46,438 nucleotides of DNA, from the NCBI GenBank assembly GCA_001767495.1, contig MELA01000072.1:1-46438 (forward strand), given 5' to 3'. This document shows positions 1-46,438 of this stretch, one piece after another. A program made the translations under genes and the position numbers. This stretch comes from Acidobacteria bacterium RIFCSPLOWO2_12_FULL_65_11. GTDB lineage: Bacteria > Acidobacteriota > Vicinamibacteria > Vicinamibacterales > CAVVIG01. The notes beneath the pieces are model-generated. The model ran no database searches and had not been told where the DNA came from. It saw nothing but the letters and a program-made list of their open reading frames with translations. How positions within the stretch are numbered: position 1 is the first letter of the stretch; each line of letters starts with the position of its first letter.

Positions 1-182
<182 letters not shown>

Positions 183-547
183 AACGCGTCGTCCCGCCGT
201 AGCGCCGAAGGCGCGAAGGCGGAAGCAACCCATTAACGCGAGGCCGATTTATTGGCTCTGCGTTGTTCAATCCGTTCGTTTATGAAGTGGTTCGTCGCCA
301 GTCGCCTTCGCACGGACTGACAACTCCGGTCGACCGATTCCGCGACGCCACCCGCTGACTCTCATTGTCTTTGCTTACAGGCCGCACATTGAGTGCGGCC
401 GTAAACATTGACGGGCTGTGTGTGCTTGCACGCACTATCTAGTTTTCAAAGAACCGACGGTCCGGAACTGACGCCGAACCCTGGGACACGCCCTGAGCGC
501 TTACCAGATTCGCCTGCCGCGCCAATCGCGTTTAGGGGAACCTTGGA
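183..547 (-). other. rRNA operon leader with boxA-like antitermination signal and hairpin
   Basis: The stretch between the 16S 5' end and the upstream promoter holds no convincing gene. On the reverse strand GGTTCTTTGAAAACT (441-455) matches the boxA-type signal (TTCTTTGAAAACT) common in rRNA leaders, where Nus factors bind to prevent early termination. Downstream of it a perfect 8-bp stem GGCCGCAC/GTGCGGCC with a 5-nt loop (380-400) could be an RNase III processing hairpin. Boundaries are approximate and the functions are inferred from position and motif. Confidence 0.6.
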
Positions 548-576
548 AGGTTACTAGACGACCCATACCCTGTCAA
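548..576 (-). promoter_or_regulatory. Probable rRNA operon promoter
   Basis: Reverse strand: TTGACA (571-576), a perfect -35 box, 17-nt spacer, then TAACCT (548-553) as a weak -10. It lies 95-120 nt upstream of the boxA-like sequence and about 70 nt downstream of the tyrS stop codon, where an rrn promoter would be expected. The GC-rich rrn leader follows. The -10 match is poor, so the exact start is uncertain. Confidence 0.55.
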
Positions 577-645
577 CACTTCTTTCGAGAGGGAGGGGGA
601 GTTCCCCGGGCGGCTGGTACAGGTCGAACACCCCATCGCGCGAGC

Positions 646-1920
646 CTACATCAGCCGCACCAGGTGGTTCTGCTTCTGGCCCTTCCGCAGCACGAACAAT
701 CGTCCGCCAATCGCCTGATCTCGCGTGACCCGCGCCTGGGGATCGGACGCCCGCCGGTTGTTCACATAGATGCCGCCGGACTGCACGAGCCGGCGAGCTT
801 CACCTTTTGAGGGCGCGAGCTCTACGCGCGCCACCAGTTCCACCAGGCCCAAGCCCTCGCCCGCAAACACGTCGGCCGGCAGCTCAGTCGACGGCACATC
901 CTCGAAGACCGCCAGCACATCGTCGGCGTCGAGCGTGGCAATGTCTTCGCCAAACAGCACGCTCGACGCATGCTCGGCGCGCGACACGTGCGCGGTGCCG
1001 TGCACGAGGCCGGTGACTTCGTGCGCCAGCACGCGCTGCGCCTCGCGCTTTTCAGGCGCCGCTTGGGTCGCCGTCTCGAGCGCGTCAATGGCCTGGCGAT
1101 CGAGAAACGTGAAGTACTTCAAGTACGCCACGACGTCGCGATCGTCGGTGTTCAGCCAGAACTGATAGAACCTGAAGGGCGACGTGCGCGCCGGGTCGAG
1201 CCAGATCGTGCCGACCTCGGTCTTCCCGAATTTCGTCCCCGCCGCGGTCTTCATCAATGGCCAGATCAGGCCATGCGCCTTCTTCGCGCGCAGCTTGCGG
1301 ATCAGGTCGATGCCGGCGGTGATGTTGCCCCACTGATCGCTGCCACCCATCTGGAGGACGCATCCGAACCGATCGAAGACCTGCAGAAAATCGTACGCCT
1401 GCAGGACCACATAACTGAACTCGGTAAACGAGATACCCTCCTCGCTGTCGAGGCGGCGGCTCACTGATTCCTTCTGCAGCATGTAGTTGACGGTGAAGTG
1501 CTTGCCGACATCGCGCAAAAACGACAGCAGATCAATCGTTCCGAGCCAGTCCACGTTGTTGACGACGCGGGCGGCGTTGGTCGCCGAGCCAAAGTCGAGA
1601 AACCGTTCCAGCTGGTGCCGCACGCCGGCCACGTTCTCGTTGATCTGGTCGACGGAGAGCAGCACGCGTTCTTGTGACTTGCCGCTCGGATCGCCGATCA
1701 TGCCCGTACCGCCGCCGACAATCGCGATCGGCGCATGGCCGAACCGCTGCAGGCGTGCGAGTCCCATGACCGTGAGGAGCGAACCGACGTGAAGGCTCGA
1801 TGCGGTGGGATCGAAGCCGATGTACGCCGTCACGCGCTCGGCCGCGAGCAGCTCTCTAGCGCCCTCGGTCGCGTCGTACACCATCCCCCGCCACGTCAGC
1901 TCGTCGAAAAGGCTGGCCAT
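646..1920 (-). CDS. tyrS: Tyrosine--tRNA ligase
   Basis: Class I aminoacyl-tRNA synthetase that activates tyrosine with ATP and charges tRNA-Tyr in the cytoplasm. The 424-residue length is normal for bacterial TyrRS. The Rossmann catalytic domain has the HIGH-type motif HVGS (44-47), the GGGTGMIGDPSGKS loop (about 69-82), the tyrosine-pocket region QMGGSDQWGNI (190-200) and the KMSKS-type loop KFGKT (230-234). The C-terminal part (about 358-424) is an S4-like RNA-binding domain ending in LVRLM. The ATG at 1920 is used because MASLFDELTWRG is the usual TyrRS N-terminus and GCGAGG lies just upstream. Its neighbour upstream is the tandem palindrome array; downstream comes the rRNA promoter on the same strand, so read-through into the rRNA operon is possible. 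Confidence 0.97.
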   Translation of the reverse strand: MASLFDELTWRGMVYDATEGARELLAAERVTAYIGFDPTASSLHVGSLLTVMGLARLQRFGHAPIAIVGGGTGMIGDPSGKSQERVLLSVDQINENVAGVRHQLERFLDFGSATNAARVVNNVDWLGTIDLLSFLRDVGKHFTVNYMLQKESVSRRLDSEEGISFTEFSYVVLQAYDFLQVFDRFGCVLQMGGSDQWGNITAGIDLIRKLRAKKAHGLIWPLMKTAAGTKFGKTEVGTIWLDPARTSPFRFYQFWLNTDDRDVVAYLKYFTFLDRQAIDALETATQAAPEKREAQRVLAHEVTGLVHGTAHVSRAEHASSVLFGEDIATLDADDVLAVFEDVPSTELPADVFAGEGLGLVELVARVELAPSKGEARRLVQSGGIYVNNRRASDPQARVTRDQAIGGRLFVLRKGQKQNHLVRLM

Positions 1921-1948
1921 CCTCGCAACGGGTTACTATACCAGTCGG

Positions 1949-2101
1949 GTCCGGCTAAAGCCGGACACTACATGGCATGGGTCCGGCTAAAGCCGGACAC
2001 TACATGGCATGGGTCCGGCTAAAGCCGGACACTACATGGCATGGGTCCGGCTGAAGCCGGACACTACAGATGAAATGTCTCCGGTCCGCCTGAAGGTGGA
2101 C
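1949..2101. repeat. Tandem array of REP-like palindromes (family 1)
   Basis: Four palindromes GTCCGGCT(A/G)AAGCCGGAC start at 1949, 1981, 2013 and 2045, exactly 32 bp apart, each followed by ACTACA; the first three repeat units also share TGGCATGG. A fifth, diverged copy GTCCGCCTGAAGGTGGAC lies at 2084-2101. The 32-bp period with identical spacers shows recent tandem duplication and rules out CRISPR. The array fills the intergenic space between the divergent tyrS and phosphoesterase genes, so it must overlap or adjoin their promoters. Single and paired copies recur at 11622, 11646, 15569, 15917, 15950, 30309, 36211, 36244, 36307 and 37656. Confidence 0.95.
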
Positions 2102-2115
2102 GCCACGTACGACAT

Positions 2116-2937
2116 ATGGGGATCAGTCGGCGCGCGGTGCTGAAGGGGCTCGTCGCGACGGGAGTCGGTGCCATCGCCGGAACGGGCTCGTACTGCTTTC
2201 TCTACGCCCGCCACCAGCTGGTCGTCGTCCGGGAGACGCTTCGCGTCGTGAACCTTCCTCTGGCGCTGGCCGGCTTGCGCATCGGTCTGCTGACCGACCT
2301 CCACCGCAGCCGCTTTGTCTCTCACAACGCCCTCGCGCGCGCCGTGACCAGCCTGATGGGCGAGCGGCCCGATCTCATCGTCCTCGGGGGAGACTACGTG
2401 ACGTTCAGCGACCGGCAGTACGTCGGCCCGTCGGCCGAGGCCCTGGTCCCGCTCAGCGCGTCGCATGGCGTCTTCGGCGTCCTCGGCAACCACGACGACG
2501 ACCACGACATGCCGGTGGCGCTCGCACGAAGCGGTGTCGAGGTACTGAGGGATGCGCGCACGCGCGTGACGATCAAGGGCGAAGCGCTGGATTTGGTCGG
2601 GATCCGCTTCTGGACCAAACGCCTCGATGATATCGCGGCGCTCACGCGCAAAGCCACCGGCACGGTCGTCCTGCTGGCGCACGATCCGCGCCGACTGACC
2701 GAGGCCGCCTCGCTCAACATTCCGCTCGTCCTCTCGGGCCACACCCATGGCGGCCAGGTCGTGCTGCCCGGCCTGGGCGCCATCGCCGCGCAGAAGTTCC
2801 CGGTTGTCGCCGGCATCGGCCGCCGGAGCCAGACGACGCTGTTTGTCAGCCGGGGCGTGGGCACCGTGTACGCGCCCGTGCGAATCAACTGCCCGCCCGA
2901 AGTCGCTGTGTTGACGCTGCAGCCGGCGGACGCATGA
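2116..2937 (+). CDS. Tat-exported calcineurin-like metallophosphoesterase (YkuE/YaeI type)
   Basis: A 273-residue dinuclear-metal phosphoesterase. The N-terminus has a twin-arginine signal (SRRAVLKG, 4-11) and a hydrophobic stretch to about residue 30, so it is probably exported folded by Tat. Metal ligands follow the family order: TDLH (D61, H63), GGD (D93), GNHD (124-127), LLAHD (about 186-190) and SGHTHGGQ (207-214). YkuE/YaeI-type members hydrolyse phosphodiesters or lipid pyrophosphates at the envelope; the substrate here cannot be told. The ATG at 2116 is directly followed by the Tat motif, which supports this start. It is divergent from tyrS and probably transcribed alone; an inverted repeat follows its stop codon. 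Confidence 0.88.
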   Translation: MGISRRAVLKGLVATGVGAIAGTGSYCFLYARHQLVVVRETLRVVNLPLALAGLRIGLLTDLHRSRFVSHNALARAVTSLMGERPDLIVLGGDYVTFSDRQYVGPSAEALVPLSASHGVFGVLGNHDDDHDMPVALARSGVEVLRDARTRVTIKGEALDLVGIRFWTKRLDDIAALTRKATGTVVLLAHDPRRLTEAASLNIPLVLSGHTHGGQVVLPGLGAIAAQKFPVVAGIGRRSQTTLFVSRGVGTVYAPVRINCPPEVAVLTLQPADA

Positions 2938-2949
2938 ATCCGGGTTGAT

Positions 2950-2971
2950 TTTCTGAATAAGAATTCAGAAA
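2950..2971. promoter_or_regulatory. AT-rich perfect inverted repeat upstream of the cytochrome gene
   Basis: TTTCTGAAT-AAGA-ATTCAGAAA: 9-bp perfect arms and a 4-nt spacer, unusually AT-rich for this genome. It lies 13 bp after the phosphoesterase stop and about 80 bp before the cytochrome start, immediately upstream of a putative -35 box. It has no T-run, so a regulator-binding site is more likely than an intrinsic terminator. The regulator is unknown. Confidence 0.5.
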
Positions 2972-2980
2972 CTCTTCAGA

Positions 2981-3009
2981 TTGGCTGATTGGACCCTTGT
3001 GAGTAGATA
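2981..3009 (+). promoter_or_regulatory. Possible promoter of the cytochrome gene
   Basis: TTGGCT (2981-2986), 17-nt spacer, TAGATA (3004-3009). Each box matches the sigma-70 consensus only partly. The position, about 45 nt before the ATG and just after the palindrome at 2950-2971, makes it plausible. Confidence 0.3.
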
Positions 3010-3052
3010 CTGTATGCGCGTCGGGTCGTCCTCTAAACTAAGGAGTTGACAG

Positions 3053-3682
3053 ATGTTAACTGGTAACCGACTTGTCGCCGGTGCTGGAGTCCTGCTGCTC
3101 GCCGCGTTGGCGTCGCACTGCGCCCAGGCACCCGCTTCGCCGCCGGCACCGGCGCTGTGGGGGGACATGAAAGCCCTGGTCTCCGTCAAGGAGTTGATGG
3201 CGGACATGATCGATCCGATTTCCGACAACATCTTCGACGCCGTCGGGTGGGAAATTACCAATAAAGGAATCGTGGAGACGCGGCCGAGAACTGACGATGA
3301 CTGGGCGAAGGTGAAGATCGGGGCCGTGACGCTTGCGGAAGGGATTTATCTGCTCAAAGTTCCGCGGCCCTGGGCACCGCCTGGGGACGTGAACAACAGC
3401 ACCGGCCCAAATCCGCCGGAGTTGTCGCCCACTCAAATCCAGGCCATGGTCGACAAAGATCCGGTACTGTGGAATGCCAAGATCGAGGCGCTGCGAAACG
3501 TCGCGCTCGAGGTCCTCGAAATTGTGAAAAGGAAGGACGTCGACGAGCTCTTCGCCGCCGGCGAAGATCTCGACAAGGCGTGTGAAGGCTGCCACCTGGA
3601 GTACTGGTACCCCGGCGACAGAAAAGCCGTCGAGGAGGACGCGCGGCAAAAGGCCAGGTTCGAGAAAGCCGAGAAGAAGTAG
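3053..3682 (+). CDS. Exported cytochrome c'-like protein with a C-terminal heme motif
   Basis: A 209-residue protein with an N-terminal hydrophobic signal (about 6-20) ending at Cys23 (LASHC). This could be a lipoprotein site, but Leu is at -4 rather than -3, so plain secretion is also possible. A single heme-binding motif CEGCH (177-181) lies near the C-terminus, as in class II cytochromes (c'/c556), whose four-helix bundle carries CXXCH on the last helix. The region 130-176 is clearly helical and charged. Such proteins carry electrons or bind gases in the periplasm; the role here is unknown. The start is fixed by a strong ribosome site AAGGAG (3040-3045), 7 nt before the ATG. It converges with purN. 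Confidence 0.8.
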   Translation: MLTGNRLVAGAGVLLLAALASHCAQAPASPPAPALWGDMKALVSVKELMADMIDPISDNIFDAVGWEITNKGIVETRPRTDDDWAKVKIGAVTLAEGIYLLKVPRPWAPPGDVNNSTGPNPPELSPTQIQAMVDKDPVLWNAKIEALRNVALEVLEIVKRKDVDELFAAGEDLDKACEGCHLEYWYPGDRKAVEEDARQKARFEKAEKK

Positions 3683-3718
3683 CCCGCGGTGAGAGACAGA
3701 ACATCACATGACCGAGGA

Positions 3719-3734
3719 CGGGCGCCATCGCCCG
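3719..3734. terminator. Possible bidirectional hairpin between convergent genes
   Basis: CGGGCG-CCAT-CGCCCG is a perfect 6-bp stem in the 55-bp gap between the cytochrome stop (3682) and the purN stop (3738). The placement suits a shared terminator, but neither strand shows a U-tract, so efficiency is doubtful. Confidence 0.3.
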
Positions 3735-3737
3735 CCC

Positions 3738-4349
3738 TCACCTTGCGCGCCTGACGAATCGGCGACCCTCCACAACCCAACCACCCTCCAGCACAAGCCG
3801 GATCGCCTCGGGATAGATGCGATGCTCCTCTTCGAGGATTCGCGCCGACAGCGTCTCGACCGAATCGTCGGGGAGCACCAGCACGGCCGCCTGCAGAATG
3901 ATCGGGCCGGCGTCGAGTTCGGCGTTGACAAGATGCACGGTTGCTCCGCTGACGCGGACCCCGTGCTCGAGCGCCTGGCGCTGTGCCTCCAACCCGGGGA
4001 ACGCCGGCAGCAGCGACGGATGAACGTTGAGGATCCGGTTGGGAAACGCGTCGAGCAGCGGCCGCCCGATGAGGCGCATGAACCCCGCTAGACACACCAG
4101 GCCCACCTCGCGCGCCTGGAGGGCGCCCGCGATTGCGCGGTCGTACGCGTCTCGATCGGGGTACTCGCGGGGGCTGAGATAGATGGTTTCGATCCCCGCC
4201 TCGCGGGCGCGCTGCAAACCGGGAGCGGCGGATCGATTGGAGAGGACGACCGCCACGGTGGCATCGAGGCGGCGCGTCGTCACGGCGTCGATGATGGCCT
4301 GCAGGTTCGACCCGCGGCCCGAGATGAGGGCGGCCAGGCGGCGATTCAC
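3738..4349 (-). CDS. purN: Phosphoribosylglycinamide formyltransferase 1
   Basis: Transfers a formyl group from 10-formyl-THF to GAR, the third step of purine synthesis. The protein begins with the family signature LAALISGRGSNLQAII and has the formyltransferase core GFMRLIG....RILNVHPSLLPAFPG, with the catalytic Asn and His of NVHPS, and the SGATVHLVN..LDAGPIILQ segment carrying the catalytic Asp. About 203 residues is the normal length. The reading frame stays open upstream into purM, but the GTG at 4349 overlaps the purM stop as GTGA and gives the standard N-terminus, so that start is chosen. It is the last gene of the minus-strand purine block and translationally coupled to purM. Confidence 0.95.
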   Translation of the reverse strand: MNRRLAALISGRGSNLQAIIDAVTTRRLDATVAVVLSNRSAAPGLQRAREAGIETIYLSPREYPDRDAYDRAIAGALQAREVGLVCLAGFMRLIGRPLLDAFPNRILNVHPSLLPAFPGLEAQRQALEHGVRVSGATVHLVNAELDAGPIILQAAVLVLPDDSVETLSARILEEEHRIYPEAIRLVLEGGWVVEGRRFVRRAR

Positions 4350-5380
4350 GGCTTGCCGACGTAGCGGACCGTCTGGTCGCCGGACACCACAAAGCCGAGG
4401 CGGACCGCGTTGGGCTCGCCGGTTCGCGCGAGCGTGTTGATCACGCGCTCCGCATCGTGCGCTCGGCAGATCAGCACCATACCCACGCCCATGTTGAAGG
4501 TGCGGAACATCTCGTCGCGGGCAATCGCGCCATGCCGCTGCAGAAGCTGGAAGAGGGCAGGTACCGACCACGCGCGCAGATCGATCTCCGCGGCGCACCC
4601 TCCGGGCAGGATGCGAGGCAGATTCTCCGTGATGCCGCCGCCGGTGATGTGCGCCAGTCCTTTCACGTAGCCGCGTTCGAGGAGCGGCCGCACGAGCGAC
4701 AGATACGATCGATGGGGAGCGAGCAACGCGTCTCCCACCGTCGCCCCCAATTCGGCCACCAAGGTATCCGGCCCAAGCCGTGCCACCTCGAACAATACGC
4801 GTCGCGCAAGCGAATAGCCGTTGGTGTGGAGCCCCGTCGAGGGCAGGCCAATCAACACGTCGCCCGGCACAATCGTCCGTCCATCAACGACCTTGGTCCG
4901 CTCGACGATGCCGACGATGAAGCCGGCGAGATCGTACTCGCCGTCGGCATAGAACTCCGGCATCTCAGCCGTTTCTCCACCGATGAGCGCGCAACCGTTC
5001 TCGCGGCAGCCCCGGGCAGCCCCCGCGACCACCTGCTCGGCCACCGCCGGCGACAGGCGACCCGTCGCGAAGTAGTCCAGGAAGAACAGCGGCTCGGCGC
5101 CCTGGACCAGGATGTCGTTGACGCAGTGATTGACGAGATCGGCCCCGACCGTGTCGTGCCGGCCGGTCAGAAAGGCGACCTTCAGCTTCGTCCCGACGCC
5201 GTCCGCGCTCGAGACGAGGACCGGATCCTCGAAGCGGTCGCGATCGAGGCGGAAGAGCCCCCCGAAGGATCCGATGTCGGAAAGGACGCCTGGCGTGAAC
5301 GTCGCGCGGGCCAGCAACTTAATCCGGCGGACGGTTTCGTTGCCCGCGTCGATATCGACGCCAGACTGGCGGTAGTCCAT
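4346..5380 (-). CDS. purM: Phosphoribosylformylglycinamidine cyclo-ligase (AIR synthetase)
   Basis: Closes the imidazole ring of AIR from FGAM using ATP. 344 residues, typical of the family. The N-terminus MDYRQSGVDIDAGNETV is diagnostic, followed by GSFGGLFRL, the SADGVGTKLKVA nucleotide/substrate motif, DLVNHCVNDI and LIGGETAEMPEFY, and later HITGGGITENLPRILP. Its stop TGA (4346-4348) overlaps the purN GTG. It starts 18 bp downstream of the purF stop, consistent with one transcript. Confidence 0.97.
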   Translation of the reverse strand: MDYRQSGVDIDAGNETVRRIKLLARATFTPGVLSDIGSFGGLFRLDRDRFEDPVLVSSADGVGTKLKVAFLTGRHDTVGADLVNHCVNDILVQGAEPLFFLDYFATGRLSPAVAEQVVAGAARGCRENGCALIGGETAEMPEFYADGEYDLAGFIVGIVERTKVVDGRTIVPGDVLIGLPSTGLHTNGYSLARRVLFEVARLGPDTLVAELGATVGDALLAPHRSYLSLVRPLLERGYVKGLAHITGGGITENLPRILPGGCAAEIDLRAWSVPALFQLLQRHGAIARDEMFRTFNMGVGMVLICRAHDAERVINTLARTGEPNAVRLGFVVSGDQTVRYVGKP

Positions 5381-5398
5381 CAGCGTACGTGCTCGCAG

Positions 5399-6823
5399 CT
5401 AGGGGGCAACGGGCTCGGTCTTGTCGAGCTTCAACGCGAGCTGAAGATAACTCGCTTGGTCTCGGGGAAACTCGACCGGATAGTGCCCGGTATAACAGGA
5501 AGTGCAGTAGGAGCCGCGCCGAGGGCCGACCGCCGTGAGCATCCCGTCAAGGCTCAGATACCCGAGGCTGTCCGCCTCGATGTACTTCCGAATCTCCTCG
5601 AGCGTGTGGGTGGCGCCGATGAGCTCGGATCGCTGCGGCGTATCGACGCCGTAAAAGCACGGCGAAATCGTCGGCGGGCAGCTGATCCGCATGTGCACCT
5701 CACGCGCACCGGCCGCCCGTACGATCTTCACGATCTTCCGGCTGGTTGTGCCGCGCACGATGGAGTCGTCGACGAGCACAACCCGCTGGCCCGCCAGAAT
5801 GCTCCGCACGGGATTGAGCTTCACGCGCACGCCAAAGTGCCGGATGGACTGTCGCGGCTCGATGAAGGTGCGCCCGACGTAGTGATTGCGGATGAGCCCC
5901 ATCCGGAGCGGGATGCCGGAGGCATCGGAAAAGCCGACCGCCGCGCAGACGCCAGAATCTGGAATGGGCACAATCACATCCGCGTCGGCCGGTTGCTCGC
6001 GGGCCAGCAGCCGCCCCAGTTCGGTCCGGACCTCGTTGACGCTCTGCCCGAACACCAGGCTGTCCGGCCTGGCGAAATAGACATGCTCGAACACGCAATG
6101 CGCGAGGGGCGCGGGCCCAAACGGCTTGATCGACTTCTCGCCGGATGGTCCGGCGATGAACACCTCGCCCGGCTCGATGTCCCGCACGTAGGTCGCCCCT
6201 ATCAGATCGAGGGCGCACGTCTCGGAGCACACGACCGGGGCGTCGCCCAGACGCCCGAGAGCCAGAGGACGGAAGCCATGGGGATCCCGAACTGCGATCA
6301 GCTTGTCCTTGGTCATCATCGCGAGCGAGAACGCCCCGCGCACCTCCGAAAGCGCTTCGACGATGGCGCCTTCCGCCGTGGGCGCTTTCGATCGCGCGTA
6401 CAGATGAAGAATGACTTCGGAATCGGTCGTGGTCTGGAAGATGGCGCCCTCACGGACCATCTGGTCTTTCAGCTCGGTCGCATTGACGAGGTTGCCGTTG
6501 TGGCAGATGGCAATCTCGCCGTGGGCGCAGTCAATCACGAGCGGGCCGGCGTTGCCGAGCCGGCTCCCGCCCGCCGTCGAGTACCGCACGTGGCCGACGG
6601 CCATCGATCCGACGAGGCTGCCGAGCGACACTTCGTCGAACGCGTCGTTGACGTACGCCATGGCGCGCGACACGTGGATCTGACGGCCGTCCGACGAGGC
6701 GATACCTGCGCTCTCCTGCCCGCGGTGCTGCAGCGCGTACAGGCCAAGGTAGGCCATGTTGGCCGCTTCGGCGTGACCGAAGATGCCAAAGACGCCGCAC
6801 TCCTCATGAAGCTTGTCTAGCAT
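5399..6823 (-). CDS. purF: Amidophosphoribosyltransferase, Fe-S type
   Basis: The first committed step: PRPP plus glutamine gives phosphoribosylamine. The 474-residue protein begins MLDKLHEECGVFGIFGH. Eight residues are expected to be cleaved to free Cys9, the N-terminal nucleophile of the glutaminase domain. The phosphoribosyltransferase domain carries VVLVDDSIVRGTTSRK, the PRPP loop. Four cysteines equivalent to the 4Fe-4S ligands of the Bacillus enzyme are present (HCVFEHVYF, SPCFYG and YCTSC near the C-terminus), so this is the oxygen-sensitive cluster-containing type. The gene follows purL by 2 bp. Confidence 0.97.
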   Translation of the reverse strand: MLDKLHEECGVFGIFGHAEAANMAYLGLYALQHRGQESAGIASSDGRQIHVSRAMAYVNDAFDEVSLGSLVGSMAVGHVRYSTAGGSRLGNAGPLVIDCAHGEIAICHNGNLVNATELKDQMVREGAIFQTTTDSEVILHLYARSKAPTAEGAIVEALSEVRGAFSLAMMTKDKLIAVRDPHGFRPLALGRLGDAPVVCSETCALDLIGATYVRDIEPGEVFIAGPSGEKSIKPFGPAPLAHCVFEHVYFARPDSLVFGQSVNEVRTELGRLLAREQPADADVIVPIPDSGVCAAVGFSDASGIPLRMGLIRNHYVGRTFIEPRQSIRHFGVRVKLNPVRSILAGQRVVLVDDSIVRGTTSRKIVKIVRAAGAREVHMRISCPPTISPCFYGVDTPQRSELIGATHTLEEIRKYIEADSLGYLSLDGMLTAVGPRRGSYCTSCYTGHYPVEFPRDQASYLQLALKLDKTEPVAP

Positions 6824-6825
6824 TC

Positions 6826-9093
6826 TCAGGCAACCTTCTTCACAAAATACCGTTCGATTGCCGTCGACCAGACGCGCTCGGCTTCCTCGATCGACACGTC
6901 GATGACGATGTCTCCACCGGTCGCGATGCGTAGGCGGTCTCCGCCCGTCCGTCCGATCACCCGCGTCGGCACGCCCGCCGCCGCGGCCTGCTTGAGCACG
7001 GCGGTCACCGCATCGCCGGCCACCGAGACGACGATGCGGGACGCCGATTCGCCGAAGAGCGTTGCCGCGACGTTCAGGTGCGGATTGCGGGCAACGTTCA
7101 CCGGCTCAACGGACAGCTCGGCCCCTATGCCTCCCGTCCCGAACGAGCATTCGCCGACAGTCACCGCCAGACCCCCCTCCGAGCAATCGCTGGCCGACCG
7201 AATCAGCCGCTCGCCCACCAACGCGATCACCAGCTCTTGCAGCGCGCGCTCGCGGTCGAGATCGAGCGCAGGGGGCGCGCCACGGACCAGATCGTACACG
7301 AGTTTGAGGTATTCGCTCCCGCCGAGCTCGCCGCTGCCTTCGCCAAGAAGCACGATGACATCGCCCGGCGCGCGGAACCGGCTGCCGACCACACGATCGG
7401 CGTGGTCGAGCACGCCGACCACACCGATGACAGGCGTCGGATAGATCGCGGCGCCGTCAGTTTCGTTGTAGAGACTGACGTTCCCGCCCGTGATCGGCAC
7501 GCCCAGCGCGCGGCAGGCCGCGCCAAGGCCCTCGACGGCCTTGGCCAGCTGCCACATGATCTCCGGCCGCTCGGGATTGCCGAAGTTCAGGCAGTTGGTC
7601 GCGCCAAGCGGACGGGCACCCGTGCAGGCGACATTGCGCGCCGACTCGGCAACCGCAAGCATGGCGCCGCGGTACGGATCGAGATAGCAGTAGCGGCCAT
7701 TGCCATCGAGTGACATCGCCAGCGCGCGATCGGTACCTTTGAGACGCACGACGCCCGCACCCAACCCGGGCAGGTTGATCGTATTGGTGCGGACCATGTG
7801 GTCGTACTGCCGATACGCCCAGCGTTTGCTGGCGATGGTCGGCGACCCGAGCAGCGCGAACAGGCCATGAGTGGCCGGACTTGATAAGGTGCGCCCTGCG
7901 TCCAGAGCACGCGGCCTTTCGAGCGCGTCGAGATCGAGGCGCTGGGCGTCGGCCAGATAGTCGGGCGGCGTCATCGGACGCCGATACACGGGCGCCTGGT
8001 CGGTGAGTGCACCGGTTGGGACCTCGGCCACCACCTGACCGCGCTCCCTCACGCGGAGCATGCCGTCGGCCGTCACGCGGCCGATGGACACCGCGTGCAG
8101 ATCCCACTTCTCGAAAATGCGCTCGACCTCCGCTTCGCGCCCCGGCTTGACGACGAGCAGCATGCGCTCCTGCGACTCCGAGAGCATGATCTCGTAGGGC
8201 GTCATCCCGCTCTCCCGCTGAGGCACGAGCGAGATGTCGATCTCGATGCCCGCGCCGCCGCGCGATCCCATTTCAGACGTCGAGCACGTGAGGCCGGCCG
8301 CGCCCATGTCCTGAATGCCGATGAGCGCGTCGGTCTTCATCACCTCGAGACATGCTTCGAGCAGCAGCTTCTCCATGAAGGGATCGCCGACCTGCACGGC
8401 GGGCCGCTTTTCAGCCGACCGCTCGTCGAACTCGGCCGACGCCATCGTCGCGCCGTGGATGCCATCTCGACCGGTCTTCGCACCCACGTAGTACACGGCG
8501 TTCCCCACGCCCGAGGCCACGCCTTTAATAATGTCCGACGCCTTCGCGACGCCCAGGCAGAAGACATTGACGAGCGGGTTGCCCGCGTAGGCCGGATCGA
8601 ACGTGATCTCGCCGCCCACCGTTGGGATGCCCATGCTGTTCCCGTAGCCCGCAATGCCGGCGACGACACCTTCGAGAAGCCTCGGTGTGCCGGGCATGTC
8701 GAGCGCCCCGAACCGCAGCGAATTGAGGAGCGCAATCGGGCGCGCGCCCATCGTGAAGATGTCGCGAATGATGCCGCCGACGCCGGTGGCCGCGCCCTGG
8801 TAAGGCTCGATGAATGACGGATGGTTGTGCGACTCGATCTTGAAGACTGCGGCGAGCCCGTCGCCGATGTCAACGGCGCCGGCATTCTCGCCCGGTCCCT
8901 GCAGCACCTGGGGCCCTTCGGTCGGGAGCGTTTTCAGGTGGACGCGCGAGCTCTTGTAACTGCAGTGCTCGGACCACATCACCGAGAACAGGCCGAGCTC
9001 GGTGAGGTTGGGCTCGCGGCCGAGGAACTGCAGGATGCGATCGTACTCGTCCGGCTTCAGCTGGTGACGTTCGAGAACCTGAGGATCGATCAT
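6826..9093 (-). CDS. purL: FGAM synthase subunit PurL (small type)
   Basis: ATP-dependent conversion of FGAR to FGAM using ammonia channelled from PurQ. The 755-residue length marks the small PurL that works with separate PurQ and PurS. Motifs in order: [12 protein letters not shown] near the N-terminus, [61 protein letters not shown] and [10 protein letters not shown]. It starts at the ATG at 9093, which overlaps the purQ stop as ATGA, and ends 2 bp before purF. All three subunits of the complex are adjacent in the order purS, purQ, purL. Confidence 0.97.
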
Positions 9094-9827
9094 GCCCCTG
9101 CAACCAGCGCTCCGGCCTTGAGCGACTGCACCACCGACTCGAAGATGAGCAACCCGTCGGCGCTGCCGAGCGGCGACTCACACGCGCGCTCCGGATGCGG
9201 CATCAGCCCGACGACATTGCGAGTGTCATTACAGATGCCGGCAATCGCCGACACCGATCCGTTCGGATTCGCATCGTCTCGAAGCTCACCCTCGGCAGTC
9301 GTGTACCGGAAGATGACCTGCCGATTCGCCTCGAGTCGTGCGATCACGTCAGGCTCGGCGAAGTAGTTGCCCTCGCCGTGCGCGATCGGCATGCGCAGCA
9401 CCTGGCCGCCGCGGCACGCGAGGGTGAACGGCGTGTCGGTCTGCTCGACGCGGATGTGCACGTGCTCGCACCGGAACTTCAGGCCGCGATTGCGGAGCAT
9501 CGCCCCCGGCAGCAGGCCGGCCTCGAGCAGCACCTGGAAGCCGTTGCAGATGCCGAGCACCGGGCCGCCGCGCTCGGCGAACGTCCGCACCTCGCGCATG
9601 ATGGGCGAGAAGCGCGCCATGGCGCCTGTCCGCAGATAGTCGCCGTGCGCAAACCCGCCGGGCAGGACGACCACGTCGGCGCCCTTCAGATCCGTGTCCT
9701 TGTGCCAGACGTACTCGGCCTTCTGGCCGAGGACGGCGGTCGCCGCGTGATAGGCGTCCTCGTCGCAGTTGCTGCCAGGGAAGACAATGACGGCAAATTT
9801 CACAGTGTCACCAGCGCGTGTCAGCAT
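9090..9827 (-). CDS. purQ: FGAM synthase glutaminase subunit PurQ
   Basis: Class I glutamine amidotransferase that supplies ammonia to Pur[17 protein letters not shown] is the family N-terminus; [13 protein letters not shown], the catalytic Cys in [10 protein letters not shown] and the His in AHGEGNYF are present. Two starts are possible. The ATG at 9827 adds eight residues (MLTRAGDT) before the usual Met position. The GTG at 9803 gives the standard length of 237 residues. The ATG lies inside the conserved end of repeat family 2 (AGTAA-GAA-ATGCTGAC), so the extension may have been supplied by that repeat. The gene overlaps purL by 4 bp. Confidence 0.95.
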
Positions 9828-9899
9828 TTCTTACTTTGCGCTGGGGCCCCACCCCCGGCGCGAACTAACGCCGATGCCTCGCTTCGGCTCTCCATGGCC
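9828..9899 (-). repeat. Family 2 repeat, copy A (GGGGCCCC/AGTAA element)
   Basis: Reverse-strand reading: GGGGGTGGGGCCCC (core 9843-9850), seven bases, then AGTAA (9831-9835), three bases, then the purQ ATG. Related copies occur at 10174-10275, 23433-23510 and 28805-28895. The purS-purQ gap is 106 bp and otherwise empty; its distal half (GAGAGCCGAAGCGAGGC) keeps the GAG-rich character of the other copies but is diverged. Confidence 0.7.
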
Positions 9900-9933
9900 T
9901 CAGCTCGGCATGGCCGCAGGCGCTATTTTCGAT

Positions 9934-10173
9934 TCATTCCACTTCAATACGATAGCTTTCGATGACTGGGTTCGCGAGCAGCTTGTCGGCGACTTCGGCG
10001 GCCAGGACCTTCGCCTTCGCGGCTTCCGTGGTCGCCAGGTCGAGCTCGAAGTACTTGCCCTGCCGTACGGCCTGGACGGAACCGTAGCCGAGCGAGTGCA
10101 GCGCGTCGGCAATCGTCCGGCCCTGCGGATCGAAGACCGACGGCTTGAGTGTGACGAACACGCGTGCGCGCAT
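9934..10173 (-). CDS. purS: FGAM synthase accessory subunit PurS
   Basis: Small subunit (79 residues) that bridges PurL and PurQ and is needed for ammonia transfer. It begins MRARVFVTLKPSVFDPQG and contains ALHSLGYGSVQAVRQGKYFEL, both standard for PurS, ending VIESYRIEVE. The ATG at 10173 is preferred over an in-frame TTG six bases upstream because AAAGG sits 7 nt before it. Copy B of repeat family 2 occupies the upstream gap. Confidence 0.95.
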   Translation of the reverse strand: MRARVFVTLKPSVFDPQGRTIADALHSLGYGSVQAVRQGKYFELDLATTEAAKAKVLAAEVADKLLANPVIESYRIEVE

Positions 10174-10275
10174 TGCCAACCTTTACTAATGGCGCGTGGG
10201 GCCCCGCCCCCACGCGCTCGAAGACCTCGGCCGCGAGCGTAGACTCTCGGCCTCGGCAGAACTCTCGGCGCAGGC
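10174..10275 (-). repeat. Family 2 repeat, copy B
   Basis: Reverse-strand reading: GAGAGTCTACGCTCGCGGCC, GAGGTCTTCGAGCGCG, GGGGGCGGGGCCCC (core 10198-10205), ten bases, AGTAA (10183-10187), nine bases, then the purS ATG. The AGTAAAGG text also supplies the likely ribosome site of purS. It fills the purB-purS gap and shares long stretches with copy C at 28805-28895. Confidence 0.75.
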
Positions 10276-10279
10276 CGAC

Positions 10280-11584
10280 TCAGACAGGAACGGCATGGAA
10301 GACCCGGTCGAAAATATGATCGACGTGTTTCAACTGCCCCTCGAGATCGAACGCGCGCTCGATCTCGGCCGGCGGCAGCACGCGCGTCACCTCGGGATCG
10401 GCCAGCAACAAGGCCTTGAAATCACCCTGCTCCGCCACCGATCGCATGGCGTTGCGCTGGACCCATTCGTAGGCCTGCTCGCGTGATATGCCTCGTCTGG
10501 CAAGCTCCAGGAGCACCGTGCCCGAGAACACAACACCCCGCAAGCGGTTGAGATTCTCGCGCATCCGCTCCGGATACACCACCATGCCCCGGACGATTCG
10601 CGTGAACCGCCGCAGCATGTGGTCGAGCGCGATGAAGCTGTCGGGCAGAATCACGCGCTCGACCGAAGAGTGCGAGATGTCGCGCTCGTGCCACAACGCG
10701 ATGTTCTCGAACGCCGCCTGGCAATTGCCGCGAATCAGCCGGGCGAGGCCGACGATCTGCTCACACCCGATCGGGTTGCGCTTGTGCGGCATCGCCGACG
10801 ACCCCTTCTGACCTTTCGCGAACGGCTCCTCGACCTCGCCGACCTCGGTCTTCTGCAAGCCTCGGATCTCGAGCGCGAACTTCTCGAGCGAGGCCGCCGT
10901 GATCGCGAGCGCTGCGACGAGCTCGGCGTGTCGATCGCGCTGAATAATCTGGGACGCAACCGGCGCGGCCTCAAGCCCCAGCCGGCGGCAGACGTCCGCC
11001 TCGATTTGGGGCGGCAGATGGGCGAAGGTGCCGACCGCGCCCGACAGCTTGCCGACGCTGACCGTCGTCTGCGCGCGACGGACGCGATCGATGGCGCGGC
11101 CGACCTCAGCGTACCAGAGCGCGAGCTTGAGGCCGAAGGTCATCGGCTCTGCATGCACGCCGTGGGTGCGGCCGATCATCGGCGTGCGGCGATGCTCGAT
11201 GGCGCGGTCGCGGATCGCGACCGAGAGCGCCTCGAGGTCCGCCAAGATGAGGTTGCAGGCCTCGCGCATCTGCAGCGCCAGCCCGGTGTCGAGGACATCA
11301 GACGAGGTCATCCCGAAGTGCAGCCAGCGGGCGGACGGCCCGACGTGCTCGGCGACGGCTGTCGTGAACGCAATCACGTCGTGCTGTGTGGTCTGCTCGA
11401 TCTCTTCGATGCGCGCGACGTCGAAGGCGCCGCGCTCGTCGATGTCGCGCGCGGCCTCAGAGGGGACGATGCCGGCGGCGGCCATCGCGTGGGCGGCGGC
11501 CGTCTCGACGAGCAGCCACGTCTCGTAGCGACGCCGGTCGCTCCAGATGCGGCCCATCTCCGGATGTGTGTACCGCGCGATCAT
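10280..11584 (-). CDS. purB: Adenylosuccinate lyase
   Basis: Fumarase/aspartase-superfamily enzyme that cleaves SAICAR to AICAR and adenylosuccinate to AMP. 434 residues. It starts MIARYTHPEMGRIWSDRRRYETWL (typical), has TSSDVLDTG and GRTHGVHAEP with the catalytic His, and the superfamily signature GSSAMPHKRNPIGCEQI with the catalytic Ser loop. It is the first purine gene of the minus-strand block. It lies downstream of an M16 protease gene, separated by a 104-bp gap holding two opposed palindromes, so it may have its own promoter or be attenuated there. Confidence 0.97.
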   Translation of the reverse strand: MIARYTHPEMGRIWSDRRRYETWLLVETAAAHAMAAAGIVPSEAARDIDERGAFDVARIEEIEQTTQHDVIAFTTAVAEHVGPSARWLHFGMTSSDVLDTGLALQMREACNLILADLEALSVAIRDRAIEHRRTPMIGRTHGVHAEPMTFGLKLALWYAEVGRAIDRVRRAQTTVSVGKLSGAVGTFAHLPPQIEADVCRRLGLEAAPVASQIIQRDRHAELVAALAITAASLEKFALEIRGLQKTEVGEVEEPFAKGQKGSSAMPHKRNPIGCEQIVGLARLIRGNCQAAFENIALWHERDISHSSVERVILPDSFIALDHMLRRFTRIVRGMVVYPERMRENLNRLRGVVFSGTVLLELARRGISREQAYEWVQRNAMRSVAEQGDFKALLLADPEVTRVLPPAEIERAFDLEGQLKHVDHIFDRVFHAVPV

Positions 11585-11617
11585 GAAGGGTCGAAAGTCG
11601 CCAGTCTCATAACCCCG

Positions 11618-11669
11618 TAGTGTCCGGCTTCAGCCGGGCTCGAAGGTCCGCCTAAAGGCGGACACTACG
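11618..11669. repeat. Opposed pair of family 1 palindromes
   Basis: GTAGTGTCCGGCTTCAGCC(GGGC) (core 11622-11639) and GTCCGCCTAAAGGCGGACAC (core 11646-11663, followed by TACGG) face each other, so the flanking GTAGTGTCC/GGACACTAC also pair and the whole 52 bp can form one long or two short hairpins, like a BIME. It lies between purB and the upstream M16 gene and could attenuate transcription or protect mRNA ends. Confidence 0.9.
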
Positions 11670-11687
11670 GGTCTTGGTCTTCCACGC

Positions 11688-13013
11688 TCAGTCAAGATTC
11701 AGTCGCTCAGGTGGAATCTGCAGCCCGTTGACGTTGCCGAGCACGGTGGCCGAGAGCGACCCGTTCCTGAACAGGTCAACCGCCACCCTCCGCACATCGT
11801 CAACCGTGACACGTTCGATCCCCTGCAGCGTCTCGTCGAGCCCGAACTGGCGATCGAAGTAGATCTCCTGCCGGGCCAAGTGCGACATGCGGCTCGCCGT
11901 GTTCTCGAGGCCCAGCATCAGACTGCCCTTCAAATGATCCTTCGCCCGCTGCAGCTCGGGCGCCGGCACCAGAGTCTGCTTCACTCCACGCAGTTCCTCG
12001 ACGACGAGGTCGATGACCTGGCCGACGGCGTCGTTGGCGCAGCCGGCGTAAATCGTGAACGAGCCGGCATCGCGGTACGCGCTCAGGCCGCTCGACACCG
12101 CATAGGCCAGACCGCGCTTCTCGCGAATGTTCTGGAACAGGCGCGAGCTCATCGAGCCGCCGAGCAGCGTGTTGAGCACGTAGCTCGAGTAACGATCGTC
12201 GTGGCTCTGCGGATAGCTGCCGACGCCGACGCACAAGTGGCTCTGCTCGAGCTCCTTGGTGCGAACCAGCACTCTTTGCACCACTCTCGGCGCAAGCTCG
12301 CCCGTCGGCGCGTCGCTTGGTCCGAGCGATCCAAGCTTCTCTTCGACCAGATCGCGGACGTGCCCGTGCTCCAGGTTGCCGACCGCTGACACAATCAGGT
12401 TGCGGGCGGTGTACGCCTGCCGGAAGTAATGGCGAAGGAGATCGACGCCGAACGACTCGACCGTCTCGCGGGTACCGAGAATCGGCCGGCCCAGCGGGTG
12501 GTTTTCCCAGAAACCCTGCGTGAACAGCTCGTGGACGAGATCGTCGGGCGTGTCCTCGACCATCTTGATCTCTTCGACCACGACCTTCTTCTCGCGCTCG
12601 ATGTCCTCGACGGTGAACGCGGGGTTGCGAACGATGTCGGCGAGGATGTCGATGGCGAGCGGCAGGTGCTCGTCGAGGACCTTGATGTAGTAGCTGGCGT
12701 ATTCTTTGGCCGTGAAGGCGTCGAGCTGGCCGCCGATCGAATCGATGGCCTGCGCGATGTCCTCGGCCGTGCGCGTCGAGGTGCCCTTGAAGAGCATGTG
12801 CTCGACGAAGTGCGCGATGCCGCCACGCTCGGCCGACTCGTGCCGCGACCCACGTGTCAGCCACACGCCGATGCTGATCGAGCGCACCTGTGTCATGCGC
12901 TCGGTCAGAACGCGAATCCCGTTATCGAGAACGTTGCGGACGATCGGCAGCTTCGACAAGGTGACGCTCGCAGCAGAAATCAGAGTAACCAAGGGGCCGG
13001 AGACGTGCCGCAA
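11688..13013 (-). CDS. M16 family zinc protease (processing-peptidase type)
   Basis: About 440 residues. The zinc site is the inverted motif HFVEH (H68, E71, H72) in GGIAHFVEHMLFKGT, with the third ligand about 76 residues on (E148 in VVVEEIKM). The C-terminal half has the domain typical of processing-peptidase beta-like proteins (GSYPQSHDDRYSSYVLNTLLGGSMSSRLFQNIREKRGLAY). No signal peptide is evident, so it is probably cytoplasmic, unlike the two M16 proteins at 27344-30256. The start is uncertain: the frame opens with TTG at 13013 with no clear ribosome site, and TTG codons further in are alternatives. A good minus-strand promoter lies at 13049-13077. It may head the purine transcript. Confidence 0.88.
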   Translation of the reverse strand: MRHVSGPLVTLISAASVTLSKLPIVRNVLDNGIRVLTERMTQVRSISIGVWLTRGSRHESAERGGIAHFVEHMLFKGTSTRTAEDIAQAIDSIGGQLDAFTAKEYASYYIKVLDEHLPLAIDILADIVRNPAFTVEDIEREKKVVVEEIKMVEDTPDDLVHELFTQGFWENHPLGRPILGTRETVESFGVDLLRHYFRQAYTARNLIVSAVGNLEHGHVRDLVEEKLGSLGPSDAPTGELAPRVVQRVLVRTKELEQSHLCVGVGSYPQSHDDRYSSYVLNTLLGGSMSSRLFQNIREKRGLAYAVSSGLSAYRDAGSFTIYAGCANDAVGQVIDLVVEELRGVKQTLVPAPELQRAKDHLKGSLMLGLENTASRMSHLARQEIYFDRQFGLDETLQGIERVTVDDVRRVAVDLFRNGSLSATVLGNVNGLQIPPERLNLD

Positions 13014-13048
13014 AGCATTGAGCTAGAAGGAATTACCGGCCGACTCAG

Positions 13049-13077
13049 ACTATAGCATGCCATGCGGGCAGCGGCAA
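13049..13077 (-). promoter_or_regulatory. Promoter reading into the M16/purine block
   Basis: Reverse strand: TTGCCG (13072-13077), 17-nt spacer, TATAGT (13049-13054), a good -10. Transcription would begin near 13042, about 30 nt before the proposed M16 start. It overlaps the leader of the divergent rlmN gene. Confidence 0.45.
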
Positions 13078-13113
13078 GGCAGGAGTAAAGTTGTTGAGGA
13101 CGTGGGAGATACC

Positions 13114-14208
13114 GTGACTGCTCGCGCAGATGGCCCGCAGACCGACCTTGCTGAACTTGAACGGCCGGCGCTCGAAGACGCCCTTGAGGCGCGGGGGTAC
13201 CGGCGCTTCCACGCCCGCCAGATCTACCGATGGATCTACCGCCGGGGTGTCAGCGATGTGTCGGCGATGACCGACCTCTCGCGCAAGCTGCGTCAGCGGC
13301 TCGCCGAGGACTTCATCCTCACGACGCCAGAGATCGTCCTCCGCCAACAATCCGTCGACGGCACCGAGAAGTTCCTGCTTCGTCTCGCCGACGGCCAGCA
13401 GATCGAGTCGGTCTTTATTCCCGACACGCCGTCGATGACCTTCTGCGTCTCGACACAAGTCGGCTGCGCGATGGCCTGCGCTTTCTGCCTGACCGGCAAG
13501 ATGGGCCTGGTGCGCAATCTAACGGCCGGCGAGATCGTCGGTCAGGTGCGCGTGCTCGCCGGTGCGCTCGACATGCGCGACAAGCGCTTCAACATCGTCC
13601 TGATGGGGATGGGCGAGCCGCTGCACAACTATGACGAGACGATGAAGGCGCTGCGGATCCTCAACGACGAGCACGGGTTCGCGATGTCGCCGCGGCGCAT
13701 CACGCTGTCGACGGTCGGCCTGCTGCCGGCGCTCGAGCGGCTCGCAAGAGAGCCGGTCATGCCGAACCTGGCGATTTCGCTCCACGCGCCGACCGACGAG
13801 CTGCGTGGCGAGCTGGTGCCGATCAACAAGAAGTACGGCGTGAAGGACATCATTGATGCCTGCAAGCGCTTCCCTCTGAAACGGCGCAGTCGGATTACTT
13901 TTGAGTACGTGCTGCTCGCCGGCGTCAACGACTCGCTTGACGACGCACGGCGGCTGGCCACACTGCTGTCAGGGGTGAAGTCGAAGGTGAATCTGATTCC
14001 GCTCAACGCCGCCGCGGGGATTCCGTTCGAGCGGCCATCGGATCGGGTTATCGATCGCTTCGCGCAGATTCTGGCCGAGCATCATCTGACCGTGTCGGTA
14101 CGCAAGAGCCGCGGCAGGGATATCAGAGCGGCCTGTGGTCAGTTGATTGTTGAAGGTCAGAAGAAATCGCCGGCGCAGCAACTGGCGACACTGGCATTTA
14201 GCGATTGA
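13114..14208 (+). CDS. rlmN: Dual-specificity RNA methyltransferase RlmN
   Basis: Radical-SAM enzyme that methylates C2 of A2503 in 23S rRNA and A37 in some tRNAs. The SAM-cluster motif is CAMACAFC (Cys 118, 122, 125 from the GTG start), followed by TGKMGLVRNLTAGEIV, GMGEPLHNYD and TLSTVGLLP. The methyl-carrying cysteine is in RDIRAACGQL (Cys341). The GTG at 13114 is preferred because GGGAGAT lies 4 nt upstream; the frame is open from an ATG at 13057, but that region overlaps the opposite promoter and adds no conserved residues. With this start the protein has 364 residues, normal for RlmN. It is convergent with the PPK2 gene, 21 bp apart. Confidence 0.95.
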   Translation: MTARADGPQTDLAELERPALEDALEARGYRRFHARQIYRWIYRRGVSDVSAMTDLSRKLRQRLAEDFILTTPEIVLRQQSVDGTEKFLLRLADGQQIESVFIPDTPSMTFCVSTQVGCAMACAFCLTGKMGLVRNLTAGEIVGQVRVLAGALDMRDKRFNIVLMGMGEPLHNYDETMKALRILNDEHGFAMSPRRITLSTVGLLPALERLAREPVMPNLAISLHAPTDELRGELVPINKKYGVKDIIDACKRFPLKRRSRITFEYVLLAGVNDSLDDARRLATLLSGVKSKVNLIPLNAAAGIPFERPSDRVIDRFAQILAEHHLTVSVRKSRGRDIRAACGQLIVEGQKKSPAQQLATLAFSD

Positions 14209-14229
14209 GCGTTCTTACGTGCAATCCAG

Positions 14230-14991
14230 CTACTGGTCGAGCGCCCGCCAGCCCTTGGGCAGCTTCGCGTCACATTCCAGAGCCTCGCCGAGGGCGTTGA
14301 CCGCGGTTTCGCACACCGTCACGCGGGCGTGCCACTTGTGATTGGCGGCCACGACGTGCCACGGCGCGTGCTTCGTTGAAGTCTCGTCGAGCATGTCGTC
14401 AACGGCGTCCTCGTAGTCTTTCCACTTCTCGCGGTTGCGGTAGTCTTCGTCGGTGATCTTCCAGTTCTTGAACGGGTTGGTCTCACGTCCCCGAAAGCGC
14501 TTGAGCTGCTCTTTCTTGCTGATATGCAGGAAATACTTCACCACCGGTACGCCATCACCGGTGAGGATCCTCTCGAACGCGTTGATCTCGTCGTAGGCGC
14601 GCTTCCACTCGTCTTTCTCTGCAAACCCCTCTACGCGTTCGACCAGCACCCGTCCGTACCAGCTTCGGTCAAACATCGCGAGACGGCCGGGACCGGGCAT
14701 CTTCACCCAGAAGCGCTGCAGGTAGTGCACGTGCTTCTCGTCCTCGGTGGGCGCGCCGATGGAGTGGACGGCATAGCCGCGCGGGTCCAGACGCTCGCAC
14801 AGGCGCCGAATCGAGCCGCCTTTGCCCGCCGCGTCCCAGCCCTCAAAGAGCAGCACGGCCTCACGCCTGGTGTCGTACATGTGGCGCTGGATCAACAGCA
14901 ACTGAAGCTGGGCCTTGTGCAGCCGCGTCTTGTACTCGCCCTCGTCATCGAGCCGGGCGGAGAGGTCACAATGTTTGAGTTTGAGGGCCAT
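14230..14991 (-). CDS. Polyphosphate kinase 2 family protein
   Basis: 253 residues. PPK2 enzymes move phosphate between polyphosphate and nucleotides, most often making NDP/NTP from polyphosphate. The Walker A motif is GWDAAGKGGS (51-60) and the Walker B motif is FDRSWYGR (107-114). The lid region KRFRGRETNPFKNWKITDEDY and the C-terminal HAPWHVVAANHKWHAR are also typical. The single-domain length fits the class I/III type; which nucleotide is used cannot be decided. It starts 4 bp after the mtaB stop, so the two are probably co-transcribed. Confidence 0.92.
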   Translation of the reverse strand: MALKLKHCDLSARLDDEGEYKTRLHKAQLQLLLIQRHMYDTRREAVLLFEGWDAAGKGGSIRRLCERLDPRGYAVHSIGAPTEDEKHVHYLQRFWVKMPGPGRLAMFDRSWYGRVLVERVEGFAEKDEWKRAYDEINAFERILTGDGVPVVKYFLHISKKEQLKRFRGRETNPFKNWKITDEDYRNREKWKDYEDAVDDMLDETSTKHAPWHVVAANHKWHARVTVCETAVNALGEALECDAKLPKGWRALDQ

Positions 14992-14995
14992 AGGG

Positions 14996-16342
14996 TCAGG
15001 TGATTGTCACATCGACCCATTCATTCCGAGCACGACCAGGCGGAATTCTCACCTTCAAATAGTTGCCGGTCACGACGAGTGACCCGTCCTCGAGGGTCAG
15101 GCCTCGGTGTACGGTGCCGAGCTGCGACCGGCGGAACGCGGTCGCAAGCTGCCGGCCGATTTCACGCACGCGACGCGCGCGCTCGCGCACGACAGAGCCA
15201 TGCGCTCGTCCGCTTAGCGTTGATGCGACGGTTCCTGGCCGGTCGGAATAGGGAAACACGTGCAGATGGGTCAGGGGCGAAGTCTCGAGATAGCCGGCAA
15301 GCTGGTCGAAGTCCTCGTCGGTTTCGCCAGGGAAGCCGACGATGATGTCGGAGCCGATGGCGGCGTGCGGCAGGCGCGCGCGAATGTCGTCGATGAGCGA
15401 GGCGTACTGCTCGATCGTGTAGGGCCGGCGCATGGCGGCGAGCACCCTATTACTTGCGTGCTGGAGCGGCAGGTGGAAATGCGGCGCGAAGCAGTCTGAG
15501 GTTGCGACGAGGTCAACGATGTCGCGCGTGCAGTCCCTAGGCTCGAGCGAGCTGATGCGAAACAGAAGGTCCGGCTGAAGCCGGACACTACGTACGTCGG
15601 TGAAAGCGGCGATCGCGCGAAGCAAATCGATCAGGGAAGAACGCGGGGACAGGTCGCGGCCGTAGGAGCCGAGGTGGACGCCGGTCAGTGCGATTTCCTT
15701 GAACCCGGCCGCTACAACGCGATCGACCTCGGCGAGCAGGCCGTCGATCGGCTCGCTTCGCGGCCGGCCACGCGTCGCCGGGATGATGCAGTAGCTGCAG
15801 GGCTCGGCACAGCCGGTCTGCACGCGCAACGTGAACGCCGTCCGGCCCGCGACGCCCGGCTCGATGGCGGCGCCACAGCTTCCCTCGCCATCGCCGAAGC
15901 GTTCAGCTGTCGAAAGGTCCGGCTGAAGCCGGACACTACGACCGAATGCGTCCGGCTGAAGCCGGACACTACGACCCCCAGCGACACGACCCCCAACGCC
16001 ATCGGCGTCCGCATCGGTGTCGACGAGCGACACGAGCCTTGGTTTGTCGTCGTTCGAGACGAGGCGGATTACGTTGGGCAGGTCGCGCACTTCGTCCGGG
16101 CGCCTCGTGGCGTAGCAGCCGGTGACGACGATCTTCGCGTCCGGGTTGGCGCGCGCGATGCGGCGGACGGTCTGGCGCGCGGCTTGATCGGCGCTCGCCG
16201 TCACCGAACAGGTGTTCACGACCACCAGGTCCGCCGCCCCCGGCGCCGCCGCGACGGCACCATGCCTACGGAACTCCTCCTCGAATCCCAGGGAGTCGGC
16301 CTGGTTCACGCGACAGCCAAAAGTAATGACGGCGTACTTCAT
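14996..16342 (-). CDS. mtaB: tRNA t6A37 methylthiotransferase MtaB with repeat-derived insertions
   Basis: Radical-SAM enzyme that converts t6A37 to ms2t6A37 in tRNAs reading ANN codons. The N-terminal cluster domain has FGCRVNQAD, VVNTCSVT and VTGCYA, the three cysteines of the auxiliary cluster. The radical-SAM motif is CAEPCSYC; then come SLEPRD, FHLPLQHASNRVL and IIVGFPGETDEDF; the C-terminus resembles a TRAM domain. 448 residues, slightly long. Three family 1 palindromes lie inside the gene, all in frame and each encoding SVRLQPD: two in the linker between the cluster and radical-SAM domains (about residues 125-142) and one inside the radical-SAM domain (about 252-258) just before the strand leading to ISSLEP. 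No stop or frameshift results, so the protein is probably functional. Confidence 0.93.
   Translation of the reverse strand: MKYAVITFGCRVNQADSLGFEEEFRRHGAVAAAPGAADLVVVNTCSVTASADQAARQTVRRIARANPDAKIVVTGCYATRRPDEVRDLPNVIRLVSNDDKPRLVSLVDTDADADGVGGRVAGGRSVRLQPDAFGRSVRLQPDLSTAERFGDGEGSCGAAIEPGVAGRTAFTLRVQTGCAEPCSYCIIPATRGRPRSEPIDGLLAEVDRVVAAGFKEIALTGVHLGSYGRDLSPRSSLIDLLRAIAAFTDVRSVRLQPDLLFRISSLEPRDCTRDIVDLVATSDCFAPHFHLPLQHASNRVLAAMRRPYTIEQYASLIDDIRARLPHAAIGSDIIVGFPGETDEDFDQLAGYLETSPLTHLHVFPYSDRPGTVASTLSGRAHGSVVRERARRVREIGRQLATAFRRSQLGTVHRGLTLEDGSLVVTGNYLKVRIPPGRARNEWVDVTIT
15569..15593 (+). repeat. Family 1 palindrome inside mtaB (radical-SAM domain)
   Basis: GTCCGGCTGAAGCCGGAC (15569-15586) followed by ACTACG. 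Read on the gene strand it encodes VRLQPD in frame between LLRAIAAFTD and LLFRISSLEP. In relatives this point is expected to be a short loop, so the repeat was tolerated as an added loop. Confidence 0.95.
15917..15974 (+). repeat. Two family 1 palindromes inside mtaB (interdomain linker)
   Basis: Cores at 15917-15934 and 15950-15967, 33 bp apart, same orientation, each followed by ACTACGAC. They encode two SVRLQPD peptides separated by AFGR. The 33-bp period keeps frame. They lie in the variable linker before the radical-SAM cysteines. Confidence 0.95.
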
Positions 16343-16354
16343 GACAAATCACTA

Positions 16355-16423
16355 CCACGGAGGGCACGGACGGTTAAATTACGTTAGCCGTGCCCTCTGT
16401 CTGTTTCCGTGACCTCCGTGGTG
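16355..16423. repeat. Long inverted repeat between mtaB and purD
   Basis: ACCACGGAGGGCACGG (16355-16370) pairs with CCGTGACCTCCGTGGT (16408-16423) at 15 of 16 positions across a 37-nt interior, and a second pairing GGGCACGG/CCGTGCCC (16363-16396) lies inside it. It begins 2 bp after the purD stop on the minus strand and may act as a terminator. The CCGTGACCTCCGTGGT end resembles the TCCTTCGTGTCGTTCGTGGT text before purE at 36350-36375, suggesting a third dispersed repeat family. Confidence 0.7.
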
Positions 16424-16424
16424 G

Positions 16425-17708
16425 CTATCTTTGGTGTACGAGCGCCTTGCTCCCGATGTCAGAGCGGAACTGCATGCCGTCGAACGAGATCTGCCGGACG
16501 CCGGCGTACGCGCGCGCGATGGCCTCGGCAAAATCCGCTCCGCGGCCGACGACCGTCAGCACGCGCCCGCCGGCAGTGACCACCCGTCCATCTTGCTGCG
16601 CGGTCCCCGCATGATAGACCGCGACGCCGGGGATGGCCTCAGCCGCCTCGATCCCGCTGATGGGCTCGCCGGCGCTCGACGATTCCGGATACCCGCGCGA
16701 GGCGAGCACGACGCCGACGAGCCGCTCCGAGCCGATGCGAACCGCCGACCGGACGAGCCGGCCCGTCGCGGCGGCGACCAGGATGGGCAGCAGCGGCTCG
16801 TCAACGAGCGGCAGGATGACCTGCGCTTCAGGATCGCCCAACCGCACGTTGAACTCGATCACCTTCGGACCGTCCGCGGTCAGCATCAGGCCGACGTAGA
16901 GAAAGCCGCGGAACGGATGCCCTTCGCCGGCCATGCCCGCCATGGTCGGCTCGACAACATCGCGCATGACGCGTGCGGTGAGCGCGACGTCGACGAGCGG
17001 GCTCGGCGCAAACGCGCCCATGCCGCCGGTGTTCGGCCCGCGATCGTCGTCAAAGATGCGCTTGTGATCCTGCGCCGATCCGATCGGCACCGCGCGCTCT
17101 CCGTCGCAGATCACGAAGAACGACACTTCAGGACCCGACAGGCATTCCTCGATGACGAGGCGATCGCCCGCCGCGCCGAACTTCCGATCCGTCATGACCG
17201 CCGCGACGGCCGCTTCGGCCGCGGCTCGGTCCTCCGCAATCACCACGCCTTTGCCGGCCGCCAGGCCGTCGGCTTTCAGCACGACCGGCCACCCGAACGC
17301 GCCGGACCGGATCTCGCCGAGCGCCGCGTCCATCGACTCGCAGGTCACAAAGCGGGCCGTCGGGACACGGTGGCGAGCCATGAACGCCTTCGCAAAGGCC
17401 TTACTGGACTCGAGTTGGGACGCGGCGGCGGTCGGCCCGAACAGCAGTCGCCCCTCGGACGCGAAGTGGTCGGCGATGCCGAGGCTGAGCGGCAGCTCGG
17501 GTCCGACCACGGTGACGTCGATCTGCTCGCGAAGGGCGAGCGCGGCCAGCGCGGCCGGATCGGAAAGGCTGGCTGGAACCGTCCGGGCGAGGCGGGCAAT
17601 CCCAGGATTGCCCGGGGCGCAGACGATTTCGCCGACCTCGCGCTCGGCGGCCAGCCGGCCCACCAGGGCGTGCTCCCGCGCACCGGCGCCAATGACGAGA
17701 ACTCGCAT
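16425..17708 (-). CDS. purD: Phosphoribosylamine--glycine ligase
   Basis: ATP-grasp enzyme that joins phosphoribosylamine (from PurF) and glycine to GAR. 427 residues. It begins MRVLVIGAGAREHALVGRL, has CAPGNPGIARLA, the GPELPLSLGIADHF segment, the ATP-grasp core VVLKADGLAAGKGVVIAEDRAAAEAAV, NTGGMGAFAPSP, and VIEFNVRLGDPEAQVILP, which carries the metal-binding Glu and Asn. The ATG at 17708 gives the standard N-terminus. It is separated from the main purine block by rlmN, PPK2 and mtaB, and is followed by the inverted repeat at 16355-16423. It is divergent from rpsU. Confidence 0.97.
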   Translation of the reverse strand: MRVLVIGAGAREHALVGRLAAEREVGEIVCAPGNPGIARLARTVPASLSDPAALAALALREQIDVTVVGPELPLSLGIADHFASEGRLLFGPTAAASQLESSKAFAKAFMARHRVPTARFVTCESMDAALGEIRSGAFGWPVVLKADGLAAGKGVVIAEDRAAAEAAVAAVMTDRKFGAAGDRLVIEECLSGPEVSFFVICDGERAVPIGSAQDHKRIFDDDRGPNTGGMGAFAPSPLVDVALTARVMRDVVEPTMAGMAGEGHPFRGFLYVGLMLTADGPKVIEFNVRLGDPEAQVILPLVDEPLLPILVAAATGRLVRSAVRIGSERLVGVVLASRGYPESSSAGEPISGIEAAEAIPGVAVYHAGTAQQDGRVVTAGGRVLTVVGRGADFAEAIARAYAGVRQISFDGMQFRSDIGSKALVHQR

Positions 17709-17742
17709 TGTCGAAAGGATTTAGGGCGTGGGGACTATTTCG

Positions 17743-17772
17743 TTGACGTTGACTGGAGATTACGCCTAGAAT
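17743..17772 (+). promoter_or_regulatory. Promoter of rpsU
   Basis: TTGACG (17743-17748), 18-nt spacer, TAGAAT (17767-17772). Both boxes are good sigma-70 matches. Transcription would begin near 17779, giving a leader of about 55 nt. The following genes (zinc-ribbon, STAS) could be served by the same promoter. Confidence 0.55.
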
Positions 17773-17832
17773 CCGCGTTTACCCATGCTAGCCTAGCACA
17801 GTTGATTTGGGTCGTGAGGGGGGTGTCGGAGC

Positions 17833-18030
17833 GTGGCTGATGTGAAGATTCAGGAGGGCGAGTCCATCGAAAGCGCCCTCCGCCGGTTCAAACGGAAGGT
17901 GCAGCAGGAAGACATCATCAAGGACATCAAGAAGCATTCATTCTATTTGAAGCCTGGCGACAAGCGACGGGCCAAACAGGCTCTCGCACGGAAACGGAAT
18001 CGGAAGAAGATCCGGCGCGAGGTGGAGTAA
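17833..18030 (+). CDS. rpsU: 30S ribosomal protein S21
   Basis: 65 residues, a small basic protein of the 30S platform near the anti-Shine-Dalgarno helix. VKIQEGESIESALRRFKRKVQQEDIIKDIKKHSFY is the family signature, followed by the basic tail RRAKQALARKRNRKKIRRE. The start is a GTG preceded by GTCGGAGC; a later in-frame GTG would cut into the conserved N-terminus. Confidence 0.96.
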   Translation: MADVKIQEGESIESALRRFKRKVQQEDIIKDIKKHSFYLKPGDKRRAKQALARKRNRKKIRREVE

Positions 18031-18060
18031 GGAGCGATGGACCGGACGAGGTAGCGACCA

Positions 18061-18366
18061 ATGGAGTTCCAGGACAGGATCCTCAGGTGCGCGGATTGCA
18101 GCGCGGAGTTCGTGTGGACGGCCGGCGAGCAGCAGTTCTTCGCCGAGAAGAACTTCAAGAACGAGCCCAAGCGGTGCAAGGCCTGCAAGACGAAACGGGC
18201 CAGTCGGCCGGCCGGCAACGGGCCGCGCGAACGGGTCGAAACCGTGACCACGTGCTCGGCCTGCGGCAAGGAAACGACCGTGCCCTTCAAGCCGACGCAG
18301 GGACGCCCGGTGTTCTGCAAGGAGTGCTTCCAGTCCCGAAAGTTCGCCGGGGCGGGCGGGGTCTAG
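18061..18366 (+). CDS. Double zinc-ribbon protein (zinc-ribbon domain containing)
   Basis: 101 residues with two predicted zinc-binding units. The first is C10-x2-C13 ... C39-x2-C42 around [14 protein letters not shown], the hallmark of a widespread small zinc-ribbon family. The second is C65-x2-C68 ... C86-x2-C89 with [13 protein letters not shown] between. Members are common next to ribosomal or RNA-related genes; a nucleic-acid or translation role is likely but unproven. It begins 30 bp after rpsU and is probably co-transcribed with it. Confidence 0.85.
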
Positions 18367-18451
18367 CTTCTCAGCCACTGCTCGCTTCAGCAGACATGCC
18401 TCGCTTGTTGCGAGTGATGAGACATACGCACTTTTATCGGGAGCCTCTTCA

Positions 18452-18805
18452 ATGCACATCGATGAACGGACCGTCGGCGACGTCATGGTGCTCGACCTCA
18501 AAGGCAAGATCACGCTGGGTGAGGGCGACGAGCTCCTCAAGGACAAGGTCAACAGCCTCGTCAACCAGGGCCACAAGAAGATCCTGCTGAACCTGGGGGG
18601 CGTGCCGTACGTCGACAGCGCGGGCCTAGGTGAGATCGTCCGGACCTACACGACGGTCAGCCGCCAAGGCGGTAGCCTCAAGCTCTTGAATCTGACCAAG
18701 CGCATCACGGACCTGCTGTCGATCACCAAGCTGTTGACGGTGTTTGAAACCTACGACTCGGAGGACGACGCCGTCAAGAGCTTCTCCGCCTCGGCCAAGG
18801 TCTAG
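18452..18805 (+). CDS. STAS-domain anti-sigma factor antagonist
   Basis: 117 residues forming a single STAS domain (SpoIIAA/RsbV type). Such proteins bind an anti-sigma kinase, and phosphorylation of a conserved serine releases the partner. That serine is S56 in [28 protein letters not shown] and [20 protein letters not shown] complete the fold. No anti-sigma kinase or sigma factor is in the window, so the partner is encoded elsewhere. The ATG at 18452 has GGGAG 8 nt upstream. It lies between the ribosomal and glycosyltransferase genes. Confidence 0.92.
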
Positions 18806-18884
18806 CGTCGCTCGTGGCCCCGGACGCCTCGCCCGAGCGGGGTTGTCGGGAGGCCCCCGCCGCGACGAACCTGTCTGAGGTTCC

Positions 18885-19862
18885 ATGCCTGACTTCAACG
18901 TCCGATCGGACTCGGTGAACGTCGAGCAGATCATGGAACAGATCCGCGCCCGCATTCGCGAGAGCCGCGGCGTCGACTACTCCGAGCAGCAGGTGCGCGA
19001 ACTGGCGGCGGCGAAGCTCGATAAGCTGCTCGAGCAGTTCCGGCGCGTGAAGCCCCCCGAGCAGCCGCCCAACTACACGTTCGGGGGCGACACGCTCTTT
19101 GAGTCACCCGTCGGCCTCCTGCGCGTGGTCCGCCGGCTCCTGCGCCCCATCCTGCGACTGTTCTTCAATCCGAACGTGCTCGCTGACGCGCTGCACACGC
19201 AGGCGGAGCTCAACGCGCGTCAGGCCCGGCTCGAAGCCAGCCGGCATATGCTCTATGACGAGCTCATCCATAACCTCGTCATCGAGGCCGCGCGGCTGGG
19301 GCTCGAGGTCAAGAGCCTGAAGATGCGCGTCGAGTCGGTGGCCAGCCGCCTCGAGTTCAGCGAGCGGCGGGCGCGCACGCTCGAAAGCACGATCGCCTAC
19401 AAGCCGTCGGCCGAGGACCGCGCGGTACCGGCACCGTCCATCCCTCCGCCTCCCCCCCCTTCCTCGCCGCCACCCTCGCCGCCGTTATCTGCCTCGGCGT
19501 CCTCACCGCCACTTGCACCAGCGTCTGCGCCGCCGACCGTGTCAGGGCACCGGCCGATGGGCCCCGGCCCCTCCGGCGCGCCCGACGGCCAGCGCCGCCG
19601 CCGCCGGCGTCGCAGGGGTCGTCGTGGCGGCGGATCGCGAGCCGTCAACTTCGGCGCGCCGCCCGGCGAAGGAAATCGAGGAGGTCCGGGAGGGCCGGGA
19701 GGCGCCGCCAGCGGAGCGCCTCAGCCCAGCCCAGCATCGGCGGACGCCGACGCGGCCCCCCTCGAAGGCGACGAGGCGCATGCCGACGTGTTCACTGAAG
19801 ATGCCGGGCCTGAAGATTCCGGTCCTGACGAGCCGGGCGACCCCGGCGACAACAACCGGTGA
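18885..19862 (+). CDS. Hypothetical coiled-coil protein with Pro-rich and Arg/Gly-rich tail
   Basis: 325 residues, not recognised as a named family. Residues 1-60 are charged and helical (SVNVEQIMEQIRARIRESRGVDYSE). About 70-100 is a basic/hydrophobic stretch (LLRVVRRLLRPILRLFF), perhaps an amphipathic membrane-contact helix. About 105-175 looks like coiled coil. From about 185 it becomes low-complexity: a proline run, an eight-arginine tract with RGRRGGGSR (about 230-245), a Gly-rich part and an acidic C-terminus. The RGG-like patch recalls RNA-binding tails. Its stop overlaps the next gene's GTG (GTGA), so it is translationally coupled to a glycosyltransferase, which suggests a surface-polysaccharide role. 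The function is unknown. Confidence 0.8.
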   Translation: MPDFNVRSDSVNVEQIMEQIRARIRESRGVDYSEQQVRELAAAKLDKLLEQFRRVKPPEQPPNYTFGGDTLFESPVGLLRVVRRLLRPILRLFFNPNVLADALHTQAELNARQARLEASRHMLYDELIHNLVIEAARLGLEVKSLKMRVESVASRLEFSERRARTLESTIAYKPSAEDRAVPAPSIPPPPPPSSPPPSPPLSASASSPPLAPASAPPTVSGHRPMGPGPSGAPDGQRRRRRRRRGRRGGGSRAVNFGAPPGEGNRGGPGGPGGAASGAPQPSPASADADAAPLEGDEAHADVFTEDAGPEDSGPDEPGDPGDNNR

Positions 19863-21160
19863 AGCTCGCGATCGTCATTCAGCGCTACGGCGCGGAAGTC
19901 GTCGGCGGCTCCGAGCAGCTCTGCCGTCTCATCGCCGAACGGCTCGCGGCCCAGCATGACGTCGAGGTGCTGACGACATGCGCGCGGGATGAGACAACGT
20001 GGAAGAACGAATATCCCGAAGGCGCCGATCGCGTCCGCGGGGTGACCATCCGGCGGTTTGCCAACGCGCGCACGCGCGACGCAGCCGACTTCAGGCGCCA
20101 TTCCGAGCGCGTCTTCGATCGTCCCCACAGCCGCGCCGACGAGATCGAGTGGCTCAAGCAGCAAGGGCCCTGGTGTCCGGCGCTCGTCGAGTATCTGCGC
20201 CGGCACTCTCGGCACTACGACGTGGTGATCTTCTTCACCTATCGTTCTGCGCCGACCGTGCTCGGGATGGAGATCGTTCCCGCGCGCAGCGTGCTGGTGG
20301 CCACGGCCAGCGACGAGCCGGCGATCCAGCTCGACATCTTCAAGGACGTGTTCGGGCGGCCGGCGGCATTGTGTTATCTCACCGAAGGCGAGCGCCGACT
20401 CGTCCACGAAGTCTTTGCCGAGCGTCCGGCGCTCGAGGACGTTACGGGCATCGGCGTCGATCTTCCGCAGCACCAGCCGTATCCACGAATGGCCGCGCCG
20501 CTCGAAGAGAACGACGAGGCTGACGACTCATCGCCCGCCGGGGCCGACGCCCCTGGCAGCGATGACAGCGGCGCGGTAGGCGAGTTCCCCTCGCATCTGA
20601 CCTCGCGCGGCGCCGTGTTTCGCCGCCGCCATCGGCTGCACGGGCCCATCGTGCTCTACGGCGGCCGGATCGATCCGGGGAAGGGCTGCGAAGAGCTGAT
20701 CGAGTACTTCGACAGCTACGTGAAGGATGGCGGCGACGCCACGCTGGTGCTCATGGGCGTGAAGCTGATGGCACTGCCCGAGGAGCCGTTCATTCGCTTC
20801 GCGGGTCTGCTGTCGGACCGCGAGCGGCTCCGGGCCCTCGAAGCGGCCACGGTCGTCGTCTGCCCCTCGCCGGACGACAGCCTGTCGCTCCTCGCGCTTG
20901 AGGCGCTGTCGGTCGGCACGCCGATCCTGGCCAACGCGCGCAGCGCGGCGGTCGTTGAACACTGCGTGAAGAGCAACGGCGGGCTGTACTACGCCGACCG
21001 CGACGAGTTCGTCGAGTGCCTCAAGCTGCTCGTCGGCGACGAGCGCCTGCGGGCGGCGATGGGCCGCAACGGACGCGACTACGTCCGTCGCAACTGTCGA
21101 TGGGACGTCGTGCTCGGCAAGTACGAGCGGATCTTCGCGAAGGTCAGGAGTGCAAGGTGA
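19859..21160 (+). CDS. Family 4 glycosyltransferase
   Basis: 433-residue GT-B fold enzyme that transfers a sugar from a nucleotide-sugar donor to an unknown acceptor. The N-terminus KLAIVIQRYGAEVVGGSEQLCRLIAERL is typical of GT4, with a glycine-rich acceptor loop. The C-terminal half has VLYGGRIDPGKGCEELI, the CPSPDDSLSLLALEALSVGTPILA donor-site region (EX7E-like, with Asp at the first position) and a final helix. Between the domains sits an unusual acidic insert (about 217-243, EENDEADDSSPAG...). Translation starts at the GTG overlapping the previous stop. It probably acts at the cytoplasmic membrane in polysaccharide or glycolipid synthesis. Confidence 0.88.
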   Translation: MKLAIVIQRYGAEVVGGSEQLCRLIAERLAAQHDVEVLTTCARDETTWKNEYPEGADRVRGVTIRRFANARTRDAADFRRHSERVFDRPHSRADEIEWLKQQGPWCPALVEYLRRHSRHYDVVIFFTYRSAPTVLGMEIVPARSVLVATASDEPAIQLDIFKDVFGRPAALCYLTEGERRLVHEVFAERPALEDVTGIGVDLPQHQPYPRMAAPLEENDEADDSSPAGADAPGSDDSGAVGEFPSHLTSRGAVFRRRHRLHGPIVLYGGRIDPGKGCEELIEYFDSYVKDGGDATLVLMGVKLMALPEEPFIRFAGLLSDRERLRALEAATVVVCPSPDDSLSLLALEALSVGTPILANARSAAVVEHCVKSNGGLYYADRDEFVECLKLLVGDERLRAAMGRNGRDYVRRNCRWDVVLGKYERIFAKVRSAR

Positions 21161-21190
21161 ACTCGATGATCTCCGGTGGAGTCCGAGACC

Positions 21191-21751
21191 CTATTTCAAC
21201 CCGAGCTTCCGACCGGCCGCCAGAAGGCCGAGAGCTTCTCGCAGGCGTCTTTCCTTGGTCTCCGGCCGCTTCGCCGAGTCAATCCAGGCGATGTACATGC
21301 GCCGGTACGACGGAGCCAACTGCTCGAAGTACTTCCAAGCGGACGGACTCGACCGGAGCGCCCGCTCGATGTATCGCGGAACTGCGCTCGCCGATGGCCG
21401 AGGTGCGTCGCCGCTGCGAGCTGTCGGCGCGCGTTTCAGACCGGGCGGCGCCAGCTGTCCACGTGCCTTGAGAACCGCGTACCGCCGACGATTGGCGGTG
21501 GACCACTTGCTGTCCGGCTTGCGCGGCGTGAACTTGCGCGCGTAGCGATCGTCGTCGAGGCGTCTGATGATGCTGTCTATCCAACCAAAGCACAGGGCTT
21601 CTTCAACCGCATCGTTGTAGCCGATTGACGTTCGGCCCGTGTGACGCTTGTGAAAGACAAGCCAGATTTCGGTCTCCGCATCGTGGTACTGACCGAGCCA
21701 CGCGCGCCACTGCTCCCGCGTCTGGAGGTCAAGTGTCTTGCGCTTCTTCAT
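21191..21751 (-). CDS. YdeI/OmpD-associated family protein
   Basis: 186 residues. TREQWRAWLGQYHDAETEIWLVFHKRHTGR, then SIGYNDAVEEALCFGWIDSIIRRLDDDRYARKFTPRKPDSKWS, is the core of the YdeI family, and the C-terminal AWKYFEQLAPSYRRMYIAWIDSAKRPETKERRLREAL is its second conserved block. Family members have been linked to envelope stress and peptide tolerance, but the biochemical role is unknown. It starts 4 bp after the stop of the FAD oxidase gene and is probably in one transcript with it. It is convergent with the glycosyltransferase. Confidence 0.88.
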   Translation of the reverse strand: MKKRKTLDLQTREQWRAWLGQYHDAETEIWLVFHKRHTGRTSIGYNDAVEEALCFGWIDSIIRRLDDDRYARKFTPRKPDSKWSTANRRRYAVLKARGQLAPPGLKRAPTARSGDAPRPSASAVPRYIERALRSSPSAWKYFEQLAPSYRRMYIAWIDSAKRPETKERRLREALGLLAAGRKLGLK

Positions 21752-21755
21752 CGTG

Positions 21756-23363
21756 TCACGCAGGCAGAAAGAGGACGCCTGGCGCGAGCTTCCATTCCGG
21801 ATCGAGCGCGCGCTTGACCTGTCGCATCTGGTCGATGCCCGCCTGACCGTACAACTCCGCGAGCAACTGCTGCTTGACGCGGTTGCGGCCCACGCCGTGC
21901 TCGGCGAGCGGCGACCCGCCCAGACGCATCACCTCCCGCCCCAGGTCGAGGATCGCCGCCCGGCCAGACTCGACGTCGGCAAACGACCTCGGCATCACGT
22001 TCGGATGCAGGTTGCCGTCAGAGATGTGACCCCAAATCGCCACGTCGAGCCGGCGACGTGTGAATTCCGCCTCGTAGATCGCAAGCATGTCTCCGAGACG
22101 CTCGAACGGCACAATCATGTCGGCGGCGATCTTCTCGATACGAGGATCGACGGTCGCCTGGGCCAGACCGACGCGCTGATTGACGATGGCCGGGACGGCC
22201 TCGCGCAAGGCCAGCAGTTGCTCGGCACGCGCGAGATCGCCCGGCACCGCAATCTGGACTTCGTCCAGCACGCCAGCCTGGTCGAGCGCGTGGCAGAAGC
22301 GCGCGAGGGATGTGCCCGGCGCTCCAGGATCGCCCGCGCGACCGATGTCGTCAAACGCCTGCTGGCTTGTCGTGGCGGCGGGCAGCTCGAGCGTGACCAG
22401 GAGCGCCATGGCCGTCCGGTCGGGCCACGTCACTCCGGTCCGCCGATCGGCGCCGTCCTCACGCAACAGATCGAGGCAGCGCCCGTCGATGTGCTCGATG
22501 GCCGACACGTCGAGGCCGCCCTCATGCGAGCGCCAGGTCTGCTGTGCCGCGTCGCGCAGCAGACGAACGAAACCCAGCGTGGCGGCGCGACCAGCGAACG
22601 GCACGAACGCCAGACACCAGGCGGGCCGCTCCGGCCGGACTTTCAGGGTGACTTCGGTCATCACACCGAGCGTACCCTCCGCCCCGATGAACAGATCGAT
22701 GAGATCCATGCCGGGCTCCGCGAAGTAACCGGCAGAGACTTTGGGCACCTTCGGCATGCGATAGCTCGGCACTGGCACGCGCACGGTCCGATTTCCGAGG
22801 ACGACCTCGAAGTAGCCGTCTACGTGAGCCCGGGTGGCGCCGCGCTCGATGTCCAGCACGTCACCCGTCGGCAGGACGACCGTGACGGCCCGCACCCAGT
22901 CGCGGGTCGTGCCGTACTTGAACGTCGCGGCGCCAGCGGCGTTGGTGGCCACCGTGCCCCCGACAAACGCGCCGTTGAACGTCGGCGCCGGCGGATAGTA
23001 CCGGCCCGTTCGGGCCAGCACGGCATCGAGCTCAGCGAGCGTTACACCGGCCCCGACCCGCACCCAGTCGGCCCCGCTGTCGATGATGCGGCCAAACCGT
23101 GCCATGCCGAGCAGCACCTCGCCGCGCGGGGTCGCGCCGCCGGTCAGCGACGACTGCGCACCAATGGGCAGCACGGCGGTCGAGCGCTGAACGACGGCGG
23201 CTACCTCGGCCTCGTTTGTCGGGGTGACGAGCGCTGAAGCATGACCGCCGGGCACGTGCGCGGCGTCCTCGAGAAACGACCGCAGTCGATCGGGGTCGGT
23301 GACATACCGGGGCACGGCGGGTGCGCCGAGCGGCGGGCGGGCGGCGATGCGGTAGCCGGGCAT
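21756..23363 (-). CDS. FAD-linked oxidase, GlcD / D-lactate dehydrogenase type
   Basis: 535 residues of the PCMH-type flavoprotein family, which oxidises 2-hydroxy acids such as D-lactate or glycolate. The FAD domain has LPIGAQSSLTGGATPRGEVLL, GAGVTLAELDAVLA and GGTVATNAAGAATFKYGTTRDWV; GAEGTLGVMTEVTLKVRP closes it. The C-terminal cap has the substrate/metal motif WGHISDGNLHPNVMPR and LAEHGVGRNRVK. The substrate is unknown. No Fe-S subunit gene (GlcF-like) is adjacent, so it may act alone or pass electrons to a distant partner. Confidence 0.92.
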   Translation of the reverse strand: MPGYRIAARPPLGAPAVPRYVTDPDRLRSFLEDAAHVPGGHASALVTPTNEAEVAAVVQRSTAVLPIGAQSSLTGGATPRGEVLLGMARFGRIIDSGADWVRVGAGVTLAELDAVLARTGRYYPPAPTFNGAFVGGTVATNAAGAATFKYGTTRDWVRAVTVVLPTGDVLDIERGATRAHVDGYFEVVLGNRTVRVPVPSYRMPKVPKVSAGYFAEPGMDLIDLFIGAEGTLGVMTEVTLKVRPERPAWCLAFVPFAGRAATLGFVRLLRDAAQQTWRSHEGGLDVSAIEHIDGRCLDLLREDGADRRTGVTWPDRTAMALLVTLELPAATTSQQAFDDIGRAGDPGAPGTSLARFCHALDQAGVLDEVQIAVPGDLARAEQLLALREAVPAIVNQRVGLAQATVDPRIEKIAADMIVPFERLGDMLAIYEAEFTRRRLDVAIWGHISDGNLHPNVMPRSFADVESGRAAILDLGREVMRLGGSPLAEHGVGRNRVKQQLLAELYGQAGIDQMRQVKRALDPEWKLAPGVLFLPA

Positions 23364-23386
23364 CGCGCTATATATTAGATGCCCAC

Positions 23387-23529
23387 GAGAATGATTGCGC
23401 CTGCGGCCATGCCGAGCCGAAGAAGCGCCCGCGGCCCGCGCGAGGATAGCGAGTCTTCGAGCGCCGCAGCGCGAGCGAGCGGGGCTGGGGCCCCGCGAGC
23501 AGTAAGAGAAATGATTGCGCCGGCGGCCA
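23387..23529 (+). repeat. 120-bp direct duplication flanking family 2 copy D
   Basis: GAGAATGATTGCGCCTGCGG (from 23387) recurs as GAGAAATGATTGCGCCGGCGG (from 23506) with its ATG exactly 120 bp away. The repeated block is about 23 bp and the element lies between the copies. It could be a target-site-like duplication or slippage. The frame from 23391 stays open to a TGA at 23538 (49 codons), but the composition gives no sign of a real gene. Confidence 0.75.
23433..23510 (+). repeat. Family 2 repeat, copy D
   Basis: Plus-strand reading: GCGAGGATAGCGAGTCTTCG, then GAGCGAGCGGGGCTGGGGCCCC (core 23487-23494), six bases, AGTAA (23501-23505), five bases, ATG at 23511. It is the only copy not directly before an annotated gene start; the ATG opens only a 9-codon frame. 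It lies upstream of the symporter micropeptide gene. Confidence 0.7.
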
Positions 23530-23560
23530 GGTGCAGGTGAGGCTCAGGGACTCCGCATCG

Positions 23561-23589
23561 TTGCGTTCACGGTGCGACGCTTGTAGGAT
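23561..23589 (+). promoter_or_regulatory. Possible promoter of the symporter genes
   Basis: TTGCGT (23561-23566), 17-nt spacer, TAGGAT (23584-23589). Transcription would start about 7 nt before the GTG at 23603, so the first message would be nearly leaderless. Confidence 0.3.
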
Positions 23590-23602
23590 GCGGTGACCCA
23601 TT

Positions 23603-23686
23603 GTGAAAGCGACCTACATCAAGGTCCTCATCGCTCAGGCCGTGGCCCTCGCGGGGCTCTGGTTCCTTCAACGCGCGTTTCTCTAG
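23603..23686 (+). CDS. 27-residue single-span membrane peptide preceding the symporter
   Basis: A GTG-started frame encodes VKATYIKVLIAQ followed by AVALAGLWFLQRAFL. It is one hydrophobic helix with a short charged N-terminus and a C-terminal QRAF. It ends 6 bp before the ATG of the sodium:solute symporter, so the two are almost certainly co-translated. Small single-span proteins are often encoded directly before SSS-family transporters and are presumed accessory subunits; the match here is by size, topology and position. It is too short to be found by ordinary gene callers. No catalytic role is expected. Confidence 0.6.
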   Translation: MKATYIKVLIAQAVALAGLWFLQRAFL

Positions 23687-23692
23687 TCCCCG

Positions 23693-25384
23693 ATGCACCC
23701 CGTCGACTGGACTGTCGTTGTCGCGTTCACCGTGTGGATCGTGTACGACGGTCTGAAGCGCACGAAGGACAGCCACGAGCTCTACGGGTATTTCCTCGCC
23801 AAACGCAGCATCCCGTGGTGGGCCGCCGGCCTTTCGGTGATGGCGACGCAGCTGAGCGCGATCACCATGATCGGTACCACCGGGCAGGGGTTCGCCGACG
23901 GGATGCGGTTCATCCAGTTCTATTTCGGCCTGCCGCTGGCCATGATCGTCCTCTCGGTGACGCTGGTGCCGTACTTCTACAACTCGGGTGTATACACCGC
24001 GTACGAGACCCTCGAGCGCCGCTTCGACGCCAAAACACGCAGCTTGACCAGCTTGCTGTTTCTGATCTCGCGTGGCATGTCGGTTGGCGCCGTGGTGTCG
24101 GCGCCGGCCGTCGTGCTCTCCCTCGTGCTTGGCTGGAACCTGACCGCCACGGCCTTGGCGATCACGGCGCCGGCGGTCGTCTACAGCATGTTCGGCGGGG
24201 TCCAGGCCGTGACGTGGACCGACGTGAAGACGATGGCCCTCACGGTCTTTGGCCTGTTTGCCGTCATTGCGACGGCCCTCTTCGGCCTGCCCGATGGTGT
24301 CAGCGTCGCCGACGGGTTCGCGGTCGCGGCGGCGACCGGCCGGCTCCGAGTCTTCGATTTTTCGTTCGACATCACGAATCAGTACACCTTCTGGTCGGGG
24401 ACGATCGCCGCGCTGTTCCTGTTCTGTTCCTACTTTGGGACCGATCAGAGCCAGGTGCAGCGGTACTTGACCGCGCGATCGGTCGACGAGGCGCGCCATT
24501 CGCTATTGATGAGCGCGTATTGGAAGATCCCGCTGCAGGTCATCGTGCTGCTCCTCGGCGTGCTCGTGTTCGTTTTCTACGCGTTCAACCAGGGGCCGAT
24601 GATCTTCAGCTCGGTCGCGGACCAGCGCATGCGCCAGGGCCCCGCCGCGCAGGAGTACACGGCACTCGAGTCGGAGTTCGACGCGGCATTCGCTTCACGC
24701 CGCGCGGCGGCGATAGAGCTCGCCAACGCCCGCGATGCACGTGACGCGGGGCGCCTGTCGACGGCGCAGACCGTCCTGCGCAATCAGGAAGCGGCCCTGC
24801 AGGCGGTGAGGACCAGGGCCACCGACCTCGTACGCCAGACCGACGGCACGTTCACCGATGTCAACTACGTCATTCCAACCTTCATCCTGACCGAGCTCCC
24901 CGTCGGCCTCATCGGTCTTCTGATCGTCACCATCCTGATGGCGGCGACCGACACCATCGCCGGCGAGCTCAATTCTCTCTCCACCGCGACCGTCATCGAC
25001 TTCTACAGGCGCTGGATCCGGCCGACGGCGTCCGATGCGCACTATCTCGCCACCTCTAAAATCGCGACCGGCCTCTGGGGGCTGTTCGCGTGTGCGGTCG
25101 CGGTGTGGGCGGCCGAGCTCGGCTCGCTGATTGAGGTCGTCAACCGGTTCGGATCGTTCTTCTACGGATCGATTCTGGGTGTCTTCATTCTCGCGCTCGG
25201 CTTTCCACGCGCGACCGCGAACGGCGCCTTCGTCGGTCTGATTGCCGGGATGGCATCGGTCGCATGGGCCGCAACATTTACCAACGTGGCCTTCCTCTGG
25301 CATAACGTGATCGGCGTGGTCGCGGTCCTCGTCGTCGGGATGGCGACGAGCGCCATCGATCCCACGGCACAACCACGCGGATAA
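23693..25384 (+). CDS. Sodium:solute symporter (SSS family)
   Basis: 563 residues, about 13 membrane helices. The first helix (VDWTVVVAFTVWIVYDGL), the LSVMATQLSAITMIGTTGQGFADGM sodium/substrate region and the family signature YSMFGGVQAVTWTDVKTMAL identify the SSS family. The solute (sugar, amino acid or sialate-like) cannot be told. Between helices, about residues 300-390, is a soluble insert (QRMRQGPAAQEYTALESEF ... RTRATDLVRQTDG) that is Ala/Arg/Glu-rich and likely coiled coil; it is longer than a usual loop and may contact a partner. The micropeptide lies immediately upstream, and an APC permease starts 21 bp downstream. Confidence 0.92.
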   Translation: MHPVDWTVVVAFTVWIVYDGLKRTKDSHELYGYFLAKRSIPWWAAGLSVMATQLSAITMIGTTGQGFADGMRFIQFYFGLPLAMIVLSVTLVPYFYNSGVYTAYETLERRFDAKTRSLTSLLFLISRGMSVGAVVSAPAVVLSLVLGWNLTATALAITAPAVVYSMFGGVQAVTWTDVKTMALTVFGLFAVIATALFGLPDGVSVADGFAVAAATGRLRVFDFSFDITNQYTFWSGTIAALFLFCSYFGTDQSQVQRYLTARSVDEARHSLLMSAYWKIPLQVIVLLLGVLVFVFYAFNQGPMIFSSVADQRMRQGPAAQEYTALESEFDAAFASRRAAAIELANARDARDAGRLSTAQTVLRNQEAALQAVRTRATDLVRQTDGTFTDVNYVIPTFILTELPVGLIGLLIVTILMAATDTIAGELNSLSTATVIDFYRRWIRPTASDAHYLATSKIATGLWGLFACAVAVWAAELGSLIEVVNRFGSFFYGSILGVFILALGFPRATANGAFVGLIAGMASVAWAATFTNVAFLWHNVIGVVAVLVVGMATSAIDPTAQPRG

Positions 25385-25405
25385 TCTTGAGTTAGACTTT
25401 CGACA

Positions 25406-27331
25406 GTGCCCTCTTCGTCTCCAACAGGCAAAATCGATCGACGATTCACGGACTGGTTCTTCGAGGGCACGTCCGATCCCGCTAAAGCGCAACCGTCCGT
25501 GCGGCACACGGCGCACTGGTGGAAGGTGATGTGCCTGACGGGCGTGGATTATTTCTCCACGCTCGCCTACCAGCCGAGCATCGCCTTTCTGGCCGCTGGT
25601 GCGCTCGCGCCCATGGCGACGCTGGTCCTCATCATTCTGACGCTCTTCGGCGCGCTCCCGATGTACCGCCGCGTCGCGGATATGAGCCCGAACGGACAGG
25701 GCAGTATCCTGATCCTGGAACACCTGCTGCCGCGGTGGAAAGGCAAGGTCGTCGTGCTCTCGCTGCTGGGTTTCGCCGCGACGAGCTTCGTGATCACCAT
25801 CACCTTGTCCGCGGCAGACGCGGCGGCACATCTGATTGAGAACCCGCTGGCGCCAGCCTGGCTGGATCACCAGTCGTTGCTCACCATGACACTGCTCGTC
25901 CTGCTGGGTGCCGTGTTCCTCAGGGGCTTTCACGAGGCCATTGGCCTCGCCGTCCTGATTGTCGTGGCGTATCTGAGCATCAACGTCGTCGTCCTTGTCG
26001 TCGCCGCGGGTGAAATCTGGCGGCATCCGGATGTCATCACCACCTGGCGCACCTCGCTGTTCGCCCAGCACGGCAGTCCTGGCATGATGGTGGCGATGGC
26101 GGTGATCTTGTTTCCCAAACTTGCGCTTGGACTCTCGGGATTTGAAACCGGAGTCGCCGTCATGCCGCTCGTGCGCGGCGACGAGACCGACACCGACGCC
26201 CGGCCGATCGGACGGATTCGCAATACCAAGAAACTGCTCGCGGCGGCGGCTCTCATCATGAGCGTGTTCTTGATGGCCAGCAGCATCGTCTCCGTGTTGC
26301 TGATCGAGCCGGAGGCGTTCCAGGCGGGTGGGCCTGCCGACGGCCGGGCGCTCGCATACCTGGCCCACAAGTACCTCGGATCCGCCTTCGGCAGCGTCTA
26401 CGATCTGACCACGGTGGCGATTCTGTGGTTCGCGGGCGCCTCCGCGATGGCCGGACTGCTCAACCTGGTGCCGCTCTACCTGCCCCGTTACGGCATGGCG
26501 CCCGAATGGGCGCGGGGGACGCGGCCATTGGTGACCATCCTGACCGGCATCGGTATTCTCGTCACGATCGTCTTCAGCGCCGACGTGGACGCTCAGGCCG
26601 GCGCCTACGCGACCGGTGTGCTCGTGCTCATGAGCTCGGGGGCGGTCGCGGTGGCCATCGCCGCGTGGCGCAAGCAGAGCCGGGCGGTCGCCTTCGCGTC
26701 CATCATGGTCGTGTTCCTGTATACGACCGTCACCAACATGGTCGAACGGCCGGAGGGCATCAAGATCGCCTCCGTCTTCATCATCAGCATCATCGTCCTG
26801 TCGCTCGTCTCGCGCGCCCTGCGCTCAACGGAACTGCGCGTGCTGGGTGTCAAGAACGACGAGCTGGCCCACGAGCTCCTGGAGGAGGTCCGCGGGCAGG
26901 GCACCATCAACATCATCGCGAACCGTCCAGGCCCTGGCGACAGGCGGGAATACGAGGACAAGCTGCGCGAGGCGCGCGAGACGCATCACTTGACGGCGAG
27001 CGACCCGATCATCTTTCTCGAGGTTCAGCCGGGTGATGCCTCGCAGTTCAGCGAGGTCCTGAAGGTGACGGGGATTCGGAAACACGGCTTCCGCGTGCTG
27101 CAGTGCCAGAGCCCGGCGATTCCAAACGCGATCGCGGCGCTCTTGCTCCACATCCGCAATCGTACTGGCCACATCCCGCACGTCTACTTCGGGTGGACCG
27201 AAGGCAATCCGATCACGTACCTGCTGAAGTTTCTGGCGTTTGGCGAAGGCGACACCGCCCCCGTGACGCGCGAGGTGCTGCGGCTGGCCGAGCCCGATCC
27301 CTTCCGGCGGCCCCGCGTCCACGTCGGGTAG
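25406..27331 (+). CDS. APC-superfamily permease with C-terminal soluble domain
   Basis: 641 residues from a GTG start. About 12 membrane helices span residues 30-470, beginning [41 protein letters not shown] in the middle is typical of amino-acid permeases. From about 475 a soluble domain of some 165 residues follows ([21 protein letters not shown] ... [22 protein letters not shown]), probably cytoplasmic and regulatory. The substrate is unknown. It follows the SSS symporter by 21 bp, so the two are likely co-transcribed. It is convergent with the M16 pair. Confidence 0.87.
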
Positions 27332-27343
27332 ATAACAGCGAGA

Positions 27344-28804
27344 CTATCGTGGGATTACCGGCGCGGGGCCGAAGACATCGTCTATCGTCATCATCCGGAT
27401 CTCGCCCAGCTTGAGTGCGGCGATGCCCGGCTCGATGACCTGCCGGTCTCCAGTGATCACGAAGGCGAAGCGATTGGGCTGGATGTACCGCCGCGCGACG
27501 CGCAGCACGTCCGCCGCCGTCACGGCCTCGACGTTCGCCACGTAATTCGAGAAGTAATCCTCGGGCAGGCGGTAGACCAGCATGTTCTCGAGTTGGCGCG
27601 AGATGTCGCCGGTCGACTCGAAGTTGGCCGGATAGCGCAGGGCCACGTAGTTTTTCGCGCGCCTCAGCTCGTCGTCCGGCACCGAACGTGCGATGGCGTT
27701 CAGCTCGTTGATGAATTCCTTGAGCGCCTCGGAGGTCTTGTCGGTCTGAACGCCGGCCGCCGCGGCAAAAGGCCCGGCCGACAGGCGCATGTCGAAGGAG
27801 GATGAGGCACCGTAGGTATACCCGTTCCGCTCACGGAGGTTCAGATTGAGCCGCGAGCTGAACGACCCGCCAAGGATCGTGTTCATGACCTGAATCGGAA
27901 AGTAATCGGGCGTCGATCGCGGCACACCGATCCAGCCGATCCGAATCTGCGACTGCGGGGCGCCCGGTTTGTCGACCAGATAGATGATGCGTAGCGCGTG
28001 CTGCGGCGCATTGGGCAGTCTGGCCGGCGCCGGCGCCGGTGCCGAGGTCGTCCAGCGTCCAAAGCTCGCTTCAAGAAGCGGCAACACTCTGGCCGGCGTC
28101 ACGTCGCCGACGACGATGAGCGCGGCGTTGCGCGGTTGAAAGGCCGCGGCGTAGAACGCACGCAGGTCGTCGGTCGAGATCGACCTCAGCGTGGCGGCCG
28201 TGCCGGCGCCAGACGTTCCGTATCGATGTGTCGGCCCGTACAGAACGCGCGCGTAGGCGGTGGCGTTAATCGTGGCCGGGTCGTCACGCGCCTGCAAGAT
28301 ATTGGTCAGCCGCTCGGCGCGCAGGCGTTCGAGCTCGGCGCTGGGAAACGTCGGTCTGAGCGCGACGTCGGCCATGATCGGCAGCGCGTCGCCAAGACGC
28401 GCGACGGGGACGTGCAGCCGCACGGCCGACGAGTCGCTGCCGCTTGTCACGTCGAGATCGGCTCCGAGAAAATCGATCGCATCCGCGATCTCGAGCGACG
28501 ATCGAGCAGCGGCGCCTTCTTCGAGCATCGCGGCCGCCAGGCTCCCCACGCCGAACTTGCCCGCCGGGTCGTCGCCCGTGCCGCTAAGGACCACGAGATT
28601 GACCTGCGCGACCGGCACCTCGTGGCTCTCGACGATCCACACCGGGAGGCCGTTCGAGAGCTGTTGCTTCTGGATCGCCGGGAGAGCGAGGGAGGGTGGC
28701 GCGCCCGGCTGGGGTGGACGCGTGCGGTCCGGCGCCTGCTGGGCGACAAGCGTCGCTGCGCAGAAGATCAGCGCTGTTGCTAGTGCGAGGTGACGGGTCA
28801 GCAT
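27344..28804 (-). CDS. Exported M16-like protein lacking the zinc motif
   Basis: 486 residues with a clear Sec signal (LALATALIFCAATLVAQQA, cleavage near 22). The fold is M16: LSNGLPVWIVESHEVPVAQVNLVVLSG, then GVGSLAAAMLEEGAAARSSLEIADAIDFLGADL at the place where active enzymes have HXXEH. Here LAAAMLEEG (89-97) replaces it, so no zinc can bind in the usual way. The C-terminal half keeps YLVDKPGAPQSQIRIGWIGVPRSTPDYFPIQVMNTILGGSFSSRLN. It is the non-catalytic partner of the upstream protease, as in alpha/beta processing peptidases. Family 2 copy C sits between the two genes and ends at this gene's ATG. Confidence 0.9.
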   Translation of the reverse strand: MLTRHLALATALIFCAATLVAQQAPDRTRPPQPGAPPSLALPAIQKQQLSNGLPVWIVESHEVPVAQVNLVVLSGTGDDPAGKFGVGSLAAAMLEEGAAARSSLEIADAIDFLGADLDVTSGSDSSAVRLHVPVARLGDALPIMADVALRPTFPSAELERLRAERLTNILQARDDPATINATAYARVLYGPTHRYGTSGAGTAATLRSISTDDLRAFYAAAFQPRNAALIVVGDVTPARVLPLLEASFGRWTTSAPAPAPARLPNAPQHALRIIYLVDKPGAPQSQIRIGWIGVPRSTPDYFPIQVMNTILGGSFSSRLNLNLRERNGYTYGASSSFDMRLSAGPFAAAAGVQTDKTSEALKEFINELNAIARSVPDDELRRAKNYVALRYPANFESTGDISRQLENMLVYRLPEDYFSNYVANVEAVTAADVLRVARRYIQPNRFAFVITGDRQVIEPGIAALKLGEIRMMTIDDVFGPAPVIPR

Positions 28805-28895
28805 TAATTACTCCGCTCGCCGGGGCCCCACCCCCGGCTCGCTCTAAGACCTCACGCTCGAGCGTAGACTCTCGCGCTCGGCTGAAGGCTCAAGG
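28805..28895 (-). repeat. Family 2 repeat, copy C
   Basis: Reverse-strand reading: GCGAGAGTCTACGCTCGAGC, GTGAGGTCTTAGAGCGAGCC, GGGGGTGGGGCCCC (core 28822-28829), nine bases, AGTAA (28808-28812), three bases, then the ATG of the non-catalytic M16 gene. It is nearly co-linear with copy B. After the ATG both copies A and C read ATGCTGAC, so the conserved element may extend a few codons into the gene. Confidence 0.75.
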
Positions 28896-28897
28896 TG

Positions 28898-30256
28898 TTA
28901 CCGGTTACTTCCAGAGTCCGGGATCACGGTGAGCTCGACGCGGCGATCGAGCGGCAGGAAGCGGGCCGCCACCGCGCGGATGCCCGACGGTGACAGGGCC
29001 CGATACCGCGCCAGATCTTCGTTGAACCAATCGGGATTGCCGGTTCGAGCGAAATAGCCGTTGAGCTGGTCGGCCACGCCACCGAACCCAGCGAGGCTTT
29101 CCATCCGGTTGTAGAAAGACGCCTCGAACTGGTTGACGGCTCGCTCAACCTCATGCGCGGTCGGTGCCTCCTGCTGCAGCCGGGCGATTTCTTCGTCAAT
29201 CACGCTCAGCAGTTCCGCAATGGTATGGCCCGGGCGTGGCGTCGCGATGATTTGAAAAGACGATGAGAGCGCAGCCGAAGCCTGAAAGGCATTGACGCTC
29301 TGCGCAATCTGCATGTCGTACACGAGACGCTTGTAGAGCCGTGAGTTCTTGCCGCCGGCCAGCACGTTGGCGGCCACGTCGAGCGCCGCGTCCCCAGGCT
29401 CCATGAACCGCGGCGTCAGCCACGCGAGGTAGAGCCTCGGCAGCTGCACGCGGTCGGCGATGACCCTCCGCTGCACTCCGGTGAGCGACACGCCGGGAAT
29501 CGTCATCGGATCGATGGGGGCGCCTGACTTCACGTCGCTGAACCACTTCTCGACGAGCGTGCGCGCGGTGGCGGTGTCGAGATCCCCCGCGACGACCAGG
29601 CTGGCGTTACTCGGCGCGTAGAATGTCCTGAAAAACGCCACCACATCGTCCTGGCTCGCAGCCGTGAGATCCGGCATGTACCCGATCACCGGCCAGCGGT
29701 ACGGGTGACCTTCTGGGTAGAGCATCTCGTCGAGCACGATGCTGGCCATGCCGTACGGGCGGTTCTCGTAGCTCTGGCGGCGCTCGTTCTTCACAACCTC
29801 GCGCTGCGCATCGACCGTCTGCGGCGTCATTGTATCGAGCAGATATCCCATGCGATCGGACTCGATGAAGAGCGCCAGCTCGAGCGCGTTCGATGGGACG
29901 TTGATGTAGTAGTTGGTGAAGTCGTTGCCGGTCGACGCGTTGTTCTCGCCACCGGCCGCCTCGAGCCACGCGTCGAGCTCGCCGTACTTCATATGACCCG
30001 AGCCCATGAACATCAGGTGCTCGAAAAGGTGGGCGAAGCCGGTGCGCCCCATCCGCTCGCGCGCCGAGCCGACGTGGTACCAGGTGTTGACCGTCACGAT
30101 CGGCACGCTGTGGTCCTCGTGGATGATCACCTGGAGCCCGTTGGGCAGCGTGAACTGCGCATAAGCCACCTGAATCCGCGGCGACGGGCTTTGGGCGACG
30201 ACGGGGGTCGCCAGGACGAGCGCCAGGGCCAGAAGAACAGCGGCAGGTTTCATCAA
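28898..30256 (-). CDS. Exported M16 zinc protease, catalytic subunit
   Basis: 452 residues with a Sec signal (AAVLLALALVLATPVVAQ, cleavage near 22), so periplasmic. FTLPNGLQVIIHEDHSVPIV is followed by the zinc site HLFEH (76-80) in GFAHLFEHLMFMGSGHM, with the third ligand in VVKNERR (E158). ENNASTGNDFTNYYINVPSNALE and ERRQSYENRPYG are typical of bacterial PqqL-like processing peptidases. It pairs with the non-catalytic M16 protein downstream; the pair probably forms a heterodimer that degrades peptides in the periplasm. A single family 1 palindrome follows upstream of its start. Confidence 0.93.
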   Translation of the reverse strand: MMKPAAVLLALALVLATPVVAQSPSPRIQVAYAQFTLPNGLQVIIHEDHSVPIVTVNTWYHVGSARERMGRTGFAHLFEHLMFMGSGHMKYGELDAWLEAAGGENNASTGNDFTNYYINVPSNALELALFIESDRMGYLLDTMTPQTVDAQREVVKNERRQSYENRPYGMASIVLDEMLYPEGHPYRWPVIGYMPDLTAASQDDVVAFFRTFYAPSNASLVVAGDLDTATARTLVEKWFSDVKSGAPIDPMTIPGVSLTGVQRRVIADRVQLPRLYLAWLTPRFMEPGDAALDVAANVLAGGKNSRLYKRLVYDMQIAQSVNAFQASAALSSSFQIIATPRPGHTIAELLSVIDEEIARLQQEAPTAHEVERAVNQFEASFYNRMESLAGFGGVADQLNGYFARTGNPDWFNEDLARYRALSPSGIRAVAARFLPLDRRVELTVIPDSGSNR

Positions 30257-30293
30257 GGCTGATTCTACTCCCGAGCCACTCCTACGTACGTGT

Positions 30294-30326
30294 TGTCCGG
30301 TACGTAGTGTCCGGCTTCAGCCGGAC
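30294..30326 (-). repeat. Single family 1 palindrome between M16 and padR
   Basis: TACGTAGT precedes the core GTCCGGCTTCAGCCGGAC (30309-30326), in reverse orientation relative to most copies. A partial TACGTACGTGTTGTCCGG lies just before it, so a second degraded copy may be present. It lies between two divergent genes. Confidence 0.9.
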
Positions 30327-30369
30327 CCTTACAGGTTCGAGGCCGGATCCTCCGGACCCAACGGTCTCC

Positions 30370-30420
30370 TTGACTGTCTAGGAGAGATGCGATAGGGTTC
30401 GCCTAGTCAATCTAGGAGAG
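30370..30420 (+). promoter_or_regulatory. padR promoter and probable PadR operator
   Basis: TTGACT (30370-30375), 17-nt spacer, TAGGGT (30393-30398). Overlapping it is an inverted repeat TTGACTGTCTAGG (30370-30382) / CCTAGTCAA (30402-30410) and a direct repeat TCTAGGAGAG (30377-30386 and 30411-30420) spaced 34 bp, about three helical turns. The second direct repeat also serves as the ribosome site (AGGAGAG) three bases before the padR ATG. A PadR dimer bound here would block its own promoter. Confidence 0.6.
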
Positions 30421-30423
30421 CCG

Positions 30424-30765
30424 ATGGCCAAACAGGCAGACCTGCTGCAGGGCACCCTCGACATGCTGATTCTGAAGGCCGTGTCGATCGGCCCGCTGCA
30501 CGGCTACGGCGTCCTGCTTCGCATCCAGCAAATCTCGAAGGAGCGCCTCGAAATCCAGCAGGGCTCGCTCTATCCGGCGCTGTACCGGCTCGAGCACCAA
30601 GGTCTGATCGACAGCGAGTGGGGCGAGTCCGACAACAAACGCAAGGCGAAGTACTACCGCTTGACTGCGGCCGGCCGGCGGCAGCTTCGGGAAGAAACGC
30701 GCAAGTGGAACAAGATGACCGACATCATCGCCGGCATTCTCAACGCGCCCCCCGAGGGTGTATGA
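30424..30765 (+). CDS. PadR family transcriptional regulator
   Basis: 113 residues, one winged-helix domain: LLQGTLDMLILKAVSIGPLHGYGVLLRIQQIS, then the recognition helix and wing IQQGSLYPALYRLEHQGLIDSEWGESDNKRKAKYYRLTAAGRRQL. The C-terminal helix (REETRKWNKMTDIIAGIL) is the dimerisation part. In acidobacteria such genes precede large permeases and are thought to repress them until a ligand, often a small toxic compound, is present. Its stop overlaps the permease start (ATGA). The operator-like repeats lie directly upstream. Confidence 0.95.
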   Translation: MAKQADLLQGTLDMLILKAVSIGPLHGYGVLLRIQQISKERLEIQQGSLYPALYRLEHQGLIDSEWGESDNKRKAKYYRLTAAGRRQLREETRKWNKMTDIIAGILNAPPEGV

Positions 30766-33446
30766 AGGCCTGGGCGAAGCTCCGTTCCCTGTCTCGCAGC
30801 CTCACGAGACGTTCGGACGTCGAGCAGGAGATGGCCGAGGAGTTGCGTTTCCATCTGGAGGCGCGTGCTGAACACATCGCTACACGCCATGGAGTGTCGC
30901 ATGACGACGCCATGCGTCAAGCCCAGCTCGAATTCGGCTCCCTCGAAGCGCACAAGGAAGAGGGCCGAGAGGCATTGGGCCTAGGCTGGGTTGATGCCGT
31001 CAGCGGGGACGTGCGGTACTCCGTCAGGCAGCTTCGTCGATATCCCTTCTTCACGCTGAGCGCCGTGCTGACGCTCGCGCTCGGCATCGGGCCGAATGCG
31101 ACGATGGCCAGCCTTATCAATTCCGTCCTGAGTCCCCTTCCGGTCGCCAACCCCGGCGAGCTGACGGTGCTCGCCACAACCCAGCGGGGCAACTCGAGAA
31201 TCTTCCAACGATTGGCGTATCCCGACTACCGGGACTACAGGACGGCCGCTGGCGCGTTCGCGGACTTAGCAGCGTGGGACCTGAACCAGGTCGGCCTCAC
31301 CGCTGAAGGCCAAACCGACCGGCTGACCGTGGGCATCGTGTCGGGGAATTACTTCTCAATGCTCGGCCTCAATCCGGCCGCCGGTCGGCTGATCAGTCCA
31401 GGCGACGACACCACCGCAAGTCCCCTGGCCGTGGTGCTTGGGCATGCGTACTGGGTACGTCGATTTGGCGCGGACACGTCAGTGGTGGGCCGTGAAGTTC
31501 GTGTCGATCGTCAGCTCGCGACGATTGTGGGCGTCGCACCAGGAGGCTTCGAAGGCACGTTCAAGCTAGCGAGGATGGATGCCTACCTCGCCCTGGCCTC
31601 GATGGTCGAGCCATCACGACTGGCCAATCGCGACGCGCTGTCGGTTCGCGTCCTGGGTCGTTTGCGACCGGACGCCAGCCTGCGCGAGGCCCAGGCCGCC
31701 GTTGACACCATCGCGGGGCGTCTCGAGCAGCAGTACGCCTCCACCAACAATGGGCGGCGCGTGCGGGTCTTTTCGCAGCGTCTCGCCGCGACGGGGCCAC
31801 AAAACGCCGACCAGTTCCCCATCCTCATTCTTTTCCTGATGCTCCTTGTCAGCGGCGTCCTGCTCATCGCCGGCAAGAACGTTCTCGGCCTGCTTCTCGC
31901 GCGTGCGCTTCATCGGCAGCGCGAGATGGCCGTACGTGCCGCGCTCGGGGCGAGCCGGTGGCAACTCGTGCGTGTGTGTCTGGTGGAAGCGCTGCTCATC
32001 GGTATCGTCGGTACGGTCGTCGGTGGGCTGGCAGGTTTAACTCTCGCCCGGCGACTGGCTACCATGGCCTCGACCCCAGGGTTCCCGATCTACCTGAACG
32101 TTGCCGTTGACTGGCGAGTCTTCGCGTATCTCACCATCGTCATGCTCGTGAGCACGCTCGTCATCGGTCTCATTCCGGCGCTGCGGGCCTCGCGCGTCGA
32201 ACCGCGTGGAGGGCTGGCCGAAGGCAGAACCCTGACCCCCGGTCGAAACAGACATCGCACGCTCGGCGCTCTTACGGTCGCGCAGATCGCGAGCTCCGTC
32301 GTCCTGCTTGCCGTCTGCGGTCTCTTCATGCGGAGCGTAGCCGGCCTCGAATCCGCGGACCTCGGCTTCGAGGACGATCGCATCCTGCTCGCGTCCACCG
32401 ATCCCTCGGCGGTGGGATACGACGAAGCAAAGATGCGTGGTCTTTATCGATCGGCCGATGCGGCGCTCGAAGCATTGCCGGATGTGGAGCGCGTTGCGCA
32501 GTCTGCCTTCGCCCCCTTCAGCAGCAGCAATTCGACGCCGTACGTTGCGGCAGACGGCAATCCATCGCCGACCAGCCTCACGGGAATCCTGGCCGACCGG
32601 CACTTCGTTTCGTCGGACTACTTCCAGACGATCGGGACGCCGCTCTTACGCGGACGCAGCATCGCCGACACGGACCGGGAGGGGTCGCCTCCGGTCGCCG
32701 TCGTCAACCAGACGATGGCGGCGCGCCTGTGGCCCGGTGAGAATGCCATCGGCAAGCGCTTTCGCGAGACAGCCGGCACCGAGGCGCTCGTGGAGGTCGT
32801 CGGGATAGTGCCTGACGCGCGCTACCGGCGCGACGAGATGAATGGCGCGGCGATGCCGCGATACTTCCTGTCGATCGATCAGTTCTTCCAGGGCGCGCGC
32901 GTGTTCCATGTTCGCGTGGCCGGCCGCGTCACGCCACAAACTACCGCGGCTGAGATCCAGAGCGCGCTCCGACAGCAGGATGATTCCGTTCCCGTCTACG
33001 ACGTCTTCCCGCTCGCTTATCAGGTGAGCTTTGGACCGAACGGTTTCGGCGGCACCCGAAGCCTGGCTCTCGTGACCGCGGTTCTTGGTGCGACGGCCCT
33101 GGCGCTGGCGCTCGTCGGTCTCTACGGCATGCTGTCGTTCGCAGTGGGTCAACGAACCAACGAGATTGGCATTCGGATGGCGCTTGGCGCGCACCCTGGG
33201 CACGTCGTGAGCATGGTGCTAAGACGGACATGGGGCCTCACGCTGAGCGGACTGGTGCTCGGTCTCGGCCTATCGCTCGCGTTGGGTCAGGCGATACGCG
33301 GGCTGTTGTTCGGCGTCGGCCCATACGATGCCGCCACGATCGGTGGCGTGACGTTCCTGATCGGCCTGGTGTCGACGGTCGTAGGGTACCTCCCGGCCCG
33401 CCGGGCCTCGCGCATCGATCCCGTGGTGGCTCTGCGACACGAATAG
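30762..33446 (+). CDS. ADOP-type FtsX/MacB-like permease 1
   Basis: 894 residues. It starts at the ATG overlapping the padR stop; the frame is open further upstream but lies within padR. The N-terminal prefix (LTRRSDVEQEMAEELRFHLEARAEHIATRHGV) is the soluble domain of acidobacterial duplicated orphan permeases. Then come helix 1 (FFTLSAVLTLALGIGPNATMAS), a large MacB-like periplasmic domain, an FtsX helix bundle (REMAVRAALGASRWQLVRVCLVEALLIGIVG), and a second periplasmic/FtsX half ending NEIGIRMALGAHPGHVVSMVL and PARRASRIDPVVALRHE. No ATPase gene is adjacent. It may be an efflux or mechanotransmission unit using a distant ATPase. Confidence 0.93.
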   Translation: MKAWAKLRSLSRSLTRRSDVEQEMAEELRFHLEARAEHIATRHGVSHDDAMRQAQLEFGSLEAHKEEGREALGLGWVDAVSGDVRYSVRQLRRYPFFTLSAVLTLALGIGPNATMASLINSVLSPLPVANPGELTVLATTQRGNSRIFQRLAYPDYRDYRTAAGAFADLAAWDLNQVGLTAEGQTDRLTVGIVSGNYFSMLGLNPAAGRLISPGDDTTASPLAVVLGHAYWVRRFGADTSVVGREVRVDRQLATIVGVAPGGFEGTFKLARMDAYLALASMVEPSRLANRDALSVRVLGRLRPDASLREAQAAVDTIAGRLEQQYASTNNGRRVRVFSQRLAATGPQNADQFPILILFLMLLVSGVLLIAGKNVLGLLLARALHRQREMAVRAALGASRWQLVRVCLVEALLIGIVGTVVGGLAGLTLARRLATMASTPGFPIYLNVAVDWRVFAYLTIVMLVSTLVIGLIPALRASRVEPRGGLAEGRTLTPGRNRHRTLGALTVAQIASSVVLLAVCGLFMRSVAGLESADLGFEDDRILLASTDPSAVGYDEAKMRGLYRSADAALEALPDVERVAQSAFAPFSSSNSTPYVAADGNPSPTSLTGILADRHFVSSDYFQTIGTPLLRGRSIADTDREGSPPVAVVNQTMAARLWPGENAIGKRFRETAGTEALVEVVGIVPDARYRRDEMNGAAMPRYFLSIDQFFQGARVFHVRVAGRVTPQTTAAEIQSALRQQDDSVPVYDVFPLAYQVSFGPNGFGGTRSLALVTAVLGATALALALVGLYGMLSFAVGQRTNEIGIRMALGAHPGHVVSMVLRRTWGLTLSGLVLGLGLSLALGQAIRGLLFGVGPYDAATIGGVTFLIGLVSTVVGYLPARRASRIDPVVALRHE

Positions 33447-33454
33447 AGGCGCTC

Positions 33455-36202
33455 ATGAAAGCTCTCTCGCGGTTCCGCTCGTGGCTCCGCTCGATGGTCC
33501 ATCGCTCGCGCATGGAGCGCGACCTGGACGCGGAACTGAGTTTCCACATCGAGCGGTACACCGAAGATCTCGTCCGGTCTGGCGTGGCGCCGGCCGAGGC
33601 GTCTCGGCGCGCTCGCGTCGAATTCGGCGCCGTGGAGGCACGGAAGGAGGAAATGCGCGAGGCGCTCGGATTGCGCCTGGTCGACGAGCTGCACGGCGAT
33701 CTTCGGTACGCGTTCCGGCAGCTCCGCCAGTCGCCCGCCTTCACCGCCGTCGCCGTCCTGTCGCTCGTCCTCGGCATCGGCGCCAACACCGCGATCTTCA
33801 GCCTGATGGAGGCCGCGCTCTGGAAGTCGATCCCCGTGAGAAACCCGGAAGAGCTGCGGCTCCTTTCCTGGGAGTCCGGTGCGAACCGCGTGATGAACGG
33901 CATCAACGGGAACATGAGCCGGACCGCGACCGGCGGCAGCACCAGCACGTCGTTCTCCTACCCGGTGTTTCTGGCACTTCAACGGCAGAACCAGGCGTTC
34001 GAGAGCCTGTTTACCTTCAAGCCCGTCGGACGGATCACGGCGGTCATCGACGGACGGGCCGAGCTGCTGTTCGGCATGTTGGTGTCGGGAAACTTCTACC
34101 ACAGCGTCGGCGTCGTGCCTGCCGCGGGCCGACCGATTCTGGCCTCTGATGACGCGCCAGACGCGGAGAAGGTCGCCGTCATCAGCAATGGCCTGTGGGA
34201 GCGGCGATTCGGCCGGGATCCGAGTGTCCTCGGCAAGGCGGTTGAAATCAATGGCGCCGCCGTCACCAGCGTCGGCATCAATCCTCGGGACTTCACCGGT
34301 GTTGAGCCCGGACGGAACCCTGACCTTTTCTTTCCGATGGGCATGCAGTCGGTGGCCTGGCCCCGGACGGATTCGTCGGCGCTCACCAATCCGGATATGT
34401 GGTGGGTCATCGTCATCGGCAGGCTGAAGCGGGACGTCGCCGACGCTGAGGCTCAGGCCGCGCTCGCTGTCGTTTTCGATCAGGCGGTGCGAGCATCGCT
34501 GCCAGACAGGGGTGACCGCGATCAGCCGCGCCTGCAGATCGCGAGCGGTGCCAGAGGCCTGGACGATCTCGACGGGTACCGCAATCCTCTGCTCATCCTT
34601 CTGTCGCTCGGCGGCGTCGTGCTGCTCATCGCCTGCGCGAACATCGCCAATCTGCTGCTCGCGCGGGCCGCGTCCCGCCGGCGCGAGGTCAGCCTGCGGC
34701 TGGCCATTGGCGCTGGGCGCTGGAGGATCACGCGGCAGCTCCTGACCGAGGGGCTCGCCCTGGCCTCTGTCGGCGGAGGCGCCGGCATCCTCCTCGGGTA
34801 CTGGATGCGCGACGCCGTTCCTGGACTGCTGGCCACCTCCTGGAGGCCGGGCCCCTTCCAGGCAGAATTCGATGGCCGCGTCCTCGGTGTTTCCATCGGG
34901 ATCACGCTCGCCACCGGAATCCTCTTCAGCCTCGCGCCAGCGTGGCAGTCGGCGCGCGTCGAGATCAATTCGGCCCTGAAGAACGCTGGCCGGGCGGCGT
35001 TCGGGCTGCCACGATGGTCGCGCGGAAAGCCGCTTGTCGTTTTTCAGGTGTGCTTGTCGATCCTGCTCCTCGTCGGCGCAGGCTTGTTCATCCGCACGTT
35101 GTCGAATCTCATGACCGTGAACCTCGGCTTCCAGCCGGAGCGAATCCTGCTGTTCGGCATTGCCCCGCCACGTGCCACGTATCCCGACCAGCGACGGCTC
35201 GTCCTGTTCGATCAATTGCATCAGCGCATCGCGGTGATTCCTGGCGTGCAGCAGGCGACACTCTCTGCGGAGCCCCTCATCGCGCGAGGCAGCTCACAGA
35301 CGAGAATCGGCCTCGACCCGAGCGTCCCGATGGTGCCAACGCCGCAACCGACGCCGGGAGTACGTCAAGCCTGGGTCAATGACGTGGGCCACGACTTCTT
35401 CGAGACGATGGGGATTCCAATTCTCAACGGTCGATCCTTCGGTCCCCCCGATAGCGCGACCTCGGAGCGGGTCGCCGTCGTCAGTCAGCAGTTCGCGCGG
35501 GAGTTCTATCCCGACGAGAATCCCATCGGAAAGGCGTTCCGCAACGGTAACCGCGTGCTTCGCATCATCGGCGTTTCGGGCGACACGCGATACGACCGAT
35601 CGCGGAGGCCGTTCCCGCCGACCTTCTATCGCCTCTACCTCCAGGAGCCACCCACGGCAATCGGTGCGATGACGTTTGAAGTCAAGACGACGCTCTCCCA
35701 GTTGGCCGCCGTGAGCGCGATTCGCGAAGCAGTCCGCTCGATTGATCGTGAGCTGCCGGTGTTCGATGTGCGCACCCAGACCGAGCAGATCAGCGACACG
35801 AACTCTCAAGAGCGGCTCTTCGCCGTGCTGACGGTTGCATTCGGCGTCCTGGCTCTGGTGATTGCCTCGATTGGTATCTACGGCATCATGGCGAATGGCG
35901 TCGCGCGCCGCACCAACGAGATCGGCATCCGCATCGCCCTCGGCGCCGAGCGCACCCGTGTCCTCTGGATGGTCCTGCGCGAGGCCGCTCTCCTCGCCAC
36001 CGTGGGCGCTGCCATCGGCCTCGGCCTCGCCATCGGCCTCACCCGCTACGTCGAAAGCATGCTGTTCGGCGTGCCGCCGATCGATCCGCTGACGATGTCG
36101 GCTGCGGTGGGTGTGATGCTCGGTGTCGCGCTCTTCGCGGGCTGGATTCCGGCCCGCAGGGCGTCGCGTCTCGATCCGATGGTTGCCCTGCGCCACGAAT
36201 AG
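33455..36202 (+). CDS. ADOP-type FtsX/MacB-like permease 2
   Basis: 915 residues with the same plan as the upstream gene: prefix SRMERDLDAELSFHIERYTEDLVRSGV, helix 1 AFTAVAVLSLVLGIGANTAIFS, a MacB-like periplasmic domain, an FtsX half with RREVSLRLAIGAGRWRITRQLLTEGLALASVGG, and a second half ending NEIGIRIALGAERTRVLWMVL and PARRASRLDPMVALRHE. The two proteins are diverged paralogues, so this is an old tandem duplication. The ATG at 33455 is 8 bp after the stop of permease 1. The pair could form a heterodimer. Palindromes follow its stop. Confidence 0.93.
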   Translation: MKALSRFRSWLRSMVHRSRMERDLDAELSFHIERYTEDLVRSGVAPAEASRRARVEFGAVEARKEEMREALGLRLVDELHGDLRYAFRQLRQSPAFTAVAVLSLVLGIGANTAIFSLMEAALWKSIPVRNPEELRLLSWESGANRVMNGINGNMSRTATGGSTSTSFSYPVFLALQRQNQAFESLFTFKPVGRITAVIDGRAELLFGMLVSGNFYHSVGVVPAAGRPILASDDAPDAEKVAVISNGLWERRFGRDPSVLGKAVEINGAAVTSVGINPRDFTGVEPGRNPDLFFPMGMQSVAWPRTDSSALTNPDMWWVIVIGRLKRDVADAEAQAALAVVFDQAVRASLPDRGDRDQPRLQIASGARGLDDLDGYRNPLLILLSLGGVVLLIACANIANLLLARAASRRREVSLRLAIGAGRWRITRQLLTEGLALASVGGGAGILLGYWMRDAVPGLLATSWRPGPFQAEFDGRVLGVSIGITLATGILFSLAPAWQSARVEINSALKNAGRAAFGLPRWSRGKPLVVFQVCLSILLLVGAGLFIRTLSNLMTVNLGFQPERILLFGIAPPRATYPDQRRLVLFDQLHQRIAVIPGVQQATLSAEPLIARGSSQTRIGLDPSVPMVPTPQPTPGVRQAWVNDVGHDFFETMGIPILNGRSFGPPDSATSERVAVVSQQFAREFYPDENPIGKAFRNGNRVLRIIGVSGDTRYDRSRRPFPPTFYRLYLQEPPTAIGAMTFEVKTTLSQLAAVSAIREAVRSIDRELPVFDVRTQTEQISDTNSQERLFAVLTVAFGVLALVIASIGIYGIMANGVARRTNEIGIRIALGAERTRVLWMVLREAALLATVGAAIGLGLAIGLTRYVESMLFGVPPIDPLTMSAAVGVMLGVALFAGWIPARRASRLDPMVALRHE

Positions 36203-36210
36203 CTACATGG

Positions 36211-36325
36211 GTCCGGCTGAAGCCGGACACTACGACTGTTCGGGTCCGCCTGACGGCGGACTCCACATGCGACATCCCTCTAGCACTCCTCAGCCACGTA
36301 CGTGGCGTCCGGCTTCAACCGGAAC
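36211..36325. repeat. Cluster of three family 1 palindromes
   Basis: Cores at 36211-36228 (GTCCGGCTGAAGCCGGAC), 36244-36261 (GTCCGCCTGACGGCGGAC) and 36307-36323 (GTCCGGCTTCAACCGGA, opposite orientation). The first begins 8 bp after the permease stop. The two subtypes (GGCT/AGCC and GCCT/GGCG stems) alternate as at 11618-11669. The first could end the permease message. Confidence 0.9.
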
Positions 36326-36333
36326 CTGCCGAT

Positions 36334-36382
36334 CTTTCCTTTGTCTCCTTTGTGTCCTTCGTGTCGTTCGTGGTGAAATAGC
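36334..36382 (+). repeat. CT/GT-rich repeat before purE
   Basis: TTTCCTTTGTCTCCTTTGTG then TCCTTCGTGTCGTTCGTGGT: a run of imperfect (C)CTT(T/C)GTG units ending in GTGGTGAAATAG just before the purE start. The same GTGGT-ending text forms one arm of the inverted repeat at 16408-16423. It may be a short dispersed element; the GGTGA within it is the only candidate ribosome site of purE. Confidence 0.5.
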
Positions 36383-36387
36383 CGCCT

Positions 36388-36879
36388 ATGACCACGCCCG
36401 CTCCCTTGGTCGGCATCATCATGGGCAGCCAGTCGGACTGGGACACCATGCGCCAGGCCGCCGAGATGCTGACCCGATTTGAGGTCCCGCATGAGTCCAA
36501 GGTGCTTTCAGCGCACCGGACGCCAACCCTGGCGGCCGAGTACGCCTCCTCCGCCGAGAGCCGGGGACTGGCGGTCATTATCGCCGGTGCTGGTGGAGCC
36601 GCACACCTCCCCGGCGTGGTCGCGGCCTACACCGTGCTGCCGGTCGTCGGCGTCCCGGTCCAGAGCGCGGCGCTCAACGGACTCGATTCGCTGCTTTCGA
36701 TCGTGCAAATGCCGAAAGGCATTCCTGTCGCGACGGTCGCGATTGGCGCGTCGGGGGCCGCCAACGCCGGACTGCTGGCCGTCGCCATTCTGGCCGTATC
36801 GCGGCCCGACCTCCGGGCGAAGTTGCACGCGTACCGCGAGGAGATTGCCGCCGAGGTCCGCCGCACGTCGCTGACGTGA
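36388..36879 (+). CDS. purE: N5-carboxyaminoimidazole ribonucleotide mutase
   Basis: Rearranges N5-CAIR to CAIR (class I) in purine synthesis. 163 residues. [14 protein letters not shown] (8-21), LSAHRTP (40-46, with the catalytic His43), [51 protein letters not shown] are all standard. PurK, which makes N5-CAIR, is not adjacent, and neither is the rest of the pathway; purE stands alone, convergent with the PIN toxin gene. Confidence 0.97.
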
Positions 36880-36945
36880 ACGCCGACGCGCCCTTCGGAC
36901 CGCCAATCAGCCATCAACAATCGGCAATCCGCAATTCACGGTGCG

Positions 36946-37365
36946 CTAGGCGAAGGGGTTGCGCACCTCGAGCCCGCTGATTCCGTCTCCGGCCGGCAGC
37001 GCCTCGGAGAGGACGATGTCGGCGCGCGCCTTAAGCGCGGCGGCGGCGATCATCCCATCGCGGAAGCTCAGGTGATATCGCTCGCTGAAGCTCGACGCCG
37101 CGAGAATGTCTTTCAGCTCGATGGTCACCACGGGCCAGACGCGATACGCGTTGATGAGGTCGCGCGCCTCGTGCGCTGCGACTGGCGAGGCAATCGCGGT
37201 CGTGATCTTGAGATAGAGCTCGTAGAGGACGTGACTGCTCAGGACGCCGCTGCGATCGACCCATATCTGCCGCACGACGTGCTCGGCAATCGCGCGCTTC
37301 TCCTCGGCATCGAGGTCGTGCGCATAAACCAGCACGCTGGTGTCGACAAAGACCTTCTCGGTCAT
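36946..37365 (-). CDS. vapC: PIN-domain toxin (VapC-like)
   Basis: 139 residues, a Mg-dependent RNase of the PIN family that would cut tRNA or rRNA when freed. Acidic residues: D8 (VFVDTSVLVYAHD), E49 (VLYELYLK) and D103 (FRDGMIAAAAL). The fourth position, usually Asp in an LLSEDL-type motif, reads VLSEALPAG here, with Ala122 in place of Asp; E121 remains. Activity may be altered or maintained by the neighbouring Glu. The ending GLEVRNPF is typical. Its ATG overlaps the antitoxin stop (ATGA). It converges with purE. Confidence 0.9.
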   Translation of the reverse strand: MTEKVFVDTSVLVYAHDLDAEEKRAIAEHVVRQIWVDRSGVLSSHVLYELYLKITTAIASPVAAHEARDLINAYRVWPVVTIELKDILAASSFSERYHLSFRDGMIAAAALKARADIVLSEALPAGDGISGLEVRNPFA

Positions 37366-37589
37366 GGCCGGCCGCCGCGCGTGACCGGACCGCGGCCGAG
37401 GTGCCAGCCCTGGTCGAGTTTTCGAAAAGCGTGACGCCTGGCCAACTCGTACTCTGCCTCTTCACCGACGGCTTCCGCGAGCTTGGCGGCCATCAGGGCG
37501 CTCAGAGACGCGCCTCGCTCAGCAGCGATGATTTTGGCCTTTCGAAGCAGGTCGGCTTCAATCTTGAGAGTTATATTCTGATATTTCAC
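37362..37589 (-). CDS. Ribbon-helix-helix antitoxin of the PIN toxin
   Basis: 75 residues from a GTG start (37589). MKYQNITLKIEADLLRKAKIIAAERGASLSALMAAKLAEAV is a ribbon-helix-helix DNA-binding domain: a beta strand with alternating polar residues, then two helices. The C-terminal ELARRHAFRKLDQGWHLG would cover the toxin active site. It lies directly upstream of vapC with a 4-bp overlap. A perfect palindrome 11 bp upstream of its start is the likely autoregulatory operator. Confidence 0.85.
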   Translation of the reverse strand: MKYQNITLKIEADLLRKAKIIAAERGASLSALMAAKLAEAVGEEAEYELARRHAFRKLDQGWHLGRGPVTRGGRP

Positions 37590-37600
37590 GCCGTGATGCT

Positions 37601-37618
37601 AGCACGTAAACACGTGCT
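37601..37618. promoter_or_regulatory. Palindromic operator upstream of the toxin-antitoxin pair
   Basis: AGCACGT-AAAC-ACGTGCT: 7-bp perfect arms and a 4-nt spacer, 11 bp upstream of the antitoxin GTG. On the minus strand TAGCAT (37597-37602) could be the -10 box, so the palindrome would overlap the promoter spacer. It suits repression by the antitoxin/toxin complex. Confidence 0.6.
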
Positions 37619-37655
37619 GCACTCATATCTGTGTGACTAACTGGCGCAAGAGAGC

Positions 37656-37711
37656 GTCCGGCTGAAGCCGGACACTACATACGTCTCTACATACGTCTCT
37701 ACATACGTCAC
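37656..37711 (+). repeat. Family 1 palindrome followed by a 12-bp tandem repeat
   Basis: GTCCGGCTGAAGCCGGAC (37656-37673), then three copies of TACATACGTCTC (37676-37711, the third with AC at its end). The tandem seems to have grown from the ACTACATACG tail that normally follows the palindrome. The rest of the 37619-37807 gap shows no gene. Confidence 0.92.
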
Positions 37712-37807
37712 GCTGCGGCCGATGCCAGCGCGAACGCGAGCAGCAGCGCCTTGGTAACCGCCGACAGTTGAGGGGTTTAGGCCGGTGGAGTTGGTGCTTG
37801 GTGGATG

Positions 37808-38722
37808 TTATCGCCTGACCGGCTCTCTCTTGAGCTCTTCGTCGACGCTGACGTCGAAGCGCCGGAACCGGTCGTAGGTCGCCTTTGCGACGAGTCGCGT
37901 GCCCGTGTCGGTCAGGTAATCCTCCTGCATTTCGACCGGCACCGCGATCCCCAATCGCTCGTCGAACCGAAAGACCGTCGTCACGAGCCCGCGCAACGAC
38001 GGTTGGATGAGCAACACTTCAGTCTTCAGCAGGCGGCCGGTTTCTCCCTCGACCCAGAGACGCCCTTCTGCAAACAGGTCGACGCCCACCTTGCCTGCGA
38101 TGAGCGTCGGCCGCCCCGTTTCGGTGTACTCAATGATCCAGACACCAGGGCCCACGGTCGGATCGAGTCTCCCGAGCGAGAACCGGAACCGCTCCTGAAA
38201 GTCCGCCTGCAGGATGGCCAGACCAATCACGGGATTGTTGATGGTCCGCCGCATGTTGCCGAGGTTGTACCGCGCGCTCTCATCGCGGATTCGCTCGGCC
38301 TGCAGCGCGGTGTCGGCTGAGGGCTCCAGAAAGAGCTTCGTCAGCCGCTGCTCGCGGTCGCGAATGGGAATGGCGTCCACCTCGAACACGTCGCGAAACG
38401 GGACCCACTCGAAGGAGCCCTGCAGCGAGACAAACAGGAAGTCGGACTTAATCTCTCGGTGAGTCGACGTGCCGAGGAGCATGGCGCTGGCCAAGGGGCC
38501 GGCGCCGCGGCCCACCGCCTGGAGCGCCGCCGGCAGCGGAATGGTCGAGTCCTGGACGTAGCGCTCCTCGGCAACCACGTTGGAAAACTTCGCGATGAAT
38601 TCGTCCACGTACCACGCCGACCGGCCGAGCAGCACTGAGAGGGTTGGGGGCTCGGTCTGCTGGGCTCGAACGCCCGTGATGACGGCAGCCGCGCCAAGGA
38701 CGACCAGGAGCCAGCTGCGCAT
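37808..38722 (-). CDS. Secreted protein of unknown function
   Basis: 304 residues. The ATG at 38722 gives a Sec signal (MRSWLLVVLGAAAVITGVRAQ, cleavage near 21); the open frame continues upstream, but only as antisense of the next gene. The mature protein begins with a helical segment (LLGRSAWYVDEFIAKFSNVVAEERYVQ) followed by beta-rich text (DFLFVSLQGSFEWVPFRDVFEVDAIPI, GRLWVEGETGRLLKTEVLLIQ, TTVFRFDERLGIAVPVEMQEDYL). The layout recalls outer-membrane or periplasmic lipid-carrier folds, but there is no firm family. Divergent from the bacillithiol run. Confidence 0.8.
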   Translation of the reverse strand: MRSWLLVVLGAAAVITGVRAQQTEPPTLSVLLGRSAWYVDEFIAKFSNVVAEERYVQDSTIPLPAALQAVGRGAGPLASAMLLGTSTHREIKSDFLFVSLQGSFEWVPFRDVFEVDAIPIRDREQRLTKLFLEPSADTALQAERIRDESARYNLGNMRRTINNPVIGLAILQADFQERFRFSLGRLDPTVGPGVWIIEYTETGRPTLIAGKVGVDLFAEGRLWVEGETGRLLKTEVLLIQPSLRGLVTTVFRFDERLGIAVPVEMQEDYLTDTGTRLVAKATYDRFRRFDVSVDEELKREPVRR

Positions 38723-38776
38723 CGGGATCAGGCATGTTACCAAAAAGGGCGTTCTATGTAGAATGCCTCTGCGCGC

Positions 38777-40003
38777 ATGACCACATACGGCCAGTCGCCG
38801 TGGGTCGACAACTACCCACCTTCGCGCGTGCCGGCCTATCCCCGGCAGCGTGGCGCGGCCGAGACCTCGGTCGCCGTCGTCGGCGGAGGCCTGACCGGAT
38901 GCGCGACGGCGTACGCCTTTGCCGCGGCCGGCGTGGACGTGATGCTCGTCGAGGAGGGCCGCATTGGACGCGGCAGCACGGGATCGGCAGCCGGCTGGAT
39001 TGCCGGCGATCCGGGCGTCGGGTTCATGGATGTCGAGAAGATTCTCGGCCGCCGGATCGCACGTGAGATGTTTCGGGCGTGGCGGCGCGCCGCGCTCGAT
39101 TTCAGCGCGCTGCTGCGCCGCATTGACATCAAGTGCTCCCTTCACGCGGCAGGCGCCGCGACCGTCGCGTTCAGCCCCGAAGAGATGACGCGGCTCAAGC
39201 ACGATCTGAAGGTGCGTCGAGAGGTCGGTCTCAACGCGGCGGTACTCAACCCCCGCGCGATTCGGAGCGAGTTCGGGCTCGATGCCGGCGCCGCCATCGG
39301 CGACAAGGCAGGCGCCGCCCTCGACCCGTACCGCGCGTGCCTCGGTTTGGCGGCGGCGGCCCGCGATCGTGGGGCCCGGCTCTTCGAGCGCACGCCGGTC
39401 CGGCGCATCACCTTCGGGCGCAGGAACGTGGATGTCTTCACCGCCGGCGGCACGATTCACGCGGCTCGTGTCGTCATCGCGACCGGCGTGCCGACGCCGC
39501 TCTTCAAGACGCTCGCCCGGCACTTCTGGTTTCGCACGGCGTACCTCGCGCTGACCGCTCCGGTGCCGGCCAAGATTCGGCATCTCATGGGAACACGCGC
39601 ATCAATCCTCCGCGACTCTGCGGCGCCGCCACACACGGTCCGCTGGGTGCACGACGAGCGTCTCCTCATGACGGGCGCCGATGCCCTGTCGGTGCCCCTG
39701 CACAAGCGCGACCGGACCATCGTGCAGCGTACGGGACAGTTGATGTACGAGCTGTCGACGCTCTATCCGGATGTGTCAGGCATCCAGCCCGAGTATGGAT
39801 GGGACGCGGCGTACGGACGAACCAACGACGGGCTGCCATTCATCGGCCCGCACCGCAACTACCCGCATCATCTCTTCGCCTTCGGCGACTCGAGCACGAG
39901 CGCCACCGGCGCGTACCTCGCGAGCCGCATCCTGCTGCGGCACCATCTCGGGAAGAGCGATTCGGCCGACGAGCACTTCGCTTTCACGCGCTATGAGCGT
40001 TGA
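38777..40003 (+). CDS. FAD-dependent oxidoreductase (DAO family)
   Basis: 408 residues of the D-amino-acid-oxidase/glycine-oxidase fold. The FAD-binding motif is VAVVGGGLTGCATAYAFAAAGVDVMLVEEG (residues 32-61), then GRGSTGSAAGWIAGDPG; the substrate domain ends GLPFIGPHRNYPHHLFAFGDSSTSATGAYLASRILL, which also contacts FAD. The substrate is not evident. Its stop overlaps the bshB1 start by 11 bp, so it is the first gene of the bacillithiol run and may act in thiol or amino-sugar metabolism, but this is inference from position. Confidence 0.88.
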   Translation: MTTYGQSPWVDNYPPSRVPAYPRQRGAAETSVAVVGGGLTGCATAYAFAAAGVDVMLVEEGRIGRGSTGSAAGWIAGDPGVGFMDVEKILGRRIAREMFRAWRRAALDFSALLRRIDIKCSLHAAGAATVAFSPEEMTRLKHDLKVRREVGLNAAVLNPRAIRSEFGLDAGAAIGDKAGAALDPYRACLGLAAAARDRGARLFERTPVRRITFGRRNVDVFTAGGTIHAARVVIATGVPTPLFKTLARHFWFRTAYLALTAPVPAKIRHLMGTRASILRDSAAPPHTVRWVHDERLLMTGADALSVPLHKRDRTIVQRTGQLMYELSTLYPDVSGIQPEYGWDAAYGRTNDGLPFIGPHRNYPHHLFAFGDSSTSATGAYLASRILLRHHLGKSDSADEHFAFTRYER

Positions 40004-40697
40004 CCTCCTGGTGTTCGGACCCCATCCCGACGACATCGAGATCGGCGCCGGCGCCAGCGTCGCCCGGCACGCGGCGCTCGGCTTGCGCGTCGGACTCTGC
40101 GACCTGACCGCGGGCGAGATGAGCAGCAACGGGACGGTCGAGGAGCGGTTGCGGGAGGCCGACGCAGCCCGACACGTGCTTGGGGCCCAGTGGCGGGAGA
40201 ATCTCAGATGGCCCGATCGGCGCATCGGGAGAGAGGCCGCGCACCTTGAAGAAGCTGTCGCGTTCATCCGCCGCCACCGGCCGCGCGTGGTCGCCGCGCC
40301 GTACTGGTCGGACCGGCATCCCGATCATGGAGCCGCCAGCGCCGTGCTCACCGAAGCCGTGTTCAACGCCGGGTTAAGGCGTTATGCGGCCGACGGAGAG
40401 CCGTGGAAGGCCGAGTGGATCTGCTACTACTTCATCAACGACAGCGTGGCGCCGTCGTTTGTCGTCGACGTCACCGATCAGTACGACCTGAAACGCAAGG
40501 CCCTCGACTGCTATGCGAGCCAGTTCGGGCCGGGACCACCCGCCGCCGCCACGCGTCTTAATTCACCGCTGTTCCGGCAGCTCATCGAGAGCCGCGACGC
40601 CCAGTTTGGCGCCTTGGTCGGCGTCCCATGGGCTGAGGGCTTCATCGTGCGCGAGCCCGTGGTGCGACCCACGCTGATGAAGACCCGAGAACCCTGA
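39993..40697 (+). CDS. bshB1: Bacillithiol biosynthesis deacetylase BshB1
   Basis: 234-residue PIG-L (LmbE) family zinc enzyme that removes acetyl from GlcNAc-malate to give GlcN-malate. SVDLLVFGPHPDDIEIGAG carries the first zinc ligands (H11, D14; D13 catalytic), and YWSDRHPDHGAAS the third (H112). LTAGEMSSNGTVEERLREA is typical of BshB1. The ATG at 39993 overlaps the FAD oxidoreductase stop; no earlier start would keep the family N-terminus. BshA follows 14 bp downstream. A later cysteine-adding step (BshC) is not in the window. Confidence 0.93.
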   Translation: MSVDLLVFGPHPDDIEIGAGASVARHAALGLRVGLCDLTAGEMSSNGTVEERLREADAARHVLGAQWRENLRWPDRRIGREAAHLEEAVAFIRRHRPRVVAAPYWSDRHPDHGAASAVLTEAVFNAGLRRYAADGEPWKAEWICYYFINDSVAPSFVVDVTDQYDLKRKALDCYASQFGPGPPAAATRLNSPLFRQLIESRDAQFGALVGVPWAEGFIVREPVVRPTLMKTREP

Positions 40698-40711
40698 GAA
40701 CCCTGCGAACC

Positions 40712-41872
40712 ATGAGAATCGGTATTGTCTGTTACGCATCGGTCGGCGGCAGCGGCATCATTGCCACCGAGCTCGGCAAGATGCTGGCCGCACGGGGCCA
40801 CGACGTCCACATCCTGAGCAGTGATACGCCGTTCCGACTCGGCGAGTATCAGCCCGGCTTGACGTTCCATCGGGTCGAAACACCGAGTTATCCCCTGTTT
40901 CGCGAACCCCAGTATCTCCTGTCGCTCGCGACCAAGATCGTGCAGGTGGCCCGCAACGAGCGGCTCGACGTCGTCCACGCGCACTATGCGGTGCCGCACG
41001 CGACGGCCGCGTACCTGGCGCGCCAGATCCTGGCGTCAACCGATTCGAGCCGCCTGCCGGTGGTCATCACCACGCTGCACGGCACGGACATTACGCTCCT
41101 TGGCAACGACCGCTCGTACTCCGAGACCGTCGCCTTCTCCATCGAGCAGTCAGACGGCGTCACCGCGGTCTCCGAGAGCCTGAAGGCCGATACGATCCGC
41201 GAGCTGGCGCCGAAAAAAGATATTCGCGTCATCCCGAATTTTCTTGACTGCGCGGCGCACCGTCGCGTCGACGCCGGCCCGGTGCGCGACCGGCTGATTG
41301 GCGACCCAGCGGCGAAGGTGCTGATTCACGTGTCGAACTTCCGTCCCGTCAAGAGGGTCACGGCGGTCGTCAAGGTCTTCGAGCGTGTGTGCCGCCAGGC
41401 GCCCGCGCATCTGCTCATGGTCGGTGGCGGTCCCGACCTCGACAAGGCCACGCGCCTGGTCGGCGAGCTCGGGCTGGCCGATCGTGTGCACTTCCTCGGT
41501 GAACAAGATCAGGTGCTGCCGTTGTTGTCCATCTCCGATGTCTTCCTGCTGCCATCGGCCCAGGAAAGTTTTGGTCTGGCGGCACTCGAAGCGATGGCCT
41601 GCAAAGTCCCCGTCGTGGCCTCGCGCGTGGGCGGCCTGCCTGAGGTCATCGAGCACGGTCGGGATGGGTTTCTTTATGCCCCTGACGATCTCGAGGGCAT
41701 GGCTCAGTCGGCCGTCGCGCTGCTCACCGACCGGGGCCTGAACCAGCGAATCGGGGATGCGGCGAGACAGACGGTGAAGGCCAAGTTCTGCGGCGAGAAC
41801 ATTGTGCCCCGATACGAGGCGTACTACGAGGAGACGCTCGCCCGCAGTCGGCCCTCGGCCGGTGTAAGATGA
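40712..41872 (+). CDS. bshA: N-acetyl-alpha-D-glucosaminyl L-malate synthase BshA
   Basis: 386-residue GT4 glycosyltransferase that joins UDP-GlcNAc and L-malate, the first step of bacillithiol synthesis. The N-terminus MRIGIVCYASVGGSGIIATELGKMLAARGHDVHILSSDTPFRL is diagnostic of BshA, as are HAHYAVPHATAAYLARQ and TTLHGTDITLLGND. The donor-site motif is ESFGLAALEAMACKVPVVASRVGGLPEVI. The stop overlaps the following ATG (ATGA). Together with BshB1 it shows a low-molecular-weight thiol pathway based on bacillithiol. Confidence 0.95.
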   Translation: MRIGIVCYASVGGSGIIATELGKMLAARGHDVHILSSDTPFRLGEYQPGLTFHRVETPSYPLFREPQYLLSLATKIVQVARNERLDVVHAHYAVPHATAAYLARQILASTDSSRLPVVITTLHGTDITLLGNDRSYSETVAFSIEQSDGVTAVSESLKADTIRELAPKKDIRVIPNFLDCAAHRRVDAGPVRDRLIGDPAAKVLIHVSNFRPVKRVTAVVKVFERVCRQAPAHLLMVGGGPDLDKATRLVGELGLADRVHFLGEQDQVLPLLSISDVFLLPSAQESFGLAALEAMACKVPVVASRVGGLPEVIEHGRDGFLYAPDDLEGMAQSAVALLTDRGLNQRIGDAARQTVKAKFCGENIVPRYEAYYEETLARSRPSAGVR

Positions 41873-44802
41873 CCGCTATGAAGCGCTACTTCGCCATCGG
41901 CTTCAGTCTCATCGTCCTCGCCGCCCTTGTCACAATTCCACGGGCGCAGATGCGTGTTACCCCGCTCGACGGCGAGAGCGGCCACGTCGCGCTCGGGCTG
42001 GCCCTTCGGCACCTGGCCAACACCGGCATCTACATGATGGCGACGGCGCATCCCGACGATGAGAACAACGGATTGCTGGTGATGCTCAACCGGGGCCAGG
42101 GCTACCGCACCGTACTGGCGACGGCAACGCGCGGCAACGGCGGGCAGAACGAGATCGGCCCCGAGCTATTCGAGCCGCTCGGCGTGCTCAGAACCGAGGA
42201 ACTCGCCGCCATGCATCGTTTCGACGGCGCCGAGCAATACTTCACGCGCGCGGTCGACTTCGGCTACACCATTGACGCGCCAGAGACGCTCGAAAAGTGG
42301 GGCCGGGACGAGATCGTCGGCGACTACGTCCGCCTCATCCGCACGATTCGTCCTGACGTCATCAGCGCGCAGAATCCGACGGCCCTGGGTCCGGGTCAGC
42401 ACGCCCATCACGCGGTCGCCGCCATGCTGTCGCACGAGGCCTACACGCTCGCCGGCGACCCCACGAAATACCCCGAGCAGATCCGCGAAGGCCTGCGCGC
42501 GTGGCAGCCAAGAAAGTTCTACTTCGCGGCCGGCGGGTTCGGCGGCGGAGGCAACCAGCCCGCCGCCGGCCGTACGACACGCTGCAACCTGGCGGAGTAC
42601 GACGCGATGCTCGGCAAGACCTATTCGGAGATCGGCACTGAGGCCCGCAGCATGCACAAGTGCCAGGGACAGGCGCAGCTGCTGGCGCTGCCCGCCCCAT
42701 CGGTCGCGACCTTCCAGCTCGCCGAGACGACGATCCCCGGTGCGATGGATCGGGACGAGCAGACGCTGTTTGACGGCATCGACACGTCGATTACCGGACT
42801 TGCGAGACTGGCCGGCGCGCGTGTGCCGCGCGATCTCTCCGAGGGTCTGAGCGACATCCAGTCTGCGGTGCAGGCCGCGCAGAAGCGGTTTGACACGGAA
42901 AGCGATGCCGCGACGTTGCAGCCGCTGCTGGCGGGGCTGCGCGCCGAGCGCCAGCTTCGCGGACAGCTTCGGACCATGGCGATCGACGAAGCGGTGCGAT
43001 ACGAGATTGACGTTCGCCTTCGCCAGAAGGAGCGCGAATTCCAGCACGCGGCGCTCGCGGCCAGCGGCGTGCGCGTCGAGGCCCTCTCTGACGATGGCGT
43101 CGTCGTACCGGGCCAGCCGGTGCGCGTGTCGGTGATCGTCGCCAACCGCGGGAGCGCGGAGCTGACCGTCAGGCAGGTGAAGTTCGACGGCTTCGACGGC
43201 GACACCGCGTGCGCGCTGACGCCGGTGGCGGCGGCCGGGGGCGGCCGTGGTGGCGCGGCGCCCGTCGGGGCGCGTGGCGGACGCGGCGGGGCCGCGGCTC
43301 CCGCCGTCGCGCCGATCTCGACGCTGAGGACCGATCAAGTCGGCCGGTGCGATCCGGCGCTGACGATTCCCGCCAATGCCCGCGCGAGTGAGCCGTATTG
43401 GCACCGCGCGGGCGAAGGCGGGCGCTATACGTTCGATACAGACGCGCCGTTTGGCCTGCCCTTCCGGCCGACGCCTTTCTACGTGCAGGTCACGCTGGCG
43501 CTTCCGGGGGGCGAAGAGGTAATCCACGGGACGCCGGTGCAGTATCGCTACGAGGGGGACATTTTCAGTGGCGAAAAACGCACCAACTTGCTCGTGGTCC
43601 CGGCGTTCTCTGTGAAGGTGTCGCCCGAAATCGCATTTGTTCCCTTCACCTCGGTACGCCCGGCTGCCGTAACGGCGGCTGGCCGGGGACGGAGTGCAGC
43701 CGCGGCCCGTCCCGCGACGCCGAGCGAACCCGCCGCGGTCGACCGTGAGGTTCGCGTCACGGGCGTCAATGCCGCACCCATCGCGATCTTCAATGGTGCA
43801 CCCGTTGCCGTCATCAACGGCCAGCGCGAAGCGCCTGAGGGCCGGGTCCGGCTGGCCCTGCCGCAAGGGTGGACCGTGACGCCCCCGGAACGCACGGTGA
43901 CATTCACGCGGGCAGACGAGGCGCAGACCCTGCGCTTCCAGGTGAGACCGGCTCCCAATACGGCCGTCGGCAACTTCACGGTCCGCGCGACCGTCTCGTC
44001 GGCCGGACAGACATTCGACCGCGGCTACGAGGTCATCGAGTACCCGCACATCCGGCGGCAGCATATCTACGACGGGGCAGAAGCCACGCTGAAAGTGCTC
44101 GACGTCAGAACGGCGCCGAACCTGACCGTCGGCTACATCATGGGATCCGGCGATGAGCTTCCAGCCGCCATCGAGCAGCTTGGCGCCAAGGTCGAGATGA
44201 TCGGACCCGAAGGGCTGGCGTGGGGCGACCTGTCGCGGTTCAATACCATCGTGATTGGCATCCGCGCGTACGAGCGCCGTGAGGATCTGCGGGCCAACAA
44301 CAGCCGGCTGCTGGAGTGGGTGCAGAACGGCGGCACGCTCATCGAGCAGTACAACCGGGCGACGACGGTCAACGACGCGTTCGGGCCGTACCCCGCGCCG
44401 ATCAGCAACAATCGCATCACCGACGAGCGCGCGCCGGTGCAGATCCTGGAGTCCACGCACCCCATCTTCACGACGCCCAACCGGATCACCGATGCTCATT
44501 GGAGCGGCTGGGTGCAGGAGCGCGGGTTGAACTTTCTGGCCGACACGAAGGACTCCCGGTACCGCGACCTGGTGCAGATGGAGGATTCGTTCCCCAATAA
44601 CGCCGGCCCGAAGCGCGGTGCGCTCGTCGAGGCGGTGTACGGGAGGGGGCGGTGGATCTATCTCGCGCTCGGGCTGTGGCGTCAGCTGCCGGCCGGCACC
44701 GATGGCGCGTACCCGCTGCTCGCGAACCTGATTAGCCTGGGCAAGACGCCAGTCCCGGCGCCGGCGGCGCCGCCGCCGCGCGCCGCCGCGCCCGTCCGCT
44801 AA
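41869..44802 (+). CDS. Large exported PIG-L family protein with NEW3-like and amidotransferase-like domains
   Basis: 977 residues. A Sec signal (YFAIGFSLIVLAALVTIPRAQ) directs it to the periplasm. The PIG-L domain (about 35-330) has TAHPDDENNG (H61, D63, D64) and GPGQHAHHAV (178-181), the zinc/catalytic sites of sugar deacetylases. Around 395-440 is an Ig-like segment, then Gly/Arg/Ala-rich linkers. About 655-725 resembles NEW3 domains (GWTVTPPERTVTFTRADEAQTL). About 750-965 looks like a ThuA/class I amidotransferase-like Rossmann domain (IMGSGDELPAAIEQLGAKVEMI ... GRGRWIYLALGLWRQ). Its ATG overlaps the bshA stop, so it belongs to the bacillithiol run; a role as secreted deacetylase or conjugate amidase is inference. 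An alternative ATG lies 9 bp downstream. Confidence 0.85.
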   Translation: MTAMKRYFAIGFSLIVLAALVTIPRAQMRVTPLDGESGHVALGLALRHLANTGIYMMATAHPDDENNGLLVMLNRGQGYRTVLATATRGNGGQNEIGPELFEPLGVLRTEELAAMHRFDGAEQYFTRAVDFGYTIDAPETLEKWGRDEIVGDYVRLIRTIRPDVISAQNPTALGPGQHAHHAVAAMLSHEAYTLAGDPTKYPEQIREGLRAWQPRKFYFAAGGFGGGGNQPAAGRTTRCNLAEYDAMLGKTYSEIGTEARSMHKCQGQAQLLALPAPSVATFQLAETTIPGAMDRDEQTLFDGIDTSITGLARLAGARVPRDLSEGLSDIQSAVQAAQKRFDTESDAATLQPLLAGLRAERQLRGQLRTMAIDEAVRYEIDVRLRQKEREFQHAALAASGVRVEALSDDGVVVPGQPVRVSVIVANRGSAELTVRQVKFDGFDGDTACALTPVAAAGGGRGGAAPVGARGGRGGAAAPAVAPISTLRTDQVGRCDPALTIPANARASEPYWHRAGEGGRYTFDTDAPFGLPFRPTPFYVQVTLALPGGEEVIHGTPVQYRYEGDIFSGEKRTNLLVVPAFSVKVSPEIAFVPFTSVRPAAVTAAGRGRSAAAARPATPSEPAAVDREVRVTGVNAAPIAIFNGAPVAVINGQREAPEGRVRLALPQGWTVTPPERTVTFTRADEAQTLRFQVRPAPNTAVGNFTVRATVSSAGQTFDRGYEVIEYPHIRRQHIYDGAEATLKVLDVRTAPNLTVGYIMGSGDELPAAIEQLGAKVEMIGPEGLAWGDLSRFNTIVIGIRAYERREDLRANNSRLLEWVQNGGTLIEQYNRATTVNDAFGPYPAPISNNRITDERAPVQILESTHPIFTTPNRITDAHWSGWVQERGLNFLADTKDSRYRDLVQMEDSFPNNAGPKRGALVEAVYGRGRWIYLALGLWRQLPAGTDGAYPLLANLISLGKTPVPAPAAPPPRAAAPVR

Positions 44803-44916
44803 AGCGGTTTTCAGTTACATGTCGCGCGTCCGACCTTGGCGCAGTGGGCGTACCGGCCGGCTGCGGCCGGGTCGCGCACCGGGACGTCGGGCCTGCGCTC
44901 ATACCCGCTCGCTCCC

Positions 44917-44991
44917 GTCGTCGCCATCAACGTGGAAACTTCTGCGTGGGATGCCCCTTTGCGGGTGGCAAAAATACTGACGTTAGACGAC
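44917..44991 (+). other. attI/attC-like foldable site upstream of the integrase
   Basis: Intergenic DNA (44803-45061) between the PIG-L gene and the integrase. GTTAGAC (44982-44988) fits the integron core consensus GTTRRRY. ACGTT (44980-44984) pairs with AACGT (44929-44933), GACGAC (44986-44991) with GTCGTC (44917-44922), and in between TGCCCC-TTTGC-GGGTGGCA (44952-44970) forms a hairpin with one bulged T. Imperfect stems with unpaired bases are typical of attC. A canonical second core (RYYYAAC) is missing, so the identity is tentative. Confidence 0.4.
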
Positions 44992-45061
44992 ACCACCTAG
45001 CGATTCATTCGGCCATCCAGGTCCGGCTGTGCTGGCACGCTGTTCGCTGGCGGGACGCATC

Positions 45062-46069
45062 ATGGCCGATTCCCTTCAGACTCCCAACGCCGTTCCGTTT
45101 CCGGAAGCGTCGCGCCCGAAGCTCCTCGATCAGGTGCGACAAACCATCCGCATGCGGCACTACAGCCGGCGGACCGAGAACACCTACGTTCACTGGATCC
45201 GGCGATTCATCGTCTTTCACCGCAAGAAGCATCCTTCGGGGATGGGCGCCCCGGAGATCGCGGCGTTCCTGTCGTGGCTGGCGACCGGCCAGCGTGTCAG
45301 CTCATCGACGCAGAATCAGGCGCTGAGCGCCTTGTTGTTTCTCTACCGTCACGTGCTTCGCATCGAGGTTGGCGCCATCGACCAGGTGCCCAGGGCCAAG
45401 CTGCCGCATCGGGTCCCGGTCGTACTCAGCCGAGAAGAAGTCGCCACGATCTTCAAGAATATTCAGGGAACGATGTGGATAGTCGTGGCCCTTCTCTATG
45501 GGGCCGGGCTGCGGTTGCAGGAGTGTCTGGAGCTTCGAGTCAAGGACCTCGACTTTGATCGGCATGAAATTGTCGTTCGACGGGGTAAAGGCCAGAAAGA
45601 CCGGCGGACGATGCTGCCTGTGGCCATCGAGGAGCGGCTCCAGGGACACTTGCGGGAGGTGAGACGACAGCATGACCGGGATCTCGCCGACGGTGTGGGG
45701 CGGGTCGTCCTGCCCTTTGCCCTGGACCGCAAGTATCCCAACGCGGCCACGGAGTGGGCCTGGCAGTTTGTGTTTCCCGCGGCGCGGATCTGTCGCGATC
45801 CGCAGTGGGGTCCCCCCTCTCGCTTTCATCTGCACGAGTCGGCGGTGCAGCGGGAGGTCACGAGCGCCGTGCGTCGAGCCGGCGTCACGAAGCGCGTCGG
45901 GCCGCACAGCTTTCGGCACTCGTTTGCGACGCACCTGCTCGAGGCCGGTCATGACATTCGAACCGTGCAAGAGTTGCTCGGGCATTCCGACGTCAGTACG
46001 ACGATGGTGTATTTACACGTGCTGAACCGTGGCGGGCTTGGCGTTCGGAGTCCGTTCGACCGGTTGTGA
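45062..46069 (+). CDS. intI: Integron-type tyrosine recombinase (IntI family)
   Basis: 335 residues from the ATG at 45062; an in-frame GTG at 45029 would add 11 unconserved residues. N-terminal SAM-like domain: LLDQVRQTIRMRHYSRRTENTYVHWIRRFIVFHRKKHP. Catalytic residues: R151 (GAGLRLQECLELR), K176 or K179 (RRGKGQKDRR), H282 and R285 (PHSFRHSFATHLL), H308 (ELLGHSD) and Y317 (TTMVYLHV). The IntI-specific extra helix is present (FVFPAARICRDPQWGPPSRFHLHESAVQREV, 237-267), as is the ending VLNRGGLGVRSPFDRL. It should insert and excise gene cassettes at attI/attC. No cassette or canonical attC is recognised beside it, so it may be a cassette-less or degenerate integron. Confidence 0.93.
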   Translation: MADSLQTPNAVPFPEASRPKLLDQVRQTIRMRHYSRRTENTYVHWIRRFIVFHRKKHPSGMGAPEIAAFLSWLATGQRVSSSTQNQALSALLFLYRHVLRIEVGAIDQVPRAKLPHRVPVVLSREEVATIFKNIQGTMWIVVALLYGAGLRLQECLELRVKDLDFDRHEIVVRRGKGQKDRRTMLPVAIEERLQGHLREVRRQHDRDLADGVGRVVLPFALDRKYPNAATEWAWQFVFPAARICRDPQWGPPSRFHLHESAVQREVTSAVRRAGVTKRVGPHSFRHSFATHLLEAGHDIRTVQELLGHSDVSTTMVYLHVLNRGGLGVRSPFDRL

Positions 46070-46100
46070 CGGCCGAGCGCCGGGTGAGCCGCGAGCGGCC

Positions 46101-46438
46101 GCGGCCAACCGCGTCAGGTTCCCGCAGGCGTTCCCCTCTCCAATCGATTCACGTCACGGCAGTTGCCGCGTCTGGCCGCTTGGCCGTCTTCCTGCGTTCA
46201 CTGCAGCCGGCCGCAGCAAACCACGCAGTTTGCGGCCAACCCACCCGAGCCTGCACTATCGAAATCCCGCGTAGTCTCTGATTCTTCAGCACATCGACTC
46301 GAGACTCAGTGCGTGTGATTCCAGCGTTGGCCGCAAGCGGGGAGCTGTGATCGTTGGCGTCCCGCAGGTCTCGTTTCCGGCGTTGGCTGCAACCGGACGC
46401 AGGTTTCACACGCGGCCTGCAGCCAAGCCTGTCAGATG
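46101..46438. repeat. Repeat-rich region downstream of the integrase (unclassified)
   Basis: No gene is recognised from 46070 to the window end. GCGGCCAAC occurs at 46101 and 46232; its complement text GTTGGC(C/G/T) at 46326, 46353 and 46382, where GCGTTGGC(C/T)GCAA(G/C)CGG is repeated 56 bp apart (46325 and 46381). GGCCGCA(GC)AAA / TTTGCGGCC (46210-46239) is a stem with a 2-nt bulge. The AAC/GTT ends resemble integron cores but miss the consensus by one base. It may be a diverged attI/attC series that the assembly could not cross. Confidence 0.45.

Follow-up and report, generated by a model that had tools for sequence, protein, structure and literature searches.

How does a palindrome that recurs in intergenic DNA come to lie three times, each time in frame, within an intact tRNA-modification gene, and what does it mean for the protein that receives it? 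The gene in question, mtaB, occupies positions 14996-16342 on the minus strand of the window (the whole 46,438-nt stretch of DNA analysed here) and forms an unbroken frame of 448 codons encoding a 448-aa tRNA methylthiotransferase. The product is assigned to MtaB by a UPF0004 domain (residues 2-95), a Radical_SAM domain (residues 174-350) with the invariant cysteine motif C178/C182/C185, and TIGR01579, its top match among all models (E=1e-103; 347.7 bits against a curated cut-off of 357). Its AlphaFold model has a mean pLDDT of 86, and structure comparison places an MtaB model closest in fold, followed by MiaB and RimO.

Identical palindromes with the core GTCCGGCTTCAGCCGGAC lie inside this frame at 15569-15586, 15917-15934 and 15950-15967, each with an ACTAC (= GTAGT) tag on the plus-strand side of the core. 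With their tags, and read in gene order on the minus strand, copy 1 spans 15950-15972, copy 2 spans 15917-15939 and copy 3 spans 15569-15591, the GTAGT tag of the last extending to 15591. Each is translated as SVRLQPD, copy 1 at residues 125-131, copy 2 at 136-142 and copy 3 at 252-258; copies 1 and 2 are spaced 33 bp apart and thus in frame. The coordinates, the continuity of the frame and the translation of all three sites bear out a preliminary description of this DNA, which had proposed that an intergenic palindrome recurs three times in frame in an intact mtaB and reads SVRLQPD at each site. Its placement of two copies in a linker and one in a radical-SAM loop likewise agrees with the AlphaFold model. 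Copies 1 and 2 share an inter-domain linker that is predicted to be disordered, with pLDDT below 50 at residues 115-165, while copy 3 makes up the loop of the radical-SAM domain that joins helix 237-252 to strand 260-265, where pLDDT falls to 73 between flanks of 93-94. MtaB thus gains seven residues per element, and the three copies apparently sit harmlessly within it.

Misassembly of repeats into mtaB is extremely unlikely. Although the genome assembly is a repeat-rich draft of 153 contigs, the reading frame is intact on both sides, the 23-nt copies have unique flanks, and this repeat recurs at matching positions in related MtaBs from other assemblies.

The repeat is a GTAG-tagged REP: it combines an unpaired 5' GTAG with a short perfect stem and short loop in the 20-40 nt range, a high and mainly intergenic copy number, and a REP-flanked RAYT. 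Its core GTCCGNCTNNAGNCGGAC forms 596 exact palindromes in the 3.55-Mb genome, in which the reversed control of the core has no match. Alignment of 188 copies by orientation gives a consensus of about 25 nt, YGTAGTGTCCGSCTTYAGSCGGACC, with the tag conserved at G 99%, T 96%, A 91% and G 99%. One stem pair varies between G-C and C-G, with both sides switching together (116/66), and the single strand folds as a hairpin (z=-4.4) whose stem measures 7 bp by DNA folding and 8 complementary positions by sequence. Four of the six reading frames are open, including the VVSGFSRT frame that the preliminary description had called open; the other two contain stops, one forward (TAG, supplied by the tag) and one reverse (TGA or TAA). 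The statement that the element never produces a stop is therefore true of the mtaB sites and untrue of the element itself.

The window holds 15 matches at two or fewer mismatches, against 0.53 expected from shuffles. Outside mtaB, these include a minus-strand intergenic tandem array at 1947-2106 (four exact copies and one degenerate), an intergenic pair at 11622-11663 (no strand assigned; one copy degenerate, the other with a GTCCGCCT..AGGCGGAC stem), a plus-strand copy at 30304-30326 that lies between called genes 28898-30256 and 30424-30765 and has its GTAGT tag at 30304-30308, an intergenic cluster at 36211-36324 (no strand assigned; one exact and two degenerate copies), and a single minus-strand intergenic copy at 37656-37678. 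The period of the array at 1947-2106 is exactly 32 bp and so not divisible by three, in contrast to the 33 bp seen in mtaB. Similarly, 14 of 20 direct tandem spacings between genes equal 2 mod 3, versus 33 bp in mtaB.

A candidate for the mobilising enzyme is present. The genome encodes one Y1 transposase (G000:C123:34284-34784, locus L031/L172), 167 aa long and bearing an HVH motif, which matches the NCBIfam model for REP-associated tyrosine transposases, NF047646, at 90.5 bits (cut-off 80). Two REPs lie upstream of its gene and three inverted REPs downstream. Furthermore, this REP also adjoins the RAYT gene in each of the five relatives whose RAYTs are nearest, in most of them on both sides. 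Across the family, REP count correlates with RAYT score (Spearman 0.45, p=0.02), with counts taken from a strict GTAGTG pattern in genomes that are phylogenetically non-independent. Counting against a RAYT-driven explanation, a RAYT search found no match in relatives such as G011, G012 and G022, though REPs are present in them. The link between REP and RAYT is one of association. In this soil acidobacterium, which the names of its nearest MtaB records and the general features of the group mark as Vicinamibacteria-like (Acidobacteria group 6), the REP has reached some 600 copies, and its mobilisation in trans was probably the work of the sole RAYT, itself flanked by inverted REP arrays.

The REPs are unevenly distributed with respect to genes. 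In a sample of about 1.0 Mb, where a home-made codon-usage caller predicted 824 genes, intergenic DNA makes up only 16% yet contains 137 of 194 REP copies (p=7e-65). Well inside genes lie 30 of the 194 copies (15%, versus 71% for random positions), an approximately 4.6-fold depletion. The suggestion of a special ability to enter genes thus finds no support. The 30 in-gene copies read as VSGFSRT (9), SVRLQPD (9, three of them in mtaB), VRLKPDT (7), GPAEAGH (2) or otherwise (3). All four open frames are therefore in use, which rules out SVRLQPD as a privileged peptide and indicates that genes seldom receive the element and tolerate it when they do. Inserts of this sort recur in other genes across the genome, with the VSGFSRT frame among those used. 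Many of the hosts are housekeeping genes with Pfam domains flanking or spanning the insert, and they include PurH, a class-I tRNA synthetase, an Lhr helicase, a UvrD-like helicase, a penicillin amidase, a protein kinase and an ABC exporter whose membrane and ATPase domains are separated by a stretch holding two REPs.

Several apparent N-terminal insertions, as in CoaE and AdoMet synthetase, probably reflect start-site errors, since the Pfam domain begins after the REP. A GTG within the REP (GTAGTGTCC) also begins several called genes, whose products then start with VSGFSRT (L094:652, L119:7939, L120:13466, L122:15210 and L132:11385); either the REP supplies these start codons or the start sites are wrongly called.

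We consider it highly probable that the element is a GTAG REP, most likely RAYT-mobilised in trans and mostly intergenic, whose in-gene copies are tolerated in open frames at linkers and loops. Copies landing in genes would survive only where the frame is open and free of stops and where a flexible linker or a surface loop takes the insert. SVRLQPD in MtaB is then most likely tolerated ballast without a function of its own. It is very improbable that the peptide has been selected for altering MtaB function, for example through linker length or tRNA handling. The MtaB linker does bear REPs in four genera, and further relatives have other repeats in linker and loop; against this, in-gene copies across the genome use every one of the four open frames, unrelated peptides from different repeat families occupy the same sites, and the linker is predicted to be disordered. 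In addition, in-gene copies are neither more decayed nor more conserved than intergenic ones, with perfect copies making up 77% of each class. With this equality, the adaptive form of the proposal that the repeat diversifies proteins is not supported. A passive form is plausible, since sequence resembling decayed REPs occurs in the loops of relatives.

Comparison with related MtaBs supports the proposal that a mobile or copied repeat was inserted in frame. In most relatives the KPRL helix runs directly into the TTAERFGDGDGSCG segment and the inserts are absent from the alignment, while those relatives that have the peptide in MtaB also have the DNA palindrome. No relative was found in which SVRLQPD is conserved without the palindrome, the result that the preliminary description had named as refuting it. 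Among the carriers, G012 (locus L033) has one REP in the linker, G026 has a linker pair, and G025 combines one linker REP with a REP in the radical-SAM loop that is oriented oppositely to that of the present genome (G000). Other repeats are found at these sites as well. The MtaB linker of G006 (L011 1228-1521) contains 8-9 tandem 33-bp units of another GTAG palindrome, GTAGCGCAGGACTTCAGTCCTGG, that read VVAQDFSPG, and the radical-SAM loop of MtaB in G012 (L033) holds a different, 74-nt repeat that matches the window copy at 87% over 75 nt. This second family, with the core GTGGGGCCCC, is intergenic in the window at 10193-10266 and 28818-28891; it has a weaker match in L043, and its core was matched seven times in the 0.96 Mb of this genome that was scanned.

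With the in-gene rate scaled from this genome, 0.08 relatives would be expected to have a REP in mtaB, a generous figure in that the rate includes some N-terminal misannotations, and three were seen (P about 8e-5). Site preference, inheritance or selection must therefore add to neutrality. The mtaB flanks of L001 (G000) and L003 (G025) are saturated at synonymous sites, with a 4-fold identity of 0.43, yet their REP codons are identical, a pattern that counts against plain inheritance followed by drift; a single ancestral insertion followed by neutral drift at the MtaB linker is accordingly disfavoured. A regional null test for MtaB of L001 and L003 is inflated, as its null windows contain the other REP copies.

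REP-bearing genes were traced across 27 family genomes to ask whether mtaB is special, and the answer rules it out as a unique hotspot: PurH, the tRNA synthetase and ABC genes show like recurrence. The PurH loop is REP-bearing in G026, G012 and G025 as well, with orientation and frame unchanged, and the same holds for the class-I tRNA synthetase loop in G026 and G011. The two-REP arrangement of the ABC linker is shared by G000 and G026, and G021 has another arrangement. Sequence resembling decayed REPs, in the same frame and matching at 15-17/23, lies at the tRNA-synthetase loop of other genera. The PurH site of G016, a congener of G026, carries a different GTAG palindrome in the same frame. 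A PabB-type gene, in contrast to these recurrent sites, has no REP in five close relatives. A limited set of loops is thus occupied repeatedly. New to this study is the observation that the same loops of MtaB, PurH, tRNA synthetase and ABC transporter hold REPs, either intact or apparently decayed, or repeats of other families across genera, usually in the same frame. Among relatives (L223-L245), the class-I tRNA-synthetase loop before (V/I)EI(E/D)T grades from a near-perfect REP at 21-22/23 to 15-17/23 in the same frame, as if REPs were decaying into ordinary loop, and ABC exporters of two genera place REPs at residues 349/369 (L283) and 334/350 (L285), with stem sequences that differ in the first REP.

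Shared frame and orientation argue against fully independent random landings; the recurrence may reflect either inheritance with conversion or re-insertion at preferred sites. It is possible, and we propose it tentatively as a variant on timing, that the insertions are old: REPs of the family ancestor would have been inherited and, depending on lineage, kept intact, converted by newer REPs or left to decay. The common orientation and frame at the MtaB linker, PurH and tRNA-synthetase sites in several genera point this way, as do the ABC arrangement common to G000 and G026 and the decayed-looking synthetase loops. Such a history sits poorly with identical REP codons between saturated flanks and with the different palindrome at the PurH site of G016. 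Carriers also scatter on the MtaB tree, with 5 changes among 5 carriers, on a topology of low support in which row L020 was misread. Somewhat less probable, in our view, is a preference of the RAYT for a short DNA target, by which a loop containing such a target would repeatedly take REPs in one orientation and phase. The same concordance at the PurH, tRNA-synthetase and MtaB linker sites would follow, and the 5' flank of the REP shows a weak preference (Y before GTAG 92%, A at -7 50%, C at -10 54%). However, this preference may belong to the element itself, the MtaB radical-SAM loop orientations are opposite in G000 and G025, and G021 adds a third ABC linker arrangement.

A bolder picture, which we think rather unlikely, treats a few protein loops as permanent docking points for REPs throughout a bacterial family. 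RAYT-driven REPs, of families that change over time, would settle again and again at the same codons and in the same frame, decay into new loop sequence and be replaced, and a mobile hairpin would in this way steadily supply new protein sequence. The panel of MtaB, PurH, class-I tRNA synthetase and ABC linker loops makes insertion, decay and re-insertion datable, and the occupied loops show where important enzymes tolerate 7-30 additional residues.

In its mechanism this system is already known. GTAG REPs inside genes were published in 2013 (Di Nocera et al. 2013, PMC3733652), in a survey that lists 24 GTAG REP families, reports the highest number of in-frame intragenic copies in O. terrae and suggests linker and loop sites for them. 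Our element resembles those REPs and REPtrons in its GTAG tag, short perfect stem, high copy number, clustering, mostly intergenic location, REP-flanked RAYT and occasional in-frame genic copies. It differs in its host, an acidobacterium with a RAYT; the Acidobacteria transposases of that survey are TIRYTs, and the long inverted repeats on either side of them have no relation to REPs. A literature search for REPs in this acidobacterial class found no papers. Rickettsia palindromic elements and CGTC repeats are similar in placing palindromes in frame within functional genes. Identity with them was rejected, given a GTAG tag and a RAYT: RPE-4/6 are CGTC-tagged and lack a dedicated transposase, whereas here a GTAG tag accompanies a flanking RAYT, and RPE-1 is longer than this REP. 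The population shares with REPINs its association with a RAYT and some inverted pairs, although many copies here are single or in direct tandem. Taken with the tolerated in-frame copies reported in other phyla, the acidobacterial case adds a well-supported member to the few bacteria in which REP palindromes have been seen to turn into protein sequence.
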